NCBI GenBank assembly: GCA_016929065.1
Contig: JAFGJO010000024.1
Coordinates: 1 to 64,000 of the forward strand
DNA length: 64,000 nt
Direction of reading: 5' to 3'
DNA from: Spirochaetales bacterium
GTDB taxonomy: Bacteria > Spirochaetota > Spirochaetia > SZUA-6 > RPPD01
Below are positions 1-64,000 of this stretch, piece after piece (within the stretch, counting starts at the first letter, position 1; each line of letters opens with the position of its first letter). The notes beneath the pieces are model-generated. The model saw only the letters and a list, made by a program, of their open reading frames with translations. It did no database searches and was not told where the DNA came from. A program made the position numbers and the translations under genes.

Positions 1-3
1 GAG

Positions 4-108
4 TATCAATAAGGAAATCAGGAAATTCAGGAGAAGAATATCAATAAGGAAACCAGGAAATTCAGGAAAAGAATATCAATAAGGAAATCAGAAAATTCAG
101 GAAAATAT
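4..108. repeat. 35-bp tandem repeat, three copies
   Basis: Three head-to-tail copies start at 4, 39 and 74 with an exact 35-base period. Each begins TATCAATAAGGAAA and contains a second AGGAAA-like half, so the unit is itself purine-rich and semi-repetitive. The third copy diverges near its end. The array may continue to the left of the window. It lies directly upstream of the promoter of the PTS gene. No open frame explains it. Confidence 0.85.
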
Positions 109-168
109 GAAAATAGGGGAGCCAGGAATATTCGGAATAGAAAAAGCACGCTGTTCATGGAATTTGTT

Positions 169-197
169 TTGACGCGGATAATGGCTGTATGTATACT
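169..197 (+). promoter_or_regulatory. Sigma-70-type promoter of the PTS IIC gene
   Basis: A -35 box TTGACG (169-174) and a -10 box TATACT (192-197) are separated by exactly 17 bases. Transcription would start about 205, just before the AAAGGA ribosome-binding site at 203-208 or slightly inside it, so the leader is very short. This gives the IIC gene its own promoter, independent of anything to the left. Confidence 0.7.
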
Positions 198-217
198 CAA
201 AACAAAGGATTCACACT

Positions 218-1624
218 ATGGACATTGTCAATTCGGTCGTGACGTATATACTTGGATTCAAGCCCTATGTCATGCTTCCGCTCATTATTTTTGTCTTCGC
301 GGTCGTCTTTCGGGTAAAAATATCAACGGCAATAAAATCCAGCCTGATGATTGGGATCGGATTCATTGGTATTTTCATAATTTTTGATTTTTTTATCAGA
401 CATATTGCTCCGGCAGTTGAAGCGATGGTAAAAATGACCGGGCTTTCGATGAATGTCCTCGATGTCGGCTGGCCGCCGCTTGCCTCGATTGCATGGTCAT
501 TTTCTCTGGCACCGATGATGATCATCATTATCATGATCGTAAATATTATCATGCTTTTCTCTCGGCTCACAAAAGTGGTGAACATCGATATATGGAACTA
601 CTGGCATTTCATCATGGTATCAGCGTATGTGAATGCCGCGACAAACAATATATTCCTTGCAATCGCCGCAGGGATCGCCGCAGAAATATTCATTTTAAAG
701 ATAGCAGAATGGGGCGCACCAAGTGTAAAACGTCTGAGCGGACTTTCCAATATTGCCATCACCACACTTTCTGCCGGCGGATTTTATCCAATTGGTGTTG
801 TCGGCAACTGGCTTCTTGAGAAAGTTCCGGGATTGAATAAAATTAAAGCGAATCCTGTTGCCATGAAAAATAAAATCGGTATTTTCGGAGAACCAATTCT
901 TCTCGGTTTTATTTTGGGATTCGGCCTTGGGCTTGCCGCGGGATATGAAATAAAAAATATTCTGGAGCTTGCCTTTGCAGTCGCCGCAGTTGTTCTGCTG
1001 CTCCCGCTTATGTGTGATGTGTTGGGGAGCGGTCTCATGCCCATTTCTGAAGGCATGAAAGAGTTTATAAAAAAAAGGTTTCCCAAAATGGGCGAGGCAT
1101 ATATCGGGCTTGATAATGCAGTATTGATGGGGAACCCGTCCGTCATTGTTACTGGTCTTTTTTTAATGCCGGTTGCGGTTGCTCTTGCATTTGTGCTTCC
1201 GGGTATCAATTTTATTCCGATCGGTGATCTGGTGAATACCATGGCTCTAATCGTAATGATTGCGGTTGCCACAAATGGCAATGTTATCCGGTCTTTTATT
1301 ATTGGAATACCCATGGTAATCGGCCAATTATATGTTGCTTCATATATGGCACCGACGATCACGAGCCTTGCAGGGAAATCCGGCTTTGATTTCGGCGAGT
1401 ACAGGGGAGCGGTCACGAGTTTTCTGGACGGAGGCCTGCCGCAGCGGCTCTGGCTCTTTAAGGTGTTCGAGGGTAACTGGCTTGCACTGGTCTTGATTCC
1501 TGTTGTACTGGGATTTTTGTTTCTTGCCTGGCGTATTTCCCGGAGAGTAAATGTACAGATAAAAGAAGAGGAAAAAAACACGGTGAAAACAGAAGAAAAA
1601 AAGAAAAAGACTAATATGGCATAA
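218..1624 (+). CDS. gatC: PTS galactitol-type transporter, IIC subunit
   Basis: Integral-membrane permease of the GAT family of sugar phosphotransferase systems, 468 residues. Family features include the GEPILLGFILGFGLGL segment, the LMPISEGMKEF loop, the YIGLDNAVLMGNPSVI segment and GNVIRSFIIGIP. About ten to twelve hydrophobic segments are visible. The last 25 residues form a charged Lys/Glu tail, beyond the usual end of the family. The start has AAAGGA nine bases upstream. Family knowledge: IIC carries the sugar across the membrane and IIA/IIB pass phosphate to it. No IIA or IIB gene is present beside it; the downstream gene is convergent. The substrate (galactitol or another polyol or sugar) cannot be decided from sequence. 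Confidence 0.85.
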   Translation: MDIVNSVVTYILGFKPYVMLPLIIFVFAVVFRVKISTAIKSSLMIGIGFIGIFIIFDFFIRHIAPAVEAMVKMTGLSMNVLDVGWPPLASIAWSFSLAPMMIIIIMIVNIIMLFSRLTKVVNIDIWNYWHFIMVSAYVNAATNNIFLAIAAGIAAEIFILKIAEWGAPSVKRLSGLSNIAITTLSAGGFYPIGVVGNWLLEKVPGLNKIKANPVAMKNKIGIFGEPILLGFILGFGLGLAAGYEIKNILELAFAVAAVVLLLPLMCDVLGSGLMPISEGMKEFIKKRFPKMGEAYIGLDNAVLMGNPSVIVTGLFLMPVAVALAFVLPGINFIPIGDLVNTMALIVMIAVATNGNVIRSFIIGIPMVIGQLYVASYMAPTITSLAGKSGFDFGEYRGAVTSFLDGGLPQRLWLFKVFEGNWLALVLIPVVLGFLFLAWRISRRVNVQIKEEEKNTVKTEEKKKKTNMA

Positions 1625-1655
1625 AAACAATAAAAAGATTCTTTATTGGTGAATA

Positions 1656-3386
1656 TTATTTTATTGTATATTCTTCTGCAAGCACGCAGGATTTTATTGT
1701 CCCATCCTGATAAAACCCGACCTGTGTATCAGATTGGATGATTCTCCCGTCCGATGACTGCCAGTTTTGGGCAAGTGTGATGCTTTTCACCGCTCGATTG
1801 TCATAATGCTGAATTGTGGTTCCTGCTTTATATACCATATTGTTTTCCGCTTTCCAGTCAGCGGCAATTGTATAGTATTCTGCTGACCCGTTTTCATAGA
1901 AAACAACTTCTGTATCTGCTTTTTCAACCATGCCATCGGGATCCGGTTTGTTTTTCGCGTATACAAATTTGTTGGGCTTGCCATCTTTGAATAGCATCAT
2001 CTCTGTATTTGCCTTGACAACAAGTTCGTCTGAAACTGCCCAGTCAGCCGCAAGAATAAATTTATTGGGAAGACCATTATCATGAAAAATAATTTCCGTT
2101 CCTGCTTTTATTTCAAACTTCCACGGTGTGGTCCATTTTTTTGCGAGAGTGAACCTTTTTAAATTTCCAGAGTAATATAATTCAACCGGTGTGTCCGCTT
2201 TTACTATTGCTCCGGTCGGAGTTTCCCAATCTTCTGCCAGGACAAAGCGTTCGATGTTTTTTTCATTCAGAAATACTTCCGTATTCGCCTTGATGATCGA
2301 GCCGTCCGGTGTTTTCCATGGTTCCGCAATGGTATATTTTTTGAATTCCCCGGTAGAAAACATTTCAACTTCACAGCCTGCTTTCAAAACCCGTCCGACA
2401 GGAGATGTCCAGTTTTTCGAAAGCGTATATTTTCGAAGCAATTTATCCGGGAATTGCCAGACAACGGTTCCTCCCTTTATAGTCCTTCCCGAGTTGAGGA
2501 TTGTATCATCCCGTTGTGTGAATTTGGAAAACTCGCCGTTTGTATGAAATTCAACTGTTTCTGATCCTTTAATAAATCCTCCCTCTGGTGCCTGCCAGTC
2601 CTTTGCCAATACGGCCTGGGATATCATACCGTTTGGATAATAGACAATATCCGTATCCGCCTTGAATGTCGCGTTATTGGGTGCTCTCCAATCCTCAGCA
2701 AGGGTCAGTTTTAGGGGATTTGCGTTTGTATGAAGAAATAACAGGGTATTGCCTTTTATAATCATTCCATTTGGGTGTTTAAAATTTACACTCACCGTAC
2801 ATTGTTGAATAATTCCATTATCATATTGCCATACATCACTGTTCTTTTTAAAACGTATTCCATTTGAATTTACAAATTCTTCAGCAAGAGTATATTTTTG
2901 AACCCTGTTATTTGGATGCCCCAGTATCTCATGACCGGCGAGAAATATTTGTCCGCCCGGGCTGGTCCAATTCTCTGCAAGGGTATACCGTTTCAGAATC
3001 ATCGTTTCGTAAAGTTCGACATCTGTTCCGGCCTTGATGAATACTCCGGGGCCGAATTGCCAGTCTGCTGCAAGGGTGAATTGTTTTAACTGCCCTGATT
3101 CATAATACCAGACCGGTCTGTCGCCTTTTATTCTTATTTCCTTGTCACTAAAATCTTTCAGTGGAGTGAATTGGATTACCTTTTTTTGTTCGTTCAGTTC
3201 AATGACCGTCCCGGCTTTTGCAATTGCTTTATTTGCCAAAGGCAAATCTCTGGACAATGTAAAACGTGACGGAGAACCGTTTTGATACCATTCTGAAACC
3301 TCGCCGGGTTTTATAATAAATTGGCTGAACAGGTTCACCTGGAGAACAGACAGAAAAAAAGCCAGCATTAAAAGTTTTTTATACAT
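1656..3386 (-). CDS. Secreted protein made of about 18 MORN-like 31-residue repeats
   Basis: 576 residues. An N-terminal signal peptide (MYKKLLMLAFFLSVLQVNLF, cleavage near SQ) is followed almost entirely by tandem repeats of about 31 residues. A typical repeat reads IKAGTEVEFY, then NG, then a segment like KFTLAEDW, then a Pro-Gly turn (P-x-G). The Tyr/Phe-x-x-Asn-Gly core recalls variant MORN / YwqK-type repeats, which form beta-hairpin ladders. About 18 units can be counted and nothing follows the last one. AGAGGA lies seven bases before the ATG. It is convergent with the PTS gene. The role is unknown; an exported beta-solenoid-like surface or periplasmic protein is the inference. Confidence 0.7.
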   Translation of the reverse strand: MYKKLLMLAFFLSVLQVNLFSQFIIKPGEVSEWYQNGSPSRFTLSRDLPLANKAIAKAGTVIELNEQKKVIQFTPLKDFSDKEIRIKGDRPVWYYESGQLKQFTLAADWQFGPGVFIKAGTDVELYETMILKRYTLAENWTSPGGQIFLAGHEILGHPNNRVQKYTLAEEFVNSNGIRFKKNSDVWQYDNGIIQQCTVSVNFKHPNGMIIKGNTLLFLHTNANPLKLTLAEDWRAPNNATFKADTDIVYYPNGMISQAVLAKDWQAPEGGFIKGSETVEFHTNGEFSKFTQRDDTILNSGRTIKGGTVVWQFPDKLLRKYTLSKNWTSPVGRVLKAGCEVEMFSTGEFKKYTIAEPWKTPDGSIIKANTEVFLNEKNIERFVLAEDWETPTGAIVKADTPVELYYSGNLKRFTLAKKWTTPWKFEIKAGTEIIFHDNGLPNKFILAADWAVSDELVVKANTEMMLFKDGKPNKFVYAKNKPDPDGMVEKADTEVVFYENGSAEYYTIAADWKAENNMVYKAGTTIQHYDNRAVKSITLAQNWQSSDGRIIQSDTQVGFYQDGTIKSCVLAEEYTIK

Positions 3387-3610
3387 TGAGTTATCCTCTG
3401 ACAGTTATTAATTCTTGATCGTTCTCATGCAGGCAGAATATAAAGAATCAATAAATATAAGTTTTTATACATTAAATATATCACAGATAAAAAAAATAAA
3501 AAGAGTTGATGAATACCTTTTTTACATTTTTTTACAATCTTTTACTTTGAGCATACAAAATAAATTATCATTTCCATTACTGTTATTTTATCCATATGCG
3601 GGAGATTGTG

Positions 3611-4771
3611 ATGGAAAAAAACAGAATAAGAAAAATAATTGCAAAAACATTGGGGATCATTCTTTTAATAACAGCAATCGGGATACTGCTGATGAATTCC
3701 CAATGTACTGCTGCAGCTGCACGTGAATTCTTTCACAACGAATACTTGTCATTTTATATAAACACAAAAGGATTAAGGGCGAAAGAGAGCGGCATAAATT
3801 ATTTTACCGAACAAAAGACAGTTTGCCGGGATGATCTTGAGATACTATTTATCGGATATGCCAGTCCGTCTTTACAAAATAAAAAGACAAGTGACCGGAG
3901 CGAGGAACTTGAAAATATATTGCTTGACATGATGCAGGATGAAGCGAACCTGTTTTGTTATGACCACGATACAGCAGCAGCTTTTTTGGAAGGAAAAATA
4001 GACGGCGAGAAATTAAAGCAGCTTTTATTCGTTGGCTATACTGATGAAGAAACAAAACAGATAAAACAATATCATCGGCAGCTTCATGAAACTGCTCAGC
4101 GTATAGAAAAAACAATCACGAAAGACCCTCTCGAGATTGATACTGATTTTTTAGAACAAAAAAGAATGAACTATAAAAATGGTCTGCTCCAGAAATCCGG
4201 TGTGCCGTACAGAATTATTCCCAATGAAGAATATCTCCTGCTGAAAAAAAGCGGCTATCCCCTCTGCGACCTTCTCCTTCGTGAAAAAAACGGGCACATT
4301 ATCAATATTCTCCCCAATTGCGCGCAGGGTGCAACGCAGATTCTCTTTCATACTGCTCAATACACGAAAGTGAGCCAGATCATTGAAGATAAACAGAAAC
4401 TGTTTATGAAACTGAAAGATGTAAATTCCATGCAGATCGGCGACTGCATTGCTGTATTATGGGATGCACAGGCAGGTGCAACAAGCAATTCAGGGCACAT
4501 CGGTGTCATCGTGGATCTTGTATATTCTTCAACGGGGAATGTACTGGATGGGAAAGTGATTGAATTTTTTCCCGCGAATCATGCGCCTCGTGTCGTAACA
4601 ATCAGTAATTCAATGTACGGCAACTGGAAATCCGCACTAAAACAAAGTGCCACAGATTCAGGTATTTTTCTGCTGCGAGCTGTGAAAAACAACAGGCAAA
4701 GAAAATACGATACGATTCTGCCATTTTTAAAGCAGAAATATCCAAACAAGAAAAGTTTTGTGGTATTTTAA
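3611..4771 (+). CDS. Exported or membrane-anchored protein of unknown function, possibly NlpC/P60- or CHAP-like
   Basis: 386 residues from the ATG at 3611, chosen because GGAG lies seven bases upstream; the ATG at 3596 has no such site. One hydrophobic segment (residues about 10-30) would export or anchor it, with no clean lipobox. The middle is hydrophilic and helical. Near residues 280-300 a segment reads MQIGDCIAVLWDAQ and then NSGHIGVIVDL. That GD-hydrophobic-stretch followed by GH-I/V-G-I/V-hydrophobic pattern resembles NlpC/P60 or CHAP cysteine hydrolases, but the order of Cys and His is not typical, so the assignment is tentative. A strong hairpin follows the stop. Confidence 0.5.
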   Translation: MEKNRIRKIIAKTLGIILLITAIGILLMNSQCTAAAAREFFHNEYLSFYINTKGLRAKESGINYFTEQKTVCRDDLEILFIGYASPSLQNKKTSDRSEELENILLDMMQDEANLFCYDHDTAAAFLEGKIDGEKLKQLLFVGYTDEETKQIKQYHRQLHETAQRIEKTITKDPLEIDTDFLEQKRMNYKNGLLQKSGVPYRIIPNEEYLLLKKSGYPLCDLLLREKNGHIINILPNCAQGATQILFHTAQYTKVSQIIEDKQKLFMKLKDVNSMQIGDCIAVLWDAQAGATSNSGHIGVIVDLVYSSTGNVLDGKVIEFFPANHAPRVVTISNSMYGNWKSALKQSATDSGIFLLRAVKNNRQRKYDTILPFLKQKYPNKKSFVVF

Positions 4772-4796
4772 CGGGGAATTGAGATTGCAAAAAAAC

Positions 4797-4830
4797 GGGG
4801 CTGTCCTGGAAGTTTATCCAGGACAGCCCC
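4797..4830. terminator. Strong bidirectional hairpin after the 3611-4771 gene
   Basis: GGGGCTGTCCTGGA pairs perfectly with its inverse over 14 bp, loop AGTTTA. It lies 25 bases after the upstream stop codon. The tail TTCATAATTT is T-rich but not a clean T-run on the plus strand, while the left flank AAAAAC gives a T-run for minus-strand transcripts. Confidence 0.6.
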
Positions 4831-4847
4831 TTCATAATTTGATTGAA

Positions 4848-5162
4848 TATTTGATCAGCCTTTTATTGCCTCACTTTTTAATGTTGTAACCCACCTTTTC
4901 CGCATAATCTGAATTGTTTGAATCTCTGATTTGCTTTTATTTGTCCAAAGAAATATATCCTGCATTGTTCAGAAGTTTTACACTGGATATGAATATCTTT
5001 TCCATAGAAGGTTTGAGCTTTGTTTTTCTGAATGCATTGATTGTTCTGAAATCTGGCTGATTCTGCGGTCGGCGGGATCAATTCCATTTGTTTTTGGTTG
5101 TACAGTTTGAAAGTAAGTGTGTTGCTTTTTCCTTTTGCCATGTGAAATTCCAGCAGATTCAA
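4848..5162 (-). pseudogene. Internally deleted, frameshifted IS1182-family transposase relic
   Basis: The readable frame 4878-5162 joins two ends of an IS1182-type transposase. Its start TFKLYNQKQMELIPPTAES matches the family's N-terminal YNQxQxxLxPP motif. Its end FGQIKANQRFKQFRL matches the C-terminal FGxIKxNxxFxRFxLRG motif. The several-hundred-residue catalytic middle is missing. After the GQIKAN motif the frame is broken: the neighbouring frame continues EKVGYNIKK, as the family does. It cannot encode an active enzyme. Confidence 0.6.
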
Positions 5163-5196
5163 TGAGGTTTGTAAATTTACCCTGTTTAATGTTTTT

Positions 5197-5331
5197 CAGT
5201 AATTCCTTCAGGAAGGCATTGGAGGCGAAATATTTTTTTCGTCCTCCGGTGCGAGTCTGATGTACACATCAGTCCGAGCACCGGGGACAAAAAAAATTTC
5301 GCCCCCTTCATAGCTTTTAAAGGAATTACTG
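5197..5331. repeat. 135-bp long imperfect hairpin
   Basis: CAGTAATTCCTT at 5197-5208 is the exact inverse of AAGGAATTACTG at 5320-5331. The arms continue inward (GGCGAAAT / ATTTCGCC; CCGGTGC / GCACCGG) to a central CTGATGT-AC-ACATCAG palindrome at 5257-5272. The whole is symmetric about 5264. It looks like a MITE- or REP-type element rather than a terminator, since there is no T-run and it is far too long. Confidence 0.75.
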
Positions 5332-5342
5332 TATAATAAGAA

Positions 5343-5370
5343 GGGGCTGTCCAACTTATTGGACAGCCCC
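5343..5370. terminator. GGGGCTGTCC hairpin after the lipoprotein gene
   Basis: GGGGCTGTCC and GGACAGCCCC form a 10-bp stem with an 8-base loop, 22 bases past the stop of the minus-strand lipoprotein gene, followed on that strand by CTT. It may serve as its terminator and also matches the inverted end of the IS relic. Confidence 0.55.
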
Positions 5371-5392
5371 TGAAAAGTCAAATTGAAATTGC

Positions 5393-6058
5393 TTATTTAA
5401 TTTTTCCATGAATTTTCAGTTCAGAGATACAGAGGTATTTTCCGGAGGCATTGTCTGTATACCAGGGATAAAAACGAATATACAAGGTTTCACCGGACTT
5501 TACAGTTGCAGATACAGGTGCCTCATACAGTTTCATGGTATTTTTGGGATTTGATGTGACTTTGAGAATTTCAACCGCGTCGCTGAAATCATCTTTTGTG
5601 CCAATTGAAATACTGAATTTCATGTTGTTGCCGCCGCCGCCGCCGCCATAGACACTGATGGAATCAGCAGTAAATGTCTTGCCTTCTATTGGTGAAACAG
5701 CAAATTCTGTATACCGTTCAGGATCAGGAGCGGTTTCTCCGGGCCATGTGCCGCCGAGAATGGTAAGCCGTTGTGATGACATGACCTGTGGTACGGGTGA
5801 CCATGAGGTTGGTGCACCTGGTTCGGCATAATTTTTCACATACACGTTTACCAGATTCTGCTCTTTTGCAACAACACCGCCTTTTGCAGTCCCGATATTG
5901 TGATCGGTGAGCTGATAAAGTGCATATGCTTCGGTAGAACCGTCTGCATAGGTTGCAAGAGCTTTTTCCTGGGGTTTTGTATCCCCGGCACTGTTGCAGC
6001 CGGCGAGAAGAAAAATGCCCAAAACAAACAGTGAAAATATTGTCATTCCTTTTTTCAT
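5393..6058 (-). CDS. Lipoprotein of unknown function with a beta-sandwich-like C-terminal domain
   Basis: 221 residues. The signal peptide ends in the lipobox LLAGC (Cys21), so the mature protein is lipid-anchored. The rest is rich in Thr, Ser, Gly and Tyr, with a GGGGGG run, and ends with a predicted beta-strand pair (LYIRFYPWYT ... CISELKIHG). That ending resembles discoidin or carbohydrate-binding style modules attached to secreted polysaccharide-degrading enzymes; this is inference from the look of the sequence only. A perfect AAGGAGG precedes the ATG. Confidence 0.6.
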   Translation of the reverse strand: MKKGMTIFSLFVLGIFLLAGCNSAGDTKPQEKALATYADGSTEAYALYQLTDHNIGTAKGGVVAKEQNLVNVYVKNYAEPGAPTSWSPVPQVMSSQRLTILGGTWPGETAPDPERYTEFAVSPIEGKTFTADSISVYGGGGGGNNMKFSISIGTKDDFSDAVEILKVTSNPKNTMKLYEAPVSATVKSGETLYIRFYPWYTDNASGKYLCISELKIHGKIK

Positions 6059-6163
6059 AAATCCTCCTTATGGTGTTGAATTATGGAATTAATAATTACA
6101 TAAATTGTTTAACATGGCAAGGACACAATATCTATTTACTATTCGGGCAATGAATACAGCTCA

Positions 6164-6192
6164 TTGAATCAAAGCGCAAACGCGGCTATAGT
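6164..6192 (+). promoter_or_regulatory. Sigma-70-type promoter of the 6220 gene
   Basis: TTGAAT (6164-6169) and TATAGT (6187-6192) are spaced 17 bases apart, 28 bases before the ATG at 6220. It lies in the divergent gap with the lipoprotein gene. Confidence 0.6.
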
Positions 6193-6219
6193 ATACTTAT
6201 TACACTTTCTGGAGGAACG

Positions 6220-7059
6220 ATGCCGGAACTACCAATGGTCAACTTTGGCAATTCTAAAATACCAATTACCCGGCTTATCAGTGGCGGAAATCCGCTCTGC
6301 GGCAACTCCCATTTTTCCGAAGCGCTCAACACCGAAATGCGCTGTTATTTCACAGCAAAGAACGTCCTCGAATATCTGCACCGGCTTGAAGCTGCCGGTA
6401 TCAACACGATCCAGGCGCGGGGAGATTTTCACCGTATCATGTACTGGCTGGAGCTGTTTAAACGCGAGGGCGGAAAACTCCACTGGATCGCGCAGACCGC
6501 GTCGGAAATGGCGGATATTCATTCAAATATTAAGGTTATTGCGGCCGCCGGGGCTATCGGCATATACCACCATGGCACAAAGACCGACAATATGTGGCTG
6601 GCTGATGAGATTGACAAGGTAGAACCGTATCTGAAAAGCATGCGCGACGCGGGCGTACAAGTTGGGCTCGGGACCCATATCCCTGAGGTTATCGATTATG
6701 CCGAGGACAAGGACTGGGACATTGATTTTTACATGTGCTGTCTGTACAACATCAACCGGAAGAAACGGGAAAGTGTTCTTGTGGCCGATTTCCAGGCTGA
6801 TGAAGCTGAAGAGTTCAATCATGATGATCCGGTGCAAATGCTGAAACGCATTCAGCAGACAGCCAAGATGTGTCTTGCTTTCAAAATACTGGGAGCGGGC
6901 AGGGAGTGTGCTGCGCAGGAAACCGTGCAAGCAGCATTCAAACGTGCTTTTGACGGGATAAAACCAAAAGATGCGGTTGTCGTGGGGATGTTTCCCAAAC
7001 ATCTGGATCAGATAACGTTGAATGCGGGGTATGCGGCGGAATTGGGCAAAGTGAGATAA
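6220..7059 (+). CDS. Conserved TIM-barrel-like protein of unknown function
   Basis: 279 residues with no signal peptide, so cytoplasmic. The succession of beta-strand/helix units (TRLISGGNPLCGN, GINTIQARGDFHR, LHWIAQTAS, AAGAIGIYHHG, GVQVGLGTHIPEV, FYMCCLYNIN, FKILGAGREC, AVVVGMFPKH) is that of an (alpha/beta)8 barrel, and the last strand recalls aldo-keto-reductase-like proteins. Conserved-looking His and Asp residues sit at strand ends. No cofactor motif is certain. GGAGGA lies four bases before the ATG. It is a single-gene unit with its own promoter. A link to sugar-acid metabolism is possible but not shown. Confidence 0.55.
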   Translation: MPELPMVNFGNSKIPITRLISGGNPLCGNSHFSEALNTEMRCYFTAKNVLEYLHRLEAAGINTIQARGDFHRIMYWLELFKREGGKLHWIAQTASEMADIHSNIKVIAAAGAIGIYHHGTKTDNMWLADEIDKVEPYLKSMRDAGVQVGLGTHIPEVIDYAEDKDWDIDFYMCCLYNINRKKRESVLVADFQADEAEEFNHDDPVQMLKRIQQTAKMCLAFKILGAGRECAAQETVQAAFKRAFDGIKPKDAVVVGMFPKHLDQITLNAGYAAELGKVR

Positions 7060-7531
7060 ATCCTCTCATTTTAATCATTACACCCTCTATATCTCGATTT
7101 CATTATTCAACCCTTTGTCGAAGGCCAGCAATGAATCGTCATGATTGCAGTTCATCCGTCCGATCGGGTTCGCGCTCCAGCACTCGGCGGTAATCGCATG
7201 TTGTTTTATATCATTCCATGATTGTCATGTTTATCGATTTTAGACAATATATCCCTGTCTGCACAAAATTACAATTATGATTGACTGTGGGGGCTCTTTC
7301 GAAACCTGATCATATCATGCTGAATGGTTTGAAAAAAAAGATGATGTGAAAAATTATCTTTTTTCCAGGGGTGCGAAACCGGGAGCAGCACCAAAAAGGT
7401 CTGGAAGTTGAAAAATCCGGATTAAAACTTTCATGCACTGAAAAACCTTAAAAAAATGACCGTAATTTCTTTCTGGAAATATAACTCATCGGGGTTTATA
7501 ATCTTATTAACTTGATTGAAAGGCAGTGAAG
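7060..7531. other. Intergenic stretch with decayed coding fragments
   Basis: No intact gene is visible. On the minus strand 7087-7224 reads as an uninterrupted 45-codon tail ending in a stop (…GRMNCNHDDSLLAFDKGLNN…) without a start or upstream continuation, consistent with the 3' end of a lost gene. On the plus strand an ATG at 7277 opens a frame broken by TGA at 7307, then continues 34 codons (YHAEWFEKKDDVKNYLFSR…). Both look protein-like but neither is complete. A small stem GGTGC/GCACC lies near 7370-7395. Confidence 0.35.
7087..7224 (-). pseudogene. 3' fragment of an unidentified gene
   Basis: A minus-strand frame bounded upstream by TGA and ending in TAG encodes about 45 residues that look genuine in composition (…AITAECWSANPIGRMNCNHD…). 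There is no start codon with a ribosome-binding site and no upstream extension. It may be the remnant of a deleted gene. The family is not recognised. Confidence 0.3.
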
Positions 7532-9583
7532 ATGATGAAATATTTTTTACCCATAATTTGCAGTTCAATACTTTTTATTTCCTGCATCAGCGTTGCACCA
7601 AAACAGGATACATCGAAGGCAGTTCCCCGTTTAAATACATTATCAGGACATGACGATGCGGTGACGGCTGTTGTATTCTCTCCTGATGGAAAATTAATAG
7701 CCTCGGGATCACGTAATTTTATTATCCGGCTTTGGGATGTATCGTCAAAGCGGGAGCTAAAAAGAATGAAAGGACATATCGGCGAAATATTATCAATTGC
7801 CTTTTCTTCAGACAGTACAAAATTGCTGTCAGGTTCTACAGACGGACGGATTTTATTATGGGATACCAAAAGCGGTGAGCGGATTTTTCAGCTGGCAACG
7901 GGATTCGGCGATGTTTTATCAGTGGCCTTTTCCCCGGATGGAAAATATCTTGCTGCAGGATCGGGAAATAACTCTATCAAGCTGTTTGATACTGCGACAA
8001 ATCTGGAACTGTTCCGGTTGACAGGACATACAGACAAGGTCAATTCTGTTGTATTCTCACCGGACAGCAAATCATTATTGTCAGCTTCGAGCGATAAAAC
8101 AATCAGGCTCTGGGATGTTGCAAGTGGAAATGAACAGCTTGTATTGAACGGGCACCAGGGGCCTGTCGACTCGATTGGTTTTTTGACAGATAAAACATCG
8201 ATTTACTCGATTTCGGATGATAATACCGTAAAGTTGTGGGATGTCACTGCGCGGAAAGAAACAAAATCATTCAGCAGGGAACATGCGGCGGGAACTCCCA
8301 TTACTTTTTCACCCGATTCATTGCAGCTATTGTCAGCGTCAACCAATACATCTCTGGAATTGACAGACAGCGCTACCGGCACCAGGGAAGCAGTTTTTTC
8401 AGGGCATGATGGAAAAATAAATTCAATTGCATTTTCTCCGGACGGTAATTTTGCAGTATCGGGAGGAGATGACAAAACAGTCAGAGTCTGGGATGTGAAA
8501 AATCGTGAAGTCTATCATGTGTTTAAACGCGAGACCATGCCGAATACTTCAGTTGCAGTCAGTCAGGACGGCAATTTTATAATCGTCGGCAAGGAAAATG
8601 CTGTTTCATCAATATGGGATATTAAAAAAGGGGCAGAGCTCCTTAAACTAACTGGACATGCCGGAATAATCCGTACGGTCGCTCTGTCACCAGACGCGAA
8701 AATTGCTGCGACAGCAGGTGATGACGCAACAATACGGCTTTGGGAAACAGAGACCGGGAAAGAAATAAAAACAATAAAAAACAATTCATCCAGAGTGAAC
8801 AGCATCACCTTCTCGATTGACGGGAAAGCAATAGTCTCCGGCTCAGAAGACAATGCCGTGCGGTTCTGGGATATCGAAACCGGAAAACAGCAGCGCGAAT
8901 TAAAAGGCCACGCCGCACCTGTTGTGTGCGTTGTTTTTTCACATAACGGGATTCTGTTGGCAACCAGCTCAAAAGACAACTCCCTGAAATTATGGAACAC
9001 CGAAACCGGAAAAAATGTTTTTACCTCGAACAGCAATACAACCTATGTGGTATCAGCTGCTTTTTCCTCTGACGGAATACACCTGGCAACTGTTACCGCA
9101 AACGGCCGGCTGTATCTCTGGGATATATTGAAGCAGAAAATTGTCGAAGAATTAAACAGCGCAGTCAGGAGTAACAGGTCGGTTTGTTTTTCAACGGATA
9201 AAGTTTCTCTCGTTGCGGGCACCGCTGGCGGGGACCTGAATTTCTTTCAATTCAATTCCGAAATAACTCAATCCAGTGGTCTTTTCGCAAATTCAGGCAT
9301 AAATGATATTGTCTATTCACCCGACAATAAGTATTTGATTAGTGCAGCCGATGACGGCACAACACATCTCTTTGATGTCAAGACAAAAAAAGAAATTGCA
9401 AAGTTTGTCAGTTATCGGGATGGTGAGTGGGTTGTCATGACCCCCGACGGGTATTTCAATGCATCAGAGAATGCTTTCAAATATATTGATGCAATTGAGG
9501 AGAATAATGTATATCCAGTCGAAGGAGTCAAGGAAAAATATTTGAAACCTGATATCGTGGCCGGGCAGCTTGGGGGAGAATAA
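7532..9583 (+). CDS. WD40-repeat lipoprotein with a caspase-linker-like C-terminus
   Basis: 683 residues from the ATG at 7532 (AAGG eight bases upstream; an in-frame GTG at 7526 is too close to it). The N-terminal signal ends in FISC, a plausible lipobox. It is followed by about 13-14 WD40 repeats of roughly 42 residues with GH…VxSVxFSPDGK…S…D-x-T-I/V-R-L/V-WD signatures, enough for two beta-propellers. The C-terminal segment DGEWVVMTPDGYFNAS…YLKPDIV strongly resembles the linker that joins WD40 domains to caspase-like (C14) peptidase domains, but no peptidase follows. Function is probably protein-protein scaffolding at the outer or inner membrane. It stands alone. Confidence 0.8.
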   Translation: MMKYFLPIICSSILFISCISVAPKQDTSKAVPRLNTLSGHDDAVTAVVFSPDGKLIASGSRNFIIRLWDVSSKRELKRMKGHIGEILSIAFSSDSTKLLSGSTDGRILLWDTKSGERIFQLATGFGDVLSVAFSPDGKYLAAGSGNNSIKLFDTATNLELFRLTGHTDKVNSVVFSPDSKSLLSASSDKTIRLWDVASGNEQLVLNGHQGPVDSIGFLTDKTSIYSISDDNTVKLWDVTARKETKSFSREHAAGTPITFSPDSLQLLSASTNTSLELTDSATGTREAVFSGHDGKINSIAFSPDGNFAVSGGDDKTVRVWDVKNREVYHVFKRETMPNTSVAVSQDGNFIIVGKENAVSSIWDIKKGAELLKLTGHAGIIRTVALSPDAKIAATAGDDATIRLWETETGKEIKTIKNNSSRVNSITFSIDGKAIVSGSEDNAVRFWDIETGKQQRELKGHAAPVVCVVFSHNGILLATSSKDNSLKLWNTETGKNVFTSNSNTTYVVSAAFSSDGIHLATVTANGRLYLWDILKQKIVEELNSAVRSNRSVCFSTDKVSLVAGTAGGDLNFFQFNSEITQSSGLFANSGINDIVYSPDNKYLISAADDGTTHLFDVKTKKEIAKFVSYRDGEWVVMTPDGYFNASENAFKYIDAIEENNVYPVEGVKEKYLKPDIVAGQLGGE

Positions 9584-9633
9584 ATTATTTATACGAAAGC
9601 TGTCATTATCGTAATGAATGGATATTGATAAAA

Positions 9634-9666
9634 AACCCCGATACACGGTACATGACCGGGGCTTTA
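9634..9666. terminator. Bidirectional terminator between the WD40 gene and uxaC
   Basis: CCCCG at 9637-9641 and CGGGG at 9657-9661 close a loop that contains a second small palindrome. A run of A precedes the stem and TTTAAT follows it, so it can act for the plus-strand WD40 gene and, with a T-run, for the minus-strand uxaC transcript. Confidence 0.65.
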
Positions 9667-9681
9667 ATTACAAGACGAACA

Positions 9682-11094
9682 TTAACCTTCAAATCCGAAA
9701 TAGTTTTTCGCGTTATTATACGAAATATCTGCAACCATTTTTCCGATCATGCCCATGTCATTCGGAAGGAGCCCTTTTTCAACATCATTCCCCAGAATAT
9801 TGCAGAGCAGTCGTCTGAAATACTCATGACGGGAATACGACAAGAATGAGCGTGAATCGGTGAGCATGCCCACAAACTGGCTTAACAGTCCCAGAGCGGA
9901 AAGTGAGTTGATCTGTTTTGTCATGCCGTCGAGCTGATCCAGAAACCACCAGCCGCTGCCGAACTGTATTTTTCCGTTATACCCTGCACTCTGGAAACAA
10001 TTTATCATGGTGGCAATCAGCTCGTTGTCACGCGGATTCAGGTTATAGATGATTGTTTTCGGGAGTTTGTTGATGGTATCGAGCTTGTCCAGGAACTTTG
10101 CAAGGGGCCGGGCTATTGTAAAGTCGCCGATTGTGTCAAACCCGGTATCCGGGCCGAGCTCCCGAAAGCGCCGTGAATTGACATTTCGCAAAGCGCCGAA
10201 GTGCAGCTGCTGCGTCCAGTTTTTCTCTGCGTCCATCACGCCGAAGTGAAACATCATCGCGGATTTGAATTTGAGAATTTCGGAGGCAGAAAGTTCAGAT
10301 CCGCTGCGTATTTTTGTAAAAATTGAGGCGATTTCTGCGTCGGTGTAATCTTCTGCATAGGGTTCTTCTATTCCATGATCAGAAAGACGGCAGCCGACGT
10401 TGTGGAAAAAGTCGTGCCGCTGCTGGATTGCCGAAAGATAACCGGGAAAATCAGTTACAGCTATTCCGCTTACTTCCGCAAGTTTGTCGACCCATGCGTT
10501 GAAATCTGCCGGCACCTCAACCGACATGCCCTTGTCGGGACGAAAAGTTGGAAATACTTTGGTGGTAAACGATGTATCAGCTTTTATTTTTATATGGTGA
10601 TCAAGCGTATCAGTGGGGTCATCAGTCGTGCAGATTACCTCAACATTCGCCTTTTTTATAAGTCCCTGGCAGGAAAACTCCGGTGTCGCAAGTTTTGCAT
10701 TACACGCGTCCCAGATTTCTTTCGCGGTCGAAGGGGAGAGCAGCTTGTCGGTAATCCCGAATGGGTTTTTCAGTTCGAGATGCGTCCAATGGTAGAGGGG
10801 ATTCCGCAGTGTTTTGGGAACCGTTTCTGCCCATTTTTCAAACTTTTCCCAGTCAGAGGCATCACCGGTACAGTATTTTTCATCAACGCCGGCTGTGCGC
10901 ATGGCTTTCCATTTGTAATGGTCACCTCGCAGCCAGATATCGAACAGATTGGGGAAGGTGCGGTTGTCGGCAATTTCTGCCGGCGGAATATGACAGTGAT
11001 AGTCGATAATCGGCTGAGCTTTTGCATAGTCGTTATACAGCTTCTGCGCTGTCTTTGTTTCCAATAAAAAATTGTCATTAATAAATGATGCCAT
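9682..11094 (-). CDS. uxaC: Uronate isomerase
   Basis: 470 residues, full length for the family. It catalyses D-glucuronate to D-fructuronate and D-galacturonate to D-tagaturonate in the cytoplasm, the first step of hexuronate catabolism. The metal-site motif HCH (residues 33-35) sits in the first strand of the amidohydrolase-fold barrel, and C-terminal segments GKIQFGSGWWF and the SYSRHEYFRRLLCN motif near the end are typical. AAGGA lies seven bases before the ATG. It follows uxaE on the same strand with a 151-base gap containing two hairpins, so it is probably the second gene of a uronate operon. Confidence 0.95.
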   Translation of the reverse strand: MASFINDNFLLETKTAQKLYNDYAKAQPIIDYHCHIPPAEIADNRTFPNLFDIWLRGDHYKWKAMRTAGVDEKYCTGDASDWEKFEKWAETVPKTLRNPLYHWTHLELKNPFGITDKLLSPSTAKEIWDACNAKLATPEFSCQGLIKKANVEVICTTDDPTDTLDHHIKIKADTSFTTKVFPTFRPDKGMSVEVPADFNAWVDKLAEVSGIAVTDFPGYLSAIQQRHDFFHNVGCRLSDHGIEEPYAEDYTDAEIASIFTKIRSGSELSASEILKFKSAMMFHFGVMDAEKNWTQQLHFGALRNVNSRRFRELGPDTGFDTIGDFTIARPLAKFLDKLDTINKLPKTIIYNLNPRDNELIATMINCFQSAGYNGKIQFGSGWWFLDQLDGMTKQINSLSALGLLSQFVGMLTDSRSFLSYSRHEYFRRLLCNILGNDVEKGLLPNDMGMIGKMVADISYNNAKNYFGFEG

Positions 11095-11173
11095 GGTCTT
11101 TTCCTTTTAAAAATATAACCGCAGATTATGCGATATAAAAAAATAAAATTATACAATAGTTTATTTGTGGATG

Positions 11174-11213
11174 TTTCAAACCTTACAATGAAAAATTATT
11201 GAAAGGTTTGAAA
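11174..11213 (-). other. Hairpin in the uxaE-uxaC gap
   Basis: TTTCAAACCTT and AAGGTTTGAAA form an 11-bp stem, with an inner CAAT/ATTG pair across the loop. There is no following T-run on the minus strand, so it is more likely an RNA stability or processing element than a terminator. Confidence 0.5.
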
Positions 11214-11219
11214 CTCCGA

Positions 11220-11246
11220 AATCAGTTAAGCGAAGCTGAACTGATT
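11220..11246 (-). other. Hairpin immediately after the uxaE stop
   Basis: AATCAGTT pairs with AACTGATT and, inside a one-base mismatch, AGC with GCT around a GAA loop. The stem abuts the uxaE stop codon at 11246-11248. It lacks a T-run; it may tune the ratio of UxaE to UxaC by protecting the 3' end or by partial termination. Confidence 0.5.
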
Positions 11247-12802
11247 CATTTCTTCAGTTTAGGTATACCCAAAAGCGACACGTGTTTTGTAAAATGCTTT
11301 TCAAGAATTTCAATCAGTTTTTCCTCGTTGTCGGTGAGGGTGTTGAAAAACTCTTCCCGGATTTCCGGATCATTGACCAGGCCGCCGTAGGTAATGTGAA
11401 GAAGCTGCCGGGATTCATCCTGTTCAAGAAACTTTGGAAGATCCTTGTCCGAAACCTCATCAATTTCTTTTATTTTTGTCAGATCCGCTGTTATATGATA
11501 AAACTTCGATGCTTCCGGGAAATAGGCAAAGGCTTTTTTATGCATTTTCCGGTACAACTCTGCATTACACACCGAGATGCACCGCATCGCCTCAAGCCAG
11601 CTTGTCCCGGCGGTCTTTAAATGGAGGCGAAGATGAGTGTATTTGCCTATGGGCGGGTACACACTGAACTTGTCGCTTCCGGAGTGAACTGATACTTTAT
11701 AATCGCCGTGCGCTTTTGCAATGTCGCAATGGGTGGAAAACTGCTGCTTGAACTCATTGATATTGCCAATGTAATCGATCGCTTTCTGGAACTCGCCGAT
11801 AAAACGCGGGGCAAGGGAGTTTACCGTCACTCCGCGGTATAAAAGTTCTTTGATGATAAAGAGATGGTGTTCCGGGAGAGTGGGGTAGGTGGTCTCGTCA
11901 ATCGAGATCTCCAAATCATATTTTGTACCGCGACGGTTGGTCAGGTGCGTATCGACTTCTTTTGCAAAATCAAGCGCAGATTCATACATCACCGCACATT
12001 TTTTCGCTTCGTTCATGGAGACAGCAATTTTGGATTTGCCGAATACAAATGTTTTATCAGCATAGGTGGAAATGATGCGTTCCTGCTCTTTTGGGTCGAT
12101 TTTGGCAAATTCTTCCTTGATTTTTTCCGGAGGATAATTCCCCGCATCCGGATTCATGACTTCAGAGAGGTCCAGGGTGATCATCGGCATGTCGGCATCG
12201 AGCGCGGTGTTGATGTCGTCCATTGTTTTCAGATGGTCGCCATCAGCACCATACCCTTTTTCATACCCTTCCTGGAATACCATGAACACAACATCGGAGG
12301 TGACATTTTTATAGGTCCGTTTTGTGAAATTCAGTTCACGGATAGACTGTTGGGCAAGAACAGGATAAAAATCAAATCTTTTCGCAACATGAATGTGCCC
12401 CACACTGCAGCAGCCCAGGCGGTCACCGCAGCCGACCGTTGTCTGTTTTTCACGCAGCGATATGGGAGCGGTAAAGGGAAAGTCTTTTTTCAAAAGTTCT
12501 GCGTTTTCAAAGGTATATGCCACTTTCTGGAGAAAAATACCGGAAAGATTTTCAACGGTTCCGCTGTATAAAACAGAAAATGATTCTTTTCCTGCGATAA
12601 ACAGGAATTTATCACGGCCAATTTTGGCAATCCCGAACAACAGGCTGTTCTTTTTATATAAAGACTGGATGTATACTTTTGTCTGATCCTCAACGATCTG
12701 ATATACCTGTGTGGATGTTTTTAGTTCGTCCAAATCCTCTTGAGATTGGGTCAAAAGGTCATTTGACGATATAATTCTGGCAAGCTGGGCTAAATTGCTC
12801 AT
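11246..12802 (-). CDS. uxaE: Tagaturonate/fructuronate epimerase
   Basis: 518 residues from the ATG at 12802, chosen because AAGGGGA lies six bases upstream (the longer frame to 12877 has no such site). The family converts D-tagaturonate to D-fructuronate, joining galacturonate to the glucuronate pathway; it is best known from Thermotoga and replaces the UxaB/UxaA reductive branch. Recognisable segments are TVGCGDRLGCCSVGHIHVAKRF, with the metal-binding candidates, then EGYEKGYGADGDHLKT and SVHSGSDKFSVYPPIG. The assignment fits its position directly before uxaC. A LacI-type operator lies upstream. Confidence 0.88.
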   Translation of the reverse strand: MSNLAQLARIISSNDLLTQSQEDLDELKTSTQVYQIVEDQTKVYIQSLYKKNSLLFGIAKIGRDKFLFIAGKESFSVLYSGTVENLSGIFLQKVAYTFENAELLKKDFPFTAPISLREKQTTVGCGDRLGCCSVGHIHVAKRFDFYPVLAQQSIRELNFTKRTYKNVTSDVVFMVFQEGYEKGYGADGDHLKTMDDINTALDADMPMITLDLSEVMNPDAGNYPPEKIKEEFAKIDPKEQERIISTYADKTFVFGKSKIAVSMNEAKKCAVMYESALDFAKEVDTHLTNRRGTKYDLEISIDETTYPTLPEHHLFIIKELLYRGVTVNSLAPRFIGEFQKAIDYIGNINEFKQQFSTHCDIAKAHGDYKVSVHSGSDKFSVYPPIGKYTHLRLHLKTAGTSWLEAMRCISVCNAELYRKMHKKAFAYFPEASKFYHITADLTKIKEIDEVSDKDLPKFLEQDESRQLLHITYGGLVNDPEIREEFFNTLTDNEEKLIEILEKHFTKHVSLLGIPKLKK

Positions 12803-12979
12803 GGTGTTCCCCTTCATGTAAATTAGAACCAGGGAAAGCGGGCCTTCCGGAAATTGCCGGGCATGGTGCTTTGACAATCCGGAACCTGGTATGAACAGCA
12901 GGTCTTTCCCAAAAAGAAGTATCCGGTGTGTTTGTATGACACGAGACGTTCCAGACTAAGGTTCTTTTGATTACTATCC

Positions 12980-13008
12980 TTGTATCATATCACAAATACT
13001 GCTGTCAA
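12980..13008 (-). promoter_or_regulatory. Candidate uxaE promoter
   Basis: A perfect -35 box TTGACA (13003-13008, minus) is followed by weak -10 choices: TACAAG at 18-base spacing, or TATGAT at only 13. It is the best promoter-like element between the operator and uxaE, leaving a leader of about 170 bases. Confidence 0.4.
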
Positions 13009-13030
13009 GAAAACATGCGGTTTATTATTC

Positions 13031-13045
13031 TGGCAAGCGCTTTCA
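13031..13045. promoter_or_regulatory. LacI-family operator
   Basis: TGGCAAGCGCTTTCA is a near-perfect inverted repeat around the central CG of AGCGCT, the signature of LacI/GalR-family sites (consensus of the type TGxAAxCGxTTxCA). It overlaps the -35 position of the plus-strand TATAAT promoter and lies 22 bases upstream of the minus-strand TTGACA, so one regulator could control both directions. The regulator gene is not in the window. Confidence 0.7.
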
Positions 13046-13228
13046 AAATATTCTATAATTTTATATGAAATCTGACGCTCAGAGCCTTCATGACGTTTTC
13101 CAGAAAATCGAGAGAGCTTCATGGCAACGCGAAATCGAGGCTTGATAAACTCTTACAGGGGTAAAAGGCTGTATTTTATGGTTTTTTATTCCTGTGTGAG
13201 AGATTTTTAGGGTACTGGAAAAAATAGC

Positions 13229-14839
13229 ATGGGCATACCGGTAAAACTTGACGATCTGGAACTCTTTTTCAACACAATCCCCTTCGGGATCCTTTTATTT
13301 AATGATGAACAGAGGGTGATATTCGCGAATGAACGGATTCACGAGATCACCGGAATTTCAATAGAATCTGTATTCAATACCCATTTCTTCGAGCTGCTCA
13401 TCACCGATGAAAAATATCTTCGGGTTGCGAATGTAAAAGTACGCTCAGCCTATGAAAATGATTTTGATGATCTGGAAATAAAAATTACAAAAAAGAACAG
13501 TGAAGCGGTCATTATTCACTGTGCTGCATCGTCTCTTGATCTGGAGGAAAAAAAGCATGTGATTCTTGCGGTGGAAGATATTACCCAGCGTAAGGCGTTT
13601 GAAAAGGTCATGGAGTCCAGTTTTGACAATTTTATTCAGACGACCATTGATCTGGACAATGCATTGAAAAAAATCAAGGAACAGCGGACCACCCTTGAGG
13701 AGTACAAGAAACATATTGAACGTGAACTGTCGATTGCACGCGGAGTTCAGCAGTCATTGATTCCGCTCGAATGTCCAAAAAGCGATACACTTGATATTGA
13801 AGCTGCGACCATCACCAGCTCCGAACTGGGAGGCGATTTTTATGATTTCTATCCGGTAGAGGGCAGCAGGCTGGGCATTTTTATTGCAGATGTTTCCGGC
13901 CATGGAGTTGCATCTTCCCTTGTTTCTTCAATGGTAAAAGCCTACATGGCTGATATCACCGACAGGGTGGATGAACCAAAGGATGTGCTCGCCTCGCTCA
14001 ATAAAAAAGTGACTGAGGCGATTGCAGGCACCGATTTCTTTCTGACCGCATCATATATGACGATTGATCTCAATTCGCTTGATACTGTTTTTGCCAATGC
14101 GGGGCATCTGTATACCCTGTATTTTCAGAAGAAAACAGGAACAATTGCCCATTGTGGTGAAAAAACAAAAGGGACAGTCATCGGGTCATTTCGAGAAGTG
14201 GAATTTACCGAGGAGCAGCGTGTCCTCGCTGCCGGCGACATGCTTCTTTTTTTTACCGACGGCATCGTGGAAGCGCGGAACGCTGCAAATGAATTTTACG
14301 GGTCTGAGCGTCTTGAACTGTTCGTAAAGGAACACGAAAATCTTGCTCCGAAGAAATTCGTTGATAAACTTTTTTCGGATGTGAAAAAATTTGCAGGAGA
14401 AAGGGCGAAAAGCGATGACCAGACATGTATATGTGTAAAGGTGAAGCAGCCGGTAAAAACACGGGATGAAAAACTGAAAATTGACGATGCGTACCGGAAC
14501 GGGAGAAAATATATCAGATTAAAACAGTTTCGAAGTGCACTGCGGGAATATGAGCGTGTCCTGGCGATTGAGCCGTTGGCCGTGGGCGCACACTCGGCTA
14601 TCGGCCAGATACTGAGCATCTGCGGAAATTATTCCGAAGCGGAAAAACATTTGAAAAAAGCGATAGAGATTGACCCAAATTATCATCAGGGGTATTATTA
14701 CGTCGGAATCGTCTTGTATAATCAGAAAAAGTTTGATGAGGCAAAAAAGTACTGGCTCATGCTCAGGGAGAATACGGGCAGTTATAAAAACATAGACGAT
14801 TATATTGCGAAAGTTGATCATTCAATAAAGCTGGAATAA
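13229..14839 (+). CDS. PAS - coiled coil - SpoIIE/RsbU-type PP2C phosphatase - TPR protein
   Basis: 536 residues, soluble. Residues about 10-120 form a PAS sensor domain (GILLFNDEQRVIFANERI…VEDITQRK). Residues 130-170 are a coiled coil. Residues about 190-390 are a PP2C-like phosphatase with the metal motifs GGDFYDF and IADVSGHGVASSL, and later FFTDGIVEA and KSDDQTCICV. Residues 415-530 are two or more TPR repeats. Family knowledge: RsbU-type enzymes dephosphorylate anti-anti-sigma factors in partner-switching pathways. The C-terminal TPR fusion is uncommon. No anti-sigma or anti-anti-sigma gene lies nearby. It is divergent from uxaE with a shared operator and 23 bases upstream of purH. Confidence 0.85.
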   Translation: MGIPVKLDDLELFFNTIPFGILLFNDEQRVIFANERIHEITGISIESVFNTHFFELLITDEKYLRVANVKVRSAYENDFDDLEIKITKKNSEAVIIHCAASSLDLEEKKHVILAVEDITQRKAFEKVMESSFDNFIQTTIDLDNALKKIKEQRTTLEEYKKHIERELSIARGVQQSLIPLECPKSDTLDIEAATITSSELGGDFYDFYPVEGSRLGIFIADVSGHGVASSLVSSMVKAYMADITDRVDEPKDVLASLNKKVTEAIAGTDFFLTASYMTIDLNSLDTVFANAGHLYTLYFQKKTGTIAHCGEKTKGTVIGSFREVEFTEEQRVLAAGDMLLFFTDGIVEARNAANEFYGSERLELFVKEHENLAPKKFVDKLFSDVKKFAGERAKSDDQTCICVKVKQPVKTRDEKLKIDDAYRNGRKYIRLKQFRSALREYERVLAIEPLAVGAHSAIGQILSICGNYSEAEKHLKKAIEIDPNYHQGYYYVGIVLYNQKKFDEAKKYWLMLRENTGSYKNIDDYIAKVDHSIKLE

Positions 14840-14862
14840 TTATTTCATCAAGGAGTATCCAG

Positions 14863-15543
14863 ATGGCGCTTAACATCGTGCAGAAGATCGATAACAATGC
14901 AAAAATTCGCAACATACTGATCAGCGTATTCAACAAGGAAGGGTTGTCAGACTTTATTCCCGGCCTTTTGGCGCATAATCCTGAAGTAAAAATATATTCA
15001 ACCGGCGGAACCTATAAATTCCTGCAGGAACTTTTAAATGAGAAAGCAGCCAAACATCTTTTTTCAATTTCAGAATATACCGGACAGCCGGAGATGCAGG
15101 GCGGCCTGGTCAAAACACTTGATTTCAAAATATACCTTGGGCTTTTGAGCGAAACATACAATGAAGCCCATAAAGCCGACCTGCTGCGTACCGGTGCCCG
15201 GGCCTTTGATATGGTAATCGTTAATTTGTATCCGTTTGGAGATGTTATACAGAAAGAGGGAATTACCGCAGAAGACGCACGCACTCACATCGACATCGGC
15301 GGCCCGTGTATGATCCGCGCATCGGCAAAGAATTTTTTACGGGTGGCGGTGGTGACCGACAAGAATGATTATCCGGAAATTCTGAAAAAGCTCGAAACCG
15401 GAGAGGGAAGCCTCTCACTTGAAACCCGGTTCAAACTCGCACAGAAAGCGTTCATTCATACTGCAGAATACGACAAGGCGATTGCCGGCTATCTTTCAAA
15501 GCGGTCTTATGAAGAAATAAACAGTTATTACATATTTCAGTAA
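14863..15543 (+). CDS. purH: IMP cyclohydrolase (N-terminal half of PurH as a separate protein)
   Basis: 226 residues equal to the MGS-like cyclohydrolase domain only. It closes the ring of FAICAR to IMP, the last purine step. Landmarks: the strand ISVFNKEGLSDF, the STGGT phosphate loop, ISEYTGQPEMQGGLVKTL, VNLYPFGDVI and the IDIGGPCMIRASAKN segment, ending at HTAEYDKAIAGYLSKR where the fused enzyme would continue into the transformylase domain. AAGGAG lies seven bases before the ATG. The next gene is the missing half, 70 bases on, so together they replace the usual bifunctional PurH. There is no frameshift relation: this ends in its own stop and the second half has its own start. Confidence 0.9.
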   Translation: MALNIVQKIDNNAKIRNILISVFNKEGLSDFIPGLLAHNPEVKIYSTGGTYKFLQELLNEKAAKHLFSISEYTGQPEMQGGLVKTLDFKIYLGLLSETYNEAHKADLLRTGARAFDMVIVNLYPFGDVIQKEGITAEDARTHIDIGGPCMIRASAKNFLRVAVVTDKNDYPEILKKLETGEGSLSLETRFKLAQKAFIHTAEYDKAIAGYLSKRSYEEINSYYIFQ

Positions 15544-15568
15544 AAAAACGGTATATCCTGTTTTTTTA
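15542..15568 (+). terminator. Hairpin with T-run between the two purH halves
   Basis: A7-CGG and CC-T-G-T7 pair around TATAT, immediately after the upstream stop codon. The stem is mostly A:T, so it is weak; it may attenuate rather than stop transcription into the second half. Confidence 0.4.
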
Positions 15569-15613
15569 TTTTGCATCAGCCAATTTCTCACTATCATCTG
15601 AAAGGAATTTAAC

Positions 15614-16861
15614 ATGGCAAAGGATTTTAAAGCGCAATACAAAACAATTGTCACAGATCATTTTCCGAAAGAATTCGAGATCACATTCAGGGATAACGGA
15701 AAAAAACAGACGCTCTCTTACGAAAAAGTATTATGGAATATCGAAAACGAAAGCCTGGGACTACGCTACGGCGAGAATCCAAGTCAGGAAGCAGTACTCT
15801 ACAGGCTCGTGAACGGAAACCTGTCACTCGGTGATGTTGAGTTTATTCTCCCGGGAAAATATCTTGTTTCAGATGTAGAACTGCTGCAGTCTGGCAAGCA
15901 TCCGGGAAAGATAAATATCACCGATGCGGACAGTGCCCTCGGCATTTTGAAATTTCTGCACGATACTCCGGGTGTTGTCATCGTGAAACACAACAATCCC
16001 AGCGGCGCTGCAAAGGCGGCAACCCTGGATGAAGCGTTTGAAAAGGCATATCTTGGGGACAGAATTGCCGCATTCGGGGGAGCGGTTGCCTGCAACCGGC
16101 CGGTAGATATTCTCACCGCCGACAAGATCATGTCAGAATATTTTGAAGTCGTGGTTGCCCCCGATTTTGAAGAGGGTGTCCTTGAAAAGTTTCAGCAGAA
16201 AAAGAATCTGCGTGTCATGAGGATTAAAAATATCGCAAAACTGAATGAGTTTTCTCATCAGCGGTTCATTGATTTCAAATCACTGCAGGATGGGGGCATT
16301 ATTGCACAAACATCATTCATTCCCGAGGCGATTTCAAAAGATAAAATGATACCGGCAGCTGCAACCTATAAAGGGGCTGAATACAATATTAAACGTCTTC
16401 CAACAGACAAGGAATACGAAGACCTGGTTTTCGGCTGGATCGTTGAATCGGGGGTTACCAGTAACTCTGTCCTGTATGTAAAAGACGGTGCGACCGTCGG
16501 TATCGGAACCGGCGAACAGGACCGTGTCGGTGTGGCGGAAATTGCACGGGACAAAGCATATAAAAAATGCGGTGAGCGGCTGGCATTTTTACGGTTCAGC
16601 AAGCGGTATGCAGAACTGACCAATACAGAAAAACAGGATGTTGATACAGAAATATCAGAGACCAACGGCGGGCTCAAGGGAAGTGTCATGATCTCTGATG
16701 CTTTTTTTCCCTTCCGGGACGGTGCGGATGTGGGCATCAAGGAAGGGGTGACCGCGATTGTTCAGCCCGGCGGAGCAATTCGTGATTTTGAAAGCATTGA
16801 AGCGTGCAACGAAGCGAATGTCGCCATGGTTTTTACCGGCGAGCGGAGCTTCAAGCATTAA
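15614..16861 (+). CDS. purH: AICAR transformylase (C-terminal half of PurH as a separate protein)
   Basis: 415 residues corresponding to the folate-dependent formyltransferase domain, which transfers a formyl group from 10-formyl-tetrahydrofolate to AICAR. Landmarks: LRYGENPSQEAVLYR, VVIVKHNNPSGAA with the catalytic Lys-His pair, IAAFGGAVACNRPVD, TVGIGTGEQDRVGVAEIA, and the ending GSVMISDAFFPFRDG … AIVQPGGAIRD. AAAGGA lies eight bases before the ATG. It begins with an N-terminal extension of about 40 residues absent from the corresponding part of fused PurH, compatible with an independent protein. It follows the cyclohydrolase gene in the same direction. Confidence 0.9.
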   Translation: MAKDFKAQYKTIVTDHFPKEFEITFRDNGKKQTLSYEKVLWNIENESLGLRYGENPSQEAVLYRLVNGNLSLGDVEFILPGKYLVSDVELLQSGKHPGKINITDADSALGILKFLHDTPGVVIVKHNNPSGAAKAATLDEAFEKAYLGDRIAAFGGAVACNRPVDILTADKIMSEYFEVVVAPDFEEGVLEKFQQKKNLRVMRIKNIAKLNEFSHQRFIDFKSLQDGGIIAQTSFIPEAISKDKMIPAAATYKGAEYNIKRLPTDKEYEDLVFGWIVESGVTSNSVLYVKDGATVGIGTGEQDRVGVAEIARDKAYKKCGERLAFLRFSKRYAELTNTEKQDVDTEISETNGGLKGSVMISDAFFPFRDGADVGIKEGVTAIVQPGGAIRDFESIEACNEANVAMVFTGERSFKH

Positions 16862-16904
16862 TAATTTAATTCATGGAAATTGCCGGGTGAAAGGTTAATT
16901 TCAG

Positions 16905-16933
16905 TTGACAAACGACAACGGCTTTGCTACATT
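16905..16933 (+). promoter_or_regulatory. tRNA operon promoter
   Basis: TTGACA (16905-16910) and TACATT (16928-16933) with 17-base spacing, 14 bases before the first tRNA base. A consensus -35 box is typical of stable-RNA genes. Confidence 0.7.
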
Positions 16934-16946
16934 ACTTTTAGTTTAT

Positions 16947-17017
16947 TTCCCGGTAGTGTAATGGTAGCACCACAGACTCTGGATCTGTTCGTGGGGGTTC
17001 AAGTCCTCCCCGGGAAG
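16947..17017 (+). tRNA. tRNA-Gln (anticodon CTG)
   Basis: Acceptor stem TTCCCGG/CCGGGAA, discriminator G, anticodon stem ACAGA/TCTGT with loop CTCTGGA, anticodon at 16979-16981, and a T arm with GGTTCAAGTCC. 71 bases. CCA is not encoded. Confidence 0.9.
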
Positions 17018-17025
17018 ATATGCCA

Positions 17026-17096
17026 GGCCCCTTCGTCTATCGGTAGGACGGGAGATTCTCATTCTTCAAAGAGGGGTTCAACTCCCCTAGGGGCTA
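17026..17096 (+). tRNA. tRNA-Glu (anticodon CTC)
   Basis: Acceptor GGCCCCT pairs with AGGGGCT (G:U at the end), anticodon stem GGAGA/TCTTC with loop TTCTCAT, anticodon at 17058-17060, and T stem AGGGG/CCCCT. 71 bases, no encoded CCA. It lies eight bases after tRNA-Gln and shares its promoter. Confidence 0.88.
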
Positions 17097-17098
17097 TC

Positions 17099-17147
17099 GG
17101 GGCTGTCTTGAAAAGTAAAGATTACTTTCCGGACACCCCCTTTTTTT
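17099..17147 (+). terminator. Rho-independent terminator between the tRNA pair and carA
   Basis: GGGGCTGTC…AGTAA pairs with TTACT…GGACA-CCCC, followed by seven T. It ends only 16 bases before the carA start, so it either ends the tRNA transcript or attenuates read-through into carAB. Confidence 0.8.
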
Positions 17148-17162
17148 GGATAGAGATAAATT

Positions 17163-18323
17163 ATGAAGATTGAAAACCTCAGCTTTTTATGTTTGGATGA
17201 CGGCACAACCTTTTCGGGATCATGGTTTGGAAACGAACCCCCGGCAGCGGCAGAGCTGGCTTCGGCGTCAAACAGTGAATCGCCGGCAGGCGAGGTTATC
17301 TTCAATACGGGAATGGCAGGGTACCAGGCCATTTTTACCGATCCTTCCTATTCCGGACAAATTCTTGTCATGACGTATCCTCACATTGGAAACTACGGGA
17401 CAACCGATGAATGGTCGGAATCCGGTCCCGAGGCAGAAACACGAAAAATGATCAAGGCTCAGGCAGTGGTGCTGCGAAGTCTGTATAAAGGCCCTGTACC
17501 CCGCGGCAGACAGACACTTCCCGAATTCCTTAAAAAAAATAAAGTATCCGGGATTACTGAGGTTGATACAAGAAGACTCACGCTGCATCTTCGAGACAAG
17601 GGAAACCAGAACGGAATCATTGTCCGGGCCAAAGAGGGAACAACCGATCTTTCCAAAGATGAGAAACAGGCAGTACAGCAGTTTCTGTCAAAATTACCAG
17701 GCATGGTAGGACGGGATCTTGTCTCTGAGGTCGGCACAGACCAGGCGGTTGTCTTTAACAAAGAAGGATCGCCGAATATCTGCCTGATTGACTGTGGCGT
17801 AAAGGCCAATATTATCCGTGAATTACTGGCCCTCAAGTGCAAAGTAAGCGTGGTTCCTTCGACATTCACCGGTCAGGATATTCTCTCCCTGCATCCGGAA
17901 GGGGTACTTTTTTCGAACGGGCCGGGCGATCCTGCAGTGCTGTCGCACTTGATTGATACTGCAAAAGAATTAATCGGAAAAAAACCGTTATTTGGAATTT
18001 GTCTGGGACACCAGATTTTGTCGCTTGCGCTGGGGGCGAAGACGTTCAAAATGAAGTTCGGCCACCATGGAGTGAATCATCCGGTGCGGGATGAGAGAAC
18101 ACGGAGAGTGCTCATCACCTCCCAAAACCATGGATTCGGTGTTGATGAAAAATCATTATCCTCTGATATTGATGTGCTTTTCCGGAATGTTAATGACAAC
18201 ACAATCGAAGGAATCATTCATAAAAAACTTCCGATTCTTACCGCACAGTTTCATCCGGAAGCAGCACCCGGGCCAAAAGATTCTTTATGGATTTTCAGGG
18301 AATTTCTTGAAAAAATAGGCTGA
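17163..18323 (+). CDS. carA: Carbamoyl-phosphate synthase, glutaminase (small) subunit
   Basis: 386 residues. It hydrolyses glutamine and passes ammonia through a tunnel to CarB for carbamoyl phosphate, the precursor of pyrimidines and arginine. The N-terminal CPSase small domain shows GEVIFNTGMAGYQ and TYPHIGNYG. The C-terminal class I amidotransferase domain has nucleophile Cys280 in FGICLGHQ, then KFGHHGVNHPV and the His-Glu pair in QFHPEA. No clear ribosome-binding site is visible before the ATG. It is 87 bases upstream of carB, with which it forms one unit. No promoter fits between the terminator at 17099-17147 and the start. Confidence 0.97.
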   Translation: MKIENLSFLCLDDGTTFSGSWFGNEPPAAAELASASNSESPAGEVIFNTGMAGYQAIFTDPSYSGQILVMTYPHIGNYGTTDEWSESGPEAETRKMIKAQAVVLRSLYKGPVPRGRQTLPEFLKKNKVSGITEVDTRRLTLHLRDKGNQNGIIVRAKEGTTDLSKDEKQAVQQFLSKLPGMVGRDLVSEVGTDQAVVFNKEGSPNICLIDCGVKANIIRELLALKCKVSVVPSTFTGQDILSLHPEGVLFSNGPGDPAVLSHLIDTAKELIGKKPLFGICLGHQILSLALGAKTFKMKFGHHGVNHPVRDERTRRVLITSQNHGFGVDEKSLSSDIDVLFRNVNDNTIEGIIHKKLPILTAQFHPEAAPGPKDSLWIFREFLEKIG

Positions 18324-18410
18324 TACGTATTGTTTTGTAGACAATGTAAAGTTTTTATTTATCTTTTTTCCGGATTAATTAAATGAATATACCTGAAGGA
18401 GTTGAATCGA

Positions 18411-21400
18411 ATGCCAGCCCGAAAAGATATTGAACGGATACTCATTATCGGATCAGGGCCGATAGTTATTGGACAGGCGTGCGAATTTGACTATTCCGGA
18501 ACTCAAGCTGTACGGGTTTTAAAGGAAGAAGGATACAAGGTCATCCTTGCCAACCCGAATCCTGCAACGGTGATGACCACTCCCGGTATTGCCGACCGCG
18601 TCTACATGGAACCGCTCAAAGTTGAATATATGGAACAGATCATCCGGCATGAACGGCCGGATGTCATTTTACCCACTATGGGCGGCCAGACTGCTCTTAA
18701 TCTTACCCTCAAATTGTATGACGAAGGAATTCTTGCCCGCTACGGCGTGGAAATAATCGGCGCCAATATCGATGCGATCCGCAAGGCAGAGGACCGCGGG
18801 CTTTTCAAGGAAGTGGTGACCGGAATCGGGCTTGAAGTGCCGCGGTCAATCATGACCAAAACCCTGGAGGGGGCAAAAGAATTTGTCAAAGAGGCGGGAC
18901 TCCCCATTATTATACGCCCCAGTTTCACACTCGGCGGGCAGGGCGGCAGTATTGCCTATACCCATGAAGAACTTGACGAACTGGTGCTCCGCGCGCTGAT
19001 GGAAAGTCCGGTCGGTGAAGCCCTGATCGAAGAATCACTCATCGGATGGAAAGAATTCGAGCTCGAGGTGATGCGCGACCGTATGGACAATGCAATGGTC
19101 GTCTGTTCGATCGAAAACATGGACCCCATGGGCGTTCATACCGGTGATAGTATAACAGTCGCACCTGTCCAGACACTTTCCGATTTCGAATATCAACATA
19201 TGAGAACTGCTTCCCTGGAAATACTCCGGGCTATCGGGGTGGACTGCGGCGGATCAAACGTACAGTTCGCGGTAAAACCGGATACCGGACGCATGATTGT
19301 GGTTGAAATGAATCCGCGTGTTTCCCGGTCATCTGCCCTGGCAAGCAAGGCAACCGGGTTTCCGATCGCGCGCTGTTCTGCGCGGCTTGCAGTGGGCTAC
19401 ACGCTCGATGAAATCATCAATGAAATTACCGGGAAAACATATTCCTGTTTTGAACCGACCCTTGACTACTGTGTCGTGAAAGTCCCCCGTTTTGAACTGG
19501 AGAAATTTCCTCTTAACTATGACCTGCTGGGGACACAGATGAAATCCGTGGGTGAATCCATGGCAATCGGCCGCAGCTTTATCGAGGCGTTCAACAAGGC
19601 GATTCGGGCGGCAGAACTTGGGTATGAGGGGCTTGAAAAACTGAAAGGCATTTCAGAAGACAAATTTCAGAAAATTCTCACGACGCAGCATCCGCTGCGT
19701 GTCTTTGCGGTCTACGAGGTCCTCAAAGAGAAGGGCAAAGCCGCGATTGATGACCTGTATAAAAAGACCGCTTATGACCCTTGGTTTCTGCATGAAATTG
19801 CGGAATATACCGAATTCGAAAAAAAGCTTGAAGCAGAGGGCCCGGAGAGGGAAATACTGTACCAGGCAAAACGTCTGGGAATGTCCGATAAAAAAATAGC
19901 ACAGTTTACCGGCAAAACAACAGAGGATATTGAAAACCTCCGTGAAAAAGAAAATATTTTTTCAACCTATCATTTTGTAGACACCTGTGCCGGTGAATTC
20001 GAGGCGAGCACTCCGTATTTTTATTCCACATTCGGTGAAATTGATGAGGGCGGAAGGATTGGTGAAAAAGCTGTCTGCATTCTGGCCAGTGGACCAAACC
20101 GGATCGGGCAGGGGCTGGAATTTGATACCTGCTGCACACTCACCTCTATCGCGTACAGAAATCATAATGTAAAGACCATCATCATCAATTCAAATCCCGA
20201 GACTGTTTCAACCGACTTTAATGTCTCTGACCGGCTGTATATAGAGCCGCTGGTGCTCGAAAGTGTCAAGGAAGTGATCCGTAAAGAAAAAGTAAAAAAG
20301 GTGATTGTCCAGCTCGGCGGACAAACGGCGTTGAATATGGCCGAACCGCTTGAGCAGTGGGGTGCAGAAATTGTCGGGACCCCGATGGCGAGCATCATGG
20401 CAGCAGAGGACCGAAAACTCTTTGCCGAACTGGTAAAAAAGCTCGATCTTCGCCAGCCGGATAATCGGACAGCCTTCAGCGCAAAAGAAGTGATGTCCTT
20501 TGCAGCGGAAATAGGATATCCAATACTGCTTCGTCCGTCTTTTGTCCTCGGCGGCCGGAGTATGTTCATCGCTTTTGAAGAAAATGAACTTTCAGATTAC
20601 CTCGAAAACCGGATACGGGTGAGCAAAGAAACACCAGTCCTTGTGGATAAATTTCTTGAGGATGCGTTTGAATATGATATCGATGCGATAGCAGACGGCA
20701 AGAATGTCTATGTTGCCGGCATTATGCAGCATATCGAGGCTGCCGGTATCCATTCGGGTGATTCGGCCTGTGTATTCCCCCCCTTCAAGTCTGAACCTGA
20801 AATTATTGAAGAGATGATCGATACGACCCGAAAGATTGCACTGGAGCTACAGGTAAACGGTTTTCTTAATATACAGTACGCAGTAAAAGGCGGCATACTG
20901 TATGTACTGGAAGTCAATCCCCGTGCATCGCGGACAATTCCCTTTCTGGCCAAGGCCTCCGGCGTGAACCTTATCGATACTGCTGTCCGAATTTGGGAAG
21001 GCGAAGATTTAAAATCGCAAAAACTTACCGGTGTCGGCTCGTGCAAAACAGGCTGGGCGGTTAAGGAAGCGGTGTTTTCTTTCGACCGTTTTCACAACCT
21101 TGACCCGATTTTGGGCCCGGAAATGAAATCGACAGGTGAGGTGATCGGAACCGGCCAGACATTCGGAGAAGCATTCGCCAAGGCGCAGACCTCTTCGGGG
21201 ACCATCCTGCCGAAGACCGGGCGTGTGTTCGTATCCGTTCATGACCAGGATAAAAATTCGGTGCTTCCGATTGTACGGGAACTCCAGGAGCTTGGTTTTA
21301 CCATCGCCGCGACCCGGGGGACGGCCGAGTTTTTCTTTGATAATGATATTTTTCCCGAGGTCATTTTAAAAGTGCACGAAGGCCGGCCGAATATCATCGA

Positions 21401-21596
21401 CCACATGCGCAGCGGCCGAATCTCGCTTCTGATTAACACACCGCTCGGGCGATTCTCCCAGAAAGGTGATGAAGAAATCCGCATCGAGGCAGTGCGCAGA
21501 AAAATACCCTACACAACCACCATTTCCGCCGCGCTTGCCGCAGTTGAGGGAATCCGGTATCTCAAGAAAGAAGAAATTGAAGTACGGGCATTGTAA
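18411..21596 (+). CDS. carB: Carbamoyl-phosphate synthase, large subunit
   Basis: 1061 residues, the usual length. Two homologous ATP-grasp halves follow each other: the first (from [20 protein letters not shown]) phosphorylates bicarbonate, the second (from [19 protein letters not shown]) phosphorylates carbamate. Each carries [11 protein letters not shown]- or [11 protein letters not shown]-type and GGQTALN motifs. The C-terminal MGS-like domain (from about residue 930) is the usual allosteric region. The ATG at 18411 has GAAGGAG nine bases upstream and is preferred to the in-frame TTG at 18402. It pairs with CarA. Confidence 0.97.
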
Positions 21597-21778
21597 CCTG
21601 CATTTCGAAGACGATATGACCAGTAAAGATTCCTGGTGAAAAACGGGATACATACAACACCTTTTTTAGTGATGCTTTTCATCTTTGTGTTTAGTGGCAA
21701 ATGGCGTGGGCCGTTGTCTTTGCAAGGCAAAAATTAATATACCAATATCATGGCGAGCAGTGCAGGAATTATTTTTTT

Positions 21779-21808
21779 TAAACAGGGCGGGCATGTGGCA
21801 CCTGTTTA
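21779..21808. terminator. Hairpin between convergent carB and the BioD-like gene
   Basis: TAAACAGG and CCTGTTTA form an 8-bp stem with a GC-rich 14-base loop. It overlaps the stop codon of the minus-strand gene. Eight T precede it on the plus strand, which would be an A-run for minus transcripts, so as a terminator it is weak in both directions. Confidence 0.4.
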
Positions 21809-22981
21809 GATTTTCACACCGAATGTATCAATAAATTTTTGAAAGTCAAAATACTGTTCAAACAGATATTCTACTTCTTTCAGTTTTGTTTTGTCGTAAA
21901 TCTGCAGTTTTGTATTTTCATATGCATCCAAAACTATTTTTTCTGCAGTTGCCGTATCTTCCTCTACATACACCGCAGGGATTCCAGAATTTCTGATTTC
22001 TGATTCCGTTTCAGGATCAATCGCCGGGCAATCTCCGCATGTCAGCAGAAACCCCGCAATACCGTATCCTGATTCTGTCAGCACCCTGTTATATTCACAA
22101 ATAGTGTTGATTCTGCGGCGTGCATTTGCAGCAATGATAACCAGTGATTGCGGGGAGATATGCTTTTTTACATTCAGGAGTTCGGACGGGAGCGAAACAA
22201 CCTTTATCGAATCACACGGGACTTCCCAGGACGGTTCTTCAATATCGCCGATCGCCTCTGCATTCTTGAAATGGTCATGGATTATTTTCATTGACGGTTG
22301 AGAAAGTACCTCTATCATGGGGAGGAATCCCAGGATGGTAAGGGCCCCCCCGAATGCACCGTATTTGTTATTCAAAAGGTCATCGGTAACAAACTGTTTC
22401 ATGGTGGTGATCTTGTCCGGAATCAGTTTGTTGAAAATAATTCCGCGCACTCTGGCGCGTTTGAAGAGAAAATATGACAGATCCACTTCAAGCATGTCCA
22501 ATGCCTTTCCAATTCCTCCGCCCGACAAAAAAACGATATCTGCATTGATCAGATTTGCAACGTTTGCATTGGAGAGCCCCACGATACTCCCGACACCGGG
22601 ATGTCCCGTTCCTTCGGCGATGATAATTTTTTTATGGTTCAGGCTTTCCATCGAATCGATGATCAGGTTTTCGAGGTTTTGTGTCTTGCTGCGGGAATCG
22701 TCAGAAGAAAGAAAACTCTTGGTAAAGCCCGAGCCTACGCGAACCGGTGAGACTTTGGTCATATCCAGGTCGGGAATGGATGAAAACTCCTGTACAATCC
22801 GGGCATCCTTGTCAATTTTAGATCCGTCGGCGAGGGTCACCAGCTCTTGGCCAACGGGTTTAACGTATCCAAGGTGAATCGGATCCATGTGTTTTCGCAG
22901 CAATGATAAAAGTCCAAGACTGGTGACTGTTTTTCCGGCATGCTGGCGAAACCCGGTGATATAAATAACGAGTGGAGCCAT
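21806..22981 (-). CDS. BioD-like P-loop ATPase with DRTGG domain
   Basis: 391 residues. Residues 1-190 form a dethiobiotin-synthetase-like nucleotide-binding fold: Walker A-type GFRQHAGKT at about 10-18, switch-like EGTGHPGVGS, and ADIVFLSGGGIG. Residues about 230-350 match the DRTGG domain (SLVIIAANARRRI, GIAGFLLTCGDCP, SGIPAVYVEEDTATAEKI). This is the architecture found as the N-terminal regulatory part of long phosphotransacetylases, but the acetyltransferase domain itself is absent. AAGGAG precedes the ATG. It is nine bases after cimA, last gene of the ilv operon, suggesting a role tied to pyruvate or acetyl-CoA supply; that role is inference. Confidence 0.7.
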   Translation of the reverse strand: MAPLVIYITGFRQHAGKTVTSLGLLSLLRKHMDPIHLGYVKPVGQELVTLADGSKIDKDARIVQEFSSIPDLDMTKVSPVRVGSGFTKSFLSSDDSRSKTQNLENLIIDSMESLNHKKIIIAEGTGHPGVGSIVGLSNANVANLINADIVFLSGGGIGKALDMLEVDLSYFLFKRARVRGIIFNKLIPDKITTMKQFVTDDLLNNKYGAFGGALTILGFLPMIEVLSQPSMKIIHDHFKNAEAIGDIEEPSWEVPCDSIKVVSLPSELLNVKKHISPQSLVIIAANARRRINTICEYNRVLTESGYGIAGFLLTCGDCPAIDPETESEIRNSGIPAVYVEEDTATAEKIVLDAYENTKLQIYDKTKLKEVEYLFEQYFDFQKFIDTFGVKI

Positions 22982-22990
22982 ACGCTCTCC

Positions 22991-24562
22991 TTATTCGTCT
23001 TTTACGACAAAATTGTTGTAATAATATTCATAGCTGTCAACCAATGCCTGCCAGGATGCCTCAACGATATTTTCAGAAACACCAACGGTATCCCAGTCAA
23101 GGTTTCCATCAGAAGAGGTGATGAATACACGTACTTTCGCACTGGAGGCTTTCTCCGGGTTTAATACACGTACCCGGTAGTCGGTGAGCTTTATGCCCTC
23201 AATAAACGGATACAGAGGCACCAGTGCGTCCCTGAGAGCGGCATCGAGCGTCTCCACCGGGCCTATCCGAACGGCCGCCCCCATGACTTCTTTTACCTGT
23301 ATTTTTAAAAAAAGGCGTCCGACAGTTTTTGAGGGTGCTTCACCGGATTTATAGGATTCCAGGTGATAATTATTGAGTTCCATAAGCGGTGTATATTTTC
23401 CCAGGGTCTTGCGGATGATCAGGTCAAATGACGCCTCGGCTGCCTCGTATTCAAAACCCTCCTGCTCAAGAGTTTTAAGCTGATTAATGAGATCGCTGAC
23501 GATGTCGGATTTTTTGTCGTAGGTTCCATATTTTGAGAGTTTCTGGACAATTGTCGATTTGCCCGCAAGTTCCGAAAGAATAATCGAGCGTGCATTTCCG
23601 ACCAGAGCTGAATCGATATGTTCCATGAGGTAATCTGCTTTGGCCAGGACATCCACATGCTGTCCTGCCTTGTGGGTAAATGCGGCTTCTCCGACATACG
23701 GCTGGCGCCGGTCAGGGATGATATTCGCTTTTTCCGCGACAAACCGCGACAATGAAGTAAGATGTTTGAGGTTTTCAAAGCAATTAATGCTTCGTTTCAT
23801 TTTCAGGGCAAGATTGGGAATCAGGACGCATAAATTTGCATTTCCGCACCGTTCGCCCCAGCCATTGATTGTCCCCTGGACATGAGCTGCACCATATTCA
23901 ACCGCGATCAGGGTATTTGCTACCGCATTGCCGGTATCATTATGAAAATGGCCGCCGAGCGGGGCAAGTTCTTTTTGCGGGAGCTGTTTGTATATCCCGA
24001 TTACCTCGACGGGGAGTGTTCCTCCGTTGGTATCACACAGGACCAGAAAATCAGCACCGGCATCGGTTCCGGCTTTCAGGACCTCAATGGCATAATCTTT
24101 GTCATCCTTGAAGCCGTCAAAAAAATGCTCAAGATCAAATATCACTTCCCGGCCTTCTTTTTTGAGGGTCGCGATAGAGTCATGAATCATGGCTATATTT
24201 TCTTCAAGGGTAGTTTTCAGTACCTGTGTCACATGCTCTTTCCATGCCTTTCCAACCACGACAACCGCCGGAGTTTCCGCTTCTATCAATGCCGTGATAT
24301 GGGGGTCGGAATGGGCTTTTGAGCCCGGTTTGCGGGTGGATCCGAACGCAACCACTTTTGCATGGGCAAGTTTTTCCTGACGGATCTGGCTGAAAAACTC
24401 GGCTTCTTTTTCATTGGAAAGGGGAAAGCCGCCTTCGATGTAATCGATTTTAAACCCATCCAGTTTGTGGGCAATCTGGAGTTTGTCAGTAAGGGTGTAG
24501 CTTATCCCCATTCCCTGCATCCCGTCCCGCAGTGTGGTGTCGAATATACTTACCTTGTTCAT
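22991..24562 (-). CDS. cimA: (R)-citramalate synthase
   Basis: 523 residues from the ATG at 24562 (AGAGG upstream; the GTG at 24568 overlaps that site). It condenses pyruvate with acetyl-CoA to citramalate, the entry to threonine-independent isoleucine synthesis. The HMGL-like barrel begins SIFDTTLRDGMQGMGI, with IDYIEGGFPLSNEKE and GGHFHNDTGNAVANTL (metal His residues). The C-terminal regulatory LeuA-dimer domain follows at about 390-520. It differs from LeuA by the MQGMGI variant after TLRDG and by GTINGWGERCGNANL. Eight bases separate it from leuA. Confidence 0.92.
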   Translation of the reverse strand: MNKVSIFDTTLRDGMQGMGISYTLTDKLQIAHKLDGFKIDYIEGGFPLSNEKEAEFFSQIRQEKLAHAKVVAFGSTRKPGSKAHSDPHITALIEAETPAVVVVGKAWKEHVTQVLKTTLEENIAMIHDSIATLKKEGREVIFDLEHFFDGFKDDKDYAIEVLKAGTDAGADFLVLCDTNGGTLPVEVIGIYKQLPQKELAPLGGHFHNDTGNAVANTLIAVEYGAAHVQGTINGWGERCGNANLCVLIPNLALKMKRSINCFENLKHLTSLSRFVAEKANIIPDRRQPYVGEAAFTHKAGQHVDVLAKADYLMEHIDSALVGNARSIILSELAGKSTIVQKLSKYGTYDKKSDIVSDLINQLKTLEQEGFEYEAAEASFDLIIRKTLGKYTPLMELNNYHLESYKSGEAPSKTVGRLFLKIQVKEVMGAAVRIGPVETLDAALRDALVPLYPFIEGIKLTDYRVRVLNPEKASSAKVRVFITSSDGNLDWDTVGVSENIVEASWQALVDSYEYYYNNFVVKDE

Positions 24563-24570
24563 AATCACCT

Positions 24571-26094
24571 CTAGTCTTTCGCCGTGAGTTGTGTGACGGT
24601 CATATACCGGTTCAACGCATTAATATATGCTTTTGCACTCGCCTCAAGGATGTCCGTGGAAGCGCCTCTGCCGATGAATGTTTTTTCCTCGATTTTCAAT
24701 GTTACCGATACTTCTCCCATCGCAGTTTTTTCCGGTGTGACCGCCTGGACGATATATTCGGTGAGTTTTGTTTTTATATTGGTCACGCGGTCGACTGCCT
24801 TGAAAATGGCATCAACAGGGCCGTCGCCGGTCGCGGCTTCTTCTTCGAGTTTGTCTTTGACGCGGATGCGTACCGCGGCCGTGGGCACTGAAGTGTTGCC
24901 GGACTGAATGCTGAAATAATCAAGTACAAATGCCTGTTTGATTTCACCAATCTGCTCGCTGACGATGACAAACAAATCATCATCATACACTTCTTTTTTT
25001 CGGTCTGCGATTTCAAGAAACCGCTCATACGCCTTTTTCATATCCTCTTCCGGCAGTGAAAAACCGAGCTCTATCAGCCTGGTTTTAAAACCGTGAAGGC
25101 CTGAATGACGGCCGAGGACGATTTTACTCATCTCGCGTCCGACTGATTCCGGGGTCATGATTTCATAGGTTTCACGCTTCTTGAGCACCCCGTCCTGGTG
25201 AATGCCGGATTCATGGGCAAACGCATTCTCTCCCACGACCGGTTTGTTTCTTGGTATGGGAAACCCGATGATATTCGAAAGCATCTTGCTTGAATTATAT
25301 AAAAGATGCGTATTGATATTGGTCGTGAAGGGGAGGAGGTCTTTGCGGACATACATTGCCATCACAGTCTCTTCAAGCGCTGCGTTGCCTGCGCGTTCGC
25401 CGATCCCGTTGAGCGTCACTTCGATCTGGCGCGCACCGTTTTTAACGCCGGCCAGGGTGTTCGCAACACCTAGCCCCAGATCATTGTGGCAGTGCACCGA
25501 GATAATCGCTTTGTCGATATTTGGTACGCCTTCCCGTATTGCCTTGATAAATCCTCCAAATTCTTCGGGCACAGCATATCCGACCGTGTCGGGGATATTG
25601 ATGATGGTTGCTCCCGCGTCAATAACCTTTTCGATAATCCTGCGGAGAAATGAAATCTCGCTTCTGGTCGCGTCTTCCGGCGAGAATTCGACTTCTGCAA
25701 CTTTATTGCGTGCGTATTTCACTGCCTTGACGGCCATCTCAACAACAGAATCCGGGTCCTTGTTGAGTTTGTGTTTCATGTGCAGCGGGCTGGTGGCAAT
25801 AAATGTGTGAATGCGGGGGCGCGCGGCAGCCTTCACTGCTTCACTGGCGCTGTCAATGTCTTTTTCAAGGGCGCGGGCAAGCACGGCGATTGTGGTATCC
25901 TTGACTTTTGCGGAGATGGTTTTACACGCCTCAAACTGATGTGGAGAAGAGATGGGGAATCCCGCTTCTATCACATCAACACCAAGACGAGACAGCTGAA
26001 TAGCGAGTTCATATTTTTGTTCAAGACTCATTGATGCACCGGGAGACTGTTCTCCGTCGCGCAGTGTTGTGTCAAATACAAATATCTTTTCCAT
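24571..26094 (-). CDS. leuA: 2-isopropylmalate synthase
   Basis: 507 residues. It condenses 2-ketoisovalerate with acetyl-CoA, the first committed step of leucine synthesis. Landmarks: FVFDTTLRDGEQSPGASM, GVDVIEAGFPISSP, SVHCHNDLGLGVANTLAGV, QIEVTLNGIGERAGNAALEE, and ENAFAHESGIHQDGVLK. The C-terminal leucine-binding regulatory domain (about 370-500) is present, so feedback inhibition by leucine is expected. It lies five bases after ilvN with AAAGGAG before its ATG. Confidence 0.95.
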   Translation of the reverse strand: MEKIFVFDTTLRDGEQSPGASMSLEQKYELAIQLSRLGVDVIEAGFPISSPHQFEACKTISAKVKDTTIAVLARALEKDIDSASEAVKAAARPRIHTFIATSPLHMKHKLNKDPDSVVEMAVKAVKYARNKVAEVEFSPEDATRSEISFLRRIIEKVIDAGATIINIPDTVGYAVPEEFGGFIKAIREGVPNIDKAIISVHCHNDLGLGVANTLAGVKNGARQIEVTLNGIGERAGNAALEETVMAMYVRKDLLPFTTNINTHLLYNSSKMLSNIIGFPIPRNKPVVGENAFAHESGIHQDGVLKKRETYEIMTPESVGREMSKIVLGRHSGLHGFKTRLIELGFSLPEEDMKKAYERFLEIADRKKEVYDDDLFVIVSEQIGEIKQAFVLDYFSIQSGNTSVPTAAVRIRVKDKLEEEAATGDGPVDAIFKAVDRVTNIKTKLTEYIVQAVTPEKTAMGEVSVTLKIEEKTFIGRGASTDILEASAKAYINALNRYMTVTQLTAKD

Positions 26095-26099
26095 GATGT

Positions 26100-26603
26100 C
26101 TACACTCCTTTGAGGACTTTTTTTATTTTTTTTCCGCGTTCAATTGAAATCAAACCGCTCCGTGCTATTTCAAGAACAGTATATGCAGATAAAATAGTCA
26201 GCATGTCATCGATTTTTTCGGTGGAACCGGTTGCCTCGATCACCATGCTGTCGGAGCCGACATCGACAATTTTGCCCCGAAAGACATCAACGACCTGTAC
26301 TATCTCGCCGCGCTGTGAAGGGCTTGCAGAGACCTTGATTAATGCAAGCTCACGGTGAACGGCTGGCAAGCCGGTGAGATCAGTCAGCTTTATCACATCG
26401 ACCAGTTTGTTCAGCTGCTTTTTTATCTGTTCGATAACATTATCGTCGCCGCTGCAGACAAGGGTGATACGGGAAATTGAAGAATCTGCAGTTACCCCGA
26501 CTGTCAGGCTTTCAAGATTATAAGCCCGTCCCGAAAAAAGGCCGGAGATTCGGGCGAGGACGCCCTGGTGATTTTCCACGAGAAGGCTGATTGTATGTGT
26601 CAT
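26100..26603 (-). CDS. ilvN: Acetolactate synthase, small regulatory subunit
   Basis: 167 residues. The N-terminal ACT domain starts TISLLVENHQGVLARISGLFSGRAYNLESL, the valine-sensing signature; the second half (DLTGLPAVHRELALIKVS…) is the usual ferredoxin-like C-terminal domain. It activates IlvB and confers feedback inhibition. Its ATG overlaps the end of ilvB by four bases, giving translational coupling and equal stoichiometry. Confidence 0.95.
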   Translation of the reverse strand: MTHTISLLVENHQGVLARISGLFSGRAYNLESLTVGVTADSSISRITLVCSGDDNVIEQIKKQLNKLVDVIKLTDLTGLPAVHRELALIKVSASPSQRGEIVQVVDVFRGKIVDVGSDSMVIEATGSTEKIDDMLTILSAYTVLEIARSGLISIERGKKIKKVLKGV

Positions 26604-28330
26604 GTTTCATCTCCCAACAGCATGTTGCTGATCGCGGCTCCTGCGGGAACCATCGGCCAGACATTTGCTTCTTCTTCAATAATAAAATCGAGAATGACAG
26701 GCCTGTTTTTCGACTCTGCGGCCTTTTTCAATGCAGGAATCACCTCTTCTTTTTTTGTCACCCTGATACCGACTGCATCATATGCCTCCGCCAATTTAAC
26801 AAAATCAGGGATGTATGCCAAACAGGTATCTCCCGGGTTGTTGCAGGCTGGCGGGCATTCTGCGCGTTTGCGCAGACAAGTTGAGGAATACCGTTTGTTG
26901 AAAAACAGCTCCTGCCATTGCCGGACCATCCCCAGATACCCATTGTTCAGAATGACTATAATAATTGCCAGACCCTCCTGGGCTGCTGTGGCAAGTTCCT
27001 GGATATTCATCTGAATCGATCCGTCTCCGGCAATATCAATGACTGTCTTGCCGGGATTCCCGAGTTTTGCCCCGATCGCTGCGGGAAACCCGAATCCCAT
27101 GGTTCCCAGGCCTCCTGATGTAATAAGGGAACGTTGATGACGGTAATTGTAGAAAAGGGCAGCCCACATCTGGTTTTGGCCGACTTCTGTTGCAATAATC
27201 GCATCGGGAAAAACTTCACTGACAGCCTGGATCACCATACCCGGCGAGAGTTTGTTTCCGCCCGCATCCGGATTCAGCGGATGTGCATTTCGCCAGCCAT
27301 CGATTTCTTCAAGCCACGGTGCAATCGAAGCGGCCCTGCACGGCCCGATAAGTTCTTCAATAACCTGACGGGCATCACCGACAATGGGGACCTCAACGGT
27401 AACATTGCGCGCAATGGCGGACGGGTCGATATCGATATGAACGATCTTGGCATGCGGTGCGAAAGTGGCGAGATCGCCGGTTGCGCGGTCATCAAACCGT
27501 GTCCCGATACCGAATAAAACGTCACAATTGGAGACAGCCATATTGGCGACATAAGTTCCGTGCATGCCCAGCATTCCCAGGTTCAGTGGATTGTCCGCTG
27601 GAAGGCCGCCGATTCCCATCAGCGAGCTCACCGAAGGAATTCCTGTTTTTTTTGAAAGTTTGCGAAAAACTTCAGATGCATCGGCGATATGAATACCACC
27701 GCCGATATAGAATAATGGTTTTTTTGCTTCATTTAAAAGTTCGGCAGCGCGCCGGATTTGTCCCTGATGACCCTTTATAACCGGGTTATAACTTCGCATC
27801 TGGATTGATTCCGGATACTGATCATCGAGTTTTTCTGTAAGAATATCCTTCGGAAGGTCAACCACGACCGGGCCAGGCCTCCCTGTTGAAGCAATATGAA
27901 AAGCTTCTTTCAATGTGCGGGGAAGGGCACTCCTGTCGGTGACGATGTAGTTGTGCTTTGTCACCGGCCGTGTAATACCGACAATATCGGCTTCCTGGAA
28001 CGCATCGTTTCCAATCATGGAACGCGGAACCTGCCCGGTAAGGCAGACAATGGGTACCGAATCAAAATTGGCATTTGCCAGGCCGGTTACCGTGTTGGTG
28101 GCACCGGGGCCGCTGGTGACAAGGCATACGCCTGTTTTCCCGGTTGAGCGTGCGTACCCGTCTGCAGCATGCACTGCAGCCTGTTCATGGCGGGTAAGAA
28201 CGACATGAATGTCTGGTTCGGCAAAGAGTATATCAAACAGAGGAATCACCACACCTCCTGGATATCCGAATATAATCTCGATGTTTTCAGCTTTGAGAGC
28301 TTCCACAACCATCGCTGCTCCGCTTTTCAT
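26600..28330 (-). CDS. ilvB: Acetolactate synthase, large catalytic subunit
   Basis: 576 residues. A ThDP-dependent enzyme, it makes acetolactate or acetohydroxybutyrate for valine, leucine and isoleucine. The pyrimidine-binding domain has FGYPGGVVIPLFDILF and the activating Glu in LTRHEQAAVHAADGYAR; the diphosphate-binding domain has DIAGDGSIQMNIQELATA and NNGYLGMVRQWQELFF. Odd feature: after NKRYSST, residues 485-503 hold a Cys-rich insert with spacing C-x6-C-x3-C-x6-C, where many AHAS enzymes have a short acidic loop. GAGGAGG precedes the ATG. It is the first structural gene behind the attenuator. Confidence 0.95.
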   Translation of the reverse strand: MKSGAAMVVEALKAENIEIIFGYPGGVVIPLFDILFAEPDIHVVLTRHEQAAVHAADGYARSTGKTGVCLVTSGPGATNTVTGLANANFDSVPIVCLTGQVPRSMIGNDAFQEADIVGITRPVTKHNYIVTDRSALPRTLKEAFHIASTGRPGPVVVDLPKDILTEKLDDQYPESIQMRSYNPVIKGHQGQIRRAAELLNEAKKPLFYIGGGIHIADASEVFRKLSKKTGIPSVSSLMGIGGLPADNPLNLGMLGMHGTYVANMAVSNCDVLFGIGTRFDDRATGDLATFAPHAKIVHIDIDPSAIARNVTVEVPIVGDARQVIEELIGPCRAASIAPWLEEIDGWRNAHPLNPDAGGNKLSPGMVIQAVSEVFPDAIIATEVGQNQMWAALFYNYRHQRSLITSGGLGTMGFGFPAAIGAKLGNPGKTVIDIAGDGSIQMNIQELATAAQEGLAIIIVILNNGYLGMVRQWQELFFNKRYSSTCLRKRAECPPACNNPGDTCLAYIPDFVKLAEAYDAVGIRVTKKEEVIPALKKAAESKNRPVILDFIIEEEANVWPMVPAGAAISNMLLGDET

Positions 28331-28393
28331 GTTGAATCCTCCTCGTTGTGTTGTGGGTATATGCAGTTTGGTACAGCTGTATATACACCTCTT

Positions 28394-28430
28394 TAAAAAA
28401 AAGAAGCCGTTCTCCGGAAGAGAACGGCTT
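28394..28430 (-). terminator. ilv attenuator terminator
   Basis: An 11-bp perfect stem (AAGCCGTTCTC with its inverse, 28404-28414 and 28420-28430) with a 5-base loop, followed on the minus strand by C and eight T. It lies 64 bases before the ilvB start and 22 bases after the leader-peptide stop. Confidence 0.92.
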
Positions 28431-28482
28431 CAAACCTTTCAGGTTAAAGACCTAATCTTCCGGACTCGCTCGGAATGGAAGA
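28413..28482 (-). promoter_or_regulatory. Mutually exclusive attenuator pairings of the ilv leader
   Basis: Three segments are visible on the minus strand. Segment 1, TCTTCC (28477-28482), lies in the codons just after the Val-Val-Val-Val-Ile run. Segment 2, TCCGGAAGA (28456-28464), overlaps the end of the leader frame. Segment 3, TCTTCCGGA (28413-28421), is in the loop and upper stem of the terminator. Segment 2 pairs with 1 (6 bp, pause hairpin) or with 3 (9 bp, antiterminator), never both, and pairing with 3 destroys the terminator. A small AACCT/AGGTT hairpin (28433-28445) lies between. Confidence 0.85.
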
Positions 28483-28559
28483 ATGACTACGACGACTATA
28501 ATGTTAATAATAGCATAAAGTGGGTGAAAGATAGATCTGTAAACTGAAAAAGTTTTCAT
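28452..28559 (-). CDS. ilvL: ilv operon leader peptide
   Basis: 35 codons, starting MKTFSVYRSI and carrying the run AIINIIVVVVIL at residues 16-27: in the twelve residues IINIIVVVVIL plus Ala, five Ile, four Val and one Leu. It then ends PFRASPED and TAG. Such a peptide serves only to make the ribosome stall when charged tRNA-Ile or tRNA-Val is scarce. No Shine-Dalgarno sequence is visible, and the promoter lies so close that the mRNA would be almost leaderless. It resembles enterobacterial ilv leaders in logic, not in sequence. Too short for routine gene callers. Confidence 0.88.
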   Translation of the reverse strand: MKTFSVYRSIFHPLYAIINIIVVVVILPFRASPED

Positions 28560-28569
28560 ATATATATCA

Positions 28570-28596
28570 ATAATATGATATGACCATGTTTGTCAA
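28570..28596 (-). promoter_or_regulatory. ilv operon promoter
   Basis: TTGACA (28591-28596) and TATTAT (28570-28575) on the minus strand with a 15-base spacer, slightly short. The predicted start lies only a few bases before the leader ATG at 28559. Confidence 0.55.
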
Positions 28597-28924
28597 CCGA
28601 TTTTTTTAATAAATATTAAAATATAACTGATGAAAATAAATTCCCAAAAAGCACAAAAGGGACAAATGATAATGTTTCATTGAATAGAGTATATCAATTG
28701 TATTGTTTCAAGTTGATTAGGAAAGCAGTTATATGTGTTTTATTGCCTGGACAGCAGCAAAATACTACTTCCTATAATATATATTCTGTCGACTTAAAAA
28801 CATATCGGCCTGAATGATACTACACAGAACTGCAGGAAAGAAAGCCCGGACCAAGGGGCTATTCTTGTCGCCTCGCGGTCTTTGCGGGCTTTGTGTGAAA
28901 TTCCTTATTTTTAATATTATGCAG
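28597..28924. other. Intergenic stretch upstream of the ilv promoter
   Basis: AT-rich, with no gene visible. At 28871-28904 a segment reads like half of the CGCGGTCTTTGCGGG-type short repeat also seen at 48827-48848 (TTCGCGGTCTCCGCG). No partner arm is found here. Confidence 0.4.
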
Positions 28925-31384
28925 TTAAAGTTTGGTAAACAGATCAAAGTACGGCATGCAGTCCGGAGTGTTTTTCAGTTTCGCGAGAAGAAGCAATCTG
29001 GTAATTGTGCAGTGTCTGAAAAAGTCGTCAGTTTCAAGCGATTGTTTAAGTATTGCCCGTAATGATGATTGTTTATTGAAATCATCTCTCAGGCGCAGTT
29101 TCAGTGTCTGGGAGGCATTGTTCATCTCATATGAAACAATATTGTCAAAATCTTTTAACTTTTCGATATCAACAGGTCCCTGTTTAAAATGTATCTCATA
29201 ATCAGCACCCCAGTAACAGGACATGAGTGAATGTTTTTTTTCTCCTTCTTCGGGATTTTTGATTTGCCGGGCTGCACGTATCTGTATTCCTTCCGGAAGC
29301 ACTGTATTGATTTTTTGGATAAAATCATTGGCATCAGTATAATGTAATAAATTAACCACGGCAATTTCACCTGTAGACGCGATCCCCAGTGATAACGGAT
29401 GGGCAAACTCCAGGACAGGCTTGGGATTAAATCCCTTTGTCATACGGCAGAAAAAACCGCCCCGCTGAAATGCCTGTTCAAAAATATGCATGATATTCAA
29501 ATGAGAGAGATATTCAGCCTTTCCTGTTTTTGAAAACGAGAATAATATCCGGTATGTATTGTCGCGGGAAATAATTTCACGCGACTGCTCTATCCATTTT
29601 TTAGAATCAACATCGATTTCGAGCTGTTTTGAGACGTCTGTTTTAATGCCCGTATGTTTCGAACACACACCGCAGTTTTCAACACAGGGATCTGTGCACA
29701 CCGGCGATAATTCCCTGGAAAGATTCCGGGAATATTCACGTTCCAGTGCTTTCATGGAAACACCAGGAGAAACGTTTTGCCACGGAAGAGGTTCCCCGAC
29801 CATGCGTTTGCGACAGGTTTCTGCCTGCACATCCCAATCCGCCTGCGCAATGCAATTGCGCCATATATCTCGGTTAATCTGGTCATCCCACGAATCAAAA
29901 CATGCACCGTCAAGGAATGCGTGTTCGATGATTTTCCCCGCACGATGGTCTCCCCGGCCGATCATTCCCTCAAGGAACGACTGAAAGGGCGAATGATATG
30001 ATATCTTGAAATGACGTCTGGGCAGAAGTTTCTGCAGCAGCATGATTCTTCGCAAAGCCTCTGTTTCATCAATCTGTGCACACCATTGCAGCGGTGTATG
30101 GGGTTTTGGAACAAATGTGGAAAAATTGACATGGATCTGCATATTCGTCTGACGCTGAATATCATTCAGGGCAGATGCGACGATTTCGGTCTCATCCTGC
30201 CCGATAAATCCCGGCAGGCCGATCATAAAATAAAATTTTGCCTGTTTCCATCCGAGCTTTTTTGCTTCTTTGAGGAGCGATACGGTTTTTTCCAGGGACA
30301 CAATTTTATTGATGCTTTTCTGGGTTTCCTCGAGCGGTGTTTCAACGGCAAAGGTAAGCCCGCTCTTTCGGACCGTTTTTATTTTGGCAAACAAGGACAG
30401 GGCAAAGGTATTAATGCGCAGGGATGGAAGTGAAAAGGATATACCCAGATGGCTGAAATCATTGTTGAGGATTTCAAGGAGAGATTCAATGTCGGGGTAA
30501 TCTCCCGAGGAAAGCGAGGACAAGGATATTTCCCTGTAGCCCCTTCGAAATACATCAAGAAACACTTCCTGATGTATACAGGAGATGGGTTTGGCCCTGA
30601 AGGGCCGGTAAATAAACCCTGCATTGCAGAATCTGCAGCCGTTCGGACAGCCCCGCATGATTTCTACAACTCCGTGGTCCTGTGTTGCCTGAATCGACGG
30701 AACCGGAAATGGTTCGGTAAAACTGCTCTCGCCGAATCCAGTCCAGACTGCCCGGACTGCCTTGTTTTTATCCGGTGTCCAGACCGATGGATATCCGGAA
30801 AAAAGGGCAAGATGTTCCTGTTTCGAAGCGTTCTTTTTTTTCAGCGCCGCAAGTGCGGAAAACGCTTCGGCGAGCCATTCGTCGGCTTCACCGATATACA
30901 CTGCATCAAAAAAATCTGCGAAGGGGGCTGGATTGGTAATGCCCGGCCCGCCGGCGATCACGATCGGATGCTCCCCTCCCCTTTCTGCAGCACGAAAAGG
31001 AATATATCCTGCGTCAAGAATCATGAGTGCATTTGTCGCAGTAAGTTCGTACCCCATTGAAAATGCAATCGTGTCGCATTCACAGAGCGGTATGCCGGAT
31101 TCAAGCGTATACAGCGGGGTATGATGCTGACGCAGAGCCTCCCGGAAATCCTGTTTCGGGGCAAAGACACGTTCACACCGCACAGTATTAATTGCATTGA
31201 TTCTTGCATACAGCAGTTTCACCGCGAGATTGGACATCCCTATTTCATACAGATCAGGATACGAGACTGCGACGGTATAATCAGCATCTTTTTTTACTGA
31301 ACCGAATTCTCCGCCAGTATACCTGCCCGGTTTTTCTATGGAGAGGAGTATTTCTGCCAGGTCTTTCTCAGGAATTATATTCAT
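28925..31384 (-). CDS. Radical SAM protein with B12-binding-like N-terminus and fused DUF2344 (TIGR03960-TIGR03936 type)
   Basis: 819 residues from the ATG at 31384 (TAAGGGA directly upstream; the longer frame begins at TTG). Residues about 20-200 resemble a cobalamin-binding-like domain. The radical SAM core carries the 4Fe-4S motif C-x3-C-x2-C in EIMRGCPNGCRFCNAGF near residues 245-252, followed by LSSLSSGDYPDI and FAVETPLEETQKS. From about residue 600 a separate DUF2344 domain begins YRILFSFSKTGKAEYLSHLN. The two parts are separate proteins in some bacteria. The reaction is unknown; links to RNA modification are suspected for the family. It is translationally coupled to rodA, ending the shape-gene run. 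Confidence 0.85.
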   Translation of the reverse strand: MNIIPEKDLAEILLSIEKPGRYTGGEFGSVKKDADYTVAVSYPDLYEIGMSNLAVKLLYARINAINTVRCERVFAPKQDFREALRQHHTPLYTLESGIPLCECDTIAFSMGYELTATNALMILDAGYIPFRAAERGGEHPIVIAGGPGITNPAPFADFFDAVYIGEADEWLAEAFSALAALKKKNASKQEHLALFSGYPSVWTPDKNKAVRAVWTGFGESSFTEPFPVPSIQATQDHGVVEIMRGCPNGCRFCNAGFIYRPFRAKPISCIHQEVFLDVFRRGYREISLSSLSSGDYPDIESLLEILNNDFSHLGISFSLPSLRINTFALSLFAKIKTVRKSGLTFAVETPLEETQKSINKIVSLEKTVSLLKEAKKLGWKQAKFYFMIGLPGFIGQDETEIVASALNDIQRQTNMQIHVNFSTFVPKPHTPLQWCAQIDETEALRRIMLLQKLLPRRHFKISYHSPFQSFLEGMIGRGDHRAGKIIEHAFLDGACFDSWDDQINRDIWRNCIAQADWDVQAETCRKRMVGEPLPWQNVSPGVSMKALEREYSRNLSRELSPVCTDPCVENCGVCSKHTGIKTDVSKQLEIDVDSKKWIEQSREIISRDNTYRILFSFSKTGKAEYLSHLNIMHIFEQAFQRGGFFCRMTKGFNPKPVLEFAHPLSLGIASTGEIAVVNLLHYTDANDFIQKINTVLPEGIQIRAARQIKNPEEGEKKHSLMSCYWGADYEIHFKQGPVDIEKLKDFDNIVSYEMNNASQTLKLRLRDDFNKQSSLRAILKQSLETDDFFRHCTITRLLLLAKLKNTPDCMPYFDLFTKL

Positions 31385-31388
31385 TCCC

Positions 31389-32702
31389 TTATGAATACCT
31401 TCTGAAATAAATATTGAGAATAATGCCAATACTGATGAGCCCGGTCAGCAGGGATGATCCGCCGTACGAGACAAAAAAGAGCGGAATACCGGTAATGGGC
31501 ATGATTCCCATGGTCATTCCGATGTTGATGACCAGATGATACAACAGCATCCCGATGATACCCGCACCGATAAAATGTGCATACTGGTCAGTGGTGTGCG
31601 TCAAAATGCGAACACTGCGCAGAAGGATGACCAGAAAACTGGAAAGAATGATGATTCCTCCCAGAAAACCCAGTTCCTCTGAAATAATCGAAAAAATAAA
31701 ATCGGTGCTCTGTTCGGGAACATATTTCAGTTTGCTCTGTGTGCCCTCAAGAAATCCTTTTCCAAAAAGCCCTCCAGACCCCACTGCCAAAACCGAATTA
31801 ATGATATGCCATCCGCTTCCCTTTGCATCGATAGTGGGATCAAGAAAAATGATCAGTCTGATTTTCGGCGTTGAGTAGTCGCTGAATACTTTTCGTACGA
31901 AAAACGATCCCAGGAATGATGAAAACAATACTCCGGATGCATAGCATATCCAGTAAAATATTCTGTCACGCAAAAAATAGTAGCCTGTAAAAGCGAGCGC
32001 ACCAATCAAAGAGATGATGCCGATCACATAAAATATATAGTCGAATGAAGTGAGTATATTAAGAACCGGTAATTTTGTTTTCAGAAAGAATTTCTGGAAT
32101 TCCGGTATCATGCTGATGGTAATCATCAGGAAACCGGAAATGACGATAAAGAATATATGACGCCTCCGGGCACCCGCGATCCAGGTCATCACGAAAAAAA
32201 CAGGAAGAAACACCAGGGCAGTACCCATGTCGGGCTGGGTCAGTACCAAGCCCATGGGCAGCATGCATATCAGAAATCCGGCGATGAAAAACAGCAGTTC
32301 ATGGATGCGGTTCTTGAAGCGGACAAGATATTCACCCAGGAGCAGAATCGTCGACAATTTTGCGAATTCAGATGCCTGGATACCGAATCCTCCGATTCCG
32401 ATCCAGGAGCGGGCATTGTTCACTTTTTTCCCAATTACCGCGGTAATGACCAACAGCAGGATAAACACAATATACAGGATAAGCGAAATGTCACGCAGCC
32501 GCTGATAGTTGAAAAAAGCAAAGAAAAAAAGTATGGGAATTCCAAATATGGCCCAGATAATTTGTTTTATAAATTCATCGTCACGCATATGGCCGTCGGC
32601 ATCTGTATTGCTGGAGAGGATAAAGAGAATCCCCACCAGCATCAAAACCAGCGTCGCGATAACAATCGCGAGATCAATGCTGAATATGGAACCTTTTTTC
32701 AT
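31389..32702 (-). CDS. rodA: Peptidoglycan glycosyltransferase RodA
   Basis: 437 residues, SEDS family. It polymerises glycan strands of the lateral wall together with PBP2. About ten membrane segments are visible, with the conserved NNARSWIGIGGFGIQASEFAKLS segment, LTQPDMGTALVFLPVFFVM (catalytic Asp region), AVGSGGLFGKGFLEGTQSKLKYVPEQSTDFIF, and GIPLFFVSYGGSSLLTGLISIGI. It is a little longer than most RodA proteins because of a loop after GSFFVRKVF. It overlaps mrdA by four bases. Confidence 0.95.
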   Translation of the reverse strand: MKKGSIFSIDLAIVIATLVLMLVGILFILSSNTDADGHMRDDEFIKQIIWAIFGIPILFFFAFFNYQRLRDISLILYIVFILLLVITAVIGKKVNNARSWIGIGGFGIQASEFAKLSTILLLGEYLVRFKNRIHELLFFIAGFLICMLPMGLVLTQPDMGTALVFLPVFFVMTWIAGARRRHIFFIVISGFLMITISMIPEFQKFFLKTKLPVLNILTSFDYIFYVIGIISLIGALAFTGYYFLRDRIFYWICYASGVLFSSFLGSFFVRKVFSDYSTPKIRLIIFLDPTIDAKGSGWHIINSVLAVGSGGLFGKGFLEGTQSKLKYVPEQSTDFIFSIISEELGFLGGIIILSSFLVILLRSVRILTHTTDQYAHFIGAGIIGMLLYHLVINIGMTMGIMPITGIPLFFVSYGGSSLLTGLISIGIILNIYFRRYS

Positions 32703-34555
32703 TCGTCTGTTCCTGCTTTTCCGGGGTACAGGATTCCAAACTCCCTTTCAACTTCTTCAAATGTTTTCCCTGTGTAAATTCCATGGAAGATGTAATTGGC
32801 TATTCGGGGTGACCACCACTCATTTTTCGGAACACCTTCAACAAAAACAATCACAACCATCCGTTCTGCATCGGAATCGTCACTGTAGGGTGCATATCCG
32901 CAGAACCATTCATGAGTAAAATTGGACTTGTCAGATGCAAGTTCACTGGTTCCTGTCTTTCCTGCGACATCAACCGCTTTGGTTGTCAGAACATACCGGG
33001 CGGTTCCTGTTTCAACAACTGCCCGCATTCCCCGCTGAACAATGTGAAACGTGTCCGCAGAGATGCGTTCGTTTTTTCGGAGTACCTTTCGTTCGGTAAC
33101 AGATTCAACTTTTCCTGTTTTTGGATCGCGCACTTCCTTAAGCAGGCGGGGAACATAGGTGGTGCCTTCATTGGCAATCATCGCCACCACGTTTGCCATC
33201 TGCAGCGGTGTGGCGGTGACATATCCCTGCCCTATCGAAAAGTTGACGGTATCGCCACCGACCCACGGTGTGTTTTCCGTCTTTTCCTTCCATTCCGGTG
33301 TGGGCACAAAACCGGATTTTTCATCGGGAAGATCTATCCCTGTAATTTCTCCCAGTCCGTACTCATGAGCATAGGTGACAATATTTTCCACACCAAGATA
33401 TTTGAGCCCCATGGTCTGAAAATACACATTGCAGGAATTTGCAATTCCGCCAATCAGATCCAGCGCACCATGTCCGGATTTTTTCCAGCAGTGAAAAACA
33501 CGGTTTCCAACCCTGAGTTCGCCGGAACAAAAAACAGTTTTGTCAACAGGAAATACTTCCTCCTGGGCAACCGCGGTTGCCATAATCATTTTAAAGGAGG
33601 ATGCGGGGGGAAACGGACTGATGCTCCTGTTATACAGCGGATTGTCAGGATCAAGCCGCAGTTTGTCATAGTAGTCCTTGTTGAGAAACAAATTCGAATT
33701 GAATGAAGGCGTGGATACCAGTGAAACGATTTCTCCGGTATCCGGTTTCATGACAACAACCGCACCGTTTTGCGGTCCAAGCGCTTTTTCTCCCAAAAGT
33801 TGAATGCGGCGGTCGATGGTCAAAACAATATGCATTCCAAGCTCAGGAGGCTGTTCCTCGGCTTGAGCGTCAATTCTGCGTTCATATACATCAACCAGAC
33901 TGTACCGGATGCCGTTTTTCCCGCGCAGAATACTGTCATACTGTTTTTCGAGCCCGGTCTTGCCGACGATCGAATTCCGGTCGTATTGGCCGGGGGCATA
34001 CTTCAGTTCAAGTTCAGATTCATCGATATTTCCTACATAACCGATCACATGAGAGAGCGAACCGGTTTCAAGATACACCCGTTTCAAATTAGCATTCCAG
34101 GTCACACCGGGAAACTCTTCGATATGTTCTGCGATTTGGCTTATTTTCTCTATGGAGACCCCGGTTGCAATTTCAATCGGCTGATACAGGGTATAGGCAC
34201 GGAGCGGGACTCTGGAATGTATCTGACTGACATCGATATTCAATACCCTCGCCAGTTTCTCAAAAAAAACCGGTATTTCTCCTGGTATCTGGCCGGGAAT
34301 CACCGAAATCGAAAATGTCTCAAGATTGGTTGCCAAAGGGATATCAAATGAGCGGTCATAAATTTCACCGCGCTGGGTGGGAATGCTGATTTCCCTGTGT
34401 GAAACGGTCTTCGACATTTTTTTAAATTCTCCACCGCGGATAATCTGCAGCAGAAACAGATTGATCGTGAGAAAACAAAATATGCAAATAATAAATATTT
34501 TCAACACAAAAAACCGTGCACGGGTTTGTGTTGATACCGAAGTGGCGGATTCCAT
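32699..34555 (-). CDS. mrdA: Penicillin-binding protein 2 (transpeptidase)
   Basis: 618 residues. One N-terminal membrane segment (about 18-38) is followed by the PBP dimerisation domain (SHREISIPTQRGEIYDR) and the transpeptidase domain. Its active-site motifs are SxxK in PPASSFKMIMA, SxN in GIANSCNVYF and KTG in VAGKTGTSE. It cross-links the cylindrical wall in the periplasm as RodA's partner. One base is shared with mreD and four with rodA. Confidence 0.96.
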   Translation of the reverse strand: MESATSVSTQTRARFFVLKIFIICIFCFLTINLFLLQIIRGGEFKKMSKTVSHREISIPTQRGEIYDRSFDIPLATNLETFSISVIPGQIPGEIPVFFEKLARVLNIDVSQIHSRVPLRAYTLYQPIEIATGVSIEKISQIAEHIEEFPGVTWNANLKRVYLETGSLSHVIGYVGNIDESELELKYAPGQYDRNSIVGKTGLEKQYDSILRGKNGIRYSLVDVYERRIDAQAEEQPPELGMHIVLTIDRRIQLLGEKALGPQNGAVVVMKPDTGEIVSLVSTPSFNSNLFLNKDYYDKLRLDPDNPLYNRSISPFPPASSFKMIMATAVAQEEVFPVDKTVFCSGELRVGNRVFHCWKKSGHGALDLIGGIANSCNVYFQTMGLKYLGVENIVTYAHEYGLGEITGIDLPDEKSGFVPTPEWKEKTENTPWVGGDTVNFSIGQGYVTATPLQMANVVAMIANEGTTYVPRLLKEVRDPKTGKVESVTERKVLRKNERISADTFHIVQRGMRAVVETGTARYVLTTKAVDVAGKTGTSELASDKSNFTHEWFCGYAPYSDDSDAERMVVIVFVEGVPKNEWWSPRIANYIFHGIYTGKTFEEVEREFGILYPGKAGTDE

Positions 34556-35070
34556 CAGAATGACTCCACTGTTTTTTCTTTTATAATATTGATTTTATTC
34601 ATGATAAAAAAGATAAACGGTGCACAGATCATATTATAGAGAACCTCGAGACCGAGTACTGCAAAATATTCTCCCGTCGGCAGAAGCGGAATCTGGAACA
34701 CAAGCTTGACGATCAATTCAAGAATATATTTGAATATTGTACCGATTAATACCACGAGTAACTGGATAAAAAAAGGATCAATGGACACTGTTCCTTCCAG
34801 CAACCCGTAAAAAAACCCGATAATGGTTTTTACTGCTGCATAGATTCCAAGCGGAAGCGGTGCTGCGGCAAATCCCTGCATCATCCCTGCAGTAAAACCG
34901 GCAATCTGTCCGTGCATGGAACCGCCGCGGATGGCGATAAAGATGACGACCAGCAGCAGTAGATCCGGCTTGACTTCCCATATTTGCAGTACTTTAAAAA
35001 GAGTGGATTGAAGCACAAGCGCAACAATAGAAGCCAGGATGGTGAATAATACGATCTTTGTCTTTTTCAA
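34555..35070 (-). CDS. mreD: Rod-shape protein MreD
   Basis: 171 residues, five or so hydrophobic segments, and the sequence WEVKPDLLLLVVIFIAIRGGSMHGQIAGFTAGMMQGF typical of MreD (PDLLL … G…GF…G). It links MreC to the wall-synthesis enzymes in the inner membrane. Its start overlaps the end of mreC by four bases and its end shares one base with mrdA. Confidence 0.9.
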   Translation of the reverse strand: MKKTKIVLFTILASIVALVLQSTLFKVLQIWEVKPDLLLLVVIFIAIRGGSMHGQIAGFTAGMMQGFAAAPLPLGIYAAVKTIIGFFYGLLEGTVSIDPFFIQLLVVLIGTIFKYILELIVKLVFQIPLLPTGEYFAVLGLEVLYNMICAPFIFFIMNKINIIKEKTVESF

Positions 35071-35924
35071 TTCACATCCTCTACGTTCAGTATATACAGA
35101 TACTCAAGACGCCTGAAATCAAGCACCGGTTCGATCTGCAGTTTCACAATTGATTCATAATCCTTGGTTATATAATTTTCTTTCCAGCGCCCGATAATGA
35201 TATCCTTGGGGAAAAGATGTCCCAGGCCCGAGGTGACCACGATCATGCCGGAATCAAGTTCCTGTAAAATGCGTTTTGAAACGAGATCCATTTCGATATA
35301 ATCACAGGGAGCACCGCATCCGTTTACCAGTCCCTTATACCGGGTGTCCTTGAACAAAGCCCCGACATAAGAGCGAGGATCCAGGATAGTCTGGATTGTC
35401 GACGATTGCAGTCCGACCGCGCTCGTTTTTCCTACAAGGCCCATAATCCCGCCCTGGAAAGCGACAACCGGCATATCCTTTTTTATCCCGTGGATATTCC
35501 CTTTGTTGACGATCAGTGTGGAAAAGTCATTTTCCGATGCCCATGCAATAATTTCAACACTGATGTATTCAACACTGATATATTTTTCGATGAGCTGAAG
35601 CTCGCGTTTGAGACGTTCATTTTCTTCACGGAGTTTCAGATTGTCCTGGGAAGTTTTTTGAAATTCGATCAGCTGTTTTTGCGAGTCCGCAAGCTCTGTC
35701 CGGATACTGTCGATCTCGCCCAGAGAGTTGACTGTTCCCGATACCCAGTTCCCGATTCCGGAAAATATACCCTGAAAAAAAGATACCACAGAAAAACCGG
35801 CCGACTGGGCGAATTTCACCGCCGGGGCACCGGAAAAAGCGGTAAAACAGAGTGAAATCCCGAGAAATATAATGAGTCCAATTATATTTTTAAAGCGTGA
35901 AAAAAAACCTTTAAACCGTCGCAT
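35067..35924 (-). CDS. mreC: Rod-shape protein MreC
   Basis: 285 residues. A single N-terminal membrane helix (about 12-30), a coiled coil (70-115: LADSQKQLIEFQKTSQDNL…) and a periplasmic beta-barrel domain (SENDFSTLIVNKGNIHGIKKDMPVV … GLVGKTSAVG … VVTSGLGHLFPKDIIIG). MreC couples cytoplasmic MreB to PBP2 and RodA. It follows mreB by eleven bases with a GGGAG ribosome-binding site. Confidence 0.93.
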   Translation of the reverse strand: MRRFKGFFSRFKNIIGLIIFLGISLCFTAFSGAPAVKFAQSAGFSVVSFFQGIFSGIGNWVSGTVNSLGEIDSIRTELADSQKQLIEFQKTSQDNLKLREENERLKRELQLIEKYISVEYISVEIIAWASENDFSTLIVNKGNIHGIKKDMPVVAFQGGIMGLVGKTSAVGLQSSTIQTILDPRSYVGALFKDTRYKGLVNGCGAPCDYIEMDLVSKRILQELDSGMIVVTSGLGHLFPKDIIIGRWKENYITKDYESIVKLQIEPVLDFRRLEYLYILNVEDVN

Positions 35925-35935
35925 GGCTCTCCCGG

Positions 35936-36970
35936 TTATTTGTTGATATGGTAGAGCTGTTCACTCGACTGCTTCATGCTTTCAAAAAACTTTCCCGCAC
36001 CTTTCGCAACACAAAGGAGAGGATCCTCCGCAAGAATAACCGGAACACCAGTTTCCTTGGAGATCAGTTTTGGAAGCCCCTTCAGCAATGATCCTCCGCC
36101 AGTCATCACAATTCCCCGTTCAACAATATCTGCTGCGAGTTCAGGGGGCGTTTGTCCCAGAGTGCGCTTGATTTCATCAATGACAGCATTAATGGGTTCC
36201 TGGAGCGCTTCACGCACTTCTACAGAATCCATTTCCAGCCGCCGCGGCAATCCTGTAATGGCATCGGTCCCCTTGATTTCCATTTTTTCTATCTTTTTGT
36301 CCGGTGATGCGTTTCCAATGGTGATCTTGAGATTTTCCGCAGTCTGTTCTCCAATGATCAGGTTATGAACACTACGAACGTGTTTTATTATGGCTTCATC
36401 AAATTCGTCCCCTCCGACGCGAATCGCATTTGATACCACCATACCGCCAAGGGATATCACCGATATTTCCGTAGTTCCCCCGCCGATATCGCAGATCATG
36501 TTGCCTGCAGGTTCGAGAATGGGAATATTCGCACCAATAGCAGCAGCCATTGATTCTTCGATAAGATATACTTCACGTGCTCCGGCTTGTTCCGCGCTTT
36601 CACGCACTGCACGTTTCTCAACCTCGGTGATACAGGTTGGAATTCCAATGACCATACGAGGTTTGATAAACCACTTTCGCGGAAGCACTTTTGAAATAAA
36701 GTACCGGATCATTTTCTCGGTTGTTTCAAAATCAGCAATCACCCCGTCCCTCATGGGCCGTATCGCAATGATTTTTCCCGGAGTTTTCCAGAGCATTTTC
36801 TTTGCTTCCTGCCCTACTGCAACAACTTTTTTTGTACCGCGTTCCACCGCAACAACTGATGGTTCGCTTAAAACTATCCCTTTTCCCTTTACATGAACCA
36901 GTGTATTGCATGTTCCCAGATCAATGCCTATATCAGTTGAAAAAGTATCGAAGAGATCCTTAAAAGCCAT
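35936..36970 (-). CDS. mreB: Rod-shape-determining actin homologue MreB
   Basis: 344 residues from the ATG at 36970, which has GGGGGT seven bases upstream; the longer frame starts with TTG at 36985 inside that site. It assembles ATP-dependent filaments under the membrane and positions wall synthesis. Motifs: phosphate-1 [20 protein letters not shown], phosphate-2 [19 protein letters not shown], adenosine loop [18 protein letters not shown]. It heads the mreBCD-mrdA-rodA run. Confidence 0.97.
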
Positions 36971-36999
36971 GTATTTTACCCCCAATTATTCAAGCCAAG

Positions 37000-38043
37000 T
37001 CAGAGACGGTTTCGAGCACCACTGTGACTGGGATCATTTTCCAGAGTTCGTCTAAGCTCGTACCTGTATTGAGCATAGTCGCCATATTTTTCATAAACAA
37101 GAGCGAGCCTGAAATGGGCCTCAGCTGATGTATCATTTTCTGCCAAAATATCTTTATACAGTTTTTCAGCATTTTTATAATCACGTTCATTAAATAATAG
37201 TTCTCCCAACAGAAAACGTGCTTCTGTCTGGAGTTCAATGTTTTTTGATAATTTCAGTGTCTGTCCAAGGTACTCCTTTGCGTTTTTGGTATCGCCGCTT
37301 TTCGCATAATACTTGGCGAGAAAGAAAAGATAGATATCTTTTTGATCCTCTGAATATGCACGAAGGAGGTATTCTATCGAACGGTCAATAACTCCCGATT
37401 CCTCAAAAGCAATAGCGAGATACTCATAGGTATCGCTTCCCTTATATCCCAATTCAAGAGACTTTTCAAGATACTCTATTGCACAATCATAGAAATATCT
37501 TTTTTTATGGAAATATATTTTACCCAAAAGATAGGTGATTTCGGGAGTATATTTTTTTGTTTGCGACAGACGTGCACGCCGCAGGGAAATGAGCGCCTGC
37601 GTCAGGTTTTCCTGGCGTGTTTCAGGCGGAAGCTGCGGATGTGCAAGGAAATAGTATGCAGAGCCCCGGTAGAACAATGCACGGGCATCGATCGGTTTTT
37701 CTTCAAGGATTGCATCGCATTGGGTGATTATTTCATTGAGCAATGAGACATAAGTTTTTTGCATGAACTTGAGGGTAATGTTTCTGAAAGGAATTTGGCT
37801 GTTTTCCTCAATTGTCCATGGCTGATAGTTCCATGGCACATGATTCCATATTTGCTCAATGGAATACCCCGCCGGGATTTTCGCTTCTGCTGTCGTACCG
37901 GTCGTGAAAAGGGAAAAAAAACCAAAAAAATAGGCACCCGATAAAAGCAGAAGTATAAACAAAAATATAATTACAATTTTTGCCTTATATCTGTTTTTCT
38001 TTTTTGCTTTGCGTGAAGAATATCGTTCATAATCTAAAATCAT
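37000..38043 (-). CDS. Membrane-anchored TPR protein
   Basis: 347 residues from the ATG at 38043 (AGG eight bases upstream); the longer frame to 38133 would begin just short of rnpB and has no ribosome-binding site. A Lys/Arg-rich cytoplasmic start (SSRKAKKKNRYKAK) precedes one membrane helix (about 23-45). About six TPR repeats fill residues 110-345 (ARALFYRGSAYYFLAHPQ, TYLLGKIYFHKKRYFYDCAI, AEAHFRLALVYEKYGDYAQY). It lies 29 bases upstream of mreB on the same strand, so it is probably co-expressed with the shape genes as a scaffold. Function is unknown. Confidence 0.75.
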   Translation of the reverse strand: MILDYERYSSRKAKKKNRYKAKIVIIFLFILLLLSGAYFFGFFSLFTTGTTAEAKIPAGYSIEQIWNHVPWNYQPWTIEENSQIPFRNITLKFMQKTYVSLLNEIITQCDAILEEKPIDARALFYRGSAYYFLAHPQLPPETRQENLTQALISLRRARLSQTKKYTPEITYLLGKIYFHKKRYFYDCAIEYLEKSLELGYKGSDTYEYLAIAFEESGVIDRSIEYLLRAYSEDQKDIYLFFLAKYYAKSGDTKNAKEYLGQTLKLSKNIELQTEARFLLGELLFNERDYKNAEKLYKDILAENDTSAEAHFRLALVYEKYGDYAQYRYELRRTLENDPSHSGARNRL

Positions 38044-38150
38044 ATTTATAACCTGTTTGTATCTATGTACGATAAAATTGTATTTTTGTAAAGCCATGAA
38101 GGGAACTGTGATGTTTAAATAACAAGAGATCATTGTTTTCTGAAAAAAAA

Positions 38151-38595
38151 AGACAGGTCTGTAAGCCGGGTTCTGTGAACAATTACTGCAGAGCAGTAAT
38201 CGACCGGCACCATCTATCTTGTTCCAATACTTACGTATGGAATCTGTGCAGCCTACCCGCAGGTAAAAGACGAGCAGCCTCCTGCTGTTTGGCCTTGCTC
38301 CAGACGAGGTTTGTCATTCCGGATCAATTACTGGATCCGAGGCAGGCTCTTACCCCGCCATTTCACCTTTACCCGGCCACTAAATCGAAGATTTAGTGGC
38401 TTCCCACCAAAAATACAGGGTATTTTTGGTGGTCGGGCTGTATGTTTTCTGTGACACTTTCTGTACCGCTGTTTTTGAGAATATCAAAAACAGCGGCCCC
38501 GGTTATTACCCGGCATCATGCTCTGCGGAGCCCGGACTTTCCTCCTGAACACTCAATCAAAGATTTAGTGGTCAGGCGGTGCCGCGACCTGTCTT
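38151..38595 (-). ncRNA. rnpB: RNase P RNA
   Basis: Catalytic RNA that trims tRNA 5' leaders. The 5' GACAGGTC (38586-38593) pairs with the 3' GACCTGTC (P1). Conserved segments are GAGGAAAGTCCGGGCTCC near the 5' end and ACAGAACCCGGCTTACAGACC near the 3' end. At about 445 bases it is longer than most bacterial RNase P RNAs: AT-rich hairpins such as CCACTAAATC/GATTTAGTGG and CCACCAAAAATAC/GTATTTTTGGTGG extend peripheral stems. Nine T follow the 3' end. It starts eight bases after the stop of the zinc-ribbon gene and so is probably processed from that transcript. Confidence 0.93.
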
Positions 38596-38603
38596 GATTT
38601 ATT

Positions 38604-39431
38604 TTATTCTTCGTCTTCTGCTTCGAAGTCGTCGTCCTCATCATCAGAATCGGACATCATGTCAGACTCTGAATCAACGTCGGATTCATCCTCCTCGAAT
38701 ATGTAATCGGATTCATCAATTGGTTCATCCGAATAGAAAAGAATGCGGGAGCACTCCGGACAGAATTTGATTCCCACACCTTCCCGGACATCATTGACAA
38801 ACTGGGCCGGCAGTATCATGTAGCATCCGGTACAGATTCCGTTTTTGATGGGAACAATACCCAGGCCGGATTTGCTCTTGATGATTCTCTCAAATTTAAA
38901 CAAAATATCTTCATCAAGTCCCGGAGTGATTTTTGATTCATCTTTCTCAAGTGTTTTCAACACTTTCTGTTTGTCCTTGATCTCATTTTTTATTTTGGCC
39001 TGTTCTTCCTTGACATCCTCTTCCTGTTTTTTTATAAGGGTGTTTTCTTTTTCGATTTGCACCTTGATTTCTTCAATGCTTTGTTCAAGCCGCTGCAGTT
39101 CTTTCCGGTAATCCTGCTCTTTTACCGTAATATCTTTTATCTGTTTGTCGAGCGCCTCATATTCACGCTGTGTTTTGATCTGGTCCATGAGTTTTTCATT
39201 TTCCTCACGTTCCTTTTCAGCATTCAGGGTATTTTCCCGAAGCATTTTGATCCGATGTTGTGTATCCTCAAACAGTTTTTGTTTGTCTGCCTGGGTTTTG
39301 TGAAGCCGGTTCAACAGTTCGATTTTGGTTGTGAGAACACGGGGAATTTCTTCGATTTCCGCCTCGATCTCGCATTTTTTCGACAGTACAACTTGAAGAG
39401 ACTTCAATTTTTCGAATACTTCAGTCAGCAT
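38604..39431 (-). CDS. Coiled-coil protein with C4 zinc ribbon and acidic tail
   Basis: 275 residues. Residues 15-165 form a long coiled coil (rich in Lys, Glu, Gln). Residues about 195-230 are a zinc ribbon with Cys pairs in GICTGCYMILP and KFCPECSRILF. The last 45 residues are almost only Asp, Glu and Ser (…DSDDEDDDFEAEDEE). The coiled coil plus ribbon matches a widespread family often placed near rpoD or dnaG; the acidic tail is unusual. GAGGAG precedes the ATG. It sits between rpoD (12 bases) and rnpB (8 bases). A nucleic-acid-linked role is likely but not shown. Confidence 0.8.
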   Translation of the reverse strand: MLTEVFEKLKSLQVVLSKKCEIEAEIEEIPRVLTTKIELLNRLHKTQADKQKLFEDTQHRIKMLRENTLNAEKEREENEKLMDQIKTQREYEALDKQIKDITVKEQDYRKELQRLEQSIEEIKVQIEKENTLIKKQEEDVKEEQAKIKNEIKDKQKVLKTLEKDESKITPGLDEDILFKFERIIKSKSGLGIVPIKNGICTGCYMILPAQFVNDVREGVGIKFCPECSRILFYSDEPIDESDYIFEEDESDVDSESDMMSDSDDEDDDFEAEDEE

Positions 39432-39443
39432 GGTATACTCCTC

Positions 39444-41204
39444 TTAATAATCTAAATAATCTTTCAGTTTGCGGCTTTTTTTCGGATGCCGCAGCCGCCG
39501 CAGTGCCTTTGCCTCAATTTGACGAATACGTTCACGGGTCACATTAAAATGCAGGCCGACTTCTTCAAGGGTCAGGGAGTATCCGTCTACCAGCCCGAAA
39601 CGCATTTTCAGTACTTCCTGTTCACGAGGAGGAAGCGATTGAAGAACGCCGTTCAGCTGCTGCTGCAGGATTCGAAAGGCAGTCTGGTGGGCCGGATTTT
39701 CAACGTCCTTGTCCTCAATAAAATCGCCAAGAAGCGAATCTTCTTCCTCACCTATTGGTGTTTCAAGAGATATCGGCTCGCGGGCCACATTTTTGACTGA
39801 CTTCACTCTGCCGATCGACCATCCCAGGTGTTCTGCGATTTCTTCATCCGACGGTTCACGGCCAAGAACCTGCATCAACTGCCGGGATTCACGCATTACT
39901 TTGTTGATCTGTTCGATCATGTGAACAGGTACGCGGATTGTCCGTGCCTGGTCAGAGATCGAGCGGGTGATTGCCTGGCGAATCCACCATGTGGCATATG
40001 TCGAAAATTTATACCCCTTGCGGTATTCAAATTTTTCAACAGCCTTGATCAGCCCGATATTCCCTTCCTGAACCAGATCAAAAAAATGCAGGCCCCGGTT
40101 AGTATATTTCTTTGCAATACTTACAACAAGCCGTAAATTCGCTTTAATTAATTTGTCCTTGGCATTTTTCATCATGATCTTGCCGCGTTCAATTTTCTTT
40201 GCGTGTTCGACAATACTGTCCAGTCTGTCTTCAAATTCTATTTCAATTCTTTCAAGTTTGCTCTCGTTCATATGAATCGTGCGGATAAGTTCTTTTATCC
40301 GGTCTGCAGACAATCCAAGCTGTTTTTCAATACGCTCTGCCTCATTCTTTTTTACAAGTCCCCGCGCGAGATTGCGCAAATCCTGCATATCAGTGATTTC
40401 CAGCCGCTTTTCAATTTTCTTGTTTTCCTTGTGGATCGATTTTACTTTTCGTACTGCGTTCATGAATTTGTCTGCGATGACATTAATTTCTTCCGGCTGA
40501 TAGTCGACCTTTTTCAGTTTGTCGAGCAGTTTTTTCCGTTTCTTTTTAATGTCATTATCAGAAAGCAATACTTCTTTTTGATCAGCGATTTCTTTTTTAA
40601 TCTCCTGATAGTCCTTTACCGATTGGTAATAGTCCTTCATCGCATCACGGTAAAATGAATTTAATCGTTTCCTCTCTGCAAGGATCTCCGATATTTCTTT
40701 TTTGGAAATATTCATTTCCCGGGGGTCTTTTTTTGACAATGCTTTTTTGCAGATTCGATAAAACTCGTTCACAAGTATATGCGATTCAAGTATAATCTCT
40801 GTTATGATATGCTCGCCATCTTCCATTTTTTTGGAGAGGATGACTTCCTGTTCTGCCGTAAGCAGATTCTCTTTCCCAATTTCACGAAGATAGAGTCGAA
40901 TAGGGTCATCGTTGGAAGATTCTCTTCCTTCGGTGTACAGCAGTTTTCCTTTTTTCCGTTTTACTTCCTTTTCGTCTTTTTCCTCATCCTGATCCTCATC
41001 AATCTGGAGATCGATGGGTTCTTCTTCGAGTTTGATTTTATTTTCTTCGAGCAGAGACATGACTTCCTCTATTTTATCGGTTTTCACGATATAATCAGGG
41101 AGAAAATCATTGACTTCATCATAATTTATGCTCTTTTTTTCTTTCGCATATTTGAGGAGTTTCTGCACTGCCGGGTCATTCTGAATTTCAGTTATTTCTG
41201 TCAT
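39444..41204 (-). CDS. rpoD: Primary RNA polymerase sigma factor (sigma-70)
   Basis: 586 residues. Region 1.2 ([23 protein letters not shown]), a long charged non-conserved region with coiled-coil character, region 2 ([56 protein letters not shown] split across 2.1-2.4), region 3 ([15 protein letters not shown]) and region 4.2 helix-turn-helix ([19 protein letters not shown]). It directs recognition of TTGACA/TATAAT promoters such as those seen in this window. It overlaps the end of dnaG by 17 bases, the classical macromolecular-synthesis arrangement without rpsU. Confidence 0.97.
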
Positions 41205-42954
41205 GCTCCCTAACCTTTAATTTTTTTAATTCGGCATCAATATACATTACTTCCAACTGTAAATCCCGAATTGAAATAAAGTCTGAATTCCTGTTTTCAC
41301 ACATCCGCATTTTTTTAATAATTATATCACGCTTCTTTTCAAGGCTTTTCTGCTGGATTGCCCGAATCCCACCATGGATAAGTTGTTCATGATTGATGGA
41401 AAGTTCATCCGATGCGGCTTTTTCAAGAAGCAACTCTCTGACATATTCATTATCGAGCCGTTGCAACAGCGACTCAAGTGTATTCTCCTCATTTCGAAAA
41501 CATTCTTCCAGAGCAATATATAACGCTTTCGCGTGATCATCAAAAATATCTTCCGTGGAGATAAATTTCCGTGCCTCTTTAAAATACACAGGGGACAGGG
41601 CAATCGCCAACAAAATATAGAGCTCATCGCTCACTTTTTCCTGCTGACGTGGCACTTTTTCAGCGTTTCCCGCACGTTTTCCCTGATTATTCTGAAACCG
41701 GAGCAGATCCTGTTTCACTGCATCGGGTGTTGTTTCCAGTGCTTCTGCCGTTATGTTTATGTATGATTCCTTTCGGATACCGGATTGTACAGTCGTCAGA
41801 TACGGCACAATAAAAGCGAAAAACCCTTCTTTCCCTTCAAGTGTGGATGTTGTAAATGTGTTTTTGGCCCTCTTTAGAATGTATTGAAAGCTATTTATAG
41901 AATATTTTAAAACATTTTTCAATGCATCAGTGCCCTCTTTTTCAAAAATCTCTGCAGGATCTTTTGCATCTGAAAAAGAGATGACTTCTGTATGGAATTC
42001 AAGGCGTTCCAGAATGTCGATCGCCCGCAAAGTGGCTTTTATACCTGCATCATCACTGTCAAAGAAAATAACCGCTTTTTCTGCATAACGGCGCATCATC
42101 TGGGCCTGGCTCTCTGTTAATGCTGTGCCCAGGGGTGCGATACAGTTTGAAATACCGCTGGCATTCATTGCAATAACATCCATATATCCTTCGACAAGGT
42201 AAAACATGCCTGTTTTTTTAATCTCCGGCAACGCTGTGTGCAGCCCGTATAAATTGCTGCCTTTATGGTAAAATGCCGTTTCCGGCGAGTTCAAATACTT
42301 GGGCCCGTAATCAGAGAGGGCCCGGCCGCCGAAAGCAATAACTTCCTGGCGTGAATTGAAAATGGGGAACATGATTCTGTCTGAAAAATAGGCATTCTTC
42401 CCCTTTGAGAAAAGCCCTGATTCCGAAAGAAATTTATCGCTGTAGCTTTTATCAATCAAAAAATCATACAGCCAATTTCGGTCTTTCGGCGCATATCCAA
42501 TCAAAAACAACTCCTGCAGCTCCATGGTAATTTTTCTTTTTTTCAGATAATCTCTTGCTTCTGCCGCGGATGCGGAGTTTTGCAATATATGGTGAAAACT
42601 CCCTGCAACCCGTTTATAGAGCTCACAATAGGCGTCCCGCTGCAGTGTGGTTTGGCTTTTTTCCACCTCAATGGATACCCCTGCCCTTTTTGCCGCAAGC
42701 TGGACCGATTCGACAAAAGATATTTTTTCAATTTCCATTAAAAAATTATAGACACTTCCACCCTTGTGACAGCCAAAACAATAGAAAATATTTTTTTCAG
42801 GCGTCACACTGAATGACGGTGATTTTTCTGTATGAAAAGGGCATAACCCCCAAAATCTGTTCCCTTTACGGGATAATGTCACATATTCACCGATGAGGCT
42901 TACAATATCAATTTTTTCTGATATTTCAGAAATAGTCTGTTCGGGAATCCTCAT
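41188..42954 (-). CDS. dnaG: DNA primase
   Basis: 588 residues. It lays RNA primers for replication. The N-terminal CHC2 zinc finger uses Cys38, His41, Cys59 and Cys62. The catalytic core has [24 protein letters not shown], then the TOPRIM domain ([13 protein letters not shown] … [15 protein letters not shown]). The C-terminal third is the DnaB-interacting helical region and is poorly conserved. CGGAG precedes the ATG. It is 45 bases after mltG on the same strand and overlaps rpoD. Confidence 0.96.
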
Positions 42955-42999
42955 GTTACTCCGGTGTTCGTATGCAATTACTTAAACCAGTCTCCTTTT

Positions 43000-44031
43000 T
43001 TAATCCGTTTTAATATAGAGATTTTTGGCAGCCTGATGCTGACTGAATGAATCTGAAAACTCATGAACACCCGCCTGAGGATCCTTTAACACAAAATAGA
43101 GGTATGATGTGCTTGCCGGAGAAAGCGATGCCACCAGGGCGGTAAGCCCGGGATTACTAATCGGGCCGGGCGGAAGGCCGTTATATCTGTAGGTATTGTA
43201 GGCTGACTGTATTTCCAGATCAGCATAGTAAATGCGTTTTGGATACGGCTTCCCTTTAATTTCAGAAATAACATAGGCGATGGTCGCACAGGATTCGAGG
43301 GGCATGTAATTTTTTAACCTGTTGTAAAACACCGAGGCAATGATGGGTGCTTCCTCCTCGCTGCGATATTCTCGTTCGATAATTGATGCCATGATCACTT
43401 TTTTATGAAGTTCTTCCGGCGAATAGGGTTTGTCCCGGATCGTATATTCATCAATTTTCTGAAAAAATGTATCAATCATTTTTATAACGATTGCCTGGGC
43501 AGATACGCCGACAGGAAAATAATAGGTATCGGGGAAAAGATACCCTTCTGCAGTATCAGCAGGAATTCTGTATTTTTCGAGGATCTCTTTCGACTTCACA
43601 ATCTGTAAAAAATCCTTGGCAAGGATGAACCCTTTTTCTTCGAAATAAAGGGCCATTTTGGAAGAAGTCCAGCCTTCAAGAAGGGTGATTTTCAGCATTT
43701 CTTCGCGGCCGGAAACAAGAATGTCATGAATATCAAGTGTAGTGTTCCCGGGTTTGATTCTATACATTCCTTTTTTAAAAGAAGTTTCAGAGCCGGTCAG
43801 TTTTGAGAGAATCCTCAGAAACAATCCGGAACGGATCAGTTTTTCATTTTCAAGGCGCACAATGATATGCTCTCCGGATTCTTTTTCATTTACCTGGAAT
43901 AGAGCACCTTCAGCGGGTATGGTCTCAGCCGGACTGTTCAGGAACGCAGCAAATATAATAACTCCTATACAGACGAGACAGAGAACGACCGCCGAGAATA
44001 TAATTATACCTGTAATACGAAATATTTTCAT
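43000..44031 (-). CDS. mltG: Endolytic murein transglycosylase MltG
   Basis: 343 residues. One N-terminal membrane helix (about 6-28), a LysM-like segment, then the YceG domain with the catalytic Glu in MASIIEREYRSEEEAPIIASVFYNRL, and the motif NTYRYNGLPPGPISNPG. It cuts nascent glycan strands and sets their length. Located in the run leading to dnaG and the shape genes, so cell-wall and replication functions share a transcript here. Confidence 0.93.
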   Translation of the reverse strand: MKIFRITGIIIFSAVVLCLVCIGVIIFAAFLNSPAETIPAEGALFQVNEKESGEHIIVRLENEKLIRSGLFLRILSKLTGSETSFKKGMYRIKPGNTTLDIHDILVSGREEMLKITLLEGWTSSKMALYFEEKGFILAKDFLQIVKSKEILEKYRIPADTAEGYLFPDTYYFPVGVSAQAIVIKMIDTFFQKIDEYTIRDKPYSPEELHKKVIMASIIEREYRSEEEAPIIASVFYNRLKNYMPLESCATIAYVISEIKGKPYPKRIYYADLEIQSAYNTYRYNGLPPGPISNPGLTALVASLSPASTSYLYFVLKDPQAGVHEFSDSFSQHQAAKNLYIKTD

Positions 44032-44119
44032 TACTCATGAGCCTTTTTATTCTAAACAATAAATATATCCATGAAATCGTGAAAAATCAAAGTATTTTTC
44101 TTAATATAAAAAAAAACTG

Positions 44120-44314
44120 TTATTTCATCGAATTATAAAATTCTTCAAGTTTTTCCATCTGGTCTATGGTGAGTTCCGCGTACAGAATTTCCCGAATCTG
44201 GGTTTTTGTTTTTTCAAATGTCATATCCGGAAGAAAATCGGAAGTCTGCAGAGCCAGATATATTCCCACGAGCTGTTTTGGTGACAAAGAAAGGCTGTAC
44301 GATTGCTTGTTCAT
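44120..44314 (-). CDS. Small conserved-looking protein of unknown function
   Basis: 64 residues from the ATG at 44314, which has GGAAG six bases upstream and starts one base after the stop of the upstream gene; the longer frame to 44374 lies inside that gene. The sequence is soluble, mostly helical and mildly acidic, without cysteines or a signal (SLSLSPKQLVGIYLALQ … ELTIDQMEKLEEFYNSMK). It sits tightly between the metallo-hydrolase and mltG, so it is translated from the same message. No family is recognised. Confidence 0.6.
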   Translation of the reverse strand: MNKQSYSLSLSPKQLVGIYLALQTSDFLPDMTFEKTKTQIREILYAELTIDQMEKLEEFYNSMK

Positions 44315-44315
44315 G

Positions 44316-45257
44316 TTATACTTCCAGTTCCTGACCTTCCCGCGCAATATGAATTTCAACGTTCTGCCGCCCAAGAAAGCTGTTATACCACTCTGCTGAT
44401 TTCCTCATCCTGTAAATTTCATTATCAGAATAAATCGGTTCATGATGAAAGAAAAACAGCTTTTTGATGTTCCATGCCATGGCGAGGTCAACGGCCATAT
44501 TCTGTGAGGTATGGCCCCAATTTGTTTTATCAATGTATTCCCGGAGCGTATATTGGGCATCGAGAATGATAACATCCGTATTCCTGAAGAATCGTTCGTT
44601 CAATTCATCATGAACGAACTCAGGAGAATCAATTTCCGTGTCTGTTGCAAAAATAACGCTTTTTCCGTCAACACTGCATCTGTACGAGACAGACCCGCCG
44701 GGATGCTGCATGGATTTCATGATCACTGAAAAATCACCGATCGAAAAGTTATTTTCCTGTAGCACAACGAATTCGATCTCTGATGCGGCGATATCCATGG
44801 TTATGGGAAAATACGGCGGGCGCATCTGTTCTTTCAGTATTGTTTCAAAATTCTTCACCGGACTATAAAAGATAATGCGGTTCCCCTTTTTCAGGAGGGG
44901 ATAAAAAAAAGGCAGTCCCTGGATATGGTCCCAATGGAAATGGGTCATTAAAATGTGGTACGTTGCAGGTTTTGTGAATTTCCGTGCAAGAGTGAGCCCC
45001 AGCTCACGAATGCCTGTTCCCGCGTCAATGATCAGACGCTGCCCCTTTTCGGATACCAGTTCAAGGCATGCTGTATTGCCACCGATTGTCCCGAATACCG
45101 ATTTGGGAATTCGGGAAAGAAAACGTTCACGTGATTCCTGACTCTCAAGATCCCTGGGCTGTATGCGCTGGACAACAGCGGCTATTTTTCTGCGCAACTG
45201 ATAGGGAGTCAGGGGTGTCGGCACAGAACCCCGCACCCCCCAGAATTTGAGTTTCAT
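44316..45257 (-). CDS. Metallo-beta-lactamase-fold hydrolase
   Basis: 313 residues. It starts MKLKFWGVRGSVPTPL, with GGNTACLEL and IIDAGTGIRELG as in the MBL-fold group of phosphodiesterase-like enzymes. The metal motif HFHWDHIQG is at about residues 105-113 (Trp replaces the usual Ser/Thr), then QHPGGSVSYR, FATDTE and the final H in FFFHHEP. The N-terminal 70 residues include an inserted basic segment (RRKIAAVVQRIQPRD). Cytoplasmic. The substrate is unknown; cyclic nucleotide or phosphodiester hydrolysis is possible. It overlaps the YkgJ gene by four bases. Confidence 0.85.
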   Translation of the reverse strand: MKLKFWGVRGSVPTPLTPYQLRRKIAAVVQRIQPRDLESQESRERFLSRIPKSVFGTIGGNTACLELVSEKGQRLIIDAGTGIRELGLTLARKFTKPATYHILMTHFHWDHIQGLPFFYPLLKKGNRIIFYSPVKNFETILKEQMRPPYFPITMDIAASEIEFVVLQENNFSIGDFSVIMKSMQHPGGSVSYRCSVDGKSVIFATDTEIDSPEFVHDELNERFFRNTDVIILDAQYTLREYIDKTNWGHTSQNMAVDLAMAWNIKKLFFFHHEPIYSDNEIYRMRKSAEWYNSFLGRQNVEIHIAREGQELEV

Positions 45258-45790
45258 GTTCCCGTCTCGTTTGTCAGGTATTTTTTCAGAAGTGTCTCCC
45301 CGGGCAGATCCTTGTCCCGGGGAGACACTTCGATGATTTGTTCATCAATGCGAAGAGAAAGCCATTGTTCAATTTCTTCGGGGTTGTGCAGTCTGCCCTT
45401 GTTGATTCCCGGGCACCAGGATTGTGCCGACTCCCACGATTCCCTGGAATACAGCACTGAGCTCCAGAACGGAAAGCTTTTACATTGAAGCGGACGAAAG
45501 TCATATATCCCGCATTTGCCGTCTGACCAGAAAATACAGTCATAGTTGGGCTTTTCTTTCAGGCTCAAACGGTGAAACCCGCTGATGGTGACAATGCGAA
45601 GATAACGGGTAAAAAAATCTGCCAGCGGCAATTTGATATTTTCAAGCAGATCAGCCAGATCGAGTGCGGAAAGAAAGACATACCCGGGTGAATGACGGCA
45701 GCAGCCGGAGCATCGCTGACATTCAAAGGGTAAACCAGTTGATGAGTAAAAGGAAGGTTCTGAATCCGGATTATACATCATCTCTGCCAT
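45254..45790 (-). CDS. YkgJ-type zinc/iron-chelating cysteine-cluster protein
   Basis: 178 residues. The cysteine cluster CQRCSGCC near residues 24-31, followed by C-x8-C in NYDCIFWSDGKCGIYDFRPLQC, is the signature of the CxxCxxCC family, thought to bind zinc or an iron-sulphur cluster. GGGAA precedes the ATG. It heads the minus-strand run and lies 77 bases after tRNA-Tyr, so it may share the tRNA promoter. Biochemical function is unknown. Confidence 0.85.
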   Translation of the reverse strand: MAEMMYNPDSEPSFYSSTGLPFECQRCSGCCRHSPGYVFLSALDLADLLENIKLPLADFFTRYLRIVTISGFHRLSLKEKPNYDCIFWSDGKCGIYDFRPLQCKSFPFWSSVLYSRESWESAQSWCPGINKGRLHNPEEIEQWLSLRIDEQIIEVSPRDKDLPGETLLKKYLTNETGT

Positions 45791-45867
45791 AGTATTCCCA
45801 CGCTGTCCAACAACTTAATTATATTGATTGATCCTGAAAAGTGTGTGGTTTTTTTAATAAAAAAGAA

Positions 45868-45949
45868 TGGGGAGAGAAGGATTTGAACCTACGAAGGCAT
45901 CGCCAACAGATTTACAGTCTGCCCCCTTTGACCACTCGGGAATCTCCCC
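45868..45949 (-). tRNA. tRNA-Tyr (anticodon GTA)
   Basis: 82 bases, class II with a long variable arm. Acceptor GGGGAGA pairs with TCTCCCC, discriminator A, anticodon loop CTGTAAA with the anticodon at 45913-45915, and T loop GGTTCAAATCC. No encoded CCA. Confidence 0.92.
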
Positions 45950-45960
45950 ATACATTTTTT

Positions 45961-46033
45961 AGCCACCTTTCGGATTTGAACCGAAGACCCCGAGATTACA
46001 AGTCACGTGCTCTGCCAACTGAGCTAAGGTGGC
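45961..46033 (-). tRNA. tRNA-Thr (anticodon TGT)
   Basis: 73 bases. Acceptor GCCACCT pairs with AGGTGGC, discriminator T, anticodon loop CTTGTAA with the anticodon at 45998-46000, and T arm TCGGTTCAAATCCGA. The anticodon stem CGTGA/TCTCG has one T:T mismatch in the middle. No encoded CCA. It lies 11 bases upstream of tRNA-Tyr in the same transcript. Confidence 0.9.
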
Positions 46034-46048
46034 GTCAAATGTTTCAAT

Positions 46049-46077
46049 AAAATAGTAAAAAATACTTTTTAAGTCAA
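46049..46077 (-). promoter_or_regulatory. Promoter of the Thr-Tyr tRNA pair
   Basis: TTGACT (46072-46077) and TATTTT (46049-46054) on the minus strand with 17-base spacing, 15 bases before the first base of tRNA-Thr. Confidence 0.65.
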
Positions 46078-46158
46078 GAGGGAATTCTGTATTTGTTGAG
46101 GATCTGATGAAAAACAGCATTTTTTACTGTTTTTTGACAGGTAATGAAAAAACAATGG

Positions 46159-46188
46159 TTGACACAGGACTATGGTGGATAGTATGGT
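46159..46188 (+). promoter_or_regulatory. thiC promoter
   Basis: Perfect TTGACA at 46159-46164, then TATGGT at 46183-46188 with an 18-base spacer. Transcription would begin just before the riboswitch. Confidence 0.5.
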
Positions 46189-46189
46189 A

Positions 46190-46272
46190 ACCCCACTGAA
46201 GGGGTGGCAGATACTCAAAGCCTGAGAACATACCCATTGAACCTGATCTGGATAATGCCAGCGAAGGGATTT
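46190..46272 (+). promoter_or_regulatory. TPP riboswitch (THI box)
   Basis: The conserved aptamer segments are all present: GGGGTGGC, CCTGAGAA, the CCCATTGAACCTGATCTGG core and GATAATGCCAGCGAAGGGA. It senses thiamine diphosphate and represses the downstream thiamine genes. About 130 bases separate it from thiC. There is no T-run terminator, but TCTCCCCTT at 46316-46324 is nearly complementary to the thiC ribosome-binding site AAGGGAGAG (46392-46400), suggesting control of translation. Confidence 0.95.
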
Positions 46273-46407
46273 GTTCCGCATTGTATGAGCTCATGAAGAA
46301 TACCTGCAATTATTATCTCCCCTTTCGACGTTTACAGCTGGAATGTACCATAATCGGCCGCAGTCAACATGATTGCTCTGTGAGTTCCGGCAAGGGAGAG
46401 GATGATC

Positions 46408-47685
46408 ATGACGCAGTTGTATAATGCGAAAAGAAAAAATTGTACCAAAGAAATGAAACACATTGCAACTCTGGAAAAAATACCGGAAAGCAGGCTTATG
46501 AAAAATATTGCAGATGGGCATACCGTTATTGTGAAGAGTCAACGGCATTCATGTATCCCTGTGGGAATAGGGAAAAATCTCCGGATCAAGATTAATGCAA
46601 ATATAGGGACATCAAATTTCTGCAATCAAATCAGTCTGGAGCTTGAAAAACTGGATGCGGTGGTCAAATACGGTGCAGATACAGTTATGGACCTGAGCAC
46701 CGGCGGCGATATTCGAAAAATCCGGAAAACCATTATCGAATCATCAACTATTCCTGTCGGTACCGTTCCCCTGTACGATGCAATTACCCAAAATCCGGAT
46801 GTCGCTTCTATTACCGAAAAAAACTTTCTGGATGCAATAAAAATGCATATTGATGATGGTGTGGACTTTATCACTGTGCATTGCGGAATAAAAAGAGACC
46901 ATATTCCTTACCTTGACTCCAGGATTATGGGGGTCGTTTCGCGTGGCGGCAGTTTTCTTGTGAAGTGGATGCTTTATCACAACAGGGAAAATCCGCTGTA
47001 TACTCATTACGATGAAATTGTGGAAATGGCCAAGGAACAGGATGTAGTCCTGAGCCTTGGCGACAGCCTGCGGCCGGGATGCATTGCAGATGCAACCGAC
47101 GCCGCGCAGATTGCAGAATTAAAGATCTTGGGAAAACTTGCACGCCGGGCATACAGGCAGGATGTGCAGGTCATGATTGAAGGGCCCGGACATGTCCCGC
47201 TTCATCACATCGTCAAAAATATAAAGCTGCAGAAAAAATATTGTCACGGGGCGCCGTTCTATGTCTTGGGACCACTTGTCACTGACGTGTCGCCTGGGTA
47301 TGATCATCTGAGTGGTGCAATCGGCGGGGCTATTGCAGCATGGCATGGGGCGGATTTTTTATGTTATCTTACGCCAAAGGAGCACCTTGGACTTCCCGGG
47401 CTTGATGATGTTATTGACGGGGTGATTGCATCAAAAATCGCCGCACATGCTGCAGATATCGCACGCAGGATCCCCGGTGCTGAAAAAGCGGATATACTGA
47501 TGGCAAAAGCACGAAGCAACCTTGATTGGGAAACAATGTACGCAACGGCATTGAATCCTGAAAAAGCCCGCCGGATGCGTTTAGAGACCCTGCAGGACGG
47601 CAAAGAAGTCTGTTCCATGTGCGGAGATTTTTGTTCTGCCAAAATCAATCTTGAAAGCCGTGGAAAATACCGGAGTATGATATAA
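46408..47685 (+). CDS. thiC: Phosphomethylpyrimidine synthase
   Basis: 425 residues from the ATG at 46408, seven bases after AGGGAGAGG; the in-frame ATG at 46402 touches that site. This radical SAM enzyme rearranges aminoimidazole ribotide to the hydroxymethylpyrimidine phosphate of thiamine. Landmarks: GIGKNLRIKINANIGTS, DTVMDLSTGGDI, TVPLYDA, HCGIKR, SRGGSFLVKWM, IEGPGHVPL, YHVLGPLVTDVSPGYDH-type segment, and the C-terminal cluster motif CSMCGDFC. It is of the short type lacking the long N-terminal domain. The last Cys spacing reads C-x2-C-x3-C. Regulated by the TPP riboswitch. Confidence 0.95.
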   Translation: MTQLYNAKRKNCTKEMKHIATLEKIPESRLMKNIADGHTVIVKSQRHSCIPVGIGKNLRIKINANIGTSNFCNQISLELEKLDAVVKYGADTVMDLSTGGDIRKIRKTIIESSTIPVGTVPLYDAITQNPDVASITEKNFLDAIKMHIDDGVDFITVHCGIKRDHIPYLDSRIMGVVSRGGSFLVKWMLYHNRENPLYTHYDEIVEMAKEQDVVLSLGDSLRPGCIADATDAAQIAELKILGKLARRAYRQDVQVMIEGPGHVPLHHIVKNIKLQKKYCHGAPFYVLGPLVTDVSPGYDHLSGAIGGAIAAWHGADFLCYLTPKEHLGLPGLDDVIDGVIASKIAAHAADIARRIPGAEKADILMAKARSNLDWETMYATALNPEKARRMRLETLQDGKEVCSMCGDFCSAKINLESRGKYRSMI

Positions 47686-48645
47686 ATGAAAATCAGCGAA
47701 ATCGGAGGAGAATTTGCGATGCTCAACAGGTTCGCGCGCCGCGAATTCACCGACAGCCGGCTGGTTCTGGGCATTGGAGATGACTGTGCAGTGCTTGAAT
47801 ACATTGATGACAGTTATCTGCTGGTTACTACGGACATGATGGTTGAAAACGACCATTTTTCCACTGCATGGCAGACACCGTTCCAAATCGGTGCAAAGCT
47901 GATTGAATCGAATGTTTCTGATATTGTCTGCAAGGGCGGTACTCCGAAGTTCGCGTTTCTGTCAATGTGTCTCCCCTCCTCCGCCACTGTTGAGTTCATG
48001 GATGGATTTTACAAAGGATTATATGCTGCATGTGAACGGCATGGTGTTATTCTTGCCGGCGGGGATACCACACATGGAGAACACTATGTATTCAATCTTG
48101 CACTCACCGGAGAAGTTCCCAAAAATCTTTTGAGGCTGCGAAGCGGAGCCCGAGTCGGCGATTGTATCTGTTCAACCGGAAGTCTGGGGGCCAGTACTGC
48201 CGGCCTGAAACTCCTTCTGCAGAAACGTGAGGGGTATCTGCTCGATCACCTTGAACCGAAGGCGCGCACCGCATCAGAGGGCGCAGCGGTCGCACAATAT
48301 GCCTCCGCGGCGATTGATGTGAGTGACGGATTGGGCAGTGAAGTTTCGCATATCTGTCATGAAAGTAATACTGGTGCAAAAATTGAATTTGATTCGATTC
48401 CCCTTTCACCGCATACCGTTGAGACTGCGGCCCTGCTGAACCTTGATCCTCATGATTTTGCATTATACGGCGGGGAAGATTACGAGATTGTCTTTACGAT
48501 CGCAGAGAATGATATTCCGGAACTCAGGAAAAACTTTGACGATTTTACCGTTGTCGGGAAAATACTGCCAAAAAAAGAGGGCATTTATATTCTGAAAAAC
48601 GGTGAAAAACTGCCTGTAAAAAAGGGATATGATCACTTTGCGTAA
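47686..48645 (+). CDS. thiL: Thiamine-monophosphate kinase
   Basis: 319 residues. It phosphorylates thiamine monophosphate to the diphosphate, the ligand of the upstream riboswitch. PurM-like fold: GIGDDCAVLEY, TTDMMVENDHFS, AKLIESNVSDIVCKGGTPKFAFLS, ILAGGDTTHGEHYV, AAIDVSDGLGSEVSHIC and LYGGEDYEIVFTI. It starts at the base following the thiC stop, so the two genes are translationally coupled. Confidence 0.95.
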   Translation: MKISEIGGEFAMLNRFARREFTDSRLVLGIGDDCAVLEYIDDSYLLVTTDMMVENDHFSTAWQTPFQIGAKLIESNVSDIVCKGGTPKFAFLSMCLPSSATVEFMDGFYKGLYAACERHGVILAGGDTTHGEHYVFNLALTGEVPKNLLRLRSGARVGDCICSTGSLGASTAGLKLLLQKREGYLLDHLEPKARTASEGAAVAQYASAAIDVSDGLGSEVSHICHESNTGAKIEFDSIPLSPHTVETAALLNLDPHDFALYGGEDYEIVFTIAENDIPELRKNFDDFTVVGKILPKKEGIYILKNGEKLPVKKGYDHFA

Positions 48646-48653
48646 TATTTGGG

Positions 48654-48848
48654 AATTTCTCGCAAAGGACGCGAAGAGTGCGAAGGTCATATTAATAATT
48701 TACAAGAATGCACGGAAATTAATTTCTAATTCCCTGGTTTAAACTTTTCTTTTCAAATTTATAAAATATCATGCCATGCATGGATTTCCATTAACCTGTT
48801 AAAATTACCGGTAAAAATATTCCGTACTTCGCGGTCTCCGCGAGAAAT
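48654..48848. repeat. 195-bp short inverted-repeat element between thiL and glpK
   Basis: The ends are inverted copies: AATTTCTCGCAAAGGACGCGAAG (split here as AATTTCTCGC and AAAGGACGCGAAG) at 48654-48676, and CTTCGCGGTCTCCGCGAGAAAT-type sequence at 48827-48848. The interior is AT-rich and carries no gene. Similar CGCAAAGACGCAAAG-like arms are familiar intergenic repeats in many bacterial genomes. It separates two convergent genes. Confidence 0.6.
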
Positions 48849-48854
48849 ATATCT

Positions 48855-50336
48855 TTATTTATATTCTCTCGCAGCGGCGACAGCATTTTTCCAGCCAGCG
48901 ATGAGTGTTTCACGCTGACTGTCGTTCATCTGCGGCATATAGCGTTTCCCTTCTTTCCACTGTTTTTTTATATCAGCGGTGCTGTTCCAGAAACCGACCT
49001 GCAGACCCGCAAGATATGCAGCTCCCAGAGCAGTGATATCAGGAGTTGACGAGGTAACCACCGGAATTCCCAGGATATCCGCCTGAAACTGCATTAAAAA
49101 TGCATTTTGTGTCGCCCCGCCGTCCACCTTCAGTTCCGGGATTTTTTTACCGGAATCCTCCTGCAGGGCATGAATCAGGTCAGCACTCTGGTATGCGATG
49201 CTTTCAAGTGCTGCACGGACAATATGGGCTCTGTTTGATCCCCGGGTGAGCCCCACAATTATGCCGCGGGCAGAAGGATCCCAGTACGGTGCTCCCAGCC
49301 CCGCAAATGCCGGAACAATGTAGACACCACCGGTATCCTGGATGGAGGCAGCCATATCATTTGTTTCTGAAGCGTTTGTAATTATCTTTAACTCGTCACG
49401 AAGCCATTGAATTACCGCGCCAGCAATAAATACAGAACCCTCAAGCGCATACACAAGACCATTATCCAGTTCGCACGCAAGGGTCGTCAAAAGGCCGTTC
49501 TTGGATTCAATTTTATTATGCCCGGTATTCACCAAAGCAAAACATCCTGTCCCGTAGGTGTTTTTACTGTCTCCGGTTTCAAAGCAGGCCTGCCCGAATA
49601 ATGCTGCCTGCTGATCTCCTGCAACCCCGCCAACCAGAATTTCTCTGCCAAACAGGTCATTTTTTGTTTTCCCGAAATTTGCTGATGAATGCCGCTGCAA
49701 AGGAACCATTGTATCCGGAATCCCCAATATTGTCATGATTTCACGGTCCCATACGCCGGTATTAATATTGTATAATTGTGTCCGGGACGCATTTGACGTG
49801 TCGGTGAAATGCAGACCGGTCAGGTTGTAAATCAGCCAGGAATCAATCGTGCCGAAAAGAAGTTCACCTTTACGGGCTTTAAGCCGGAGCCGTTCATCAG
49901 AGTCGAGGATCCATTTTATTTTTGTTCCGGAAAAATATGGATCAATGACAAGTCCTGTTTTTTCTTTAAATAATGGTTCGAGCTTGTCTTTTTTATAATT
50001 ATCACAAATCTGTGTTGTCCGTCTGCATTGCCAGACAATGGCGTTATACACCGGGTTCCCCGTGTCACGTTCCCAGACAACAACAGTTTCCCGTTGATTG
50101 GTAATGCCAATTGATGCGATCTGTTCCGGGCAGATATTTGTTTTATGCAGCACATCCTGTGCGGTATAATACTGGGTATCAAAAATCTCGACGGGATTGT
50201 GTTCAACCCATCCCGGCCTGGGGTATAGCTGTTTAAACTCTTTATGGGAGGAGGCAATGGCATTCCCGGTTTTGTCAAACAAAATCGACCGACAGCTGGT
50301 TGTACCCTGATCCATTGCGAGAATATATGAATCCAT
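48855..50336 (-). CDS. glpK: Glycerol kinase
   Basis: 493 residues, full length. It phosphorylates glycerol to glycerol-3-phosphate for catabolism or lipid synthesis. FGGY family: phosphate loop MDQGTTSCRSILFDKTG, ITNQRETVVVWER, AGVAGDQQAALFGQACF, KNTYGTGCF, VPAFAGLGAPYWDPSARG and DGGATQNAFLMQFQADIL. No transporter or dehydrogenase of glycerol lies nearby. It is divergent from the SrkA-like kinase with a 98-base gap. Confidence 0.96.
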   Translation of the reverse strand: MDSYILAMDQGTTSCRSILFDKTGNAIASSHKEFKQLYPRPGWVEHNPVEIFDTQYYTAQDVLHKTNICPEQIASIGITNQRETVVVWERDTGNPVYNAIVWQCRRTTQICDNYKKDKLEPLFKEKTGLVIDPYFSGTKIKWILDSDERLRLKARKGELLFGTIDSWLIYNLTGLHFTDTSNASRTQLYNINTGVWDREIMTILGIPDTMVPLQRHSSANFGKTKNDLFGREILVGGVAGDQQAALFGQACFETGDSKNTYGTGCFALVNTGHNKIESKNGLLTTLACELDNGLVYALEGSVFIAGAVIQWLRDELKIITNASETNDMAASIQDTGGVYIVPAFAGLGAPYWDPSARGIIVGLTRGSNRAHIVRAALESIAYQSADLIHALQEDSGKKIPELKVDGGATQNAFLMQFQADILGIPVVTSSTPDITALGAAYLAGLQVGFWNSTADIKKQWKEGKRYMPQMNDSQRETLIAGWKNAVAAAREYK

Positions 50337-50434
50337 ATCTTGAAGTATAGCTGGAAAAAGCGATGAATCAATAGTCTTGAATAATTATGTGATTATTCAG
50401 TACCATGCAGAATGAAAAGAAAACAGGAATCATA

Positions 50435-51463
50435 ATGAGCAAATTGAATTACAGAAACAACACCGACGAGGGGCAGTTTACCACGCTTTTCCCCCAACTT
50501 GTCATCGATGCAATTGAACAGACATTCGGGATGGTACTCGACGGCGTCATGACACCCTATCCCAGCTATATCAATCGCGTATTCGGTTTGACTGATGAAA
50601 ACGGGAACCGCTTTGTGGTGAAGTATTATCGGCCTGGACGCTGGAGTCCAGAGGCGATTAAAGAAGAACATGAGTATTTATCTGATTGTGCACAGGCAGA
50701 AATTCCGGTTGTTACACCGATTTTGGATTCAGAAGGAGAAACACTGCACGAGCTCGTTCTTGAAAACAATGGCAGTGACGTTACTTATTATTTCAGTCTT
50801 TTTCCTTTAAAAGCGGGTAGAAACTTTGAGGCGAATTCAGATGATGACTGGCTGCGGCTGGGCAGCCTGATCGGCAGGGTTCATTCTGTGGGAAAGACAA
50901 AAAAATGTGTTCATCGGCTTGAATGTCTGCCGGAGAAAACCACACACCCTTTTTTTATGGAATTACAGAAGAAAGAAATGGTAACACCCGATGAGCGTGA
51001 AGAGTTTTATGGACTCATAGAGCACGGCTTGAAATTAATAACCCCGCTGTTTGAACAAGTGGCTTGTCACCGGATTCACGGTGACTGCCATGCAGGCAAT
51101 ATTCTGGACCGGGCAAATGAAGGACTTCTTCTTTTTGATTTTGATGATATGATGGACGGCCTGGCAATTCAGGATCTGTGGCTGCTCCTGCCCGATCACG
51201 CACACAAATCAATGAAAGAAATCAATCTCCTTATTGAAGGATATCAACAGTTCTGTCCCTTCGATAATTCTACTCTAAAACTGATCGAGCCGCTTCGATT
51301 CATGCGGATGGTTTATTTTCTGGTCTGGTGCGCACGCCAGCAATCTGATTATGATTTCAGCCGGCATTTTCCCGGTTGGGGTACCAAGGCGTTCTGGTTT
51401 CAGGAGATCGAGGATTTTCGGGCACAGATAGGGATTATCGAAGAAATTCTGGATGAAGTATAA
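50435..51463 (+). CDS. srkA: SrkA/YihE-type protein kinase
   Basis: 342 residues from the ATG at 50435 (AGGAA upstream; the ATG at 50405 has none). Aminoglycoside-phosphotransferase-like kinase fold: RVFGLTDENGNRFVVKYYRPGRWS (Lys for ATP), catalytic loop RIHGDCHAGNIL and metal-binding LLFDFDDMMDGLAIQD. This is the pattern of the stress-response kinase A family (formerly YihE/RdoA), which phosphorylates Ser/Thr residues and protects cells in envelope or redox stress. No DsbA gene follows it here, unlike in enterobacteria. Confidence 0.88.
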   Translation: MSKLNYRNNTDEGQFTTLFPQLVIDAIEQTFGMVLDGVMTPYPSYINRVFGLTDENGNRFVVKYYRPGRWSPEAIKEEHEYLSDCAQAEIPVVTPILDSEGETLHELVLENNGSDVTYYFSLFPLKAGRNFEANSDDDWLRLGSLIGRVHSVGKTKKCVHRLECLPEKTTHPFFMELQKKEMVTPDEREEFYGLIEHGLKLITPLFEQVACHRIHGDCHAGNILDRANEGLLLFDFDDMMDGLAIQDLWLLLPDHAHKSMKEINLLIEGYQQFCPFDNSTLKLIEPLRFMRMVYFLVWCARQQSDYDFSRHFPGWGTKAFWFQEIEDFRAQIGIIEEILDEV

Positions 51464-51546
51464 TAATCAGGGTTTTCTTTAAGTGAAACTTCCATATTTT
51501 GAATCATCTCGGAACGATACGAAGTCCATGAGGACAGAACAGTCAT

Positions 51547-51717
51547 CTATTGTTTTTTGCCTTGTGTTTTCCGTTCGTGCACCGCATACCAGAACCGCGC
51601 GCAGCTGGAAAGCCATGCGAGACGCTGTTCCAGAGTCATAAACTCAAAATCGGTATGACCATCGAAATCGGATGATTTGAGTTCGGGAAGTTTTTTTTTA
51701 AATTCCTCATTAGTCAT
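51547..51717 (-). CDS. Small partner protein of a nucleotidyltransferase-like gene
   Basis: 56 residues, too short for most gene callers. It begins MTNEEFKKKLPELKSSDFDG, continues FEFMTLEQRLAWLSSCARF and ends in a basic tail. The ATG overlaps the end of the upstream nucleotidyltransferase by eight bases, indicating coupled translation. A DFDGHTxFxxLTxEQRLxWL-like pattern is familiar from small proteins found next to such nucleotidyltransferases. A truncated second copy lies at 54458-54526. Confidence 0.6.
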   Translation of the reverse strand: MTNEEFKKKLPELKSSDFDGHTDFEFMTLEQRLAWLSSCARFWYAVHERKTQGKKQ

Positions 51718-52270
51718 TTTTTTGTCTCTGTTTTTTTATCAGTTTTTTCAATGAACTGATATCATAAAGATCTTTGTCGCGAGGTTCAATAATATTTTCT
51801 TTCAATTCAAGCAGTTTTTCCGGCGACACAACCAAAATATCATGGTTTCCGACAGTTAGTTTTTGTACATTTTCACTCAGGATTTTGTATGACATTTCGG
51901 GTGCAATAAATATATCAATTTGTTTAAAGGGATTATCATTGTCAACTAATGTGAAGACAAGTGCATTTTTTTCCCTGGATAAAGCGGCAAGCTTTTCTGT
52001 ATCTCTTAAAATATCAATAGAGAGTGGAGCGCGCGGAACCATTTTCCAGCGATAAACACATTCAAGAAATTTTGCAATATTTTCCTGTTCAAAATCGACT
52101 GCTATGTCCAGGTCAATAGTCATTCTTTCAATGCCGTGCAGTACCATTGCGACACCGCCGGCAACAATAAAACGAATATTTGCTTTTGAGAATTCAGTAA
52201 TCATTTCAAGAAGGTAATTTTCGCCTGGAACCATAAAAAAAACTGTATCATACGGATCGGAATAGTTCAA
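51710..52270 (-). CDS. Nucleotidyltransferase-fold protein (DUF6036/AbiEii-like)
   Basis: 186 residues. Near residues 30-60 it has FIVAGGVAMVLHGIERMTIDLDIAVD, the GG-x12-18-D-x-D pattern of minimal nucleotidyltransferases, followed by a second acidic strand (QIDIFIAP). The ending KEPRDKDLYDI-like segment (IEPRDKDLYDISSLKKL) is typical of this family. The start is uncertain: TTG at 52270 or ATG at 52234, neither with a good ribosome-binding site. Together with the 56-residue gene it forms a two-gene unit of the kind seen in toxin-antitoxin-like modules, but no such activity can be claimed. Confidence 0.7.
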   Translation of the reverse strand: MNYSDPYDTVFFMVPGENYLLEMITEFSKANIRFIVAGGVAMVLHGIERMTIDLDIAVDFEQENIAKFLECVYRWKMVPRAPLSIDILRDTEKLAALSREKNALVFTLVDNDNPFKQIDIFIAPEMSYKILSENVQKLTVGNHDILVVSPEKLLELKENIIEPRDKDLYDISSLKKLIKKQRQKND

Positions 52271-52530
52271 TGGAGACCATCTGTATTATATTCCACAAAA
52301 CGTAGTGACATTGGGAAATAATAAGCGTTATTTTGACAAGCGAATGTGATATGCAGAGACGCTGAACATTACCGCTGACAACAAGATATTTCGAAGCAGC
52401 AGGTTTTCTTTTTGCAAATTACTGTTCAAAACGTTTCAATTATATTTTAATTTATGATTTGAAAAAATAGATTATTTATTTCAAAATATATTATACTGAG
52501 TTTAGAAAAAACACTAAAAGGTATTACAGC

Positions 52531-54468
52531 ATGAGTAAAATTGATCTTTTTAAAAACACGGAAATATTCTCTGTATTGAATGATGAAGAACTTAAATTCG
52601 TCGCAGATTGCAGTGAATATCAATCCTTTGAGAAGGACGTTTTCATATTTGAAAAGGAAAGCCCGGGCAGAAATTTGTATATCGTTGAATCCGGTGAAGT
52701 CAGCATCAAAACTGAGCTCGATGACGATAAAGCCATCGCCTATTTTATTCGGGGTGAAATATTCGGCGAGTTTGATCTGTTCGAGGGGGATATGCACACT
52801 GCATACGCAATCGCGGGCAACCAGACAAAACTTCTGGTTTTTCCGAAAAAGGGCCTGAGTTTTGATTCGGTATACAAAAAACATCCCGGCATTTTCGCAA
52901 AAATATACCGCAATCTGATCAATATCGATGCGGAACGGATCAGGAATATTAATAAAATGGTGTCAGAGAAATCGGAATGGATCGAGAATATCAAAAAACT
53001 GATGCTTTTCGACAAGCTGACCGGGTTGTACAACCGTTCATACATCGAAGATGAGCTGTATAAAAATTATCAGCAGCTGGGGAATGTATTCAGCGTCCTG
53101 GTAGTGAAACCGGATAATTTCAAGATGATCAACGATACCTTCGGGCATGAGGCCGGTGATATCGCCCTGACCGCGATGGCTGACAAAGTAAAAATCTTGC
53201 TCAGGGAGAATGATATCGCGATTCGTTACCGTGGAAATGAAATGGTGATCGTGCTGCCTGCCACACATCTGGATGAAGCAGAAAAAGAAGCACAGAAATA
53301 TTTCAATGAATGTAATGCAATCGATTTTGGGAAAATAATCGGGAAAAAAAGTCTCGCATTGGACTTCAGCGTCGGCGTTTCGTGTTTCCCGCAGCATGCG
53401 GCCAATCTGGAAGACCTGCTTAACCGCGCGTATACAAAACTTTTTGAACAGAGGGACGCCGGCGGCCGGGGCATCCTGCTTGATTCACAGGATATCGATA
53501 AAAATATCGAGTTTCTAAAAACCGTCGCACTTTTTTCCTCGTTATATCCGTCGGAGCTCAGCCAGATCGCAAAACATCTTCATGCATCTGAAATAAAAAA
53601 AGGAACAGTAATTTGTTCCGAGGGCGATGAGGGAAATGAGCTGTTTATTATTAAAAAAGGCCGCACCTCTGTCTTGATAAAGGTACAGAACGGGAGCACA
53701 AAGGAGGTTGCGGAACTTCTTCCCGGCGATTTTCTGGGTGAAATGGCAATATTTCAGAAATCACCCCGTTCGGCTACCTGCGTGGCAAAAGAGGAAAGTA
53801 TTATTTTAAAGCTCGATGAAGATGATTTTTTTAATTTGATGAAAACTGCACCCGAAACCGCCATCAAAATCATGAAAATAATGCTCGACAGCATGTCGGC
53901 ACGAGTAAGCAATACCGGTAACTTCCTCAAAGAAATGGTGAAATGGGGGAATGACGCGAGCCAGCGGGCGATCACCGACAAACTTACCGGAGTCTACAAC
54001 CGGCGGTATCTGGAAACCGTATTGACCGAAAAATATGAAGCCGCCCAAAAACAGAACACTGCTTTTTCAATAATTATGGCGGACCTTGATTTTTTCCGGG
54101 AAGTGAATGAGGGCTACAGTCATGAAATCGGTGATCTATATATCGTTGAAGTCGCAAAGGTTTTTCAGGCAATGGTCCATAAAAATGATATTGTTGCACG
54201 GTACGGCGGAGATGAGTTTACTCTCCTTTTAATTGATACAGGACTGGAAAAAGCTGCCGGGATTGCAGAAAATATACGAACAGGCGTGATGAATCTGGAT
54301 TTCCTGAAGAGTCATAAAGGCCCTGATATTCATGTTTCGGTCAGTCTCGGCATCTCCTGTTTTCCGGAAACAGGGACAGATTTGAATGTATTGCGGGAAC
54401 AGGCAGATAAAGCATTATACGAAGCAAAAGAATCAGGAAGAAACTGTGTAAAATGTTTTAAGAAATAA
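52531..54468 (+). CDS. Double cNMP-binding / double GGDEF protein
   Basis: 645 residues, soluble, built from two tandem copies of one module: cNMP-binding domain (about 1-125) - GGDEF domain (160-310) - cNMP-binding domain (325-450) - GGDEF domain (485-640). The second GGDEF is canonical, with MADLDFFREVNEGYSHEIGD and RYGGDEF, and should make cyclic di-GMP. The first is degenerate: RYRGNEM replaces RYGGDEF and KPDNFK replaces the metal-binding Asp strand, so it is probably catalytically dead and regulatory. AAAGG precedes the ATG. It is not in an operon. It is flanked by direct-repeat fragments of the 56-residue gene. Confidence 0.9.
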   Translation: MSKIDLFKNTEIFSVLNDEELKFVADCSEYQSFEKDVFIFEKESPGRNLYIVESGEVSIKTELDDDKAIAYFIRGEIFGEFDLFEGDMHTAYAIAGNQTKLLVFPKKGLSFDSVYKKHPGIFAKIYRNLINIDAERIRNINKMVSEKSEWIENIKKLMLFDKLTGLYNRSYIEDELYKNYQQLGNVFSVLVVKPDNFKMINDTFGHEAGDIALTAMADKVKILLRENDIAIRYRGNEMVIVLPATHLDEAEKEAQKYFNECNAIDFGKIIGKKSLALDFSVGVSCFPQHAANLEDLLNRAYTKLFEQRDAGGRGILLDSQDIDKNIEFLKTVALFSSLYPSELSQIAKHLHASEIKKGTVICSEGDEGNELFIIKKGRTSVLIKVQNGSTKEVAELLPGDFLGEMAIFQKSPRSATCVAKEESIILKLDEDDFFNLMKTAPETAIKIMKIMLDSMSARVSNTGNFLKEMVKWGNDASQRAITDKLTGVYNRRYLETVLTEKYEAAQKQNTAFSIIMADLDFFREVNEGYSHEIGDLYIVEVAKVFQAMVHKNDIVARYGGDEFTLLLIDTGLEKAAGIAENIRTGVMNLDFLKSHKGPDIHVSVSLGISCFPETGTDLNVLREQADKALYEAKESGRNCVKCFKK

Positions 54469-54526
54469 TTATTCCTCTCGATGATTTGAGTTCAGGAAGT
54501 TTTTCAAATTCCTTAGCATTTATCAT
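54458..54526 (-). pseudogene. Truncated second copy of the 56-residue gene
   Basis: A minus-strand frame of 22 codons beginning MINAKEFEKLPELKSS. It matches the start of the intact gene at 51547-51717 (MTNEEFKKKLPELKSS) and diverges right after. The DNA GATGATTTGAGTTC-A/G-GGAAGTTTTT is shared between the two places. It overlaps the 3' end of the GGDEF gene on the opposite strand. Confidence 0.6.
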
Positions 54527-54542
54527 CCATTATTCTGAATAA

Positions 54543-55427
54543 TTATTCAAGCCCCGCCACCCATGCCGGATAATCAATCTCTATAAGCGATTTCGGCCAT
54601 GTCCCGTACCAGGAATACCCCACCCTTCGGTTAAACTCCAGATCATTGAACTCATCGATAATTGTCCCGTCGCGGTTTGCGAAAATCGGGGAAATGCCGT
54701 CGTCGAGACTGCAGAAACGGGGCCATATCGGCAGAGCAGCCGGGTCCAGGACAAGCCATCTGTCCTCGTAGAAATAACTGCCGTTGTCTAAAACCGGCGG
54801 ATTCAGAGGTGTGACCTGAATCCTGATGCCGCTGATTTTCACACTGTCCATCCAGGTCACGGCCGCAGTCACCGAATCGATAATCTCCTGGCTGGGATTC
54901 TCGATCGCCATTAACAGCCGGACAATCTTGACACTTTCTCCCGGAGTAATCGATGGATACTCATATGCCCGCGCCTGTGCCGGTGCAAGGGTTATCTCAT
55001 CATGCTGCTGACACCATGCCGTAAGGGTTGTACCGATGGTGATCTGGGAATCTAAAATACATTCGATGCCAAGCTCAAAGGCAGCAACTGCCTCGTCACG
55101 CTGTTCGGTTTCAAGAAATTCATACGGGTATGCAGTATCTTTGATGTCTTTCAATTCAAACATGATGCCGCTCATTACATCGTCATTATAAGTGATGCGG
55201 TCATAATAACCGCCGCGCAGCGGATAAAACTGAGGCCAGCCGCCGACAGCGTATTGGGCCTCGTACAGGTAGTCGAGCGTTTTATAGACGGCCTGTTTGT
55301 AGTGGTCAAAGGGAATCTGATTGTACATTTCCGCAAGCAACCGCATGTGGGAATAGGTTGAGCGGTTGTCAAAGGCATAGGCGTAATTTTTATACCAGGT
55401 GCGGGACAGATCATCCTGTGCAGTCAT
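54543..55427 (-). pseudogene. Family 10 pectate lyase, N-terminally truncated
   Basis: 294 residues that match the catalytic part of family PL10 pectate lyases: FDNRSTYSHMRLLAEMY, AQYAVGGWPQFYPLRGGYYDRITYNDDVM, TAWCQQHDEITLAPAQARAYEYPSI, PGESVKIVRLLM and RVGYSWYGTWPKSLI. These enzymes cleave polygalacturonate by beta-elimination outside the cell. Here the signal peptide and the family's first 60-100 residues, including the first NGGWxKN segment, are missing. The frame stays open upstream for about 25 codons but has no signal and runs into the next gene. There is no ribosome-binding site. It is therefore probably a decayed gene. Confidence 0.65.
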
Positions 55428-55477
55428 CGATCCCGAAAAAAAGTCTTCCTCTGTGCTTCTGTACGAAGTCCTGATAT

Positions 55478-56068
55478 TTATTTCCGTTTTCGGGTGCTTT
55501 TTTTTACCGTCCGTCCGGGCTTCACTTTTCTGGTGTTCGCGCCGCTCTTCGAGCGTTTTTTCAAAAACGGAATAGCAAGCTTGATTCGGTCAGAAAAATA
55601 GATTATCAGTGTGGCAAAACCCGCGACAATAAAAGCAGTCAAGGCAAGCCAGTATCCCTGAAGATACCCGATTACCAGCTTGTCTGCTGCCCTGGCCCGG
55701 GCATCAATGGCAATCTGGTTTCGAAGGAGAATTAAAAATAAAATACCGGCAATAGAAGCTGCAATGCAAAGAATAAAAGATGATTTTTTCTTTAAAAAAC
55801 TGCAGATTATACCGGCGATTGCAGCTGCAAGTGCGGCTGTTCCAAACTCTTTTGCATTAAACCGCTGGTTGTTGGTAAATGCCGAGAACGCGCTGCCGGG
55901 AATCGTTTTTCCGGTTACGGCAAGTTCAATTCCGGTAATACTTCTGCTGCTGTTGTTTTCGGGACAGGAGACAAGGATAAAGGGGAGGAAAAAACACAGG
56001 ACAACAAGTGCAAAAAGTGGTGCCCTGATGTAGCCAAGTTGCGGTTTCAATTTAAACTTTCCTGCCAT
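55478..56068 (-). CDS. Four-helix membrane protein of unknown function with basic tail
   Basis: 196 residues from the ATG at 56068, which has GGAGGA six bases upstream. Hydrophobic segments lie at about 17-38, 78-95, 100-120 and 142-165. The C-terminal 35 residues are strongly basic (RSKSGANTRKVKPGRTVKKS…), so that end is probably cytoplasmic. The loop after the first helix is polar and likely periplasmic. No family is recognised. It follows tyrS by 27 bases in the same direction and may be co-transcribed. Confidence 0.6.
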   Translation of the reverse strand: MAGKFKLKPQLGYIRAPLFALVVLCFFLPFILVSCPENNSSRSITGIELAVTGKTIPGSAFSAFTNNQRFNAKEFGTAALAAAIAGIICSFLKKKSSFILCIAASIAGILFLILLRNQIAIDARARAADKLVIGYLQGYWLALTAFIVAGFATLIIYFSDRIKLAIPFLKKRSKSGANTRKVKPGRTVKKSTRKRK

Positions 56069-56095
56069 GTTATTCCTCCAATATTTAATCAAAAA

Positions 56096-57331
56096 CTACT
56101 TTACTATAACCCGAAAAAACCGTTTTTTGCCAGCCTTCAGAATAATATTTCCGTCTTTTACGGCACCAGCCTTTACAATAAAATCGATATCTGTAATCTT
56201 TTCATCGTTGACAATTGCCCCGCCCTGGCTCACCAGCCTGCGCGCCTCGCTTTTCGATGCGCACAGGGACGTGCGGGCAAAAAGATCCATAATATTGATG
56301 CCTGCTTCAAATTCAGATTCTGCAATCTCAATCGACGGCATTGCCTCAAGATCGCCCTGCCCGTCTCCGCCGAACGCAGCCTTTGCTGCGGCGATGGCCT
56401 CATCGGCTTTTTCTTTTCCGTGAATCAGTTTTGTGTATTCCCAGGCGAGCACTTCTTTTGCCTTGTTGATGTCTGCATCGGGGGCGCAGATGGTCTTGAT
56501 CTCATCGAGTGACAAAAAGGTGAACAGCTTCAAGAATTTTTCCACATCGCGGTCGTCAACATTCCGCCAGTACTGGTAAAAATCATATACTGAACACATA
56601 GTTGGATCCAGAAAAATCGCGCCCTGTTCACTCTTGCCCATTTTTTTGCCGTCCGCGCGGGTTATCAGGGGAAACGTAAGGCCGAATACTTCAGCCTTTT
56701 CCTCCCGCCGGACAAGATCTATTCCCGCGACAATGTTGCCCCACTGGTCGTCTCCGCCGATCTGCAGCGTGCATTTTTTTCTGCGGTACAATTCGAGATA
56801 GTCATAGGACTGCAGAAGCTGGTAATTGAATTCGATAAAGGTAAGTCCGGTTTCCATGCGCTTTTTATAGGCCTCGAAGGTGAGCATGCGGTTGACCGAA
56901 AAATGAACACCAATCTCCCGCAGAAAATCGATATAGTTCAGGTTCGCGAGCCAGTCGGCATTGTTGACAAACCAGCCGTTTTTTCCATCCATGGTCACTA
57001 CAGCGGAAAGCTGCTTTTGTATGCTCTGTACATTTTCGTTAATGTCTTCATAGGTGAGCATTTTGCGCATCTCTGTTTTTCCGGACGGGTCGCCGATTCG
57101 TGCGGTACCCCCGCCCAAAAGCAGAACAGGTTTGTGGCCGGAGCGCTTCAGGTGCGCGAGGGCAAAGACCGGCACCATATGTCCCACATGGATACTTGGC
57201 CCGGTGGGATCGACCCCGACATAAAAGGTAATGGGCGCGGCTTTCATTGCATTGTTCAATCCCTCAAGATCGGTGCACTGCTGGATAAACCCGCGATCCT
57301 GTAATACCTGCAAACCTTCACACAGTTCCAC
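56096..57331 (-). CDS. tyrS: Tyrosyl-tRNA synthetase
   Basis: 411 residues, class I. It charges tRNA-Tyr, whose gene is at 45868-45949. Signature HIGH-like HVGH in GPSIHVGHMVPVFAL, GDPSGKTEMR, GGDDQWGNIVAGIDL, the KMSKS-like KMGKS in GKKMGKSEQGAIF, and a C-terminal S4 RNA-binding domain (SKSEARRLVSQGGAIVND). It starts with GTG, preceded by AAGGAG at seven bases. It is the TyrS type with a long C-terminal S4 part. Confidence 0.96.
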   Translation of the reverse strand: MELCEGLQVLQDRGFIQQCTDLEGLNNAMKAAPITFYVGVDPTGPSIHVGHMVPVFALAHLKRSGHKPVLLLGGGTARIGDPSGKTEMRKMLTYEDINENVQSIQKQLSAVVTMDGKNGWFVNNADWLANLNYIDFLREIGVHFSVNRMLTFEAYKKRMETGLTFIEFNYQLLQSYDYLELYRRKKCTLQIGGDDQWGNIVAGIDLVRREEKAEVFGLTFPLITRADGKKMGKSEQGAIFLDPTMCSVYDFYQYWRNVDDRDVEKFLKLFTFLSLDEIKTICAPDADINKAKEVLAWEYTKLIHGKEKADEAIAAAKAAFGGDGQGDLEAMPSIEIAESEFEAGINIMDLFARTSLCASKSEARRLVSQGGAIVNDEKITDIDFIVKAGAVKDGNIILKAGKKRFFRVIVK

Positions 57332-57363
57332 AAACGTCTCCTTGATTAGTCCATTCTGCGGGT

Positions 57364-57408
57364 AAAATCCAAAACTTCGAAATCTTTTATTCGTGATTTT
57401 GGGATTTT
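57364..57408 (-). other. Hairpin between glyS and tyrS
   Basis: AAAATCC-AAAA and TTTT-GGGATTTT pair with one bulge around a 20-base loop, just after the glyS stop codon. On the minus strand it ends in GGATTTTA, so it could be a weak terminator or a stabilising element. Confidence 0.4.
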
Positions 57409-57410
57409 CC

Positions 57411-58742
57411 CTATGATCTTTTGTAATCCTTAATTTCCTGCCGGATGCGCGCCGACAATTCGTTTACATTTACCCGCACCTGCTCCATGGAGTCACGGAA
57501 CCGCAGGGTGACGGTATTGTTTTCTTTTGTCTCATAGTCGATGGTAATCCCGTACGGGGTGCCAATCTCATCCTGTCTGCGGTAGCGTCGCCCGATTGCC
57601 CCGCCATGGTCATAGAACGTTGAAAACTCTTCGCGCAAATCAAGTTCGATTTTTTTTGCCAATTCGGCAAGCCCGTCTTTTTTCACTAGCGGGAACACGC
57701 CGACTGTTACCGGTGCGATTTTTGGATGAAAACGGAGCACAGTGCGAGTTTCTCCCTGGGCTTCATCCTCATCATAGGCATCGGCGAGTACGACCAGCAC
57801 CTGACGGGTGAGCCCGGCAGAGGTTTCGATAACATACGGGACAAACCGTTCCTTTGTCTCTTCATCAAGATAGTTCTGTTCTTTGCCGCAGAACTTTGTA
57901 TGCTGGCCAAGGTCATAATCGGTCCTGTTGTGAATCCCTTCAATTTCACTGAATCCGAAGGGAAACTCGTACTCAACATCGTAGGCATCCTTAGCGTAAA
58001 ATGCGAGTTCATTCGGCCCATGCTGATGGAACCGCAGTTTGTTTTTACGGATACCGAGTTTTTCATAATATTCGATGCGTTCTTTTTTCCAGTATTCAAA
58101 CCACTTGTCATCCTCACCCGGCTTGATGAAATACTGCATTTCCATCTGTTCGAATTCACAGGTGCGGAAGATAAAGTTTTTTGTGGTGATTTCATTGCGG
58201 AATGCCTTTCCGATCTGCGCAATTCCGAACGGTATCTTTACCCGGCTTGTCTGAACAACATTCTTGAAGTTCACGTAAATTCCCTGTGCAGTTTCGGGGC
58301 GAAGATAGACAACCGAGGAAGCATCCTGGACCGGGCCGATGCTTGTCTTGAACATGAGGTTGAACATGCGCGGCTCGGTGAGTTCGCCGCCGCAGTTGGG
58401 ACATTTTTTGTTTTTCCGAAATTCCTCTTCGAGCTGGTCTTCGCGGAACCTCATTTTACAGCCCTTGCAGTCCACCAGCGGGTCCGAGAAATTGGCAACA
58501 TGGCCGGATGCTTCCCATACCTTGGGGTGCATGAGAATGGCCGCGTCGATACCGACAATATTGTCGTGCAGCTGGGTCATCTCTTTCCACCAGAACTGTG
58601 CGATACGGTTTTTAAGTTCCACGCCAAGAGGGCCGTAGTCCCAGGCGGATGAGAGCCCGCCGTAGATTTCACTTGACTGATAAATAAATCCCCTGCGCTT
58701 GCACAGCGAAGTGATTTTTTCCATTGTGACGATATCTGACAT
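57411..58742 (-). CDS. glyS: Glycyl-tRNA synthetase (dimeric type)
   Basis: 443 residues from the ATG at 58742, with AGGAG seven bases upstream; the longer frame to 58790 has none. Class II enzyme of the alpha2 type found in archaea, eukaryotes and many bacteria. Landmarks: RRGFIYQSSEIYGGLSSAWDYGPLGVELK, a zinc-binding insert with Cys pairs in CKGCKMRF and NKKCPNCGGEL, motif 2 GKAFRNEITTKNFIFRTCEFEQMEMQYF, FPFGFSEIEGIHNRTDYDL, and the anticodon-binding domain after FVPYVIETSAGLTR. Followed by tyrS 79 bases on. Confidence 0.95.
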   Translation of the reverse strand: MSDIVTMEKITSLCKRRGFIYQSSEIYGGLSSAWDYGPLGVELKNRIAQFWWKEMTQLHDNIVGIDAAILMHPKVWEASGHVANFSDPLVDCKGCKMRFREDQLEEEFRKNKKCPNCGGELTEPRMFNLMFKTSIGPVQDASSVVYLRPETAQGIYVNFKNVVQTSRVKIPFGIAQIGKAFRNEITTKNFIFRTCEFEQMEMQYFIKPGEDDKWFEYWKKERIEYYEKLGIRKNKLRFHQHGPNELAFYAKDAYDVEYEFPFGFSEIEGIHNRTDYDLGQHTKFCGKEQNYLDEETKERFVPYVIETSAGLTRQVLVVLADAYDEDEAQGETRTVLRFHPKIAPVTVGVFPLVKKDGLAELAKKIELDLREEFSTFYDHGGAIGRRYRRQDEIGTPYGITIDYETKENNTVTLRFRDSMEQVRVNVNELSARIRQEIKDYKRS

Positions 58743-58756
58743 AATTTCTCCTGGAT

Positions 58757-58888
58757 ATAAAAAACCACAGATTCCCGCGCATTTATCCACGCGGACACCG
58801 ATTTACACCGATAAAAAATAAATGCAAATATAGTCTATTTCAAAATGATCCAATCTGCGAATATTCGTGTCATCAGCGGTTTCTTTTA
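58757..58888. repeat. Short inverted-repeat element between gltX and glyS
   Basis: AAACCACAGATT near 58758 and, at the far side, AATCTGCGAATATTCGTGTCATCAGCGGTTT-type sequence near 58850-58884 form an interrupted inverted repeat. The arms contain GCGGACACCGATTTACACCGAT. Such ACCACAGAT / ATCTGCGGTTT intergenic elements are widespread in bacterial genomes. No gene lies within it. Confidence 0.45.
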
Positions 58889-58918
58889 ATTCTATTTTAA
58901 GCAGCCATTCTATACATT

Positions 58919-60382
58919 TCAGGATAAAAGCGCAATTGCCTTTTCTATCCGTTCAAGCGTTTTTTCTGTCCCCAGAATGTGCATCGAATCGATGAGCGGC
59001 GGCGACTGGGTTGAACCGGTAATCGCCACGCGGAGCGGCATTAACAGCGCGCCCAGTTTTACTTCAAGCTTTTCTGCATCCTCCCGGAAAATGGCTTCGA
59101 TCTCATCATGGGATTTTCCGGCAAGCCCGGGAACAATCTCTTTCAGTTTTTGGAGGATTTTCACTGTTGTTGCTTTGTCTGTTTTTTTGGGAATAAGCGT
59201 TTCCGGATCTTCGATGGCAACATCCCTGAAAATGAACCCGGCCAGGCCGGCAACATCGGAAAACACGATTAACCGTTCCTGAACAAGCGGAATAATCTGT
59301 TGGATAATCCCTGCTTGTTCAGCGGTCGGCGGATCTGCTACGAATCCCTCCTTTGCCAGCCAGGGTGTAATCCCTGCTGCCAGTTCATCGGCAGACATTC
59401 TGCGGATATACTGGCCGTTGAACCAGTCGAGTTTCTGGTAATTGAACACCGCGCTCGATTTCGAGAGTTTGTCCATGGTAAACAGCTCTTCCAGTTCCTG
59501 TTTTGTGAAAAATTCCCTGGAATCATCATATGACCAGCCAAGAAGTGTTATATAATTGAGAACTGCTTCCGCAAGATATCCTTTCTGCCGGAATTCGATT
59601 GCACTTGTTGATCCGTGCCGTTTGGACAGTTTTTGGCCGTCCTCCCCCATCACCATCGGGAGATGGCAAAACTTCGGCGGTTCCCATTCAAATGCCTTAT
59701 AAAGCAGAATATGCAGCGGCCCCGATGAAATCCATTCCTGCGATCTCATGACATGGGTAATCTCCATGAGGTGATCGTCTATCACATTTGCCAAATGGTA
59801 CGTGGGAAATCCATCGGTTTTTATAATTACCGGATCCGGATTGATATCGATGTTTTCTTTGGATATATCGCCAAGGATTTCATCATGGAATGCGGTGGCG
59901 CCTTCGAGCGGAATGGCAAAGCGGATGACATACGGAGTTCCGGCATCTTCGAGTTTTTGCCGTTCTTCTGCAGCGAGGAGGCGGCACTTGCGGTCGTATC
60001 CGAGCGCGGATTTGGTTTTCGTTTGTTCTTCGCGAAGTTCCGCCAGTCGCTCTGAAGTGCAGAAACACTTGTAGGCATGGCCGGTTTCAAGCAACTGTTG
60101 CGCATATTGCTTGTATACATCAAACCGCTGTGACTGCACATACGGGCCTTTTGGGCCGCCGACATCAGGGCCCTCGTCCCAGTGAATGCCGAGCCATGCA
60201 AAAGTATTATAGATGTCCTGCATTGCCTCCGGTGTGGAACGTGTCTGATCGGTATCTTCTATGCGAAGAATAAACTGCCCCTTGTTTGCTTTCGCGAAAA
60301 AATAGTTAAAAATGGCGGTCCGCACCCCGCCGATATGCTGCAGCCCGGTCGGCGACGGCGCATACCGTACTCGTACACTCAT
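58919..60382 (-). CDS. gltX: Glutamyl-tRNA synthetase
   Basis: 487 residues, class I. HIGH-like motif HIGG in VRVRYAPSPTGLQHIGGVRTAIFNYFFA, KLSKRHGS in MGEDGQKLSKRHGSTSAIEF, and DDHLMEITHVMRSQEWISS. The C-terminal anticodon-binding helical domain occupies about 330-487. Cys residues in the connective region (CFCTSERL) may mark a zinc site. With tRNA-Gln present and no glutaminyl-tRNA synthetase seen, it could be non-discriminating; that is only inference. AAAGGA precedes the ATG. Confidence 0.95.
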   Translation of the reverse strand: MSVRVRYAPSPTGLQHIGGVRTAIFNYFFAKANKGQFILRIEDTDQTRSTPEAMQDIYNTFAWLGIHWDEGPDVGGPKGPYVQSQRFDVYKQYAQQLLETGHAYKCFCTSERLAELREEQTKTKSALGYDRKCRLLAAEERQKLEDAGTPYVIRFAIPLEGATAFHDEILGDISKENIDINPDPVIIKTDGFPTYHLANVIDDHLMEITHVMRSQEWISSGPLHILLYKAFEWEPPKFCHLPMVMGEDGQKLSKRHGSTSAIEFRQKGYLAEAVLNYITLLGWSYDDSREFFTKQELEELFTMDKLSKSSAVFNYQKLDWFNGQYIRRMSADELAAGITPWLAKEGFVADPPTAEQAGIIQQIIPLVQERLIVFSDVAGLAGFIFRDVAIEDPETLIPKKTDKATTVKILQKLKEIVPGLAGKSHDEIEAIFREDAEKLEVKLGALLMPLRVAITGSTQSPPLIDSMHILGTEKTLERIEKAIALLS

Positions 60383-60450
60383 GGTTGATTCCTTTGGTTA
60401 ATATATGTGCAAAAGTATAAAGTGAGTTGAACAGGGTGGTCAAGTGGAGA

Positions 60451-60484
60451 AAAAAAATGCCCGGCATCATGCAGAAACCGGGCA
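60451..60484 (-). terminator. Terminator of the delta-60-repeat gene
   Basis: TGCCCGG and CCGGGCA form a 7-bp GC-rich stem (minus strand), followed by eight T. It lies 21 bases past the stop codon at 60505. Confidence 0.88.
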
Positions 60485-60504
60485 GGGAATTTTCATTATT
60501 GATT

Positions 60505-62970
60505 TTACTGATAGTATTTAGCGACCGCCATATCATAACCGGTACCGCCGTTGGCAAAACCGCCGACAAAGAAGGTGCCATTTGGAAGAATGCGCATGGA
60601 TATGGGAATGTTTTTTCCCTCGCCCCAATCCGTTTTCACTGTTCCGTTTGTTCCGAATCCGGTATCAATTGTTCCATCAGCATTATACCGGGAAACACAC
60701 CATTCTCCCACTAAGGTATCAAGATTACCGTAAAAAAACGGTACGATGATTTTACCGTCAGACTGGACGCCAAAATCATTGAGCCAGGAATCTGTAAACA
60801 TCATTTTTCCTCCTGAACCCCAGGCTGTATCGGGCGTGCCGTCGGAATTCAGGCGAAACAGTACAACAATTCGCGGCGAGATGTTCGCAAGATTGGCAGA
60901 GACAGTGATATTACCCGCCGCATCAGCTTCGATGCTCGATGCATAGTAGTGGCCCTCTATTGAATTTTCGGTGTAAACGCCGTTTGTCGCAAAGCCGGTA
61001 TCGTGCGTACCGTTTGCGGTAAAGCGAACAACATGGATTCCGTCATCGCCATCATTACATGATAAAAGAATGCTGCCATCGGCCTGAATGCAGATATCGG
61101 AGACTGCAAAAAGTGACACCCCGGAGGCAACTGCGATACCGCTGTTAAAATCGGTATCGTATGTTCCGTCTGCATTGAATTTTGCGCAAAAGGCCCCGCC
61201 GGTTGTCGTACCGGCAATTAAAAAGGATCCATCAGGAAGCATTTCCACGCAATTGCCTGCGTCAGCATCGTATTCCACCGAACCGCCGGTCCCAAAGGCG
61301 GTATCAAAACTCCCGTCTGTATTGAGTTTCGAGAAAAACAGAGGAGAATCATAATATTCGCCATACTCGTCGGCTTTAACGCCCAAAAGCAATATCTTGC
61401 TGTCAGGAAATACTGCCGCGTCGATATAATCTATACCTCCGTCGACAAATAATAGTTTTCCGGTGCCGTTGCCAAATGCTGTATCCTGAGTTCCCTCGGG
61501 TGTTATTTTAAAAAGGATTGGAATCCGGTTTGTATATCCAAGCAGTGAATGCCCTATCGCAAGACACGAACCGTCAGCGAAATCAATAATTTTGTCTGTA
61601 CACTCCATACTGTTGCCGACTGAAATCAGTTCAATACCGTCACCGGAAAAGCTGCTTACCGGTTCTCCGGCGGCAGAAAATTTGGCGAAAAGCAGATCAA
61701 AACTCTGTCCCCTGATCGAATCCCGATATCCTGTTGACCCGAGAACCATCGGTGATGTCCCGTCTGCAATAATGATATCGACAAATTGGGTACCGACCGT
61801 ACCGACAGCGACAGAAGTTTCTCCATCGGATGAAAAATCGGTATTGAGCGTGCCGTCAGACTGTAACGAAACGACAAATCCGGTTGATTCGGTATAATCC
61901 GCACCAAATGACCCGGTCAGAAATATATTGTCGGATGAATCTACCGTGCATGCTTCAAACCGTTCGATATCGGCCGGACTGGTGATGGTGACTATACCGG
62001 AGGTGCCAAAGGAGGTATCCAGAACGCCGCTGCTGTTTACCCTTGAAACAATTTTTACTCCACCGTTGTTATTGTAATGTGCGGCAATTGCAACACTCCC
62101 GTCACCGTGGAGAGCAATATCGGAAATGGCGTAATTCTCGAGTTCTACAATTCCGCTGTCTCCATATTCGGTATCCACTGTTCCATCGGCATTCAGACGG
62201 AAAAGAACGTTATAATTCGCGATAATGATTCTGTCGGACGGGTCAATGACAGAAATATGTCCGTCGGTGTCTTCAAGGAATCCCGAATTTCCGTATGCGG
62301 TATTTATTGTACCGCTTTCGGTAAAGCAGATGACCGCCTCACTGTAAGTGTCGTCGTCCCATTCAGTAGCGCCCGGTGTCGTACAGCTTGTCATGGCGAT
62401 AATGTTTCCGCTTGAGGTGACCAGTACTTTATTGCATGAGCCACGGGTATTGGCGCCGAATGAATAGGAGACATACCCTCCTGTACCAAAACCGGTATCC
62501 AGCGAGCCGTTCGCATTCAGCCGGCAGAGCCAGACATCAGTCGCATGGTCGCCAACCTGCAAGCTGCCGCCGAGTATAATTTTGTCATCGGGTTGTATTG
62601 CCATGCTGCGGAAGTATGACAATATATTAAGGTTAAATGCATAGGGAATGAGTTTTCGGCTGCCGCCAACCCCAAATGTATTATCCGCAGTGCCATCGGT
62701 ATTTCTGCGCATCACCGCGTACTCAATATAGTTTTCCGAATAGGCATAAAGAATGACCGGTTTGCCCGATGACTGAAGCGCCGTTTCAACCGGTCCGGCA
62801 TATCCGGGACCGACATCCACCAGCGTCATTCCGTTGCTCCCATACGACAAGACGCGGGCGCCGGCTGAGGTATATTCCGGCTTTGCTTTGGCAAAATCAC
62901 ATCCATTTAAAAATTGTGTAATTGCAATTAGCATAAAGAGAGAGATAGAGGAAAACTTTGCATTTTTCAC
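60505..62970 (-). CDS. Large lipoprotein of delta-60 repeats
   Basis: 821 residues. The signal ends in FLNGC, a lipobox, so it is lipid-anchored. It is followed by about 13 copies of a roughly 55-60-residue repeat, each ending in N-A/S-D-G-T-x-D-T-x-F-G-T-x-G (for example NANGSLDTGFGTGGYV, NSSGVLDTSFGTSGIV, NADGTIDTGFGTNGTV). This is the delta-60 repeat, common in deltaproteobacteria and Leptospira and probably forming large beta-propellers on the cell surface. Start codon GTG with AAGGAG eight bases upstream. It stands alone with its own terminator. Confidence 0.9.
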   Translation of the reverse strand: MKNAKFSSISLFMLIAITQFLNGCDFAKAKPEYTSAGARVLSYGSNGMTLVDVGPGYAGPVETALQSSGKPVILYAYSENYIEYAVMRRNTDGTADNTFGVGGSRKLIPYAFNLNILSYFRSMAIQPDDKIILGGSLQVGDHATDVWLCRLNANGSLDTGFGTGGYVSYSFGANTRGSCNKVLVTSSGNIIAMTSCTTPGATEWDDDTYSEAVICFTESGTINTAYGNSGFLEDTDGHISVIDPSDRIIIANYNVLFRLNADGTVDTEYGDSGIVELENYAISDIALHGDGSVAIAAHYNNNGGVKIVSRVNSSGVLDTSFGTSGIVTITSPADIERFEACTVDSSDNIFLTGSFGADYTESTGFVVSLQSDGTLNTDFSSDGETSVAVGTVGTQFVDIIIADGTSPMVLGSTGYRDSIRGQSFDLLFAKFSAAGEPVSSFSGDGIELISVGNSMECTDKIIDFADGSCLAIGHSLLGYTNRIPILFKITPEGTQDTAFGNGTGKLLFVDGGIDYIDAAVFPDSKILLLGVKADEYGEYYDSPLFFSKLNTDGSFDTAFGTGGSVEYDADAGNCVEMLPDGSFLIAGTTTGGAFCAKFNADGTYDTDFNSGIAVASGVSLFAVSDICIQADGSILLSCNDGDDGIHVVRFTANGTHDTGFATNGVYTENSIEGHYYASSIEADAAGNITVSANLANISPRIVVLFRLNSDGTPDTAWGSGGKMMFTDSWLNDFGVQSDGKIIVPFFYGNLDTLVGEWCVSRYNADGTIDTGFGTNGTVKTDWGEGKNIPISMRILPNGTFFVGGFANGGTGYDMAVAKYYQ

Positions 62971-63234
62971 GAAATTACTCCTTGAATATAAACAGTATTT
63001 TATATCATTTTTTATAAATCCATATCATGATATATTGCAGATTTTTTTCCAAAAAAACCTTATTTTAGTTTTTTCGTTGCCAATATATCACAATAAATAT
63101 TAATTTTCCATTATCGTACAGTTTTTTTAATTTTATAATTAAAGCCTGCATCATGCACATTTAATTGTCTGCCGTACGTCTTTATATTGCCTTTTTGATA
63201 AATCCATACAATACTATCAGTAGCGGAGGAGATT
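62971..63234. other. Divergent AT-rich control region
   Basis: 264 bases between two divergent genes. It is rich in T and A runs. No consensus promoter pair is clear. The only sure element is the GGAGGA ribosome-binding site at 63226-63231 of the plus-strand gene. Confidence 0.35.
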
Positions 63235-63888
63235 ATGAAAAAAACAGCAACCTTGTTATTGCTCACTTTCTGTCTCAGCATGGGTTTTTCCCAGGAAACA
63301 AATCAGATAAACCCTGCCGAGTATACTGCGATTCTGCAGGATTTCTCGTCAGGGAAGCCGGTTGAGGGGAATTGGATTCTTGACAGTTCAATGCTGTCAC
63401 AGACAAACACGTCAGTGCCCTGTGCAAAATATATACTCCCTTTGCAGCAGAATAATGTAAATCATCTTTTACAGTTCACTGCAACCAGCGGGATTGCAGC
63501 TGGAAAGATCGGGTATGGGATGCATTTTCTCGCGTCGGAAATCAGGGACCCTGCAGGCTACGGGTATGGGCAATCATTTTTAGTCTGGATTACCCGCGAT
63601 GAGGCACATTATCAGAACAGCAGTACGTATGTCCAGCTCTATCGCTCCTTTTCTGATTACAGGATGGTGGAAATTGGAAGCGTCGCAATAGCAGAATCGA
63701 TCAATGATGAGCTTGTCTGTGAGGTGTATGTCAACACGATCCATAAAATTATCTTCATCTCCATAAATGGCGATTTGAAACTTTTTATACCGGTAAAGGA
63801 TTTTGATTTTACAGGGAACAGTATCGCATTTCGAACCATGGGCGGACCGGTCAGTTTTACAAAATGTGTTATATCGAAAAAAGATTAA
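63235..63888 (+). CDS. Small secreted protein of unknown function
   Basis: 217 residues. A classical signal peptide (MKKTATLLLLTFCLSMGFS, cleavage before QETNQ) is followed by a beta-rich body: ILQDFSSGKPVEGNWILDSS, HLLQFTATSG, YGYGQSFLVWITRDEAHY and ISINGDLKLFIPVKDFDFTGNSIAFRTMGG. Its form recalls flagellar-filament outer-layer (FlaA-type) sheath proteins of spirochaetes, which have a similar size and an N-terminal jelly-roll-like fold, but I see no decisive motif. GGAGGA precedes the ATG. The last residues before the stop are basic. Confidence 0.6.
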   Translation: MKKTATLLLLTFCLSMGFSQETNQINPAEYTAILQDFSSGKPVEGNWILDSSMLSQTNTSVPCAKYILPLQQNNVNHLLQFTATSGIAAGKIGYGMHFLASEIRDPAGYGYGQSFLVWITRDEAHYQNSSTYVQLYRSFSDYRMVEIGSVAIAESINDELVCEVYVNTIHKIIFISINGDLKLFIPVKDFDFTGNSIAFRTMGGPVSFTKCVISKKD

Positions 63889-63982
63889 CCTCTTGCGCTT
63901 GTGCTGAAATTACGGTATAACATTTCAATTGAAATTATTCTCAGGATAGTATTTCTGTACCATATAACGAGGAGTTTTTTTC

Positions 63983-64000
63983 ATGACATATAAAACTTAC
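63983..64000 (+). CDS. 5' end of a further gene (cut by the window)
   Basis: ATG at 63983 with CGAGGAG eight bases upstream. Only six codons (MTYKTY) are inside the window, so nothing can be said of its product. It lies 94 bases after the secreted-protein gene in the same direction. Confidence 0.45.

Follow-up and report, generated by a model that had tools for sequence, protein, structure and literature searches.

A decayed IS1182-family element carrying a dispersed hairpin repeat, and unrelated hairpins at the same place in other IS1182 left ends

Between two convergent genes on contig C44 of a 3.49-Mb genome (69 contigs, 95.8% complete) lies a 575-bp unit, spanning positions 4797-5371 of the window, the 64,000-nt stretch of DNA analysed here. 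The stop codons of the flanking genes end at 4771 (+) and 5393 (-). As an earlier note on this DNA had proposed, both ends of the unit are palindromes of one sequence, GGGGCTGTCC..GGACAGCCCC (Table 1). The GGGGCTGTCC end sequence is common to full IS1182 copies, for example that of Bhargavaea (L097), identifying the ends as IS1182-type terminal inverted repeats. Target duplications, for which the note had suggested looking, are not visible in the flanks of the unit, and neither an empty site nor a full-length parent was found for this element.

Table 1. Features of the 575-bp unit, further window features and related copies in the same genome
Feature	Position (window) or contig and locus	Strand	Evidence or remark
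Right (transposase-3'-side) end palindrome	4797..4830	.	14-bp perfect arms, 6-nt loop; 25 nt past stop of upstream + gene; terminator-like score on - strand
GYNIKK, out-of-frame remnant of the transposase C-terminus	4875..4895	-	Weak overlapping tblastn pieces
Transposase piece FGQIKANQRFKQFRLCG, about residues 481-497 of L091	4899..4949	-	Separate collinear tblastn piece, E 0.009-0.083
Transposase piece QPDFRTINAFRK..., about residues 101-140, different frame	4943..5062	-	tblastn E 1e-9 to 2e-7, four IS1182 transposases
Transposase N-terminus MAKGKSN..FKLYNQKQMELIPP	5061..5141	-	tblastn E 0.001 (L091) to 0.57 (L055)
Remaining transposase leader, hairpin to start codon	5142..5196	-	Related stretch in L003, L010, L012, partly L004 (by eye)
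Long imperfect hairpin, member of a dispersed family	5197..5331	.	Fold; model R1, 83.5 bits at 5220-5307
Left (transposase-5'-side, L-end) palindrome	5342..5371	.	13-bp perfect arms; 21 nt past stop of downstream - gene; terminator-like score on - strand
RNase P RNA	38146-38595	-	Expected housekeeping feature
TPP riboswitch	46190-46286	+	Expected housekeeping feature
Other copies	C39 L002, C62 L003, C14 L004, C49 L005, C12 L006, C20 L008		
Other copies (continued)	C45 L009, C65 L010, C63 L012, C27 L014, C28 L015		

The minus strand of the unit retains scraps of an IS1182 transposase, which tblastn with intact IS1182 transposases resolves into three collinear pieces corresponding approximately to residues 3-25, 101-140 and 481-497 of the 519-residue relative L091 (mapping read off the alignments). 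The middle piece was also recovered, with E 2e-4, when the genome holding the unit was searched with the L055 protein. The start codon lies at 5141-5139, and the hairpin sits between it and the left-end palindrome. A 94-residue frame (4878-5162), which has no match in Pfam or NCBIfam, holds the first and third pieces, and the middle piece is in another frame. The relic therefore keeps three transposase pieces plus a GYNIKK tail, rather than the two of the note; compared by eye, the corresponding reading in L002 runs on as GYNIKKWAIKG. Because the transposase survives as three collinear pieces, the element must have undergone at least two large internal deletions. The collinear pieces, together with a fragment in copy L003, establish homology to the DDE transposases of the IS1182 family, and the unit is a dead, non-autonomous, internally deleted relic of this family.

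BLAST revealed eleven further IS-derived loci in the genome (our grouping), giving twelve with the window unit. The note had suggested looking for further copies and for a full-length parent; no parent of this lineage was found, nor an intact gene for its transposase, of which there are fragments only in C44 and C62. The fragment in C62, the central part of the transposase in L003, matches the NCBIfam IS1182 model (NF033551) with 2.2e-9 and 36.7 bits, well under the whole-protein cut-off of 270. A search of the genome with the L055 transposase returned the C62 and C44 fragments, one intact gene on C39 (L047) and nothing else. Relatives of the fragment were found in none of 25 other genomes of the order, and occur in 14 other genomes of a 392-genome sample of the phylum. 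We also rejected a source in viruses, plasmids or phages, since the searches gave none for the window element. L047 (C39, 334-1701, -) encodes an intact 455-residue IS1182-family transposase of another subgroup (303 bits against the cut-off of 270; 26% identity to the query L055), the only intact one found; its ends are GAGCCTGTCGGACTCC, with TTAA on either side (flanks by eye), and are unlike those of the window element.

The note had read the unit as a MITE, born by internal deletion and possibly mobilised in trans. An internally deleted IS1182-type element with relatives is indeed what we find, and the three copies that retain both ends (the window unit, L002 and L003), along with an IS1182 transposase of another subgroup encoded intact in the same genome, would be compatible with a short element amplified in trans. 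However, the retained intervals and internal junctions vary among the twelve copies (by eye), which do not share the common internal structure of a MITE family; nine lack one end, with the left end kept in all but L012; part of the hairpin is gone in eight (by eye); and the sole intact transposase belongs to an element with different ends. Since internal junctions differ between copies, the set looks like the outcome of repeated independent decay rather than an amplified MITE, which we consider improbable. In L008 (1711-1865) and L014 (1469-1484), a GA-rich dispersed or tandem repeat (AATTCAGGAAAAGAAG..) adjoins the IS-end remnants.

To describe where the ends lie, we measured the distance from each of 14 end palindromes, from eleven copies, to the nearest stop codon of an open reading frame that reads towards it and has 100 codons or more. 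Ten of the palindromes are 5-29 nt past such a stop (25, 21, 22, 5, 24, 26, 6, 20, 20 and 29 nt), the misses being both ends of L002 (320 nt and none), L009 (119 nt) and L015 (none). Within the window, a distance of 5-30 nt from such a stop applies to 3.0% of position-directions overall and to 7.8% of those in intergenic DNA; at the latter rate, the probability of at least 10 of 14 is 6e-9. Multi-copy IS1182 elements elsewhere often lie close behind stop codons too, although many of their ends do not, and palindromic ends are also found in other members of the family. Insertion of the IS1182 member IS1272 is reported to replace stem-loops without duplication (PMC5678879), terminator hairpins are described as targets of IS1272 and TnSha1 (PMC4923244), and a large survey names IS1182 among the families over-represented between convergent genes (PMC9208149). 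The window element resembles IS1272 and TnSha1 in its transposase homology, its stem-loop-forming ends, the lack of a visible duplication and its terminator-like location. It differs in being known from relics only, in that both of its ends are full terminator-like palindromes, in the additional 135-bp hairpin between left end and transposase, and in that the replaced target is not observable.

By analogy, the window copy fits the published duplication-free, stem-loop-replacing insertion of the IS1272 type. The intrinsic terminator of a convergent gene pair was probably where its ancestor inserted, and the element's own terminator-like palindromic ends would now occupy the place of both genes' terminators. 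The end palindromes stand where host terminators belong, from which we infer that they terminate transcription and that the IS replaced a terminator. The terminator-like palindrome brought in by each end suggests why IS1182 insertions at gene ends are tolerated.

The hairpin itself was described in the note as symmetric to the base, which it is not. It is 46% self-complementary without gaps (the best of 1000 mononucleotide shuffles reaches 47%) and 75% with gaps, and is yet strong by folding: as DNA, 5190-5340 gives a z of -8.6, and none of 200 shuffles folds as well. A covariance model of the family, R1 (76 positions, 13 sequences), detects 18 strong hairpins in the genome (at least 54.9 bits), six within IS copies and twelve outside, besides weaker ones, and matches this genome only among 98 searched. 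A second type of apical loop, CGAACGNTTCATACNTGCNGTAGTGA, occurs at seven sites here (up to 3 mismatches) and at none in 393 other genomes; seven viral matches to the type-1 loop pattern contain no such hairpin (by eye). The hairpin, which also lies outside IS copies, is thus a separate repeat family and not a by-product of IS deletion. Most of its members fold well singly, with L197 (z -1.2) and L216 (z 0.0) as exceptions.

In the 18 forward rows of the alignment, 15 of 27 base pairs have changed on both sides. Taken by themselves, the twelve rows outside IS copies show 14 such pairs, a number equalled in none of 500 shuffles, and the six IS rows show three, which is unexceptional (80 of 500 shuffles); the hairpins in the IS could share a single origin, for which support is weak (35/0). 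As regards the covariation only, arm-to-arm correction by template switching in quasipalindromes could take the place of selection on structure, and homogenisation of this kind is documented for inverted repeats (PMC7202029, PMC8604942). We nevertheless find it doubtful that template switching explains the pattern: the apical loops are kept while the stems differ, and the spacer inversion that accompanies such switching would scramble loop orientation.

Dispersed structured intergenic elements of similar length, about 130-155 bp, are known from other bacteria, among them bcr1 and ERIC-type repeats, to which the window hairpin is, to our knowledge, unrelated in sequence. Rfam 15 gives no gathering-level match at the window hairpin, and a permissive search yields only sub-threshold matches there. 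The family shares with REP sequences, the GTAG- and CGTC-tagged palindromes associated with RAYTs, an extragenic location, often at gene 3' ends, a palindromic nature and heterogeneous stems; reported REPs, however, are high-copy palindromes of 20-40 bp (PMC3733652), compared to about 20 copies of some 120-135 bp here, so that neither size nor copy number agrees. The genome has a single REP-associated tyrosine transposase-like Y1 gene (L186; C20, 1474-2001, +; 77.6 bits against a cut-off of 80), which has no hairpin beside it, and we rejected mobilisation of the hairpin by a REP/RAYT system.

A terminator-like site lies within 130 nt on the left-end side of 9 of the 16 hairpins outside IS copies, and on the other side of two; sites reading towards the hairpin number 8 and 2, respectively (sign test 0.03; background 4 of 150 intergenic points). 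This side bias in the element's own genome is modest. Several neighbouring palindromes are GGGCTGTCC-like (L190, L194 and L204).

A search with R1 of 99 IS1182 loci (L054-L152, out of 104 retrieved) gave no match. Nevertheless, when we folded 24 IS1182 leaders, several contained long hairpins, and a shared one, unrelated to the window family and likewise without an Rfam match, is built from the blocks CGCTTTCCGCGGGC, GAGCCTCCTCGG and TTTCCCGCAGGAGTC. In elements of Evansella, Halalkalibacterium, Planococcus, Cytobacillus and Peribacillus, this hairpin separates the left-end palindrome from the transposase. Five such Bacillaceae queries, taken from leaders, found 20 places in 79 IS1182 loci. 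The 400 nt upstream of the transposase (29 kb) hold 15 of them, the 400 nt downstream (29 kb) none and the rest of the loci (275 kb) five, two of these five being halves of leader hairpins split by insertion (L086, L106). Apart from a 59-bp match in L079, the upstream places (14 of 15) all lie on the + strand. These counts are inflated by self-matches and ascertainment, because the queries came from leaders, four of them in the searched loci. Unrelated hairpin repeats thus recur inside IS1182 left ends, in the same place as the window hairpin and oriented the same way, a pattern of which we found no description in the open-licence literature.

The distribution of the Bacillaceae hairpin was followed on a quick transposase tree with long branches, drawn from 90 loci with an N-terminal transposase, 89 of them with enough leader and 72 distinct. 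Thirteen of the 72 have the hairpin upstream, which requires at least six changes on the tree, all forced by well-supported branches. Of the labels, L147 matches over just 25 nt and was left out because its protein is a duplicate, L088 matches over 38 nt at the edge of its locus, and the hairpin of L095 may be external to a left end that has degraded; the six changes were counted with L088 and L095 in, and without these two Evansella, L102, L122/L128, L078 and L224/L225 remain (by eye). L102, from H. halodurans, has the hairpin, and L099 and L100 lack it at the same place. Related hairpins occur at 33 places in 17 plasmid records, all from Bacillus-like genera. We examined eleven sites (H1-H9, H18 and H19, of 20 hits). 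At two of them, on two Peribacillus plasmids, a palindrome is followed by the hairpin and, just downstream, by an annotated IS1182 transposase. The other nine sites have no IS1182 transposase annotated; at four of these, a terminator-like palindrome is near the hairpin only on the side away from the left end, and the side rule is therefore not general. In L226, L229 and L230 (Priestia and Niallia plasmids), similar palindromes, GAACCA..TGGTTC, lie 45-66 nt to the right of the hairpin and are possibly part of a larger repeat.

We lean, with little more than even confidence, towards an origin of the window arrangement in which a hairpin repeat from outside lodged in an IS1182 left end and then hitchhiked. 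The 135-bp hairpin, an independent dispersed repeat, would have settled in the IS ancestor, with the left-end palindrome on one side and the transposase gene on the other, and would then have been copied along with the IS; the same would have happened in other IS1182 lineages with the unrelated Bacillaceae family. The most likely route of this putative entry is that hairpin repeats settle beside terminator-like palindromes, of which the IS left end is one. A further possible route is that a surrogate outer end allowed the hairpin to be captured, as TnSha1 is reported to have done with its passenger gene (PMC4923244; cited in PMC12056078). Insertion preference, end capture or selection may each have caused the lodging.

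Conversely, the solitary hairpins could derive from IS left ends that have decayed. The hairpin would then be an original functional part of the IS, acting in leader regulation or as the cruciform that a hairpin-preferring transposase would require, and the outside hairpins with their neighbouring terminators would be left-end remnants of several extinct IS lineages. This agrees with the order of hairpin and palindrome, which by inspection is constant among the IS copies with a surviving left end (11 of 12 loci) and prevails over the reverse order outside them, with the resemblance of several neighbouring palindromes to GGGCTGTCC, with covariation as expected from selection in active lineages, and with the repeated presence of hairpins in IS1182 leaders. 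Against it, the Bacillaceae hairpin is missing upstream of most distinct IS1182 transposases, and L102 differs from L099 and L100 by its clean presence or absence; moreover, inspection by eye picked out no remnant of a leader next to the outside hairpins, one of which follows a tRNA gene and another the tmRNA gene. We regard an original part as fairly unlikely, and lodging from outside as the better account.

Considering these recurrences, one can ask whether IS1182 elements and dispersed hairpins form a recurrent partnership, in which unrelated hairpin families from different phyla lodge repeatedly inside the left end of a hairpin-seeking IS, either because the hairpin targets terminator-like palindromes or because it serves the IS as a structured leader or cruciform substrate. 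We offer this general form only tentatively, and on present evidence would sooner doubt it than assume it. If true, the IS would spread hairpin repeats and shed solitary copies. Where long extragenic hairpin repeats come from and how they spread is an old question, since they carry no genes; if they ride in IS1182 left ends, a single testable cause could underlie their dispersal, their position next to terminators and the covariation in their stems. While the remnant itself is ordinary, the recurrent placement of hairpins in IS1182 elements is the point that is so far unexplained.

Two observations concern the hairpins as sites of rearrangement. On contig C47 (16316-16416; L217/L194), a type-1 hairpin of the window family lies directly against the type-2 loop motif, as might result from recombination between two hairpins. 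The IS1182 leader hairpin of Evansella halocellulosilytica is interrupted by about 1.75 kb of inserted DNA (L086, 638-2387; L106, 623-2372), as if the hairpin were itself a target.

Follow-up and report, generated by a model that had tools for sequence, protein, structure and literature searches.

A probable branched-chain amino acid attenuator upstream of ilvBN-leuA-cimA in a spirochaete, with counterparts across its order

Members of the Proteobacteria and the Actinobacteria are known, or have been proposed, to regulate ilvB by attenuation at a translated leader frame (PMC1262725, PMC10272879, PMC11857589). The attenuators of the ilvB and ilvGMEDA genes of Escherichia coli and Salmonella, which are cited in PMC10272879, combine a leader peptide rich in branched-chain amino acids (BCAAs) with mutually exclusive antiterminator and terminator pairings ahead of genes of the same class as those considered here. 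Similarly, the Corynebacterium ilvB-II motif and the ilvBNC leader of C. glutamicum place a BCAA uORF before ilvB, together with a terminator and an antiterminator (PMC10272879, PMC11857589), and the C. glutamicum leader peptide lacks a ribosome-binding site (Morbach et al. 2000, as cited in PMC10272879); this actinobacterial system differs from the one described below in its shorter uORF (15 to 17 aa) and in the anti-antiterminator hairpin of its model. The closest precedent within the phylum is the Leptospira ilvB motif (WRC-14-1), comprising seven sequences from Leptospira only, which was initially a weak riboswitch candidate (PMC8632094) and was then reread as a uORF containing three or more Val codons in a row, for which attenuation was proposed (PMC10272879); it shares with our elements the phylum, the position before ilvB, and a uORF. 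For a different amino acid, tryptophan, the attenuated transcript of the alphaproteobacterial Sinorhizobium meliloti trpL begins with the leader ATG and is thus leaderless (PMC7298713). Attenuator-like anatomy is no guarantee of the mechanism, since mutating candidate regulatory codons upstream of Streptomyces coelicolor ilvB had no effect (as cited in PMC1262725).

The window (i.e., the whole 64-kb stretch of DNA analyzed) carries an element of comparable organization on its minus strand, to which all of the following coordinates refer. Its leader promoter has a TTGACA -35 box (28596-28591) and a weak -10 element (TTATTG/TATTGA, near 28573-28567), the latter placed by reference to relatives. 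Downstream is a leader peptide ORF of 35 codons (MKTFSVYRSIFHPLYAIINIIVVVVILPFRASPED; ATG at 28559 to TAG at 28452), 13 of which specify Ile, Val, or Leu, with a Val/Ile codon run, AIINIIVVVVIL, at 28514-28479. The end of this frame is overlapped by segment 2 (TCCGGAAGA; 28464-28456), the 5' strand of an antiterminator, which is exactly complementary over 9 bp to segment 3 (TCTTCCGGA; 28421-28413); segment 3 covers the edge of the terminator stem and its loop, and a small AACCT/AGGTT hairpin (28433-28445) lies in the antiterminator loop. The intrinsic terminator itself has an 11-bp stem (GAAGCCGTTCT, 28431-28421, and AGAACGGCTTC, 28413-28403) with the loop CTTCCGG, is much more stable than shuffled sequence (z = -4.9), and runs into a T8 tract (28402-28395) at which the attenuated transcript is expected to end. 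The ilvB start lies 64 nt beyond the end of this T run and is preceded by the Shine-Dalgarno sequence GAGGAGG (28338-28344). Every coordinate that the original prediction had given was recovered on this strand.

We interpret the element as very probably a ribosome-mediated transcription attenuator of the trp/his/ilv type that is specific for BCAAs and controls ilvBN-leuA-cimA. A ribosome would load at the leader ATG, at or adjoining the transcript's 5' terminus. A shortage of Val-, Ile-, or Leu-tRNA would make it stall within the AIINIIVVVVIL run, leaving segment 2 free to pair with segment 3, i.e., with the 5' arm and loop of the terminator, ahead of synthesis of the 3' arm, and the polymerase would continue into ilvB. 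If charged tRNA were abundant, a ribosome at the stop codon would cover segment 2, the terminator would fold, and transcription in vivo would stop near 28395.

All four genes named in the prediction as lying downstream were confirmed with NCBIfam on the minus strand: ilvB, encoding the acetolactate synthase large subunit (26600-28330; TIGR00118, 786 bits); ilvN, encoding its small subunit (26100-26603; TIGR00119); leuA, encoding 2-isopropylmalate synthase (24571-26094; TIGR00973, 745 bits); and cimA, encoding citramalate synthase (22991-24568, likely starting with the ATG at 24562; TIGR00977, 626 bits). These identities indicate that the operon serves the synthesis of Val, Leu, and Ile, and the amino acids sensed match this gene content. 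The product of the gene directly behind cimA (21806-22981, minus strand) matches phosphate acetyltransferase over its N-terminal, BioD-like half alone, without the catalytic domain (PRK05632, 64.5 bits against a cut-off of 418). The genome (3.49 Mb in 69 contigs) possesses three FlaA genes (PF04620), a family detected in 22 of the 26 genomes sampled from the order, with no match among 14 controls; this bears out the earlier suggestion that the organism is a spirochaete. The genome's second AHAS gene (C64) has no attenuator upstream. Elsewhere in the window are a TPP riboswitch (46190-46286, plus strand), at the Rfam gathering score, and a class A RNase P RNA (38146-38595, minus strand; 249 bits).

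We compared the locus with 19 genomes of the order that have a close IlvB (at least 64% identity), leaving out the IlvB proteins from a scan of named genomes (at most 58% identity). The region upstream could be read in 14 of the 19; in four of the others the contig stops within an upstream ilvD or right at its start, and in the remaining one (G020) ilvB is itself truncated. All 14 readable genomes have an Ile/Val/Leu-rich leader and a terminator before ilvB or ilvD-ilvB, with segment 2 at, or shortly past, the leader stop codon. Nine similar elements, mostly with a GGCAGC/GCTGCC-type core, precede a second AHAS gene, two belong to other orders of the class and lie before ilvB (G405 and G402), and one precedes leuA (G328). 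Elements before ilvB also occur in other classes of the phylum (L177, L178, L179, L181, L190, L192, L201, and L203), with a differing core that in the best examples is GCGGGAT pairing with ATCCCGC. Including five further elements with a mixed core, the collection comprises 39 elements. The alignment of relatives that the prediction had proposed as its check thus came out in its favor: the leader frame, codon run, terminator, and leader-to-terminator pairing are kept despite sequence divergence.

The elements were collected with a filter for a short frame having at least six Ile, Leu, or Val codons per eight and a terminator nearby. Applied to the 64-kb window, it matched this leader and terminator alone; in related loci, with about 1.0 Mb of strand-sequence scanned, it returned 50 matches, of which about 11 were away from BCAA genes and most were directly upstream of ilvB, ilvD, leuA, or a second AHAS gene. 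Across the 39 elements, Ile, Leu, and Val make up 42% of the codons in the leader frame, compared with 20 and 11% when the two remaining frames are read, a figure that is descriptive only because the filter picked the frame for such richness. The position of the elements beside BCAA genes is independent evidence that the leader is coding. A covariance model (R1) run over 393 genomes of the phylum was tried and set aside, its matches being mostly ordinary terminators; a second R1 match in the present genome (C9:29729) was likewise rejected, being a plain terminator that follows an unrelated gene.

To what extent segment 2 and the terminator belong together was gauged by exchanging them among elements. 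The mean duplex energy was -16.9 kcal/mol for native pairs, -15.3 kcal/mol for swaps within groups, and -11.9 kcal/mol for swaps between groups, and not one of 20,000 permutations of the 39 elements was as strong as the native sum (about 9 standard deviations); with 21 spread representatives, the result was again 0 of 20,000 (about 6.8 standard deviations). Because swapping leader segments and terminators weakens the pairing, the two have co-evolved. The RNAalifold consensus of the 14 sequences of the order is the 2:3 helix, with compensatory pairs; it is paired in 92% of cells within the order, where covariation taken by itself is modest (two of eight pairs changed on both sides). These observations argue that a mutually exclusive antiterminator pairing is under selection. 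The parts of the element, their conservation, and this co-evolution are read from sequence and its comparison.

Assuming that a standard ribosome footprint is valid in spirochaetes, the geometry of the codon run is such that a stalled ribosome frees segment 2 and a ribosome at the stop codon covers it. In the window element, the antiterminator is the minimum-energy fold for 3' ends from 28416 to 28395 when the ribosome is stalled (free RNA from 28471), and the terminator is the minimum-energy fold once the ribosome has reached the stop codon (free RNA from 28442). As long as the 3' arm is missing, the median number of segment 2:3 pairs over the 39 elements is 11.0 with a stalled ribosome versus 1.3 with a ribosome at the stop codon, and at least six such pairs form in 36 of the 39 with the ribosome stalled. 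When full-length RNAs are folded at equilibrium, the terminator mostly prevails, and it does so in half of the elements of the order regardless of which part is uncovered; an equilibrium switch is present in only 7 of these 14, and in the window element it hinges on the exact edge of the ribosome. We rejected equilibrium folding as proof of the switch, as it fails in many elements, and retained co-transcriptional folding. Since the terminator is favored at full-length equilibrium, the proposed mechanism must be kinetic, as classical cases of attenuation likewise are.

A different use of the leader, in which its translation matters and the RNA switch works via Rho or translational coupling in place of the intrinsic terminator, would be in line with the leader frames without working attenuation known for Streptomyces ilvB (PMC1262725). 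We consider it improbable, as every element found has a strong intrinsic terminator and T run (a regularity partly built in, because a terminator was a search-filter criterion), the 5' arm co-evolves with the leader end, and the T run ends 64 nt upstream of the ilvB start. Appreciably less credible still is a small-molecule riboswitch or T-box before ilvB accompanied by a coincidental short frame. Genes of the ilv group are elsewhere under ppGpp riboswitches and T-boxes, and the Leptospira motif also entered the literature as a riboswitch candidate (PMC8632094); however, a search of the region 28330-28640 against Rfam 15 with E values up to 10 gave no riboswitch or T-box match at gathering score and nothing near or above that score for any family, the T-box and any ilvB motif included. 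Moreover, relatives keep the leader frame and its codon bias, whereas the RNA sequence outside segments 2 to 4 has diverged, which speaks against a riboswitch. That the terminator merely ends the upstream radical-SAM gene (28925-31429), which is on the same strand as ilvB, and that the hydrophobic short frame arose by chance is equally far-fetched, given that the ilvB promoter box is located upstream of the terminator and that the arrangement recurs before ilvB or ilvD in all 14 readable genomes of the order.

Attenuation by a translating ribosome being the preferred reading, one of its customary parts stands apart. The original prediction had included a 1:2 pause hairpin, and its six complementary bases are indeed present, with TCTTCC as candidate segment 1 (28482-28477) and GGAAGA at 28461-28456; the comparison lends it no support, and we rejected it as a conserved part, since it folds no better than shuffled sequence in the window (z = 0.1) or, for the 1:2 region, across the 39 elements (mean z = -0.07). 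Such a hairpin is usual in attenuators of the trp/his/ilv type but arguably not defining, and it may be dispensable here.

Initiation on the leader also appears unusual. The window leader has no Shine-Dalgarno sequence (0.6 kcal/mol versus -11.6 kcal/mol for ilvB). Among the leaders of its own class, the best promoter ends 6 to 12 nt before the start codon in 23 of 28 (shuffled sequences gave 3.8 on average and never more than 11), placing the start codon at or close to the predicted +1. In the window genome, an unbiased promoter scan ranks a different site first, and the -10 element is weak; the leaderless start suggested for it comes from the TTGACA-to-ATG distance, which at 37 nt resembles that of its relatives (mostly 35 to 39 nt). 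The leader message is thus probably leaderless, the start sites being predicted ones. Most leaders from other classes show a Shine-Dalgarno-like site and greater promoter-to-start spacing. We tentatively raise the possibility of a spirochaete lineage of BCAA attenuators lacking both a Shine-Dalgarno sequence and a conserved pause hairpin, in which leaderless loading at the ATG, and not a paused polymerase, would synchronize ribosome and polymerase, with other classes keeping a leadered, mostly Shine-Dalgarno version. The question this raises is how leaderless leaders coordinate the ribosome and the polymerase without a conserved pause hairpin.

In comparison with the E. coli and Salmonella attenuators, the spirochaete elements thus belong to another phylum, lack a conserved 1:2 pause hairpin, and have a probable leaderless leader, and we know of no sequence relation between the two. 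They extend a textbook mechanism to a little-studied lineage, the same switch recurring across the order, and involve no new mechanism; the leaderless start and the want of a conserved pause hairpin are candidate distinguishing features. The 39 elements, in several gene contexts, form a large comparative set for classical attenuation in a phylum in which it had merely been suggested earlier, from the seven Leptospira sequences. The expectation that attenuation here would widen the range of the mechanism to spirochaetes holds in part: a Leptospira ilvB uORF attenuator was already proposed in 2023 (PMC10272879), so the extension is only partly new, and in the open-access literature that we searched there was no description of such an attenuator in the class Spirochaetia.

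The elements are not universal, as many IlvB-bearing genomes of the phylum have none within 1.3 kb upstream. Those of the other classes and the Leptospira ilvB motif may form a single family. In one genome (G401, about C1:2949600-2949750; L223), a second AHAS gene is preceded by a leader rich in Val, MTATVRNLVVSLSVLVVVVLVVVDAGRRRSG, and a terminator. In another (G010), the gap between attenuator and ilvB contains a short GTG-started frame, VSKELNSSVYLGSNSQNVCSAAHGAIQNINEGGKE (L102, about 1370-1490), that resembles the first codons of ilvD fused to its last; the interior of ilvD has apparently been deleted from this ilvD-ilvB operon. In G009, of the same genus, ilvD is intact at this position.
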